Shown here piece by piece: positions 1-26,066 of a stretch of 26,066 nucleotides of DNA. The DNA is from a virus. How positions within the stretch are numbered: position 1 is the stretch's first letter; each line of letters starts with the position of its first letter. The position numbers and the translations under genes were made by a program. The stretch is from IMG/VR virus record IMGVR_UViG_3300042261_002226, positions 1 through 26,066 of that record. The stretch is one strand, 5' to 3'. The notes below the pieces were generated by a model, which made no database searches, was not told where the DNA came from, and was given only the letters and a program-made list of their open reading frames with translations.

Positions 1-510
1 GCTGCTCACCCAAATTTACAACAACATCATATCGATAAACTCGTTAATGATAAAGATCCATATGTTAAAGCTGCAATAGCCAAACACCCAAAATTACAAC
101 AACACCATATTGATGAACTTGTTGGTGATGAATATGGAATTGTTAAAGAAACAATAGCTGCTCACCCAAATTTACAACAACATCATATCGATAAACTCGT
201 TAATGATAAAGATCCATATGTTAAAGCTGCAATAGCCAAACACCCAAAATTACAACAACACCATATTGATGAACTTGTTGGTGTTGATCATCATGCTGTT
301 AAAATTGCAATAGCAAAACGATCAGATTTGCAACAACATCATATCGATACATTAGTTAATGATGACGACCCCGATGTTAAAGAAGCAATAGCTGCTCATC
401 CAAAATTACAACAACATCATATCGATAAACTCGTTAATGATGGCGACCCATACGTTAAAGAAGCAATAAAACAACATCCATTATATAAAAAATTGTATGG
501 AAATAAATAA
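1..510 (+). CDS. C-terminal part of an alpha-solenoid repeat protein (LRV/HEAT-like)
   Basis: The frame is open from the first base, so the gene starts upstream of the window; 169 codons and a TAA are visible. It consists of about six copies of a 26-residue unit with the core HHIDxLV, an acidic turn such as NDxDP, then VKxAIAxHP and a short linker to the next LQQ. Two helices per unit and the V-K/R-x-A-I-A-x-H-P pattern resemble leucine-rich-repeat-variant or HEAT/ARM-type solenoids, which usually bind protein or nucleic acid. The end (HPLYKKLY) matches the end of the protein at 1425-3131, so the two are paralogues. Bases 1-127 and 157-283 are identical, a recent duplication of a two-unit block. 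The missing N-terminus may carry a head-targeting leader like its paralogue's, but this cannot be seen. The partner is unknown. Confidence 0.85.
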   Translation, partial: AAHPNLQQHHIDKLVNDKDPYVKAAIAKHPKLQQHHIDELVGDEYGIVKETIAAHPNLQQHHIDKLVNDKDPYVKAAIAKHPKLQQHHIDELVGVDHHAVKIAIAKRSDLQQHHIDTLVNDDDPDVKEAIAAHPKLQQHHIDKLVNDGDPYVKEAIKQHPLYKKLYGNK

Positions 511-525
511 ACCACAACACATTCC

Positions 526-533
526 AATAAATA
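526..533 (+). promoter_or_regulatory. Possible T4-type late promoter core (AATAAATA)
   Basis: AATAAATA lies 10 bases before the HNH start and differs at one base from the T4 late consensus TATAAATA. A similar CCAATAAATATAA context precedes the gp4-like gene at 21754. An 8-base A/T motif is expected several times by chance in DNA this AT-rich, so this is weak evidence. Confidence 0.25.
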
Positions 534-543
534 TAAAATAAAA

Positions 544-795
544 ATGAAATGTGAAATTTGTGGTTATATAGGTCACACAGAAAAACATCATATCCAAAGT
601 AAATCTTTGGGAGGAAATAATAGTAAGGCAAATTTAACAAATCTTTGTCCAAATTGTCATGCAGAAGTTCATCACGGAGAAATAATCTTGGAAGGTAAAT
701 TTATGACAACTTTAGGTCCAACATTGTTCTATCATAAAAAAAACGAATCGCCAATTCTTCCTTTAAATGAATTTCCAAAAGTTTTTTTATTCTAA
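544..795 (+). CDS. Small HNH endonuclease
   Basis: This 83-residue protein is an HNH nuclease with a structural zinc site. Cys3/Cys6 and Cys35/Cys38 form two zinc knuckles; His15-His16 after the first, Asn33 just before the second, and His39/His43 after it give the H-N-H pattern (HHIQSKSLGG, then LTNLCPNC, then HAEVHHG). The last 35 residues carry no recognisable domain. It begins 34 bases after the stop of the repeat protein and ends 14 bases before the endolysin. No Shine-Dalgarno is visible; the leader is A/T only. Small free-standing HNH genes in T4-like phages are often homing endonucleases, and its position between paralogous repeat genes fits that, but a role in DNA processing cannot be excluded. 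Confidence 0.85.
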   Translation: MKCEICGYIGHTEKHHIQSKSLGGNNSKANLTNLCPNCHAEVHHGEIILEGKFMTTLGPTLFYHKKNESPILPLNEFPKVFLF

Positions 796-809
796 TTATT
801 TTAAAAATT

Positions 810-1421
810 ATGATTACTATCAAAGAAGAAACAATCAAAACTCTTTTAAATAATAATAAAGATTATAAAGAGTGGACAAAAATTCTCAACGAAGTTTTGT
901 CCAAATATGAGATAAATGCTAATAAACAAAGACTTGCCATGTTTATAGCCCAAACTGCTCATGAATCAGCTAATTATACAAGATTAACAGAAAATCTCAA
1001 CTATTCTCAACAAGGTTTGCTCTTGGTTTTTCCAAAATATTTTAATATTATAACAGCAAAATCTTATGCGAGAAATCCAGAAAAAATCGCTAATAGAGTT
1101 TATGCAAATAGAATGGGCAACGGAGATCAACTCTCAGGAGACGGCTGGAAATATAAAGGAAAAGGTTTGATACAAATTACTGGCAAATCTAATCATATTA
1201 AATTCGCTAACTTTATTGATAAATCTCTCGAAGATACAATTGCCTATATGCTTACAAAAAAAGGAGCATTGGAATCTGCTTGCTGGTTTTGGAAAGTTAA
1301 TAACTTAAACTCTTTGGCAGATAAAGCAGATATTACAAAAATTACTCGATTGATAAACGGAGGCTCTAACGGTCTACAAGATAGAATATCAAAATATAAT
1401 AAAGCTCTAAAATTTATATAA
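810..1421 (+). CDS. GH19 chitinase/lysozyme-type endolysin
   Basis: The 203-residue protein is a glycoside hydrolase family 19 (chitinase class I-like) enzyme, the fold many phages use as endolysin to cut peptidoglycan glycan strands. The signature runs from FIAQTAHESANY through TENLNYS to the block ending GKGLIQITGK. Glu52 (in AHES) and Glu61 (in TENL) sit at the positions of the catalytic acid and base. The whole protein is the catalytic domain; there is no signal peptide, membrane segment or wall-binding domain, so it would need a holin, and none is visible in the window. It is packed tightly between the HNH gene and the repeat protein, the latter starting three bases after its TAA. Virion-associated lysozyme is an alternative role. 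Confidence 0.93.
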   Translation: MITIKEETIKTLLNNNKDYKEWTKILNEVLSKYEINANKQRLAMFIAQTAHESANYTRLTENLNYSQQGLLLVFPKYFNIITAKSYARNPEKIANRVYANRMGNGDQLSGDGWKYKGKGLIQITGKSNHIKFANFIDKSLEDTIAYMLTKKGALESACWFWKVNNLNSLADKADITKITRLINGGSNGLQDRISKYNKALKFI

Positions 1422-1424
1422 AAA

Positions 1425-3131
1425 ATGAGAACATATAAACAATTAATAGCAATACTCACCGAAGATGTTGTAAGTGATAGACTTAATAAACTCAAAAAAG
1501 ATAATAAAGGTAAGATTTCTACTGACCATGATACCTTTGCTGTACATAAGGATAGTGATGCTATTATAGATCATTTTGCAGAAGCTGACCCTCATCCAAA
1601 GAAACAACATACTAATTGGATTATAAATCAATATAAACAAGGTAATTTAAGACAAGAAGATAGACCTATGGTCAATCAATCTTTAAGTAATTTTGAAAAA
1701 TATAAGAGTAAATTGGCTGTTAGAGATTTGAATAATTATGCCAATCTTTCTGAGTTAGATAGTGCTTTGGAGCCTCATATTGGTAGTGTTTCCAATAGAC
1801 AAAGAGATATAACAGAAAAAATCGAAGGTGCTGATAAAATTTTTGAAAAGAATGGTATTACAGTTCATCATTTGAAAACAAAAAAAGCTGCTTGTTTGTA
1901 TGGTAAAAATACTAAATGGTGTACTGCTAGTACAAATGAGGATGGTACTCCTTCTAACGATAATATGTTTGACCGTTATAACGCATCTGGACCATTATAT
2001 TTTGTCCGTGCTAGAGATGAAAATGGTAAGATAGCTAAATATCAATTCCAGCATGAAAATGGTGGTCAATATCAAGATGAAAAGAATCATCCAATTGATG
2101 TTAATGAATTTTTAAAAAGAAATCCTGAATTGAGGAATGTTTCTCAATGGCAGGGCAAACACCCCGCTTTTACTTCTGATGAGAATTTTGATAAACATTT
2201 TGATTCATTAATATTATCCCATACAGAAGAAACAATAGCTGATAAAAGACTTAAATCACATCATATCGATAAACTTGTTAATGATAATAGTTCTGTTAGA
2301 AAAGCAATAGTTGATCATCCAAATTTACAACAACATCATATCGATAAACTTGTTGATGATAACGACCCTGATGTTAGAAAAGCAATAGCAAGACAACATC
2401 CAAAATTACAACAACATCATATTGATAAACTTGTTAATGATGTCAGCCTATATGTTAGAAAAGCAATAGCTAACCATCCAAATTTGCAACCACATCATAT
2501 CGATAAACTTGTTGGCGATGAATATGGAATTGTTAAAAAAGTAATAGCTGAACATCCAAAATTACAACAACACCATATTGACAAACTTGTTGATGCTGCC
2601 TCTCCTGGTGTTAAAGAAGCAATAGCTGAACACCCAAAATTACAACAACACCATATTGATAAACTTGTTGACGATGATAGTTCTCTTGTTAAAGCTGCAA
2701 TAACAAAACATCCAAAATTACAACAACATCATATCGATAAACTTGTTGGTGCTGAATATGGAAATGTTAAAGAAGCAATAGCAAAACATCAAAATTTGCA
2801 ACAACATCATATTGATAAACTTGTTGAAGATAAAGATATATATGTCAGAAAAGCAATAGCCAAACATCCAAAATTACAACAACATCATATCGATAAACTT
2901 GTTGAAGATGAAAATCCTGCTGTTAAAATTGCAATAGCAAAACGATCAGATTTGCAACAACATCATATCGATAAACTTGTTGATGATAAAGATAAATATG
3001 TCAAAATAGTAATAGCTGCTCACCCAAATTTACAACAACATCATGTCGATAAACTCGTTAATGATGGCGACCCATATGTCAGAGAAGCAATAGCTAAACA
3101 TCCTCTTTATAAAAAATTGTATCCTGATTAA
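1425..3131 (+). CDS. Candidate internal head protein: targeting leader, KWCTA domain, 11 solenoid repeats
   Basis: The 568-residue protein begins MRTYKQLIAILTED, close to the T4 internal protein III leader (MKTYQEFIAE) and containing L-T-E, a fit to the (L/I)xE site of T4-type prohead protease, so cleavage after Glu13 is predicted. Residues 15-255 form a globular region with a conserved-looking block at 155-215 (GKNTKWCTAS, later GPLYFVRA and a KYQFQHENGGQ stretch) that I have seen only in uncharacterised phage proteins. Residues about 268-560 are 11 units of 26 residues with core HHIDKLV and V[KR]xAIAxHP, an LRV/HEAT-like solenoid. One unit has an extra Gln (ARQHPK). It shares its repeat type and C-terminus with the gene at 1-510. 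A hairpin terminator follows. An injected host-directed effector is an inference from the leader alone. Confidence 0.85.
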   Translation: MRTYKQLIAILTEDVVSDRLNKLKKDNKGKISTDHDTFAVHKDSDAIIDHFAEADPHPKKQHTNWIINQYKQGNLRQEDRPMVNQSLSNFEKYKSKLAVRDLNNYANLSELDSALEPHIGSVSNRQRDITEKIEGADKIFEKNGITVHHLKTKKAACLYGKNTKWCTASTNEDGTPSNDNMFDRYNASGPLYFVRARDENGKIAKYQFQHENGGQYQDEKNHPIDVNEFLKRNPELRNVSQWQGKHPAFTSDENFDKHFDSLILSHTEETIADKRLKSHHIDKLVNDNSSVRKAIVDHPNLQQHHIDKLVDDNDPDVRKAIARQHPKLQQHHIDKLVNDVSLYVRKAIANHPNLQPHHIDKLVGDEYGIVKKVIAEHPKLQQHHIDKLVDAASPGVKEAIAEHPKLQQHHIDKLVDDDSSLVKAAITKHPKLQQHHIDKLVGAEYGNVKEAIAKHQNLQQHHIDKLVEDKDIYVRKAIAKHPKLQQHHIDKLVEDENPAVKIAIAKRSDLQQHHIDKLVDDKDKYVKIVIAAHPNLQQHHVDKLVNDGDPYVREAIAKHPLYKKLYPD

Positions 3132-3148
3132 TTCAAAATATATTAAAT

Positions 3149-3201
3149 AAAAAAAAAGTTTCTGAAAATCAATTTAAAAAAATTTCAGAAACTTTTTTTT
3201 T
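3149..3201. terminator. Bidirectional rho-independent terminator
   Basis: A 19-bp perfect stem pairs 3149-3167 (nine A then GTTTCTGAAA) with 3183-3201, with a 15-base loop. It carries an A-tract on one side and a T-tract on the other, so it can end transcription in both directions. It lies exactly between the convergent genes ending at 3131 (+) and 3206 (-). Confidence 0.9.
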
Positions 3202-3205
3202 TATC

Positions 3206-3673
3206 TCACTCCTCCTTAATTGGTATCCCCAACTCTTTCGCCCTCTTCTTTATGTTTTCCAGATATTCAGGGTCGTCTTTGAATAAAGGTAACGAATGTA
3301 TTCTGATAGTTTTTATCCTATTACTTATCCCCTCTAATGGCCCATCTATCCTTTCCTCAGCTTCCGAATTCTCCTTGTTTCTCCTATGCCTAGACCCAAC
3401 AAAATATTTACTATCATGAAATGGCTTTATCTTGCGATTGTTGGATATATCATCACCAGAAAATTCAAACGACATGTCCATCCCAACACTTATATCAGGA
3501 TTTTTATGCAAATTCTTGTTCCGAGTGAACGAAACCTTTCCACCACTTATTCCATAATGATCATGCAACCTGTTACTCCTTAATATCTCATCACCATTCT
3601 CAAATGTGGTATAATGATATAAAGTTCCGACTTGCTTCCCCTCTATTATTAAAAATTCCTTGAACCTTTTCAT
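3206..3673 (-). CDS. ADP-ribosyltransferase-like protein with head-targeting leader
   Basis: The 155-residue protein starts MKRFKEFLIIEG, which aligns with the T4 internal protein III leader MKTYQEFIAE; I-I-E at 9-11 fits the prohead-protease site. The rest is one domain shared with the N-terminal part of the upstream gene: GTLYHYT (His20), VSFTR (Ser48, Thr50, Arg51), a SNNRKIKPFHD stretch and an acidic EAEERI (Glu104-Glu107). The order His, then Ser/Thr, then Glu is that of the H-Y/S-E ADP-ribosyltransferase fold, so I read it as ART-like; this is motif-level inference. Its ATG follows the stop of the upstream gene by one base (TAA-A-ATG), so the two are probably translationally coupled. 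T4 Alt is a precedent for an injected ART. An inactive binding domain is the alternative. Confidence 0.8.
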   Translation of the reverse strand: MKRFKEFLIIEGKQVGTLYHYTTFENGDEILRSNRLHDHYGISGGKVSFTRNKNLHKNPDISVGMDMSFEFSGDDISNNRKIKPFHDSKYFVGSRHRRNKENSEAEERIDGPLEGISNRIKTIRIHSLPLFKDDPEYLENIKKRAKELGIPIKEE

Positions 3674-3674
3674 T

Positions 3675-4856
3675 TTAAAATTTACTCGATAAAAGTTTTT
3701 TGTGCCTTTCTACAAAATGTGAATGAAGAGTTTCCCAATTTTTTAGACCAGAATCTTTAAATAAATCTTTTACCTTATTCATATCAAGATTCCTTACAAT
3801 ACTTCGAATGTGTGACTTGACATAAGGTCTCTTTAAAGAATTATTGAAAATATGCGCACCTTCTGATATATCGGAATCAAGAAAACTATCCTTTTCAGAT
3901 ATATCAGAAGATCCATAATCTTTATGCAACCCATTCGCCCTGAACTCAAAAGAACCTCCATGATCAAAAGATATTAAGTTGCCCACTTTCCTGTCCCTTC
4001 CTACATTCCCCTGACCATACTCAATCCCACTCCCAAGAGCATCCCAGTTTTTAACCAAAATCCCCCCTACATATATCTTCCCTATATCCTTATGATCTTC
4101 CTTTGAAAAATTATACATGTCCCCTTCCTTAATTGGCTCCATGTTGCGATTCATCCTCGTGGAAATAGATATCCTATTACTCACAATACCACTTTTTAAT
4201 TCTGGATTCAAAGTTCGTAACCCAAGTAAACTATGTATCTTGGATGAAAGAATTTCTGTTTTTGCTTGCTCAGAATTATAAGGATGCTTAATGAAAAATT
4301 CTTCCCCAGTTTCTTTCTCTCTGTAAACTCCTCCAGAACTAGATCCCGAATATCCAGAATACTCTCGCTTCTCAAACTCTTCATCAATTTTATCAACTCT
4401 GTTTAAATATTTGTTGTATTTAAATTTTATCCCCTTTGCTTTTACATTTCTTATAACTTTTTCTTCTTCATCACTAATAGAATCATAATCCTCGCCATGC
4501 TTATTATGAATACTTATAGATTTAATGTAATCACCTATATTATTAATGGGGGGTTTTACTCTCTCTTCCGATTCAGTTTCTGCACCTCTTTTTAACCATA
4601 TCGTATCCTTGTAAGGTACAATCTTATGCCTATTACTTAGTTTGTCACCATCTATCTCCAACGAAAACCTGACTCCTTTAAGACTATCCGCTGTCCGACT
4701 CTTGTGAAGATTTTTGTCACGAGTTAACGAAACAGGCCTGCTAAATACACCAAGAACATTATTACTTAAAATACTTTGTAGCCCCTTAACACTCGTGAAA
4801 TGATATAAAGTCCCAACTTGCTTAGACTCATTTAAAAATTCCTTGAACCTTTTCAT
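3675..4856 (-). CDS. ART-like / HipA-PI-kinase-like fusion with head-targeting leader
   Basis: The ATG at 4856 is chosen over a GTG at 4898 because it gives the leader MKRFKEFLNES, nearly matching T4 internal protein III and ending in the L-N-E cleavage motif. The product has 393 residues. Residues 12-110 repeat the ART-like domain of the downstream gene (LYHF with His19, VSLTR at 42-46, ESEERV at 95-100). From about 165 the sequence looks like an atypical kinase: Gly/Ser-rich loop GYSGSSSGGVY (168-178), Lys190 in FFIKHP, Glu201 in the next helix, KNWDAL with Asp272, Asn284, and LISFDHGGSFEFRA with Asp298 as metal ligand. HipA and PI-kinase relatives share this order. I infer an ejected two-activity effector. 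A TATAAATA sequence lies 27 bases upstream. Confidence 0.82.
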   Translation of the reverse strand: MKRFKEFLNESKQVGTLYHFTSVKGLQSILSNNVLGVFSRPVSLTRDKNLHKSRTADSLKGVRFSLEIDGDKLSNRHKIVPYKDTIWLKRGAETESEERVKPPINNIGDYIKSISIHNKHGEDYDSISDEEEKVIRNVKAKGIKFKYNKYLNRVDKIDEEFEKREYSGYSGSSSGGVYREKETGEEFFIKHPYNSEQAKTEILSSKIHSLLGLRTLNPELKSGIVSNRISISTRMNRNMEPIKEGDMYNFSKEDHKDIGKIYVGGILVKNWDALGSGIEYGQGNVGRDRKVGNLISFDHGGSFEFRANGLHKDYGSSDISEKDSFLDSDISEGAHIFNNSLKRPYVKSHIRSIVRNLDMNKVKDLFKDSGLKNWETLHSHFVERHKKLLSSKF

Positions 4857-4882
4857 TCCTGTCTTTTGTTTTTTAATATATA

Positions 4883-4890
4883 TATTTATA
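4883..4890 (-). promoter_or_regulatory. Possible T4-type late promoter core (TATAAATA)
   Basis: On the minus strand TATAAATA, an exact match to the T4 late consensus, lies 27 bases before the ATG at 4856. A late promoter would suit a head protein. The motif is short and the region is AT-rich, so chance is a real alternative. Confidence 0.35.
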
Positions 4891-4913
4891 ATTCCCACCC
4901 CTCAATTCCATTT

Positions 4914-5323
4914 TAAAAAAAAAAATTTTTTTATTTCTATACAGATTTTTACTTCATAGAAATTTCTATTCAGAAAAAAATTTTTTTATTTGTTGGAGAT
5001 TTTTACTTCATAGAAATTTCTATTCAGAAAAAAATTTTTTTATTTGTTGGAGATTTTTACTTTTAAGAATTTCTATGCAGAAAAAAATTTTTTTTATTTG
5101 TTGGAGATTTTTTACTTCATAGAAATTTCTATTCAGAAAAAAATTTTTTTATTTGTTGGAGATTTTTACTTTTAAGAATTTCTATGCAGAAAAAAATTTT
5201 TTTATTTGTTGGAGATTTTTTACTTCATAGAAATTTCTATTCAGAAAAAAATTTTTTTATTTGTTGGAGATTTTTACTTTTAAGAATTTCTATGCAGAAA
5301 AAAATTTTTTTATTTGTTGGAGA
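4914..5323. repeat. Seven-copy tandem repeat of about 54 bases, palindrome-rich
   Basis: Seven units of 53-55 bases follow a partial unit. Two unit types occur in the order A-A-B-A-B-A-B. Both share a long A-run/T-run palindrome (about seven A then seven T) followed by ATTTGTTGGAGA. Type A carries ATAGAAATTTCTAT, a perfect 14-base palindrome; type B has TTAAGAATTTCTATG instead. No gene occupies the array on either strand. Arrays like this can be replication origins, protein-binding iterons or recombination sites; the sequence alone does not decide. Confidence 0.9.
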
Positions 5324-5613
5324 ATGATTGGGGAGGTGTCTCTACCCTGGGATATATAGCCAAAATATACAAAATAACTGTTTTTTCCAGAACAAAATAT
5401 ACAAACAATATATACAAACAATATCACAAGATTGAATTGAAAAAAAACATAACGCAAACAGAAAAGAAACAACCCGATGAAACAAATGATATAAAAAAAC
5501 ATAATGAAAGATATTAGATTGAAAATATATCATTCAATTGAAAGATATAACAGACAAAAGATATATTAGATTGATTTTCGTTTGCGTTTCGCTTTCGCTT
5601 TCGAAATTGAAAT
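5324..5613. other. Non-coding stretch between repeat array and DUF932 terminator
   Basis: I see no supported gene here. A 67-codon plus-strand frame (5314-5517) begins inside the last repeat and is Lys/Asn/Thr-rich filler. The stretch contains short reiterations (ATACAAACAAT at about 5398 and 5410, AAAGATAT near 5507, 5540 and 5558) and a curious GCGTTTCGCTTTCGCTTTCG run at 5584-5603. Confidence 0.6.
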
Positions 5614-5645
5614 AAAAAAGGGAATGAAAATTCATTCCCTTTTTG
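5614..5645 (-). terminator. Terminator of the DUF932 gene
   Basis: AAAAAAGGGAATGAA (5614-5628) pairs with TTCATTCCCTTTTTT (5631-5645). The stem is perfect, has flanking A and T tracts, and lies 18 bases past the stop codon at 5663. Confidence 0.88.
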
Positions 5646-5662
5646 TTGGTTGAAAGATATGT

Positions 5663-6577
5663 TTAGACAAGTATCATATCATTTTTTAGTACGTTGTTTG
5701 CCACATTCCACGCATGGGAATTGAGGCTATTTCCCGTTGCAAACGTGACGAATTCAAAAGGATTTTTTTCGCCTTTACCTTTTGCGGGAAGAACGTTATT
5801 GGTATAGCATGTCACTCCGTTAAAAAGCTTGTACAGGTTGTTTGCGGGGATTTCCGCTTGTCCAATACCAGAATGAATTGTTTCAAGTAATTCAATCCGC
5901 ATGTTTTTCGTTCTGGTTGAAATTTCTTTACCTTTCGACGGTAAAATCAATTCAACAAATTTTTCCGTTTCTTTTTCGTTGTATTCTTTCGTCCGCAAGC
6001 TTGCCGAAATGAATTCATCGAAACCTTTATATATATCAAGTGCTTTTTGAATTGTATCGATAGCCTGTTCAAGTTTTTCCTGAGCGGTTTTTGTGTGCTT
6101 TATTTTGACCTTATGCTCACCGTTCTGGATTGCATATTGGAAAGTATTAGTGCATACAATTCTAGTGGGCGTTACAAAAGCCTGAAGTGCAAGCGAACCG
6201 TCATGAGACGAACATAACGTGATAAACTTGCGGATAACGTCTCCGCGATCAATATTTACTTCAATCGTTTCCGGCAAAACCGCTTGGATATAAGTTCGTG
6301 CGCCGTCGTCGAAAATTCCGCCATTTTCAAATGATATAATACCTTTATCCGCGAATTCCTGAAATACTCCGAATTGATCAGAATTCTGAACTATTTCATA
6401 ACTTTCCCCGACAATTCCTAGTACCTTTTTCGTGTCTGTTCGGACGGTGGCAACCTTGCCGCCAATTTTCTGCAATCCGCCTTTATTGATATATAAGGGC
6501 GATTTTTCTACTTCAAAATTAAGGCCGAACGCGGCAATGGCTTCGCCGATTTCCGTGTAAGATGTCGTGGTTTTCAT
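5663..6577 (-). CDS. DUF932 / phage-plasmid-like protein
   Basis: The 304-residue protein matches the DUF932 ('phage/plasmid-like') family: a GIVGESYEIVQNSD segment near residue 50, a Gly-rich GIFDDGARTYIQAVLPE block, and the hallmark SSHDGSLALQAFVTPTRIVCTNT near the middle, followed by a long helical C-terminal half. The family is common in phages and plasmids and its biochemical role is not established. It stands alone, with a terminator downstream and two tandem promoter copies upstream (6628-6658 and 6710-6741), suggesting strong expression. Its composition is unusual for the window: many G/C-ending codons, CCG, GCG and CGG among them, unlike the A/T-ending codons of its neighbours, which suggests later acquisition or selection for high expression. 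Confidence 0.92.
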   Translation of the reverse strand: MKTTTSYTEIGEAIAAFGLNFEVEKSPLYINKGGLQKIGGKVATVRTDTKKVLGIVGESYEIVQNSDQFGVFQEFADKGIISFENGGIFDDGARTYIQAVLPETIEVNIDRGDVIRKFITLCSSHDGSLALQAFVTPTRIVCTNTFQYAIQNGEHKVKIKHTKTAQEKLEQAIDTIQKALDIYKGFDEFISASLRTKEYNEKETEKFVELILPSKGKEISTRTKNMRIELLETIHSGIGQAEIPANNLYKLFNGVTCYTNNVLPAKGKGEKNPFEFVTFATGNSLNSHAWNVANNVLKNDMILV

Positions 6578-6627
6578 GAGAGTAAAATTTAAGATTTAAG
6601 TCAAAAACATTCAATTCACCAACAATA

Positions 6628-6658
6628 CAATCTAATCATTTTTTCTTAATTCCCAAAA
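6628..6658 (-). promoter_or_regulatory. Proximal promoter of the DUF932 gene
   Basis: On the minus strand TTTTGGG and TAGATTG are separated by 19 bases (from TTTG), fitting the Bacteroidota -33 TTTG / -7 TAnnTTTG layout. It lies within an about 60-base direct repeat (copies near 6602-6660 and 6684-6743). Confidence 0.7.
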
Positions 6659-6709
6659 CTTTTTTTCAGATTTTTTCAGGAACCAAAAACATTCAATTCA
6701 CCAACAATA

Positions 6710-6741
6710 CAATCTAATCATTTTTTTAACAATTCCCAAAA
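6710..6741 (-). promoter_or_regulatory. Distal promoter copy of the DUF932 gene
   Basis: Second copy of the same element: TTTTGGG, 20 bases, TAGATTGTATTG. The flanking CATTCAATTCACCAACAA is identical in both copies, so the promoter block has been duplicated. Confidence 0.65.
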
Positions 6742-6782
6742 CTTTTTTTGCCGCCTTATATAATATATCAATCCAAAAAAAA

Positions 6783-6850
6783 TCTTATTTGAATTAATTC
6801 TAAATAGAACATTCTCTGAAAATGCTTATTTAGAATTAATTCAAATAAGA
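6783..6850. repeat. 24-bp perfect inverted repeat
   Basis: Bases 6783-6806 are the exact reverse complement of 6827-6850, with a 20-base spacer. The arms are A/T-rich and contain the palindrome GAATTAATTC. A second nested pair, AACATTC (6808-6814) and GAATGTT (6854-6860), overlaps the loop and right flank. No T-tract follows, so a simple terminator is unlikely. Confidence 0.85.
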
Positions 6851-7121
6851 ATGGAATGTTTTGAATTCAATTAAGAAAAAGAATAAAGGGAAAATTGGGG
6901 AAAGAAACAAGGGAATAATTCAGAACAATAATTTGTTCACCTAAAAGAAGAGTAGATTTTTGATTAAAAGTTTCCATGTTGAAAAATCCAATTTAAAGAT
7001 TAATAACGCCATGAGACAAACACAAACAATATCAATAATACATACCAATAATAAGACAAATAAAGACAAAAACCAAAAAAGTTTTCGCCCTTATTTCGCT
7101 TTTAAAATTGGATTGAAAAGT
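6851..7121. other. Non-coding stretch left of the 65-aa gene
   Basis: I find no supported gene. A plus-strand frame at 6960-7193 opens with TTG, has no recognisable protein character and runs antisense over the end of the gene at 7122. AATCCAATTT occurs near 6983, with its reverse complement near 7107. Confidence 0.5.
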
Positions 7122-7319
7122 TTATATCCAACTGTTTGTATAGTCGTCTGTCATAATCCATTCAAAAATTCTTTTTCTAATCAAAAACCTTGAACGAACA
7201 TCATTTGCATTCAATATAATATTCAATTCATTTTTCGGATTATCGATAATTTGATTTTGTTTTTCAATAACATTGTCGCAAACTGAGATTGCGGCATGGA
7301 TTTCATCGATAGATTTCAT
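7122..7319 (-). CDS. Small protein of unknown function (65 aa)
   Basis: It starts MKSIDEIHAAISVCDNVIEKQNQIIDNP and is predicted to be mostly helical, with an amphipathic first half that could form a short coiled coil, and a basic segment (RSRFLIRKRIFEW) after it. I do not recognise a family. The case for a real gene is a well-formed TTTG-N19-TATATTG promoter 48-78 bases upstream and an ATG preceded by the A/T leader typical here. It is transcribed alone. Confidence 0.6.
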   Translation of the reverse strand: MKSIDEIHAAISVCDNVIEKQNQIIDNPKNELNIILNANDVRSRFLIRKRIFEWIMTDDYTNSWI

Positions 7320-7366
7320 TTTGAAATAAAATTTGAATTGTTATTCCATTTCCTTATTCAACAATA

Positions 7367-7397
7367 CAATATAACACTTTTTAACAAATTACCAAAA
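7367..7397 (-). promoter_or_regulatory. Promoter of the 65-aa gene
   Basis: TTTTGG, 19 bases from TTTG, then TATATTGTATTGTTG. The spacer GTAATTTGTTAAAAAGTGT and the following bases are very similar to the promoter at 8081-8111. Confidence 0.7.
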
Positions 7398-7513
7398 CTT
7401 AATTTTTTAAGGCAATTCAACGTTTTTGCCTTACTTGGTTTCCTTTTTCCCCCAGAAATATTTTCCTCCACCTTAATTTTTAAACCATTTTATCAAAAAA
7501 ACCTAAATAAAAC

Positions 7514-7543
7514 AAAAATCCCTCCATTTTATGAAGGGATTTT
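7514..7543 (-). terminator. Terminator overlapping the end of the 169-aa gene
   Basis: AAAATCCCT (7515-7523) pairs with AGGGATTTT (7535-7543) around an 11-base loop. Read on the minus strand the stem is followed by TTTTTGTTTT. The upstream arm is part of the last codons of the gene at 7529, an economical arrangement. Confidence 0.8.
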
Positions 7544-8038
7544 CTTAATCAAATTTTCTTTTTCTGATAAAAGAACGTTATATCGTTCCTGATATTCGGC
7601 CAACTGATTATCAATATGCTTGATAAAGTACTCGTTAGCCTCCTTCTCCATGACTGCTTTATTTGTATATATGTATTGTTCCATATATGGGATAATACTT
7701 TTAATCAAAAATTCCTTCTCTGATATACTCAAAGTTTCGCCATAACTTGGAAAATCTGATTTGATTTCATATCGCCCATTATCATAAAACCTTACCCGAA
7801 TTTTCCCTAATGCCCGATTTCTAAGCAAAATTTGTTTAGAAATTGGTATATCATATGCTCCAGAATTTTCTCCGTCAACTTGTGAGATAATTGTTTCATA
7901 TCTCAATTCTCCTATTGACCTCCAATATCCTCTGTCAATATATGGAAAATCACTTAAATATTTTTCAACTTTCCAAAATGTTTTCTGAATTGAATTTTTC
8001 TTCGTTGTAACGTCAATTTGAATAATGTTATTACGCAT
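7529..8038 (-). CDS. Conserved-looking phage protein of unknown function (169 aa)
   Basis: The protein has a mixed alpha/beta first part with WRSIGELRYETI and a Gly-rich KIRVRFYDNGRYEIKSDFPSYG stretch, then a long charged helix from about residue 120 to the end (NKAVMEKEANEYFIKHIDNQLAEYQERYN...), probably a coiled coil. No catalytic motif or membrane segment is visible. It has its own promoter (8081-8111) and terminator (7514-7543), so it is a single-gene unit. I do not recognise the family. Confidence 0.8.
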   Translation of the reverse strand: MRNNIIQIDVTTKKNSIQKTFWKVEKYLSDFPYIDRGYWRSIGELRYETIISQVDGENSGAYDIPISKQILLRNRALGKIRVRFYDNGRYEIKSDFPSYGETLSISEKEFLIKSIIPYMEQYIYTNKAVMEKEANEYFIKHIDNQLAEYQERYNVLLSEKENLIKKIPS

Positions 8039-8080
8039 TTTAGTATCAAATTTTTGTTAGTGTTTGCTTTACCAACAATA

Positions 8081-8111
8081 CAATATAACACTTTTTAAGA
8101 AACTTCCAAAA
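8081..8111 (-). promoter_or_regulatory. Promoter of the 169-aa gene
   Basis: TTTTTTTTGG, 19 bases from TTTG, then TATATTGTATTGTTGG. The TTGGAAGTTTCT after the -33 box recurs in the promoter at 12765-12797. Confidence 0.72.
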
Positions 8112-8126
8112 AAAACTTCCTGAAAA

Positions 8127-8142
8127 TGTTTCACGTGAAACA
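8127..8142. promoter_or_regulatory. Perfect parS-type ParB-binding site
   Basis: TGTTTCACGTGAAACA matches all 16 positions of the bacterial chromosomal parS consensus and extends to a 20-base perfect palindrome (8125-8144). It overlaps the last codons and TGA stop (8131-8133) of the gene at 8131-8745. No other copy was found in the window by eye, and no ParA or ParB gene is present. Confidence 0.7.
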
Positions 8143-8745
8143 TTCTGAATTGAAAATGTTTCCACTTTCAGTAAATTCTATTTTATTGATAATGGCATAT
8201 TCTGTAATTCTTTCATCCGAATTCAAATAATCATATTCCTTTTCCAAGTTTCTATACAAAGTTCTGCAAATGTCTTGATATGTATCAATAATGAAGTCTT
8301 CAATATCAGGGAAAATATTATCTAAAAATTCTGCAATGTTTGGATAAGAATTATATAGATTATTTTTGATGAATTGGATATTATGTTCTGCACAAAATTC
8401 GTGATAATAATGTCCTTTATGCTTTCCGTTAGCAACAATTCGGGCAAATTTTATCAATTCTTTTTTCCAATTGGGAAGGGAAGTAGTTTCGAGATATTTA
8501 TCAATTAGTTTTTCGTGAATGTTTGTATAGGTAAACATTGCTCCGTCTCCTTGTGAACAAAAGCCGGAAAAATAAACCTTATCGATTTCGAACAATTCAT
8601 TTTCTGATTTGAAATCTTCAACAATGTAATCATACCATTCATAGTTTAAAAATGAATTTGAATAACGAATTTTTTCAATTGCATTTTCCTTAGCAATTGG
8701 GGAAAGTTCAGGAAAGGAGAATGTAGAAAGGGAATGGATATTCAT
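8131..8745 (-). CDS. 'YFSGFCSQGDGA' phage protein (204 aa)
   Basis: The protein begins with an N-terminal FSFPELSPIAKENAIEKIR segment and then KVYFSGFCSQGDGAMFT near residue 57. These two blocks together mark a family found in many phages of Gram-negative hosts, with no established function as far as I know. The remainder is helical and acidic, with several aromatic residues. A promoter (8783-8813) lies 38-68 bases upstream. The gene ends in Cys-Phe-Thr-stop, and these codons form half of the parS palindrome, so the stop region may be held by DNA-level selection. Confidence 0.85.
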   Translation of the reverse strand: MNIHSLSTFSFPELSPIAKENAIEKIRYSNSFLNYEWYDYIVEDFKSENELFEIDKVYFSGFCSQGDGAMFTYTNIHEKLIDKYLETTSLPNWKKELIKFARIVANGKHKGHYYHEFCAEHNIQFIKNNLYNSYPNIAEFLDNIFPDIEDFIIDTYQDICRTLYRNLEKEYDYLNSDERITEYAIINKIEFTESGNIFNSECFT

Positions 8746-8782
8746 TTGAGTAGTAAATTTTTGTTAACAAGTAACCAACAAA

Positions 8783-8813
8783 CAATAATAAGGAAAAAAT
8801 TGTAGAAATGCAA
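8783..8813 (-). promoter_or_regulatory. Promoter of the SQGDGA gene
   Basis: ACTTG, 20 bases, TATTATTGTTTG. The -33 box is poorer (CTTG for TTTG) but the -7 region is good and the position is right. Confidence 0.5.
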
Positions 8814-8914
8814 GTACTTCAAATTTTTTTCTGTAGGAATTGTCGAGGTAACAATATTTAATCAAATGATTATGGGGAAAAGGTAAGGATTGATATAATC
8901 TAATTTAGATAAAA

Positions 8915-9145
8915 TCAAAATAAGTTAAAGATAAAGAAATTGGTTTCGTTTATTTCATGTTCAGCGCGAATATTTCTAAAGTATCTTTTTTTATTTAGTA
9001 AATTGGTCAAAACGATTGAATTTGAGTCAGGAATTTTAGATTTATGTATTAGAGCGGTTGAGTTATCGACATGTAGTAGAGCTTCAAAGGGTGAATTATC
9101 AAAATTGGAATAAAATTTAGAAAGATGAAAATCGTTTAAGTTCAT
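8915..9145 (-). CDS. Small protein of unknown function (76 aa)
   Basis: It begins MNLNDFHLSKFYSNFDNSPFEALLHVDN and looks like a compact alpha/beta protein ending in a hydrophobic FFIFNLF. There is no motif I recognise, no membrane segment and no Cys pair. It follows the zinc-ribbon gene by 58 bases in the same direction and is probably the last gene of the unit read from about 10272. The ATG lies in the A/T-rich leader context usual for this genome. Confidence 0.6.
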   Translation of the reverse strand: MNLNDFHLSKFYSNFDNSPFEALLHVDNSTALIHKSKIPDSNSIVLTNLLNKKRYFRNIRAEHEINETNFFIFNLF

Positions 9146-9203
9146 AATAAAAAATATTTGAATTGGATAATTTTCTTAAATAAGTTAAAGAAAATGATTT
9201 ATG

Positions 9204-9395
9204 TTATTCTTGTTCTTCTTGGAAGAAATTAACTGAATGGATTAGATAAACTGCTTGTGTATAAGAGTCACAGTTGGGGCAATAGATGTTTCTAACGATT
9301 TGGCCGTTAGTTTCTTCGAAATAAGTTTCTTCGCCTTCTTTATTGCCGCAATTTGGGCAAGCACCGGAAATATAATTCTGGATATTTTTATTCAT
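9204..9395 (-). CDS. Small zinc-ribbon protein (63 aa)
   Basis: Two CPNC knuckles (CPNCGNKEGEE at 13-23 and CPNCDSYTQA at about 39-48) flank a beta-hairpin-sized segment of 22 residues, the standard zinc-ribbon arrangement. The C-terminus is acidic and Gln-rich. Such small ribbons in phages bind nucleic acid or RNA polymerase, or act as adaptors; nothing here decides between these. It sits between two other small unknown genes in the same direction. Confidence 0.75.
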   Translation of the reverse strand: MNKNIQNYISGACPNCGNKEGEETYFEETNGQIVRNIYCPNCDSYTQAVYLIHSVNFFQEEQE

Positions 9396-9450
9396 TTTTT
9401 TTACGATTGAATTTTATTATTTGTTTATGCCTTTAATTCCTTCTATATTT

Positions 9451-9684
9451 TTAAATTTTATATCCGCACAAAACCAATTCATTATACGAAAAAACCTGAA
9501 AATAATCTTTTGCGAATTTAAACGAGTAACATTCTTCGTCGTCTTCATATCCAAGCTGGATATAAGAAGTTTTTCCGAGAAAATCAATAAAATCTTTAAT
9601 ATTTCTGAGAATTTTTTGAGGAATATCTAAACTTCCTGCCATAAATTCTTTTTTTTCAACAACGACAAACATGGAATATTTCAT
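9451..9684 (-). CDS. Small protein of unknown function (77 aa)
   Basis: It begins MKYSMFVVVEKKEFMAGSLDIPQKILRNIKDFIDFL and continues with an acidic YEDDEECYSFKFAKDYF. The pattern suggests an alpha/beta fold in which strand, helix and strand are visible. There is no recognisable motif. It starts 22 bases after the stop of the GP88-like gene, so it is probably co-transcribed with it. Confidence 0.65.
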   Translation of the reverse strand: MKYSMFVVVEKKEFMAGSLDIPQKILRNIKDFIDFLGKTSYIQLGYEDDEECYSFKFAKDYFQVFSYNELVLCGYKI

Positions 9685-9705
9685 TTTATATTTTCTTTTT
9701 TTTTT

Positions 9706-10272
9706 TTAATGTTGTTTAAAGCAAACTTTTTTTTCTGTAAAACAAGCAAAACAAGTTTCCATACATTTAATATTTTCTTTCAATCCGTCTGGGCAAAGGA
9801 AGAAACCTTCTTCTTCCACCAATTTTTGGCAATAATCGATTGAGCCATAATTTTTAATTCCGTTCGGATTAGAAATTATCAGATTAAAATTTGGTAATTT
9901 CTCCATTTCCGTAAAGTCAAATTTACGATATTTTTTAGTAAAAGCAAAGAACATTTTTTCAGGATTATTGCGAATAATTTCAATCCATTTATTGATATAA
10001 ATTTGGGAATAGAAGTCTCCTGCTTCGTGAATTCTGAAATACTTTTTTTTGGAAGATTTAATTTGTTTAGAAATATTTTCTACAAATTTTTTAGATTTAG
10101 ATTTATTATAATTATTAATTCTGTAGGGCAAAACTGTAGGATATAAATATTCTGCTTTTAGAGCATAACATTTTTTACATTGTTTATTTTCTCCATTACA
10201 AACTTTTGTTGGAAGGTTGAATATGAGGCAATTCTTAGAAATTTTTCCGTTGCCGTGAGAAATCGTTATCAT
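9706..10272 (-). CDS. GP88-like cysteine-rich phage protein
   Basis: I place the start at ATG 10272 (188 residues); a longer frame from TTG 10341 would begin inside the -33 box of the promoter at 10311-10343. The sequence matches the phage GP88 family: NGKISKNCLIFNLPTKVCNG, then CKKCYALKAEYLYP, then FRIHEAGDFYSQIYINKWIEII and FFAFTKK. The C-terminus has a second Cys cluster (CPDG, CMETCFAC, VCF). The many Cys residues suggest a metal or Fe-S cofactor; the biochemical function is not established. Its own promoter and an upstream terminator (10347-10383) make it the first gene of a unit that may continue to 8915. Confidence 0.85.
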   Translation of the reverse strand: MITISHGNGKISKNCLIFNLPTKVCNGENKQCKKCYALKAEYLYPTVLPYRINNYNKSKSKKFVENISKQIKSSKKKYFRIHEAGDFYSQIYINKWIEIIRNNPEKMFFAFTKKYRKFDFTEMEKLPNFNLIISNPNGIKNYGSIDYCQKLVEEEGFFLCPDGLKENIKCMETCFACFTEKKVCFKQH

Positions 10273-10310
10273 TATAATTTCTGTTTTTTTAGAAATAAAT
10301 TTCCATAGAA

Positions 10311-10343
10311 GAAATATAATGAATGTTGTTATATTTTCCAAAA
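10311..10343 (-). promoter_or_regulatory. Promoter of the GP88-like gene
   Basis: TTTTTTGG, 20 bases from TTTG, then TATATTTC, 39 bases before the chosen ATG at 10272. It decides the start of that gene. Confidence 0.68.
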
Positions 10344-10346
10344 AAT

Positions 10347-10383
10347 AAAAAACCTTTTCTTATTTATTGGGAAAAGGTTTTTT
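10347..10383 (-). terminator. Terminator after the winged-helix gene
   Basis: AAAAAACCTTTTC (10347-10359) pairs with GAAAAGGTTTTTT (10371-10383) around an 11-base loop, with T-rich tails on both strands. It lies 20 bases past the stop at 10403 and directly abuts the next promoter. Confidence 0.87.
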
Positions 10384-10402
10384 TTAATTTATTTAATTGA
10401 GA

Positions 10403-10753
10403 TTAAAATTTTGAAGTATAAAATTTATCTCTTCCTGCTTTATTTTTTTGGTTCCAATTTTCAATTAAAGAATTTCTTCTATTAATTGTTTTTTTAATTC
10501 TATTTTCGAGAGAATCAAGATAAGAAATTAGTTCTTCTTTATTTTCAATCCAGAAAAAACCTTGAGGTGTTGATGTAGTTGAGCCGATAAGTTCTCCATC
10601 TTCTTCTATAGCAATTTTTATAATTTTCCTGAGAATAACTTGTTGATTATTAGAAGGCAATCCGAGAGAAATGGCAAGGTTTTTTGCGCTAATTGCGTTT
10701 TCTTTTCCTTTAGGAATAGCAGAAAGCACTTTTGATTTAATTTTGTTATCCAT
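10403..10753 (-). CDS. Winged-helix-type DNA-binding protein (116 aa)
   Basis: The start is ATG 10753; an upstream TTG at 10792 overlaps the -7 box of the promoter and is excluded. The N-terminal 80 residues (VLSAIPKGKENAISAKNLAI, LGLPSNNQQVILRKIIKIAI, then DGELIGSTTSTPQGFFWIENKEEL) match a common small phage family predicted to be a winged helix: a helix-turn-helix, then a beta-wing containing the GFFW turn. The C-terminal 35 residues are a basic helix rich in Asn and Lys. It may regulate phage genes or act as a replication accessory. It is transcribed alone between a good promoter and a terminator. Confidence 0.8.
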   Translation of the reverse strand: MDNKIKSKVLSAIPKGKENAISAKNLAISLGLPSNNQQVILRKIIKIAIEEDGELIGSTTSTPQGFFWIENKEELISYLDSLENRIKKTINRRNSLIENWNQKNKAGRDKFYTSKF

Positions 10754-10789
10754 TTTCTTCTTATGTTTAGAAAGTTTTAGAGAACAAAC

Positions 10790-10820
10790 CAATATAAGGT
10801 TTTAAAAGTTATTTCCAAAG
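10790..10820 (-). promoter_or_regulatory. Promoter of the winged-helix gene
   Basis: TTTGG, 19 bases from TTTG, then TATATTGGTTTG, 37 bases before the ATG at 10753. It rules out the upstream TTG start. Confidence 0.72.
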
Positions 10821-10872
10821 CATAATTTATGAAAATATTTTCTGATTGAATTTTATTAATCTTTTAAAAAAT

Positions 10873-11085
10873 TCAGATAATTTCGTTTTGTTTATTATGT
10901 TTGTAATGTTTATCTATTTCAATTCGTTTTATAATTTTCACTTCTTCGCCTTTACATTCAGAAAGATTATCAATATAATCTTTTCCATAAATTTTTGAAA
11001 TAAAAATCGAATCATTTTCTGGAACAAGAATTGAAGAAACAATTTCTCCATTCATTGTAATAACATCGAAGATATTTTGATTCAT
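10873..11085 (-). CDS. Small protein of unknown function (70 aa)
   Basis: It begins MNQNIFDVITMNGEIVSSILVPENDSIFISKIYGKDYIDNLSECKG and ends in a His/Lys/Asn-rich tail (HYKHNKQNEII). The first part looks like a small beta-barrel or beta-rich domain. No family recognised. It is in line with the genes at 11201 and 11410 and is probably the last gene of a unit driven from 11683-11715, although a 115-base gap without clear signals precedes it. Confidence 0.6.
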   Translation of the reverse strand: MNQNIFDVITMNGEIVSSILVPENDSIFISKIYGKDYIDNLSECKGEEVKIIKRIEIDKHYKHNKQNEII

Positions 11086-11200
11086 TTTATTTATATATTT
11101 TTGTTTTTTAAATTAAAACTGGCAGTACATTTCAGTCAATCTTGAAATAAAATTGAACCTGATTGACGTGTGGAAGTCTGGAAGGATTATAACGAATAAT

Positions 11201-11404
11201 TTACATATCTCCAAGAACAGTTTTTTTAGCAATATTTCGCAATACTTCTGCAATTGGAGGATTATGATAAGAGCAAGAATAAGGTTCAGGTTTAGGTTTA
11301 TTTGGATATTCTTTTTTCCAATCAAAATCATCTCGAACCTTTCTTACTGTTCTGTTGCCATTTTTATCAATCATATAAAAAATGTCAGTAGAAGGATATT
11401 CCAT
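11201..11404 (-). CDS. Small protein of unknown function (67 aa)
   Basis: ATG at 11404 follows the TGA of the upstream gene by five bases; the TTG at 11413 is less likely. The protein has a charged first half (DKNGNRTVRKVRDDFDWKKEYPNKP) with Pro-rich KPKPEPYSCSYHNPPI in the middle and a short helix at the end. No motif recognised. Close spacing suggests co-transcription and perhaps translational coupling with the acidic protein at 11410. Confidence 0.6.
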   Translation of the reverse strand: MEYPSTDIFYMIDKNGNRTVRKVRDDFDWKKEYPNKPKPEPYSCSYHNPPIAEVLRNIAKKTVLGDM

Positions 11405-11409
11405 TTTGA

Positions 11410-11652
11410 TCAAGATTTTTGTGAATAAATTTCTTCAATTTTGTCATGCACAACGTTCCAGTCTTCCGTTGTCAAATCTGAATTAGAAATATCTTCGAGA
11501 ATCAATTCAATTTCTTCTGAGGAAAAAGAATTGAAATCAATATCAAGCATTTCGCAGGCTGTTCTGATGTCTTCTTTGAGCCAAAGAACATTAGCAACGG
11601 GTTCTTCTGGATCGAAAGTTTTCAATAATTCGATTAAATCTTTGATTTTCAT
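11410..11652 (-). CDS. Acidic small protein of unknown function (80 aa)
   Basis: I take ATG 11652 (MKIKDLIELLKTFDPEEPVANVLWLKEDI). The longer frame to 11772 would read through the promoter at 11683-11715 and over the end of another gene. The protein is acidic and helical (many Glu/Asp, 'SSEEIELILEDISNSDLTTEDWNVVHDKIEEI'). The opening, MKIKDLIELLKTFDPE, is common in small phage and bacterial proteins of unknown function. It is the first gene after a good promoter. Confidence 0.72.
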   Translation of the reverse strand: MKIKDLIELLKTFDPEEPVANVLWLKEDIRTACEMLDIDFNSFSSEEIELILEDISNSDLTTEDWNVVHDKIEEIYSQKS

Positions 11653-11682
11653 GATATTTGATTGATTGGTTAATGAATGACT

Positions 11683-11715
11683 AAAATATAAGCATTTCGC
11701 AATTAATTTGCAAAA
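11683..11715 (-). promoter_or_regulatory. Promoter of the 11652 unit
   Basis: TTTTG, 20 bases from TTTG, then TATATTTTAG, 31 bases before the ATG at 11652. It overlaps the end of the upstream 59-aa gene. Confidence 0.68.
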
Positions 11716-11882
11716 TTTTTCACATATTCTGCAAATTTTTTTGCTTCTTCTTTTGTAAAAAACCATTTCCAACCTGAAGCGAAAACATTATCAAGGTCTT
11801 TCAAAAATACACAAAAAGTTTCGCCGTCATCTCCTTTCAATCCTTTCAATTCAGAAGATTCCCAAATTTTAGCAATCAACAT
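11703..11882 (-). CDS. Short gene, 59-aa protein with WKWFFTKEEAKKFAEY motif
   Basis: ATG at 11882, TAA at 11703-11705. The product runs from MLIAKIWESSELKG through DDGETFCVFLKD to NVFASGWKWFFTKEEAKKFAEYVKN and reads like a compact alpha/beta protein; the phrase WFFTKEEAKKFAEY is typical of small phage proteins that I cannot name further. It overlaps the stop of the upstream gene by 14 bases, suggesting translational coupling, and codon use is like that of its neighbours. Confidence 0.65.
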   Translation of the reverse strand: MLIAKIWESSELKGLKGDDGETFCVFLKDLDNVFASGWKWFFTKEEAKKFAEYVKNFAN

Positions 11883-12126
11883 AAGTATTATTTTTTGAAA
11901 TTTGAAATAAAACGTTTACAACTTTATTTTTATAATCTTTTCGATGTTCAATCAAATCAGATAAATCCAAATTCTTTTCAGGGTTATGGCCATACTCGAA
12001 AGCAGCAATATCTTTTTCAATTTCTTTTAGATATCCTGAAAAAATTTGTTTAACAGCAGCAGGAGAATTTTTAACGTAATTAGAATTATTATATACGTCG
12101 TCGATTAATTTAAAGTCTATCGCCAT
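11869..12126 (-). CDS. Small helical protein of unknown function (85 aa)
   Basis: ATG at 12126 gives MAIDFKLIDDVYNNSNYVKNSPAAVKQIFSGYLKEIEKDIAAFEYG. An ATG at 12162 in the same frame is only 11 bases from the -7 box of the promoter at 12173 and would give an almost leaderless message, so I prefer the inner one. The protein is mostly helical and charged, without Cys pairs or membrane segments. It is the first gene of a two-gene unit with the 59-aa protein, directly downstream of the tRNA cluster terminator. Confidence 0.68.
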   Translation of the reverse strand: MAIDFKLIDDVYNNSNYVKNSPAAVKQIFSGYLKEIEKDIAAFEYGHNPEKNLDLSDLIEHRKDYKNKVVNVLFQISKNNTYVDC

Positions 12127-12172
12127 TGTGATAAAAGTTTTTTTATTGTGGAGAAAATTCATCGAACAGTTA

Positions 12173-12202
12173 CAATATACTGAAAATTTTGTAAAAACAA
12201 AA
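12173..12202 (-). promoter_or_regulatory. Promoter of the 12126 unit
   Basis: TTTTG, 18 bases, TATATTGTAACTG. Its -33 box lies in the T-tract of the tRNA-cluster terminator, so the two signals are interlocked. Confidence 0.6.
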
Positions 12203-12230
12203 AAACCCAGTAGATAAACAAGGTTTTTTT
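12199..12230 (-). terminator. Terminator of the tRNA cluster
   Basis: AAAAAAACC (12199-12207) pairs with GGTTTTTTT (12222-12230) with a 14-base loop. On the minus strand it is followed by a T-rich tract. It lies 41 bases past the 3' end of tRNA-Tyr. Confidence 0.72.
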
Positions 12231-12270
12231 GAACAAGGTAAAGATTTTGTTTAATCTTTTTGAAATTTTG

Positions 12271-12354
12271 TGGAAGTGGTAGGAATCGAACCTACTCAGC
12301 GTAAACGCAACAGATTTACAGTCTGCCCCAGCTCTCCAACTCTGGCGCACTTCC
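12271..12354 (-). tRNA. tRNA-Tyr (anticodon GTA)
   Basis: Minus-strand cloverleaf with acceptor GGAAGTG/CACTTCC, discriminator A, anticodon loop CTGTAAA with GTA, a long variable arm and a T-arm with TTCGATT. The 3' CCA is not encoded. It is the last RNA of the cluster. Confidence 0.95.
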
Positions 12355-12358
12355 AAAA

Positions 12359-12412
12359 TGTAACATTGCCGATGAACTATTCGGTTAGGGTGTCGAACCT
12401 TCAATTGTTACA
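12359..12412. repeat. Structured inverted-repeat element next to tRNA-Tyr
   Basis: TGTAACA (12359-12365) and TGTTACA (12406-12412) form a 7-bp outer stem that continues for three pairs with one bulge. Inside are CCGA/TCGG and GGTT/AACC mini-stems. On the minus strand it contains TTCGACA, a canonical T-loop sequence. It may be a tRNA remnant or a processing element. Confidence 0.5.
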
Positions 12413-12443
12413 AAAGAACTCAAACTTCCAAAATAAACAAGAA

Positions 12444-12626
12444 CTAATCACAAAAAGAAAAAGTAGTTTTAATCTCAATGCCTAACGTGGACGCAGAAAG
12501 ACCTTCTATAAGTTCTAAAGCTTTCTGTTGTGCAAGCTCTTCTATATCTTTTTTAGTGATCTCAATTGTGGCATCTTCTGAACATCCCCCGTCATGGAAC
12601 ACTCTTACGTCTACTAAAATTTTCAT
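12444..12626 (-). CDS. 60-aa protein encoded inside the tRNA cluster
   Basis: The frame starts MKILVDVRVFHDGGCSEDATIEITKKDIEELAQQKALELIEGL and ends FSFCD before a TAG, one of the few TAG stops in the window. The pattern (beta, beta, long acidic helix, beta) is protein-like and codon use is normal, so I keep it as a gene, but no family is recognised. It lies between tRNA-Tyr and tRNA-Leu and must share their transcript, probably from the promoter at 12765-12797 or 13112-13143. Confidence 0.55.
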   Translation of the reverse strand: MKILVDVRVFHDGGCSEDATIEITKKDIEELAQQKALELIEGLSASTLGIEIKTTFSFCD

Positions 12627-12661
12627 GATAATTTCAGTTTATTTGTTTACTTTTAAATCTG

Positions 12662-12743
12662 TACCGCCTGAGAGATTCGAACTCTCACGCCTTTCGGCAC
12701 ACGGGCTTAAACCGTGTGTGGCTACCAATTACACCAAGGCGGC
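12662..12743 (-). tRNA. tRNA-Leu (anticodon TAA)
   Basis: Minus strand: acceptor GCCGCCT against AGGCGGT (one G-T pair at the end), anticodon arm CACGG-TTTAAGC-CCGTG with TAA, a long variable arm (TGCCGAAAGGCG) and a T-arm with GTTCGAATC. It reads UUA, a frequent codon in AT-rich genes. CCA is not encoded. Confidence 0.94.
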
Positions 12744-12764
12744 ATCAATTTCAAAGAACATAAA

Positions 12765-12797
12765 CAAAGATAAGGATTCTTCGAGAAACTTCCAAAA
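12765..12797 (-). promoter_or_regulatory. Internal promoter of the tRNA cluster
   Basis: TTTTGG, 20 bases from TTTG, then TATCTTTG, an exact TAnnTTTG box, 22 bases before the 5' end of tRNA-Leu. Confidence 0.75.
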
Positions 12798-12815
12798 TCT
12801 TTCTCTTTTATTTTG

Positions 12816-12888
12816 TGATATTGAAAGGACTCGCACCTTCACTTCCGCGCCCATTTTGACGACGGCGTGCTTCTTACACTACAATATC
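12816..12888 (-). tRNA. Degenerate tRNA-like element, anticodon uncertain
   Basis: Minus-strand cloverleaf with a perfect 7-bp acceptor GATATTG/CAATATC, a 4-bp D-stem GTGT/GCAC and a 5-bp T-stem GAAGG/CCTTT. The D-loop (AAGAA) lacks the usual GG and the T-loop (TGCGAGT) has G instead of T at position 55, a matching pair of losses. The anticodon stem is only CCGT/ATGG and the 7-base loop CGTCAAA has no T33, so TCA or GTC are only guesses. It is either a decayed tRNA or an unusual functional one. Confidence 0.6.
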
Positions 12889-12890
12889 AA

Positions 12891-13024
12891 AGTATTATTG
12901 ACGAACATAAAAACTATGCACCATAGCTGACACTCTTTTCGGCTAATGTTTCGTCTACTGTCAGATAGACCGATATGCACTCCACAGTAAGCCGGGAGAT
13001 GGCATACCGTTCGTCAATAATACT
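12891..13024 (-). ncRNA. Candidate 134-nt structured RNA inside the tRNA cluster
   Basis: A perfect 16-bp stem (12891-12906 with 13009-13024) encloses nested pairings: 12915-12924 with 12999-13006 (two-base bulge), 12940-12944 with 12990-12994, and 12956-12961 with 12984-12989. A competing 6-bp helix, 12927-12932 with 12959-12964, could make a pseudoknot or switch. Its ends lie two bases from the tRNA-like element and two from tRNA-Lys, so it would be cut out with them. T4 carries stable RNAs of similar size and unknown function (species 1 and 2) among its tRNAs. Confidence 0.65.
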
Positions 13025-13026
13025 TG

Positions 13027-13099
13027 TGCGCCCGGAAGGACTCGAACCTTCGCAACTCACATTAAAAGTGTGATGCTCTACCAACTGAGCTACGAGCGC
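13027..13099 (-). tRNA. tRNA-Lys (anticodon TTT)
   Basis: Minus strand: acceptor GCGCTCG/CGGGCGC, D-arm with AGTTGGTA, anticodon arm TCACA-CTTTTAA-TGTGA with TTT, T-arm with GTTCGAGTC and discriminator A. It is the first RNA of the cluster, directly behind the promoter at 13112-13143. CCA is not encoded. Confidence 0.96.
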
Positions 13100-13111
13100 A
13101 AAAATCACAAA

Positions 13112-13143
13112 CAAATATAAAAAATTCCTACTCCATTTCCAAA
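13112..13143 (-). promoter_or_regulatory. Main promoter of the tRNA cluster
   Basis: TTTGG, 20 bases from TTTG, then TATATTTG, an exact TAnnTTTG box followed by TTTG, 13 bases before tRNA-Lys. It is the best promoter match in the window. Confidence 0.8.
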
Positions 13144-13335
13144 TTATTTATAGATATAAAAAGTCACTTCTTCATTATCAACAATTTCCCACAATATTCC
13201 TGAATTTTTATATATGCATTTGTTTATTTCGAGATGTTCATATTTTTGGTTTGATAATTTGGAATATTTTTCTGTTGAATCAAAATAATTTCTGTTTTCA
13301 TCATCCAATTTAGACAAACCTACTTTCCTAATCAT
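13144..13335 (-). CDS. Small protein of unknown function (63 aa)
   Basis: It begins MIRKVGLSKLDDENRNYFDSTEKYSKLSNQKYEHLEINKC and ends in a beta-strand-like VTFYIYK. It is basic, charged and lacks a recognisable motif. Its ATG abuts the stop of the neighbouring paralogue gene (13336), so it is the last gene of that array, directly before the tRNA-cluster promoter, whose -33 box touches its stop codon. Confidence 0.6.
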   Translation of the reverse strand: MIRKVGLSKLDDENRNYFDSTEKYSKLSNQKYEHLEINKCIYKNSGILWEIVDNEEVTFYIYK

Positions 13336-13659
13336 TTAACTAATTGGTTTAATGTTCTTCAAAGCTTCTGCCAGTTCATCCTCATAATAGGAAAGTTCTC
13401 CGACTTTTACAACATTTTTTTTAACTTCTTTGAGTTCGTAAGAAATATTTTCAATCAGTTGAACTTCAAGAACATCTTTCCATTCATTAAAAGACTTCAT
13501 ATAAAAAAATTCCTTAAACTTTCCATTAAATATTATTCCAACAGCGTCAAGATGTTTTAAGTCTGTAGTGCTATCAGTCCAAGTGTAACCAATTGAAAAC
13601 AAATGTTTTTGAACTTTCTCTGAATGATCAGGAGAATGAATTTTGATTTTATACATCAT
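13336..13659 (-). CDS. Tandem paralogue C of the 'IKIxSPEHS' family (107 aa)
   Basis: ATG 13659 (MMYKIKIHS) matches the starts of its two paralogues and follows the upstream TGA by two bases; a TTG at 13665 is less likely. The family layout is an N-terminal Y-x-I-x-I-x-SPxHS-x-KVxKHLFxxGYxW block, a variable middle and a strongly conserved C-terminal SYELKEVKKNVVKVGELSYY plus EDEL-A-ALKNIKPI. The middle has diverged here (EFFYMKSFNEWKDV). The shape suggests a small adaptor or antagonist with a variable surface, but no function is known to me. Confidence 0.8.
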   Translation of the reverse strand: MMYKIKIHSPDHSEKVQKHLFSIGYTWTDSTTDLKHLDAVGIIFNGKFKEFFYMKSFNEWKDVLEVQLIENISYELKEVKKNVVKVGELSYYEDELAEALKNIKPIS

Positions 13660-13661
13660 TG

Positions 13662-14018
13662 TCAAATAGGTTTAATGTTCTTCAAGGCATCTGCGAGTTC
13701 ATCCTCATAATAGGAAAGTTCTCCAACTTTCACAACATTTCTTTTAACTTCTTTGAGTTCGTAAGAAACTGTTTCTATGAGTTCTACTTCTTTGTTGTGA
13801 GACACGATGAATTTTTTTTCTCTATCAGACCAATAAATTTTTTTGACTTCCCCGTAACAATTGAGTTCTCCGAAGAAAAAATACATAGGATAGTTTATAA
13901 TTTTTATTCTATCAAAATATAGAATAGAATTATAAGCCCAAGTATAACCAAGAGAGAAAAGATGCTTCTCAACTTTCATCGAATGTTCAGGAGATTTGAT
14001 TTTGATTTTGTAATTCAT
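13662..14018 (-). CDS. Tandem paralogue B of the 'IKIxSPEHS' family (118 aa)
   Basis: It begins MNYKIKIKSPEHSMKVEKHLFSLGYTWAYNS and ends SYELKEVKRNVVKVGELSYYEDELADALKNIKPI, almost identical at the end to the copies at 13336 and 15657. The middle (LYFDRIKIINYPMYFFFGELNCYGEVKKIYW) is aromatic-rich and unlike the other copies. It is immediately upstream of paralogue C, so one arose by tandem duplication. No membrane or catalytic signature. Confidence 0.82.
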   Translation of the reverse strand: MNYKIKIKSPEHSMKVEKHLFSLGYTWAYNSILYFDRIKIINYPMYFFFGELNCYGEVKKIYWSDREKKFIVSHNKEVELIETVSYELKEVKRNVVKVGELSYYEDELADALKNIKPI

Positions 14019-14035
14019 TTTAAATAGGTTTTATG

Positions 14036-14272
14036 TTATTCAAATTCATCAATACCTTTCTCAAGGAAATTTACAATTAAACCAAATTTCCAGATATTTA
14101 GAGTAATTGAAAGACCCATCAAATCTGATATATAAACACTAAAGCGAAAAATTTCATCATCTGTATTAGAACTTGCGAAGATAGTAAATATATATCTATT
14201 TTTCAATTTACCTATAACTATTTCAGACCAATTATAGTACTCATTGCTTTTTTCGAAACTAAACCATTTCAT
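14036..14272 (-). CDS. Small protein of unknown function (78 aa)
   Basis: It begins MKWFSFEKSNEYYNWSEIVIGKLKNRYIFTIFASSN and contains FRFSVYISDLMGLSITLNIWKFGLIVNFLEKG. Alternating hydrophobic residues suggest a beta-rich soluble domain rather than a membrane protein. No family recognised. It starts six bases after the stop of the 98-aa gene and ends 17 bases before paralogue B, so it is part of the same operon. Confidence 0.65.
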   Translation of the reverse strand: MKWFSFEKSNEYYNWSEIVIGKLKNRYIFTIFASSNTDDEIFRFSVYISDLMGLSITLNIWKFGLIVNFLEKGIDEFE

Positions 14273-14278
14273 TTTTTA

Positions 14279-14575
14279 TCAATTTGAAGATTTCTTTAAG
14301 ATAATAAAATCACCATTACGAAGCAAGCGAACGGGTTTGACTTTTTCGCAAGAATAGCCATAATATTCACCTTTTTCCCATTTTGTAAATTTTTCTGCTT
14401 GTGTTCTGGAGATTGGTTTAGCAGTAAGAAGTTTGGTTGATTTAAGCCAAGTTTCACGTTCTTTTTTAGAATGAAAAGCCACGACAGTTTTAGTATTGGC
14501 AAATCCAGAACAATAATCAATGGGATAATCGCCAGTAAAATTATCGGAAAGCGCGTAGAAATAATATTTAGACAT
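14279..14575 (-). CDS. Phage protein of unknown function (98 aa)
   Basis: The protein begins MSKYYFYALSDNFTGDYPIDYCSGFANTKTVVAFHSKKERETWLKSTKLL and continues with SRTQAEKFTKW. The N-terminal part, a YYFYAL strand then a helix with 'F-x-S-K-x-E-R-E-x-W', has the look of a small alpha/beta domain present in many accessory phage proteins. Two internal Cys (21 and about 75) are not in a metal pattern. Function unknown. It is downstream of the 58-aa gene and the hairpin-borne promoter at 14841-14890. Confidence 0.7.
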   Translation of the reverse strand: MSKYYFYALSDNFTGDYPIDYCSGFANTKTVVAFHSKKERETWLKSTKLLTAKPISRTQAEKFTKWEKGEYYGYSCEKVKPVRLLRNGDFIILKKSSN

Positions 14576-14632
14576 GATATTTTAATTTGATTCGATAGCC
14601 ATTAGCATCATTATAAATGTAATGAAAGCGAT

Positions 14633-14809
14633 TCACATATCCAAGCAAATAATTTTCACAGAATCATAAAAGCTTTTTATCTTCTTTTTTTCATTCTCTG
14701 CTTCTTCCAAAGTTTTAAAGCGTTCAGGAAGAAGTTTGTTAATAGTAACAGAAGGTTTACCATTATCAAATTTATATTTTCCAACTGAAATTCTCAAAGC
14801 GTAGCACAT
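14633..14809 (-). CDS. Short gene, 58-aa protein of unknown function
   Basis: ATG at 14809, TGA at 14633-14635. The product opens MCYALRISVGKYKFDNGKPSV, continues TINKLLPERFKTLEEAENEKKK and ends SFYDSVKIICLDM. The pattern of strand, turn and long charged helix (ERFKTLEEAENEKKKIKSF) is protein-like and codon use matches the neighbours. It lies 50 bases downstream of the promoter at 14859-14889 and upstream of the 98-aa gene. No family recognised. Confidence 0.6.
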   Translation of the reverse strand: MCYALRISVGKYKFDNGKPSVTINKLLPERFKTLEEAENEKKKIKSFYDSVKIICLDM

Positions 14810-14840
14810 AATCTCATCATTTAAGAATTAGAATGGTTTT

Positions 14841-14890
14841 ATTTGGAAATCCTACAAAGAAAGATAAGAAATTTTGTAGGATTTCCAAAT
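14841..14890 (-). promoter_or_regulatory. Promoter folded into an 18-bp inverted repeat
   Basis: Bases 14841-14858 are the exact reverse complement of 14873-14890. The minus-strand -33 TTTG (14886-14889) lies in one arm, the -7 TATCTTTC (14859-14866) in the loop, and the start region in the other arm. On the plus strand the hairpin is followed by a run of nine or more T (14892-14900), a proper terminator. It can be read as an operator, a terminator for antisense transcription, or both. Confidence 0.7.
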
Positions 14891-14900
14891 ATTTTTTTTT

Positions 14901-15392
14901 TCACCAAGAAGATCTATACTCAAGCCACCAAGAACATTTAGGATCGGCTCCGTAGACTTCAAGAAGTTTCTCAAAGGTTTCTTTAGTATCTTTCAAGTCT
15001 TCAAAGTAATATTCATCAATTGCAGTAGAGCCAAAGAAGAACCCAGAAGTAGGAGGAAGAAGTTCGATAATTAGTTTTTCCTGTTTCTGTTTAGAATCTT
15101 CATCAAGAATGACATTAATGACATTCAAGAGATTTTTAATATCAGATGAAGATACGTCATAACTTCCACAATCGACCACACCTGCTTGAACATTCTTAAC
15201 GAACCAATTATGAATGGCATTAGCCTTTCTCCAATAGATTACGTTAAACTCAATAGTTTTAGGTTTCCAAGATTCGGGAAGACCAAAAGAAGAAGCAATT
15301 GATTTAGCATGTTCAATAGCGTCAATTGTCTCTTTCCTATCGTCAAAGTTGGAAAGATACACTTTAGCATTGAGATACATATCAAGACCCAT
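14901..15392 (-). CDS. 'MGLDMYL...YWRKANAIH' phage protein (163 aa)
   Basis: This matches a widespread phage and prophage family recognised by MGLDMYL at the start, IYWRKANAIHNWFV near residue 52, SGFFFGSTAIDEYY near residue 113 and a Trp-rich end (WWLEYRSSW). It is sometimes annotated with enzyme names without experimental basis; function is unknown. An unusual AGGAG eight bases before the ATG (CAGGAGTTTTACTATG) is one of the few Shine-Dalgarno-like sites here. The shorter gene at 16024 shares the YWRKxxxLHxW block and the WW end and is probably a distant paralogue. Its promoter is at 15425-15456. Confidence 0.85.
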   Translation of the reverse strand: MGLDMYLNAKVYLSNFDDRKETIDAIEHAKSIASSFGLPESWKPKTIEFNVIYWRKANAIHNWFVKNVQAGVVDCGSYDVSSSDIKNLLNVINVILDEDSKQKQEKLIIELLPPTSGFFFGSTAIDEYYFEDLKDTKETFEKLLEVYGADPKCSWWLEYRSSW

Positions 15393-15424
15393 AGTAAAAC
15401 TCCTGTTTGATTAATGAAACTTCT

Positions 15425-15456
15425 TAAGGATAAGAAATTTTGTTAAGACTTGCAAA
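15425..15456 (-). promoter_or_regulatory. Promoter of the MGLDMYL gene
   Basis: TTTG, 20 bases, TATCCTTA, 33 bases before the ATG at 15392. The -33 box lies just outside the stop of the upstream gene. Confidence 0.55.
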
Positions 15457-15654
15457 TTATTTACCGTAGATTTTAGGATAAGTAAAGCCCATCAAGAAAG
15501 CGTTAAGTTCATTAACATCTTCACATACAAATAGCAAATTATTTTTCTCATCGAAGAGTTTAAAGCGTTCTGTGTACCTCTCACAAGTAAGTTTATATTT
15601 GTCAATAAGGTCAGAACACAGTTCCCAGCAGCCGATAATTTCGTTGTGAGTCAT
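15457..15654 (-). CDS. Small protein of unknown function (65 aa)
   Basis: It begins MTHNEIIGCWELCSDLIDKYKLTCERYTERFKLFDEKNNLLFVCEDVNELNAFLMGF. A helix, a two-strand hairpin and a final helix are suggested (RFKLFDEKNNLLFVCEDVNELNAFL). The hairpin followed by VNELNAFLxGF is common in small phage proteins but the family has no assigned role that I know. It follows paralogue A by two bases. Confidence 0.7.
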   Translation of the reverse strand: MTHNEIIGCWELCSDLIDKYKLTCERYTERFKLFDEKNNLLFVCEDVNELNAFLMGFTYPKIYGK

Positions 15655-15656
15655 TT

Positions 15657-15989
15657 TTAAATAGGTTTAATGTTTTTCAAGGCATTTGCGAGTTCATCTT
15701 CATAATACGAAAGTTCTCCGACTTTTACAACTTTTCTTTTAACTTCTTTAAGTTCGTAAGAAACTGTTCCAATCAGTTCTACTTCAGCATTTCCACATGA
15801 AACAGTATCTCCAAGAGAATAGAAAATGCGTTTTTCTTTAGGATAGAATATGAAATATGTTCGACTATGATTCGTCGTCATATTATAACGAAATGCAGAA
15901 CCATCGCTCCATTTATAACCAATATCAAAAAGATGTTTCAGTACTTTTTCCGAATGTTCGTTAGATTTAATTCTGATTGTATAGCTCAT
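15657..15989 (-). CDS. Tandem paralogue A of the 'IKIxSPEHS' family (110 aa)
   Basis: It begins MSYTIRIKSNEHSEKVLKHLFDIGYKWSDGSAFRYN and ends SYELKEVKRKVVKVGELSYYEDELANALKNIKPI. N- and C-terminal blocks match the copies at 13336 and 13662; the middle (NHSRTYFIFYPKEKRIFYSLGDTVSCGNA) differs. It is separated from them by about 1.6 kb, so the three copies arose by at least two duplications with divergence limited mostly to the middle. Function unknown. Confidence 0.82.
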   Translation of the reverse strand: MSYTIRIKSNEHSEKVLKHLFDIGYKWSDGSAFRYNMTTNHSRTYFIFYPKEKRIFYSLGDTVSCGNAEVELIGTVSYELKEVKRKVVKVGELSYYEDELANALKNIKPI

Positions 15990-16023
15990 TTTTAAATAGG
16001 ATTAATGTTTTTCAGAGAAACAA

Positions 16024-16347
16024 TTACCACCAAGAATCATAATAAAGTGCGAAACCTTCATTTAAAACTTTTCTTGCGTTTTTAATAAATTTCAAATCAT
16101 TTTCATCAATATCATCATATTTTTCGAGATTATCCAAATCTTCTAAAGTAAGGCGAAGAGGGCAACAATTAAATATGTTTTCCCCACCTTTTTCTTTATA
16201 TAGATTTTCCATCCATCGATGCAAATTATGATGTTTTCTCCAATAATGAATTTCAATGTAATTTGGGAAATCTTTTCCTATATCATAATTGAAATCATCA
16301 ATAACTGATTCTGCTCTAACTTTATATGCGTATTGGTCGAGAGCCAT
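16024..16347 (-). CDS. 'YWRKHHNLHRWM' phage protein (107 aa)
   Basis: It begins MALDQYAYKVRAESVIDDFNYDIGKDFP, followed by IEIHYWRKHHNLHRWMENLYKEKGG, FNCCPLRLTLEDLDNLEKY and a Trp-rich end (ALYYDSWW). The LDxYAY start, the YWRKHxxLHxWM block and FNxxxLxLxxEDLxxL are the signature of a phage family of unknown function, related to the longer protein at 14901. Conserved His, Trp and Arg residues would fit a binding or catalytic pocket but nothing is proven. Its promoter is at 16430-16461. Confidence 0.85.
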   Translation of the reverse strand: MALDQYAYKVRAESVIDDFNYDIGKDFPNYIEIHYWRKHHNLHRWMENLYKEKGGENIFNCCPLRLTLEDLDNLEKYDDIDENDLKFIKNARKVLNEGFALYYDSWW

Positions 16348-16429
16348 TATTGGTTTATTTTAATTAGAATTATTTTCCGTGGATTCATCACATTTCAGAA
16401 AATGCTGATAAATTTTATTTACCTGCAAC

Positions 16430-16461
16430 CCATTATAAAAAGAATAAAGGAGTTTTCCAAA
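16430..16461 (-). promoter_or_regulatory. Promoter of the 16347 unit
   Basis: TTTGG, 20 bases from TTTG, then TATAATGGGTTG, 83 bases before the ATG at 16347. It is the only clear signal in the 146-base gap. Confidence 0.55.
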
Positions 16462-16493
16462 TTTTACGTAAAAGAAATCAAGCATTATTTTTT

Positions 16494-16709
16494 TTATCTG
16501 CAATTATTAAACAAATCATCCAAAAAGTCTTCCCAACTAACATTACTATTTTTTTCATGATGCCATTTACATCCTTCATACAACCTAACGATTATATGCA
16601 TAGGAATCAGAACTTTAGTTCCGTCGATGGTACAACTGACAATATCGCCATTTGGGGAAAATCCTGTCAGTTTTCCATCAAAATCTAATACGCCATTTTC
16701 AATTTTCAT
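16494..16709 (-). CDS. Small beta-rich protein of unknown function (71 aa)
   Basis: It begins MKIENGVLDFDGKLTGFSPNGDIVSCTIDGTKVLIPMHIIVRLYEGCKWHHEKN and ends acidic. The first 40 residues look like a small beta-barrel (repeated Gly-turn-strand units, SPNGDIVSCTIDGTKVLIP). Its ATG overlaps the stop of the upstream gene (ATGA), indicating translational coupling. No family recognised. Confidence 0.7.
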   Translation of the reverse strand: MKIENGVLDFDGKLTGFSPNGDIVSCTIDGTKVLIPMHIIVRLYEGCKWHHEKNSNVSWEDFLDDLFNNCR

Positions 16710-16948
16710 TTTGAATTATTTTTTAAATTATTTCTGATATTCAAAATATTTTTACAACGTTCTTCTGAAAGTCCAGTAAAATGTTGAATATCTTGAAATT
16801 CATATATTCCATCAAGCAAATCTAAAAATGCCCCTGCGAGTTGGTCAAAAGTAATTAACGAAAAAAATTCTTCATGTACAAATTCTTTTTTGACCTTTTT
16901 AGATGATTTAGGTTTATTTGAAAGAATTTCTTCTGATTTCTTTTTCAT
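16706..16948 (-). CDS. Small protein with possible helix-turn-helix (80 aa)
   Basis: A Lys-rich, Ser-rich N-terminal tail of about 25 residues (MKKKSEEILSNKPKSSKKVKKE) is followed by a helical domain, FDQLAGAFLDLLDGIYEFQDIQHFTGLSEERCKNILNIRNNL. The second part, with EFQDIQHFTGLSEERCKNIL, has the spacing of a helix-turn-helix, so DNA binding is possible but unproven. It overlaps the downstream gene by four bases and starts one base from the upstream stop. Confidence 0.7.
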   Translation of the reverse strand: MKKKSEEILSNKPKSSKKVKKEFVHEEFFSLITFDQLAGAFLDLLDGIYEFQDIQHFTGLSEERCKNILNIRNNLKNNSK

Positions 16949-16949
16949 G

Positions 16950-17198
16950 TTAATTAAGAGATGCTTTGATTGTGTTCATTGCTTTGTTGAACTCGTTTGT
17001 AGATTTGCCAAATATATATCCTTTCTCGTAAAAGCTATATAAAATTTCTGCTTGTTCTTCTCGGTAATCTTCATAGAATAATTTTAAACCTTCTTTAAAA
17101 GACTCAAAAGATTCTGACTCAACTTCCAAATATCCTTCTGTATAACCAGAAGCGAAGGTTAAATAAGTAAGAATTTCAGTATTCATTTTTGTTTTCAT
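16950..17198 (-). CDS. Acidic small protein of unknown function (82 aa)
   Basis: Two in-frame ATGs are possible (17198 and 17186, MNTEILTYLTF); I list the longer. It is acidic and helical (EVESESFESFKEGLKLFYEDYREEQAEILYSFYEKGYIFG), with a Gly-Tyr-rich start, and looks like a small soluble alpha protein. No motif recognised. It overlaps the end of the gene at 17176 by 23 or 11 bases depending on the start, a typical operon overlap here. Confidence 0.7.
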   Translation of the reverse strand: MKTKMNTEILTYLTFASGYTEGYLEVESESFESFKEGLKLFYEDYREEQAEILYSFYEKGYIFGKSTNEFNKAMNTIKASLN

Positions 17199-17421
17199 TT
17201 AGTTTATCGTCAAAATCTCCTGATATAAAATTTCTCCAATCCATATGAGACTTGAACTCATAGACAAAAGTTATACTTATATCAAATTTATTGTCAATTC
17301 GTACATTATATCTTTTTTCTACTTCATCCCTTATTTTCCAAACAGAAGGAAAATAAGTCGATTGAATAACAACGTTTCCATCGCCTTCATAAGTTTTGAA
17401 ACCAATCAGAAAATGTTTCAT
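17176..17421 (-). CDS. Small protein of unknown function (81 aa)
   Basis: It begins MKHFLIGFKTYEGDGNVVIQSTYFPSVWKIRDEVEKRYNVRIDNKFDISITFVYEFKS. The pattern of strand, strand, helix, strand (FLIGFKT, NVVIQS, SVWKIRDEVEKRYN, ISITFVYEFKS) is that of a small alpha/beta domain seen in many accessory phage genes. The end is Asn/Lys/Glu-rich. No function can be assigned. It is downstream of the membrane protein gene by 13 bases. Confidence 0.72.
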   Translation of the reverse strand: MKHFLIGFKTYEGDGNVVIQSTYFPSVWKIRDEVEKRYNVRIDNKFDISITFVYEFKSHMDWRNFISGDFDDKLNENKNEY

Positions 17422-17434
17422 AATTTATTTTAGA

Positions 17435-17692
17435 TTAGATAAAGAGCGTGGCAATCCATGTGATAAGAGCAAGAATAAGACCAAGCTGACCAATACCAGG
17501 AACAAATCCAATAAGAAGTCCATGCCACCAAAGAACAACAGGAACCTTTCCAAAATGAATCAACCAAGTGTTAATCACGTAAGGAAAAGTAAATGCGTTC
17601 AGAACCATAGAAACAATCATTACAAACAGAATGCCAAAACATCCTGCAAGACCAATTACATTATCATCATTAAATTTCATTTTGTTTTTCAT
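17435..17692 (-). CDS. Small membrane protein (85 aa)
   Basis: Two hydrophobic segments are visible: about residues 12-35 (VIGLAGCFGILFVMIVSMVL) and about 62-85 (FVPGIGQLGLILALITWIAT), joined by a loop with VINTWLIHFGKVPVVLWWHG. The short Lys/Asn-rich N-terminus suggests a cytoplasmic start. ATG 17692 and ATG 17680 are both possible. It overlaps the upstream zinc-ribbon gene by 23 bases. A holin-like role is conceivable from size and topology, but the location in a block of early accessory genes argues for a membrane accessory protein. Confidence 0.75.
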   Translation of the reverse strand: MKNKMKFNDDNVIGLAGCFGILFVMIVSMVLNAFTFPYVINTWLIHFGKVPVVLWWHGLLIGFVPGIGQLGLILALITWIATLFI

Positions 17693-17918
17693 TTTGTTTT
17701 GTTTTTAAAAATTCATAATTATAATTTTCTGACCATTCACGACCACAATCTACACATTCCAAGTCAACAATGCAAATATTTTTTATAATATTTTCTGCTG
17801 CAAGATGAACTTCTTTAGAATTGCAATGAGGACAAGTCTTGGAATCATTTTTCACATAGAAAAGAAATTGTTCTTTTTCCTCTTCTGATAAGGAAAACAA
17901 TATGAACTTATTTTTCAT
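17670..17918 (-). CDS. Small zinc-finger protein (82 aa)
   Basis: CPHC near residue 30 and CVDCGREW near residue 55 form two zinc knuckles 21 residues apart, a zinc-ribbon layout, between an N-terminal helix (LSEEEKEQFLFYVKND) and a Lys/Gln-rich C-terminus. It may bind nucleic acid or a protein partner. It overlaps the upstream gene by four bases (ATGA) and the downstream membrane protein by 23, so these three are translated together. Confidence 0.75.
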   Translation of the reverse strand: MKNKFILFSLSEEEKEQFLFYVKNDSKTCPHCNSKEVHLAAENIIKNICIVDLECVDCGREWSENYNYEFLKTKQNEKQNEI

Positions 17919-18262
17919 GATAATCCCATAAGAGTTTTAATCAAGTTCTGTCGTTTCCAAGAAGATTCCATAGATTCTTTGATTTGCATGGTCATGGCTT
18001 TTGCGAACTCTTCAACAATTTCCGTTCCAGCCTTAACTCCAACTTGAATAAGACCATCTTTAGATTCTGTAAGAGAAGAAAGAATTTCGGGAATTACTTC
18101 TTCTGCTGTCCATTTCTTAACTGCCTCTGTAATTAAATTTGATGCAGCATAATTAAAATTAGTAGTAATAGTTTTAACTGCTTCTGTTTTAAGTGAATTG
18201 ATAATATCAGGCTTTGCGTTCTCAATAATATTGTCAATTTGTTCCTGTGAAAGAGTAATCAT
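17915..18262 (-). CDS. Helical phage protein of unknown function (115 aa)
   Basis: The protein begins MITLSQEQIDNIIENAKPDIINSLKTEAVKTI and is almost entirely helical, with amphipathic stretches AVKKWTAEEVIPEILSSLTE and AGTEIVEEFAKAMTMQIKESME. This looks like an oligomerising or coiled-coil protein without catalytic residues. It ends in MGLS, overlapping the zinc-finger start. I do not recognise the family. Confidence 0.75.
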   Translation of the reverse strand: MITLSQEQIDNIIENAKPDIINSLKTEAVKTITTNFNYAASNLITEAVKKWTAEEVIPEILSSLTESKDGLIQVGVKAGTEIVEEFAKAMTMQIKESMESSWKRQNLIKTLMGLS

Positions 18263-18282
18263 TTTTTTTTTAATTTTAATTT

Positions 18283-18573
18283 TTAAATCAAAGTTAAGCC
18301 AGTTGTATTCTGAATATAAGCATTCTTAATTTCGGTTTCTGTATAAGCAACCCCAACAAAATTATTGCTATTCATTTCAATTTCGTTGACAAGCTCAGAT
18401 GCAGTAATAATAAATGGAACAAATCCCAAACCATTCTGATTTGCTGTGAGAATAAATGGTTTGGAAATAATCCAAATATCATCTTTTGTCTCAATAAACT
18501 TTCCTACAACCTCTTCTTTTGTAGTCAGCTTAATTGAAATAATGTCATGTTCAGTAAATTTAGTGTTTTTCAT
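18283..18573 (-). CDS. Sm-like (LSm/Hfq-type) phage protein, probable
   Basis: The 96-residue protein has DIISIKLTTKEEVVGKFIETKDD followed by KPFILTANQNGLGFVPFI and a C-terminal TGLTLI. The order 'L-T-T-x-E-E-V-x-G-K', then an acidic turn, then a strand with KP, resembles the Sm1 motif of LSm-fold proteins that T4-like and cyanophage genomes encode in multiple versions. Such proteins usually bind RNA. The resemblance is at motif level and the Sm2 motif is not obvious, so a generic small beta-barrel is the alternative. Confidence 0.6.
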   Translation of the reverse strand: MKNTKFTEHDIISIKLTTKEEVVGKFIETKDDIWIISKPFILTANQNGLGFVPFIITASELVNEIEMNSNNFVGVAYTETEIKNAYIQNTTGLTLI

Positions 18574-18594
18574 TTTGTTTTTGTTTTTGTTTTT

Positions 18595-19104
18595 TTAAAT
18601 GAGAAAAATATAAGGTTTCCAAGAATCAATCGAATTATTAATAGAATAACTATGAAAATATGCCAAGAACGAAGGATAAAAATGTCTTGTATTCAATGTT
18701 ATTCCTGCTTCTTTTGGTGTTCGATCTCCTTTCTTTTTATTGCATTTTTCGCAAGAACAAACCATGTTATCCCATGTATTTCCACCTTTCATTTTTTTTG
18801 GAATAATATGATCTATTGTTGCTTCTCTATTAGATAGTTTTTTTCCACAATATTGACAAATAAAATTGTCTCTTTCCATAATTGCTTTCTTTGTTGGAGC
18901 AATATTTCTCTTATTCCATCTAACGTAAGATCTCAATCTGATAACTTCTGGATAATCAAGTTCAAAATGAACTGACCTAAGAGGTTTGTCTTCTTGCGAA
19001 TGTAAGATTTCAACCTTTTCTTTCAAAATAAGATTTACAGCTTTTTCAACTGGAATTATACTAAATGCCTCAAAAGAGGAATTAAGCAGCAACACATCTT
19101 TCAT
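18595..19104 (-). CDS. HNH endonuclease (169 aa)
   Basis: ATG 19104 is preferred to a TTG at 19128 because the latter lies upstream of the preceding gene's stop. The N-terminal half (MKDVLLLNSSFEAFSIIPVEKAVNLIL) matches the lead-in found in many bacterial and phage HNH proteins, and the C-terminal half is a complete HNH module: CQYCGKKLSNREATIDHIIP with the catalytic His in DH, KMKGGNTWDNMVCSCEKCNKKKGDRTP. Four Cys in two pairs bind structural zinc. It could be a homing endonuclease or a DNA-processing nuclease. It is in the same operon as DenV. Confidence 0.9.
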   Translation of the reverse strand: MKDVLLLNSSFEAFSIIPVEKAVNLILKEKVEILHSQEDKPLRSVHFELDYPEVIRLRSYVRWNKRNIAPTKKAIMERDNFICQYCGKKLSNREATIDHIIPKKMKGGNTWDNMVCSCEKCNKKKGDRTPKEAGITLNTRHFYPSFLAYFHSYSINNSIDSWKPYIFLI

Positions 19105-19115
19105 TTTTGTTCTAT

Positions 19116-19826
19116 TTAACAATGACAATCAACAACAGTAATATATGCATTTTCAGGAAGATTCGCAATAAAATTCTCAAAATAAGTTTCATCCCATTTG
19201 TATCCTTCTTCATTAGTTTCAGTAGATGAACCAAACCATCCCATCTCACCACGTCCTATCCACTCACCATCCTTAATAACAGCATATGTGGCAAAAGCAG
19301 ATGTCTGGTTTGCGTATTCTTCCTTTGTATGATAACGATCAACAAACCATTCCTTGTTATACAAAACAAATTCAATAAGTTTTTTATCAGATGCAGATTC
19401 TGCTGGTTTTTGTTCAACATAAAGTTCCCAAAACCTTAGACTTTCTGCGTAAACTTTAGGATCACATTTAAAAATATTCATATCAATATCTTTAATACAT
19501 GCTTTATCAACTCTTGAACCATCCTTACATGGAATCATATTTCCCCAACGACCTCCAACTACCCACCAATCCCATTTTCCGTCAGGATTAGTCCAATAAC
19601 CATATTTCCCATTCAACTCATTATAACCATAATAATCCAAGGCAAAATCATGAAAAGAGTTATCATATCGTTCCTTGTCGAGAGCAGAAAATTCCTCCCA
19701 ACTATCTCTAACCTCATAAGTACAATCTTCAAATTCTACTTCGAGTTCTTCCGAAAACGGAGCAAGACTCTCTTCAACGTCGTAATGACCATTCGTGTTA
19801 ATAACAAGTACAGAAAAATGTGACAT
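19116..19826 (-). CDS. 'KWDWWVVGGRWG' protein of unknown function (236 aa)
   Basis: This matches a family present in phages and bacteria that opens MSHFSVLVI, has an EESLAPFSEE segment, a mid-region GYWTNPDGKWDWWVVGGRWGN, and an end with acidic and aromatic residues (here AYITVVDCHC). The dense Trp/Gly block and invariant Asp suggest a ligand-binding or catalytic site but I know of no assigned activity. It is between DenV and the HNH endonuclease in one operon; the spacing on both sides is about 10 bases. Confidence 0.85.
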   Translation of the reverse strand: MSHFSVLVINTNGHYDVEESLAPFSEELEVEFEDCTYEVRDSWEEFSALDKERYDNSFHDFALDYYGYNELNGKYGYWTNPDGKWDWWVVGGRWGNMIPCKDGSRVDKACIKDIDMNIFKCDPKVYAESLRFWELYVEQKPAESASDKKLIEFVLYNKEWFVDRYHTKEEYANQTSAFATYAVIKDGEWIGRGEMGWFGSSTETNEEGYKWDETYFENFIANLPENAYITVVDCHC

Positions 19827-19836
19827 AATTCAATAA

Positions 19837-20241
19837 TTAAAGTTTGTGATATTTGTAAAATGATGGTTTCAAATCGATTTTTTCTTTTATTCTACTCAGA
19901 CTCAATTTAACATCTTTTTTTGAAGGTTCAAAATTATTTTTGAAAAATTTTGGAAATTCTTCGAGATCGATTGTAATTGAATCAAGATTAATTCCTCTAC
20001 GTTTGCCTTCAAGTTTCAGAGCATCATGCCGATCTTTAATAAATTGAAGTTTATCGTAGAAAAATCTCACATGATTTTTGCCCAAAGTGTAATTTTCGGG
20101 AAGATCTTTAAGAATAGCAAAAGTTCCTTTACTTTCCAAAAGTTTTTTTACCAAATTTGGAATGCGAGGAATTTCTCTCCATTCTGCAATAAGATGCTGA
20201 TCATAGAGACAAATTGGCGAAATTAAATTTACACGAGTCAT
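19837..20241 (-). CDS. denV: Pyrimidine dimer DNA glycosylase / endonuclease V
   Basis: The 134-residue protein aligns with T4 endonuclease V over its full length (T4: 138 residues). Residues MTRVNLI start it, so Thr2 becomes the catalytic N-terminal amine after Met removal; DQHLIAEWREIPR contains His16 and the catalytic Glu23; GKNHVRFFYDKLQFIKDRH and the end KPSFYKYHKL match the DNA-binding segments. It cuts the glycosyl bond at cyclobutane pyrimidine dimers and then nicks the abasic site. The ATG overlaps the stop of the methyltransferase (ATGA). The context suggests a DNA-repair and modification operon. Confidence 0.95.
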   Translation of the reverse strand: MTRVNLISPICLYDQHLIAEWREIPRIPNLVKKLLESKGTFAILKDLPENYTLGKNHVRFFYDKLQFIKDRHDALKLEGKRRGINLDSITIDLEEFPKFFKNNFEPSKKDVKLSLSRIKEKIDLKPSFYKYHKL

Positions 20242-20888
20242 ATGTTTGATGAGTAATCTATTTTACAAGGAGTTTTTCTGAAAACTAAGAAATAACTATG
20301 ATATTTCATAGCGTTTCTTTGAGTTTTCCATCTTCCGCCAAAAGAAGTCATTTTTGATTTTGCAGTCAAAACAAATTCATCAATCGGATAAAATCCAAAA
20401 TTGATTGCTTCTTTCATTACATAATAATGAGAAAAATATTGTTTGGCAGAACTAATTGTATTTTGTAATTTGAATATAAGAATTCCATTTGGTTTTAACA
20501 AACGATTGAATTCAATTATTGATTTTGAATAATGATCTTTCAATTCATCCCAAGAATAATAACAACCAAATCGTTTTGTTATTTTACATGATTCATCTTC
20601 AGAATCCTTCCAAGTTTTACCTGAAATTACAAAAGGAGGATCGAACATTATAGATTTAATAGAATCACTTTCTAAAGGAATATTATCTGAACTTGCCTGA
20701 ATTGTATCTTCCGTTTGAGGAATTAAATCAAATTTATATTTTGGTTCTTCAATCAATCCTTTACTATTTTTATAAAATACTCCTTTGCTATAAGTTGGGT
20801 CTAATTCAATTGATTCCGAATTATTATGCAATTTTAAAATATCATAAATAATCTGATGTTGATTGTCATTTATAGATTTAATTATCAT
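20238..20888 (-). CDS. DNA methyltransferase (DPPF type)
   Basis: ATG 20888 (MIIKSINDNQHQ) follows the upstream TGA by four bases; ATG 20912 is an alternative. The catalytic motif IV is DPPF, in SIMFDPPFV near residue 88, the DPPY/F-type motif of N6-adenine and N4-cytosine methyltransferases. ESIELDPTYSKGVFYKN near residue 25 takes the place of the motif before the SAM-binding region, and NGILIFKLQN is the strand following. A GGRW near the C-terminus and TAKSKMTS are typical of related phage enzymes. A classical FxGxG is not obvious. It probably protects phage DNA from restriction. It overlaps DenV by four bases. Confidence 0.85.
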   Translation of the reverse strand: MIIKSINDNQHQIIYDILKLHNNSESIELDPTYSKGVFYKNSKGLIEEPKYKFDLIPQTEDTIQASSDNIPLESDSIKSIMFDPPFVISGKTWKDSEDESCKITKRFGCYYSWDELKDHYSKSIIEFNRLLKPNGILIFKLQNTISSAKQYFSHYYVMKEAINFGFYPIDEFVLTAKSKMTSFGGRWKTQRNAMKYHSYFLVFRKTPCKIDYSSNI

Positions 20889-20892
20889 TTTT

Positions 20893-21693
20893 TCACGAAT
20901 TGAAAATTTCATCAATAACTCCAAACAGATAATTTCTATCCAAAGTTACGTAATCTGATTTTTGAAGTTTATCAATAACAGAATTAAAATAGGAAACATC
21001 AACTCCAACAAGCTGATCTTTCAAAACATCAACATCGGAAAGATCAAGTTTAGAAATATCCCAAGTAATTTTAAACATTTCTCCTGCGGTAATTGTCCAA
21101 CCACGAGCAACAAATTTTTTCAAACGAAAAATAGATGAAACAGGATAAAGACTTCCAACATATTTCAATTCTTTTGTGATAATTGATTCCAATGAATCTT
21201 GATTCAAAACAAGTTTGTTCTTGTACCAATAATTCTTTGTGTGAACAAAATCAAAATTTTTGTGGATTTCTTCTGGATTTCCTACAAACCTCGTAATAAT
21301 CTGAATATCATTAGAAAGAGTAATAGCATTAGACGTTGCACTCAAGACAAAAACATCAGAAGATTTCTTTTCAGAAGCCTTGAATAAATCTACAAAAAGC
21401 TTCAAACCATTTTTACTTTCTTTGATTTCGGAATCATGAAAAGAATAAAATTTTGCTACCTTTTCACAAATTTCCATTGAATCAAAATAAACATCAAAAT
21501 CGTTTACTTCCTCACCAAGCAACATAGAAGTAATACAACCTCCAGTTACAATAATATGATTCCCAATTTCTTTATGAAAATTTTCTCCGAATTCATTTTT
21601 CTTTTTCAAATTTTTGGAGATTTCCTTTTTAATTGATTCAAGCCAAGAATCAATCTTCTTTTCAATAACGTTGTTAATAGTTTTGGTTTTCAT
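20893..21693 (-). CDS. Nucleotidyltransferase-fold protein (266 aa)
   Basis: ATG 21693 gives MKTKTINNVIEKK; the frame extends to a TTG at 21726, which is less likely. The key motif is IIVTGGCITSMLLGEEVNDFDVYF near residue 47, i.e. G-G, nine or ten residues, D-x-D: the metal-binding signature of the polymerase-beta/tRNA-nucleotidyltransferase superfamily. The rest is helical, with VSSIFRLKKFVARGW near residue 190 resembling the post-motif region of phage relatives. Substrate and role are unknown; tRNA repair or tailing fits the presence of phage tRNAs and PseT, but this is inference. It is divergent from gp4. Confidence 0.8.
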   Translation of the reverse strand: MKTKTINNVIEKKIDSWLESIKKEISKNLKKKNEFGENFHKEIGNHIIVTGGCITSMLLGEEVNDFDVYFDSMEICEKVAKFYSFHDSEIKESKNGLKLFVDLFKASEKKSSDVFVLSATSNAITLSNDIQIITRFVGNPEEIHKNFDFVHTKNYWYKNKLVLNQDSLESIITKELKYVGSLYPVSSIFRLKKFVARGWTITAGEMFKITWDISKLDLSDVDVLKDQLVGVDVSYFNSVIDKLQKSDYVTLDRNYLFGVIDEIFNS

Positions 21694-21728
21694 TTTTTTC
21701 AATTTTGTTTTGTGTTTTTTTATCAACC

Positions 21729-21736
21729 AATAAATA
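21729..21736 (+). promoter_or_regulatory. Possible late promoter core before gp4 (AATAAATA)
   Basis: AATAAATATAATA starts 25 bases before the gp4 ATG and shares CCAATAAATATAA with the sequence before the HNH gene at 544. One base differs from T4 TATAAATA. Chance matches are frequent in this composition. Confidence 0.3.
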
Positions 21737-21753
21737 TAATAAAAAATAGAGAA

Positions 21754-22242
21754 ATGTCAAAATATATTCAGGGAATTTTTACTCCCAAAAATAAAGAAAA
21801 GTGTTTGAATAAGGATAAAGTTGTTTATAGAAGTGGATGGGAAGTTCAGGTAATGCTTTATCTCGATAAATCACCTGATATTATCAATTGGGCATCAGAA
21901 GGGATTGTAATTCCTTATATAGGAATTGATGGTAAACTTCATCGTTATTTTGTGGATTTCTATGTGAAAATAATTAATCCAAATAACAATAAAGCAGAAA
22001 TATTTTTAATCGAAGTCAAACCAAAAAGACAAACATATTTAAAAACAGCTTCTAAGACAACAAAAAATACAAAAAAACGTTTGAACGAAGAAATAACTTT
22101 TGCCACTAATACTGCGAAATGGAATGCGGCAGAAAAATATTGTAAAGAAAAAGGTTGGAAATTTAAAATTGTTACAGAACAAGAATTGGGCGTTGTGAGT
22201 AAAACTCCTAAACCAATTAATTTTCAGAAGATTCTTTTTTGA
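21754..22242 (+). CDS. 4: gp4-like head completion nuclease
   Basis: ATG 21754 gives a 162-residue protein (T4 gp4: 150). It aligns with T4 gp4 throughout: YRSGWEVQVMLYLDKSPDIINWASEGIVIPY near residue 27, KLHRYFVDFYVKI, IFLIEVKPKRQT with the PD-(D/E)xK-type E-x-K, KRLNEEITFATNTAKWNAAEKYC, and FKIVTEQELG near the end. T4 gp4, with gp50/gp65, completes filled heads before tail joining, probably trimming DNA ends. It is the only plus-strand gene in this half and its last 26 bases overlap the end of a convergent small gene. An upstream long reading frame to 21712 lacks a reason to be used. Confidence 0.95.
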   Translation: MSKYIQGIFTPKNKEKCLNKDKVVYRSGWEVQVMLYLDKSPDIINWASEGIVIPYIGIDGKLHRYFVDFYVKIINPNNNKAEIFLIEVKPKRQTYLKTASKTTKNTKKRLNEEITFATNTAKWNAAEKYCKEKGWKFKIVTEQELGVVSKTPKPINFQKILF

Positions 22243-22441
22243 TGAGATAAATCATTTCTAATAATCTTCCAAAGTCTTCCGCAGATTCATCCAAAATATC
22301 TTTGAATTCAGATTTATCCAATTCTTCTATATATTCAATTAGATGTTCTTCAAATAATTCTAATTCTTTTATTGTTCTACAACTCAAAACTTCCATTTTT
22401 AGTTGAATAAATTTTTCCTGAAAAAATTCAATTGGTTTCAT
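22217..22441 (-). CDS. Small acidic helical protein (74 aa), convergent with gp4
   Basis: It begins MKPIEFFQEKFIQLKMEVLSCRTIKELELFEEHLIEYIEELDKSEFKDILDESAEDFGRLLEMIYLIKK. The protein is entirely helical, acidic and probably coiled-coil. It overlaps the end of gp4 on the other strand by 26 bases, so the two mRNAs would be antisense at their ends. It overlaps the YopX gene by 14 bases. No family recognised. Confidence 0.7.
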   Translation of the reverse strand: MKPIEFFQEKFIQLKMEVLSCRTIKELELFEEHLIEYIEELDKSEFKDILDESAEDFGRLLEMIYLIKKESSEN

Positions 22442-22814
22442 AAATATTTCCTATAACTTCAATTTCTCCTAAAAAATCCGTTTTTACAAATCCTTTGCGT
22501 GCCCAAATGCCATAAGATAATGGAGCAAGTGTAATATCATCATTCCACATTATTTCCCCTTCAACAATTTCTCCGCCAATTTCTCTGTTATCAAAAGTAA
22601 CAATATCTCCTTCATAGATATTAACACCATTTTTATCTTTTAATCCAATAAATTGCATTGGAGTTGAATCATAACAAAATTCTATTTCAATATTTGGCGT
22701 ATTAAATTTTGTTTCGGATGATTCGTAAATAGTTCCATCATTATATATCCAATTATCATCATAAGACATAATTCTCTTATGCTGATCCCAAATTCTAAAC
22801 TTTATTTGTCGCAT
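22428..22814 (-). CDS. YopX family protein
   Basis: The 128-residue protein matches the YopX family found in phages and prophages of many hosts: an N-terminal IKFRIWDQHKRIMSYDDNW, the hallmark PMQFIGLKDKNGVNIYEGDIV near residue 52, then strands with EGEIMWND and a C-terminal VIGNIYETN. The fold is beta-rich; the function is not established. It overlaps the genes on both sides by 13-14 bases, so it is within a coupled operon. Confidence 0.92.
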   Translation of the reverse strand: MRQIKFRIWDQHKRIMSYDDNWIYNDGTIYESSETKFNTPNIEIEFCYDSTPMQFIGLKDKNGVNIYEGDIVTFDNREIGGEIVEGEIMWNDDITLAPLSYGIWARKGFVKTDFLGEIEVIGNIYETN

Positions 22815-23065
22815 TGCATTATTTCGCTTTTAATTCTTTCATAATCAGGATGATTTATGAAACGCATAAGATCAAGTTTCTGAATTAATTTGGAAAATTC
22901 TGTAGTTGTTCCCCAACCAGAAGAACACATTGAAGCATTTTCACCAATTAAATCGAGATATGCTTTCTTTACTGCTTGCCTCATAGGGAAATCTCCACCA
23001 TCAGGAACAAGATTACGATAAATCGGTCCAATAGTGCAAGTAAAATACACAAGTTCATTCTTCAT
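22802..23065 (-). CDS. Small protein of unknown function (87 aa)
   Basis: It begins MKNELVYFTCTIGPIYRNLVPDGGDFPMRQAVKKAYLDLIGENASMCSSGWGTTTEF. The GGDFPMRQAVKKAY block and SSGWG have the look of a conserved phage family that I have met only as uncharacterised. The ATG overlaps the stop of the metallophosphoesterase (ATGA). The conserved Asp-Arg and Gly-Trp-Gly could be functional, but nothing more can be said. Confidence 0.72.
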   Translation of the reverse strand: MKNELVYFTCTIGPIYRNLVPDGGDFPMRQAVKKAYLDLIGENASMCSSGWGTTTEFSKLIQKLDLMRFINHPDYERIKSEIMQCDK

Positions 23066-23614
23066 TTTATAAAATTTTTCACATTAACTGGATGCCAATT
23101 GTTGGTGTCAACTCCAACATGATACGCAATATTTTCTAAAGATGCAAGTTCCTTATGAACATGACCATAAAAATGCATTATATTTCTGTATCCTCCATTC
23201 CATTCTTGAGGATAAAATGGATAATGACAAGCAACAAATCTCTTATTCAAATATTCAAATTCAAAAATCTGATTTTCTTTAATTTCATATTTGAAATAAT
23301 TTTTTAAAGCAATGGTTTTATTTGGATATGCTTTATCATGATTGCCTTTCACAAAAATATGAAAACCATTTAACTGATAAACAATATCATCAAAATTTAA
23401 TCCTTTCCAAATAAAATCTCCAAGATGAATTGTAATATCCTCTTCTGTGACAATAGAATTATGATTATTAATTAGTGCAATATTCATTTCCTCAACATTT
23501 CTGTAAGGTCTATTACACATCCCAATTATATTGAAATGACCAAAGTAGCTAATGCTGGTCGGAAGTTATAAACAGCTTCCGACCAGCTTCCTCCATTCGT
23601 TCAAATTTATGCAT
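23062..23614 (-). pseudogene. Metallophosphoesterase gene split by UAG and a +1 frame change
   Basis: From ATG 23614 the frame reads 21 residues ending KLFITSDQH and then TAG (23551-23549). The expected continuation, YFGHFNIIGMCNRPY, is in the frame one base further on and runs to TGA 23062 with GDF, GNHDK, CHYPFYP and YGHVHK, all motifs of calcineurin-like phosphoesterases. The first motif (SDxH) is therefore in one frame and the rest in another; removal of the seven bases TAGCTAC would restore SDQHFGH. As read, the downstream part can only start at ATG 23520 without the SDxH metal ligands. A 12-bp hairpin (23554-23587) abuts the break. It may be a decayed gene, a recoding site or a sequence error. 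The small membrane protein stops four bases before ATG 23614. Confidence 0.8.
23554..23587. repeat. 12-bp GC-rich hairpin at the phosphoesterase break
   Basis: GCTGGTCGGAAG (23554-23565) is the exact reverse complement of CTTCCGACCAGC (23576-23587); the loop is 10 bases. It is the most GC-rich inverted repeat in the window, and lacks a T-tract. On the minus strand its second arm encodes T-S-D-Q of the phosphoesterase active site and ends one base into the His codon before the TAG. Confidence 0.88.
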
Positions 23615-23618
23615 GATT

Positions 23619-23741
23619 TTATGCGATAATTAAAAATCCAACAAACACTAACCAACCCCAACCTTCTACTCCATTTACTGCCATCCAAGCAGCACCACCG
23701 AAGGCGCAAGCACTTGCTATTCCTCTTCCAATATCAATCAT
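23619..23741 (-). CDS. Short gene, 40-aa membrane protein
   Basis: ATG at 23741, TAA at 23619-23621. The product opens MIDIGRGIASACAFGGAAWMA and ends with the stretch from VNGVEGWGWLV to FVGFLIIA: one or two hydrophobic segments with small residues, ending flush with the membrane. Gly/Ala-rich short proteins like this are frequent in T4-like phages; none has a role I can cite. It overlaps the end of the 82-aa gene by eight bases and is followed four bases later by the phosphoesterase start. Confidence 0.7.
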   Translation of the reverse strand: MIDIGRGIASACAFGGAAWMAVNGVEGWGWLVFVGFLIIA

Positions 23742-23982
23742 ATTCTACTCCAAAATGTTCTTTAATTTTGTCAGCCAAGGCTTTTGCAGTCAAAGCGGTC
23801 ATTTCCTTTTTTGTGCTTTCTCTCCATTCATCAATATCAAAAAATATACAAGAATTTTCACAAATTTCCAAACATTCATCAATAATAGCTAAAGCAAATT
23901 CTTCTGCCATGTCGCCATCAAAATCATATGACCATGATTTTCCTGTTACATTTTTATAAATTTGTTTGATATTTTCGTTCAT
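23734..23982 (-). CDS. Small acidic protein of unknown function (82 aa)
   Basis: It begins MNENIKQIYKNVTGKSWSYDFDGDMAEEFALAIIDECLEICENSCIFFDIDEWRESTKKE and ends in a helix with LADKIKEHFGVEYD. It is helical and acidic; Cys37, Cys41 and Cys45 are spaced by four, which could be chance or a metal site. The layout (FAxAIIDECxxIC) occurs in other phages as an unnamed small family. The start overlaps the stop of PseT by one base (ATGs and TAA share the A), so they are coupled. Confidence 0.72.
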   Translation of the reverse strand: MNENIKQIYKNVTGKSWSYDFDGDMAEEFALAIIDECLEICENSCIFFDIDEWRESTKKEMTALTAKALADKIKEHFGVEYD

Positions 23983-24923
23983 TAGAAATCTCCATTTTCA
24001 ACCTGCAAAACTTTGAAACCAAGTTTCCTTCCCATATCAACAACCCTATTGCGATCATCGAACATAGCAATAATGTTATATTCCTTCTGAATCTCTTTCC
24101 AAAGTTCAGCCTTGATAATGTTATCTTTGCGATTATCACCTGCTTTTCTCATAAAAAGACCTTGACAATCAATCATAGCAATATCAGAAAGCCATTTCTC
24201 TGTTTCTGTTCTGCATATTTCATCTCGCCCACTACAAAATACAACATCATATCCTTTCAGAGAAATTCCACGAAGAATCTGAATTATTTCTTTATCTACA
24301 TCATCTTTTAAAACATTGCTATAATCATAAGGATTACGCTTTCCGTTAGAGTGAGCAATAGTTCCGTCAATATCAAAAACAAAACAATCACGCTTTGATT
24401 TATTCCATTCTGCCTTCTTACAAGTTTCGTAGATATTAATGATCTCATCATTATATTTCAAAACTTCTTCCCTAAAATCAGAATCAAGAAGTTTCTTAAA
24501 TGATTTATATTGCTTATTAACAACATCTCCACCAACACTTTTAATGCGCTCAAAATCTCTCTGAATGCAAACATCCAAGTTGACATCAAACACACGTACT
24601 TCAAATGGGACACCAAACTGTTTATAAGCATAGATATACGACTTGTTAAGATGAGTATTATCAGCAATAACATCTAATCCTTTTTCCAAAGCATACCTGA
24701 CCTGAGAATTGAAAAAATTAGTGACAATCTTTTCACGTTCAGTAATATCATCCTTGTAATAATCTCCATAAGTTTCTTCATTGAAACCAAAAAGAGACAT
24801 ACGAATTGTATCACGAGAAATAATAACCGTATCAAGATGGTTTTTAACATATCCTTTTGCGAATGTTGATTTACCACTTCCAGAAATTCCAACTAAAATA
24901 ATAATCTTGTTCATTTTTTCCAT
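23982..24923 (-). CDS. pseT: Polynucleotide kinase 3'-phosphatase
   Basis: The 313-residue protein has the two domains of T4 Pnk (301 residues). The N-terminal 5'-kinase has the Walker A loop GISGSGKST at 12-20, and a DVIADNTHLNK segment at 84-94. The C-terminal phosphatase of the HAD type has DIDGT (Asp184, Asp186), SGR at 231-233 and FDDR at 288-291. It repairs RNA and DNA ends, notably tRNAs cut by host anticodon nucleases, for which T4 also needs an RNA ligase (not in this window). Start could be ATG 24923 or the third residue on, ATG 24914. It is upstream of the small gene at 23734 and behind the ATP-grasp gene by six bases. Confidence 0.95.
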   Translation of the reverse strand: MEKMNKIIILVGISGSGKSTFAKGYVKNHLDTVIISRDTIRMSLFGFNEETYGDYYKDDITEREKIVTNFFNSQVRYALEKGLDVIADNTHLNKSYIYAYKQFGVPFEVRVFDVNLDVCIQRDFERIKSVGGDVVNKQYKSFKKLLDSDFREEVLKYNDEIINIYETCKKAEWNKSKRDCFVFDIDGTIAHSNGKRNPYDYSNVLKDDVDKEIIQILRGISLKGYDVVFCSGRDEICRTETEKWLSDIAMIDCQGLFMRKAGDNRKDNIIKAELWKEIQKEYNIIAMFDDRNRVVDMGRKLGFKVLQVENGDF

Positions 24924-24929
24924 TTTTAT

Positions 24930-26045
24930 TTATTCGATAATATGCGGAACAAAGCTGCTCCTATTATCTGTAATAATATCACCTTCCCTGATACCAATTC
25001 CAGCAGAATGAGAATCAATTACCCAACTCCCAATAATTGGTGTTTTATCATCAAATTTAGGGATATCAATGTATTGTTGGTAAATATAACCTTCCTCTCC
25101 ATATTCACCATCTGTAGAAACCTCATGACCATCACGGACAATTGTTATGTTTGCTCCTTCTCTGCTTAACATAGGTTTCTTCACGTAATCTCCTTTAAGA
25201 ACAGAAGGTTCAAAAGATGCCTGAAGGATGTTAGGATGATTAGGATATAAACGACTTAGAATAACCATGAACGCCTTATTAGACATTATCATCTTCCAGA
25301 TAGGCTCAATCCAATAAACCTTATTATAAGTTTCCAAAAGGAATTTTCCAAATTCTTCATGAATTAACCATTCATACGGATAGAGTTTAAAAATTGATCT
25401 AATTGTGTTTCCATCAAGATCGACAAAATCCCTTTCAACCTCATTAAAGCCAATATCATTAATATAGATGAATCCACTTTTAACTCCTGCCTGTATTGCA
25501 GTATCCATCATATAATTGGTAGTTATAATATCCTATGGACTATTATCAAGACAACTAAAATATAATGTTCCTCGTATATAATCCCTCAACTCTTCCCATT
25601 TACTTATCAACCTCTCATGTATTGAATTGAATTGATCCTTTTCAGAGAAAACATCTTCTTTCCACATCCATTGAATCACAGATGCTTCCAGCAGACTTGT
25701 GGGTGTATCTGCATTATACTCAAGTAATTTTAGATTAATTCCATCATAAGCAAAATCAAATCGACCATATATACTTACAGCATCATTATTCCAACTATCA
25801 ACTATGGTTGGAATAGCGAACTCAGGTATTTTCAATTCATAAAAAAGGTTATTATCAATTATATGTTGTACTGTTTCAAGGCACATTTCCTGCAATTCAT
25901 AAGTAGTATCTTCCAGAACTTGAATTTCCCTCTCAGTGAATGAGTAATATACACTTTCATTCCAATAATTTTCGTGATATATTAATCCCTGACTTTCAAC
26001 AATCTTGGCATAATCCTTTCTCGGAGTAATAATATTCCTTTTCAT
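24930..26045 (-). pseudogene. Glutathionylspermidine-synthase-like ATP-grasp gene with an in-frame UAG
   Basis: Two halves lie in one frame, separated by a TAG (25535-25533): 170 residues from ATG 26045 and 200 after it. The first has GRFDFAYDGINLKLLEYNAD and PTSLLEASVIQWMW near residues 93-126; the second has YINDIGFNE, YVKKPMLSREGANI, YGEEGYIYQQY and GSWVIDSHSAGIGIRE. These are the ordered motifs of GSP_synth family ATP-grasp enzymes, close in length (371 codons in all) to YgiC-type proteins. The break lies between strands near CLDNSP and the DTAIQAG segment. Possible explanations are amber readthrough, a decayed gene or a sequence error. ATG 25478 or nearby could restart the second half. 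The ligase reaction of the family is ATP-driven amide formation. Confidence 0.85.
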
Positions 26046-26066
26046 GAGTTTATCTTATTTGATTTA

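Follow-up and report, generated by a model that had tools for sequence, protein, structure and literature searches.

P1, N15, and some actinobacteriophages encode their own ParB, each with its own site sequence, and phage phi29 itself carries several parS sites. DNA of phi29 (Salasmaviridae) is trapped in spores by the host protein Spo0J/ParB, as related in PMC9437464, which cites Meijer et al. 2005. In bacterial chromosomes, the site bound by the segregation protein ParB has the consensus TGTTTCACGTGAAACA as printed in PMC7383237. The stretch of viral DNA analyzed here (26,066 nucleotides; the window), a linear 26-kb fragment from IMG/VR, carries one exact copy of this consensus. It encodes a T4-type head-closure nuclease (gp4), polynucleotide kinase-phosphatase (PNKP), glutathionylspermidine synthase, GP88, an endolysin, a DNA methyltransferase, and three tRNAs, and is a fragment of a T4-like phage. 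Few of its genes have a Shine-Dalgarno sequence at their starts, and the leaders are ~50% A. Since weak Shine-Dalgarno use and A-rich leaders are a Bacteroidota trait, the host most likely belongs to Bacteroidota.

Three further features of the window were observed in passing. Glutathionylspermidine synthase (24930 to 26045) is present as two open reading frames (ORFs) in different frames, and four relatives (L121 to L124) match both halves; the split thus reads as a frameshift, which may be genuine or may stem from faulty assembly. A 26-residue repeat (HPKLQQHHIDKLVDD...) recurs many times in the protein encoded at 1425 to 3131, with a second, partial copy at the start of the window (1 to 510). 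Two adjacent ORFs within 3206 to 4898 have the N-terminal motif MKRFKEFL...KQVGTLYHYT/HFT in common and look like a duplicated gene; neither had a family match in the libraries tried.

A consensus parS at a gene boundary

Positions 8125 to 8144 form a perfect 20-bp palindrome, AATGTTTCACGTGAAACATT, whose core (8127 to 8142) agrees with the parS consensus at 16 of 16 positions on both strands; the feature, which was assigned to neither strand, was defined by sequence match, palindrome scan, and chance calculation. An earlier note made from the sequence had described an exact parS here and judged its chance occurrence to be far below one. Both statements held: there is no mismatch, and at the base composition of the window (69.7% AT) the exact core is expected 8.3 × 10−6 times per window. 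Palindromes of at least 16 bp are by calculation less exceptional (~1.3 expected by chance), and granted one such palindrome, the probability that its half-site reads TGTTTCAC is 1.8 × 10−5. Once the A/T palindromes that belong to a tandem array (4919 to 5323) are set aside, the site is the sole palindrome of at least 14 bp in the window. That array consists of ~7.5 copies of a 54-bp unit with alternating palindromes AAAAAAATTTTTTT and ATAGAAATTTCTAT, lies in a gene-poor stretch, and is possibly an origin or other protein-binding array. Chromosomal-type parS sites come in one or more copies, mostly clustered close to the origin or to parAB of the replicon. No second parS with up to two mismatches occurs in the 26-kb window; the single further candidate within three mismatches (24807, three mismatches) was rejected as being at chance level, with 4 of 100 shuffles giving at least as many matches.

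The palindrome lies between two minus-strand genes. The gene at 8131 to 8745 encodes a 204-amino-acid protein of PHROG 5162, a family of unknown function (ORF list and family match), and the gene downstream, at 7529 to 8038, encodes 169 amino acids (ORF list), with no family or relative found in the searches made for it. Both are preceded on the minus strand by the same promoter- or leader-like module, TTGTTGGT-N-AACAAAAATTT-NN-TACT-N-AAATG, located at 8755 to 8781 for the first gene and at 8048 to 8078, ~50 bp downstream of parS, for the second; the form TTGTTGGT...AACAAAAATTTNNTACTNAAATG, common to both leaders, is found in its exact form nowhere else in the window. A terminator scan placed a strong intrinsic terminator at 7514 to 7544 on the same strand, at the end of the downstream gene. 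Given the leader common to both flanking genes and the separate terminator of the downstream one, the two look like single-gene units with parS between them, as the earlier note had proposed. That note had also placed a stop codon within the site, and indeed the TGA of the minus-strand ORF (8131 to 8133) and the preceding codons for C, F, and T (8134 to 8142) lie inside parS, so that the final codons of the gene, TGT TTC ACG TGA, are themselves parS bases.

parS in phages and in candidate hosts

At least 119 IMG/VR stretches contain the 20-mer AATGTTTCACGTGAAACATT. Two composition-matched palindromes served as controls, one shuffled (AATGTCTTACGTAAGACATT) and one with a symmetric change of one base (AATGTTTGACGTCAAACATT), and neither was found in IMG/VR. 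In INPHARED, 356 records match over at least 16 bp, a figure that includes many close relatives and is a count of records rather than of independent events, and both control palindromes again gave 0. The INPHARED matches come from Lactobacillus, Listeria, and Bacillus phages, actinobacteriophages, Vibrio, Pseudomonas, and Ruegeria phages, microviruses, and inoviruses. When grouped by the first word of the organism name and ranked by count, the tenth group holds 8 records, and Escherichia and Klebsiella therefore have at most 8 matches each, versus at least 803 and at least 686 phage records present, respectively. Escherichia coli is without ParB (PMC7383237). Among 94 nonredundant IMG/VR sites on viral contigs, 64% are intergenic, compared to 14% for random positions.

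In 12 chosen isolate phages, parS was present in one to five copies each (up to one mismatch), some of them clustered, and the reversed control was at 0 in all 12; the phi29-like phage B103, for example, has one exact site and one with a single mismatch. Sites in other phages lie beside unrelated genes, within terminal repeats, or in clusters. Terminal repeats of Pseudomonas phage phiPsa267 and Vibrio phage phi 3 (L343 and L345) include parS or a one-mismatch parS, which would thus be among the DNA at the genome ends. The inovirus bajarodino virus 72 (L340; 5.8 kb) carries five exact sites, and microviruses, including Spiroplasma phage 4, carry single sites; a host-type parS in single-stranded DNA phages with such tiny genomes was unexpected. 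A lineage that recurs in IMG/VR (L006, L013, L015, L017, L021, L022, and similar records) has an intergenic parS flanked by a conserved GCCTAA...TTAGGC palindrome.

On the host side, the exact 16-mer was found in 67 of 295 Bacteroidia genomes (23%), usually in one or two copies, with the reversed control at 0. The comparison with chromosomal parS that the earlier note had suggested thus yielded an identical site in Bacteroidia, the host group itself being deduced from the phage leaders. In Chryseobacterium jejuense, an ORF interpreted as the C-terminal portion of MnmG (mnmG) has its stop at 1181, and the full 20-mer starts six bases further on, at L204:1188.

If the site were the partition centromere of a phage-plasmid, parAB would have to lie outside the fragment. 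The earlier note held that any ParB gene of the phage's own would be found there, and the 26 kb of the genome fragment encodes no HTH_ParB or ParB_N domain. Some plasmid prophages do have Par proteins of their own, genes could be missed in a fragment, and 5 of 50 parS-bearing viral records do encode a ParB_N-like domain. However, none of these 50 records encodes HTH_ParB, and the virion and replication genes of the window (head-closure gp4 and PNKP) are T4-like; T4-like phages are, to our knowledge, virulent. We therefore consider a phage-encoded ParB unlikely for this site. Across the 50 records, the same domain counts imply that the ligand is usually the host's ParB, and parS-bearing phages probably borrow it. 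Taken together, the chance statistics, the enrichment over control palindromes, the identical site in Bacteroidia, and the scarcity or absence of ParB domains make the identification of 8125 to 8144 as a putative host-type parS well supported.

The site might also serve mainly in ParB-dependent gene control, silencing or timing the two flanking single-gene units by spreading or roadblock. Lying past one stop codon and ~50 bp upstream of the leader that follows, it would be well placed for such a role, and in Pseudomonas aeruginosa ParB represses promoters near strong parS sites, according to PMC5521831. The varied contexts of parS in other phages (unrelated genes, terminal repeats, and clusters) fit a genome-wide role better, however, and there is only a slim chance that local control is the main function.

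Origin of the site

An alignment-based search returned 80 loci homologous to the gene at 8131 to 8745. The 21 homologue ends that were read have a common stop point, G-x-x-Y/F/I, followed by zero to two residues more; in contrast to these 21, the window protein alone has the extension NSECFT, which runs ~six residues past the homologue ends and together with the stop codon forms a lineage-specific tail at 8131 to 8151 (minus strand). A conserved overlap of stop codon and site was considered and ruled out by these same homologues, which stop ~six residues sooner. No parS with up to one mismatch was found in 36 homologue-bearing phage records (~2.0 Mb), and none with up to two mismatches was found in four glutathionylspermidine-synthase relatives. 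The relatives of the window recovered from IMG/VR (four single proteins and one alignment) and from INPHARED (megablast) were all distant. Since the homologues stop earlier at a common point, the palindrome lies 3′ of the ancestral stop. This earlier stop and the homologue-bearing records without parS mark the site as a lineage-specific, later gain; the reading frame just runs into it, and the stop-codon overlap is an accident of that gain with no significance in itself.

The end of the gene and the parS arms have the 12-bp stretch GAAACATTTTCA in common. On the plus strand, TGAAAATGTTTC at 8151 to 8162 is an exact 12-bp direct repeat of 8121 to 8132, which spans the gene end and the outer parS arm, and together with the other arm it also contributes to an imperfect inverted repeat of 13 bp. 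This sharing could reflect a local duplication or a parS that came with a flank seen in host sites. Chromosomal parS sites of Alistipes and Geofilum likewise read AATGTTTCACGTGAAACATTTTC, and their flanks likewise read ...GAAACATTTTC, so the shared stretch can derive from parS itself. In the extreme case, an inverted or direct duplication of the gene end would have produced a palindrome with no role that happens to equal parS. Such a mutational accident would account for the direct and inverted repeats that join gene end and parS arms, for the earlier stops of the homologues, and for the lack of a relative with the site. Even so, the half-site TGTTTCAC would still need luck (1.8 × 10−5), and the host flanks in Alistipes and Geofilum read alike; we regard this origin as highly improbable.

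An intrinsic terminator hairpin with a chance likeness to parS, the alternative named in the earlier note, is also very doubtful, for although the palindrome sits at a 3′ gene end with a possible 8-bp stem and a T-run further on, and the terminator of the neighboring gene likewise overlaps its stop, the terminator scan missed it, a random palindrome would equal parS with a probability of 1.8 × 10−5, and in place of a stable GC-rich stem with an immediate T-run it has a stem of −5.9 kcal/mol and two T's in the first eight bases, versus −15.8 kcal/mol and six T's for 7514 to 7544, our yardstick for a genuine terminator in this window.

Proposed host ParB loading and comparison with known systems

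The explanation we favor, and consider probable, is that a T4-like phage, probably of a Bacteroidota host, gained a host-type parS 3′ of an ancestral stop and that this site loads host ParB for positioning, condensation, or local silencing. It draws on the exact consensus, the identity with sites in Bacteroidia, the enrichment in phages over controls, the relatives without the site, and a window that encodes no ParB. Several observations weigh against it. There is only one parS in the 26-kb window, and some other phages also have single sites; the wider relatives do without parS, so the site is dispensable for the wider group; the host was assigned by way of its leader sequences, and only 23% of sampled Bacteroidia have the exact sequence; and the 12-bp repeat of gene end and parS arms leaves room for an origin by local duplication. 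The earlier note had envisaged recruitment of host ParB for segregation, positioning, or silencing. The host-type identity of the site stood, and the three roles appear indistinguishable from sequence alone.

Under the favored explanation, host ParB would recognize and bind the phage parS and, once bound, would close into CTP-dependent clamps that slide over the neighboring phage DNA, by the mechanism described in PMC12704722. Least certain among these steps, the clamps may link the phage genome to the ParA and SMC segregation and compaction machinery of the host. In a slow or carrier-state infection, the genome could then be positioned or carried with the nucleoid via ParA and compacted via SMC, and both flanking genes or neighboring promoters might be dampened.

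More broadly, host-type parS in phages looks like a widespread and little-described habit; no survey of it was found in the literature searched, which does not show that none exists. We tentatively suggest, at somewhat less than even confidence, that a host-type parS with no ParB encoded by the phage constitutes a widespread and repeatedly evolved means by which unrelated phages (T4-like, Herelleviridae, T5-like, actinobacteriophages, microviruses, and inoviruses) load host ParB clamps, and perhaps SMC. The window site would be a freshly gained example, recognizable as such because the reading frame of the gene runs into parS. If this is true, a single 16-bp element, small and portable among hosts with a conserved ParB, would give phages access to the apparatus by which the host segregates its chromosome and loads SMC. 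Our survey lists isolate phages of Lactobacillus, Listeria, Bacillus, Vibrio, Pseudomonas, Ruegeria, Arthrobacter, and Gordonia that bear parS.

Among known systems, the phage-plasmids with their own ParABS (P1, N15, and some actinobacteriophages) resemble this locus in having a centromere on a phage genome but differ in encoding the cognate ParB, which was not found in the window fragment. The Noc-binding site NBS (TATTTCCCGGGAAATA) is also a palindrome of the ParB/Noc family and is related to parS; at the discriminating positions, the window site agrees with parS and not with NBS. The chromosomal ParABS parS of Bacteroidia, as downstream of mnmG in C. jejuense, offers the identical 20 bp just past a gene stop, whereas the window copy is on a phage genome with no parA, parB, or mnmG nearby. 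The nearest precedent is the phi29 family, in which a virulent phage employs its host's own ParB. In comparison, the window phage is T4-like, its probable Bacteroidota host is nonsporulating, and it has one site in 26 kb; if our explanation is true, the sporulation story of phi29 would extend to nonsporulating hosts.
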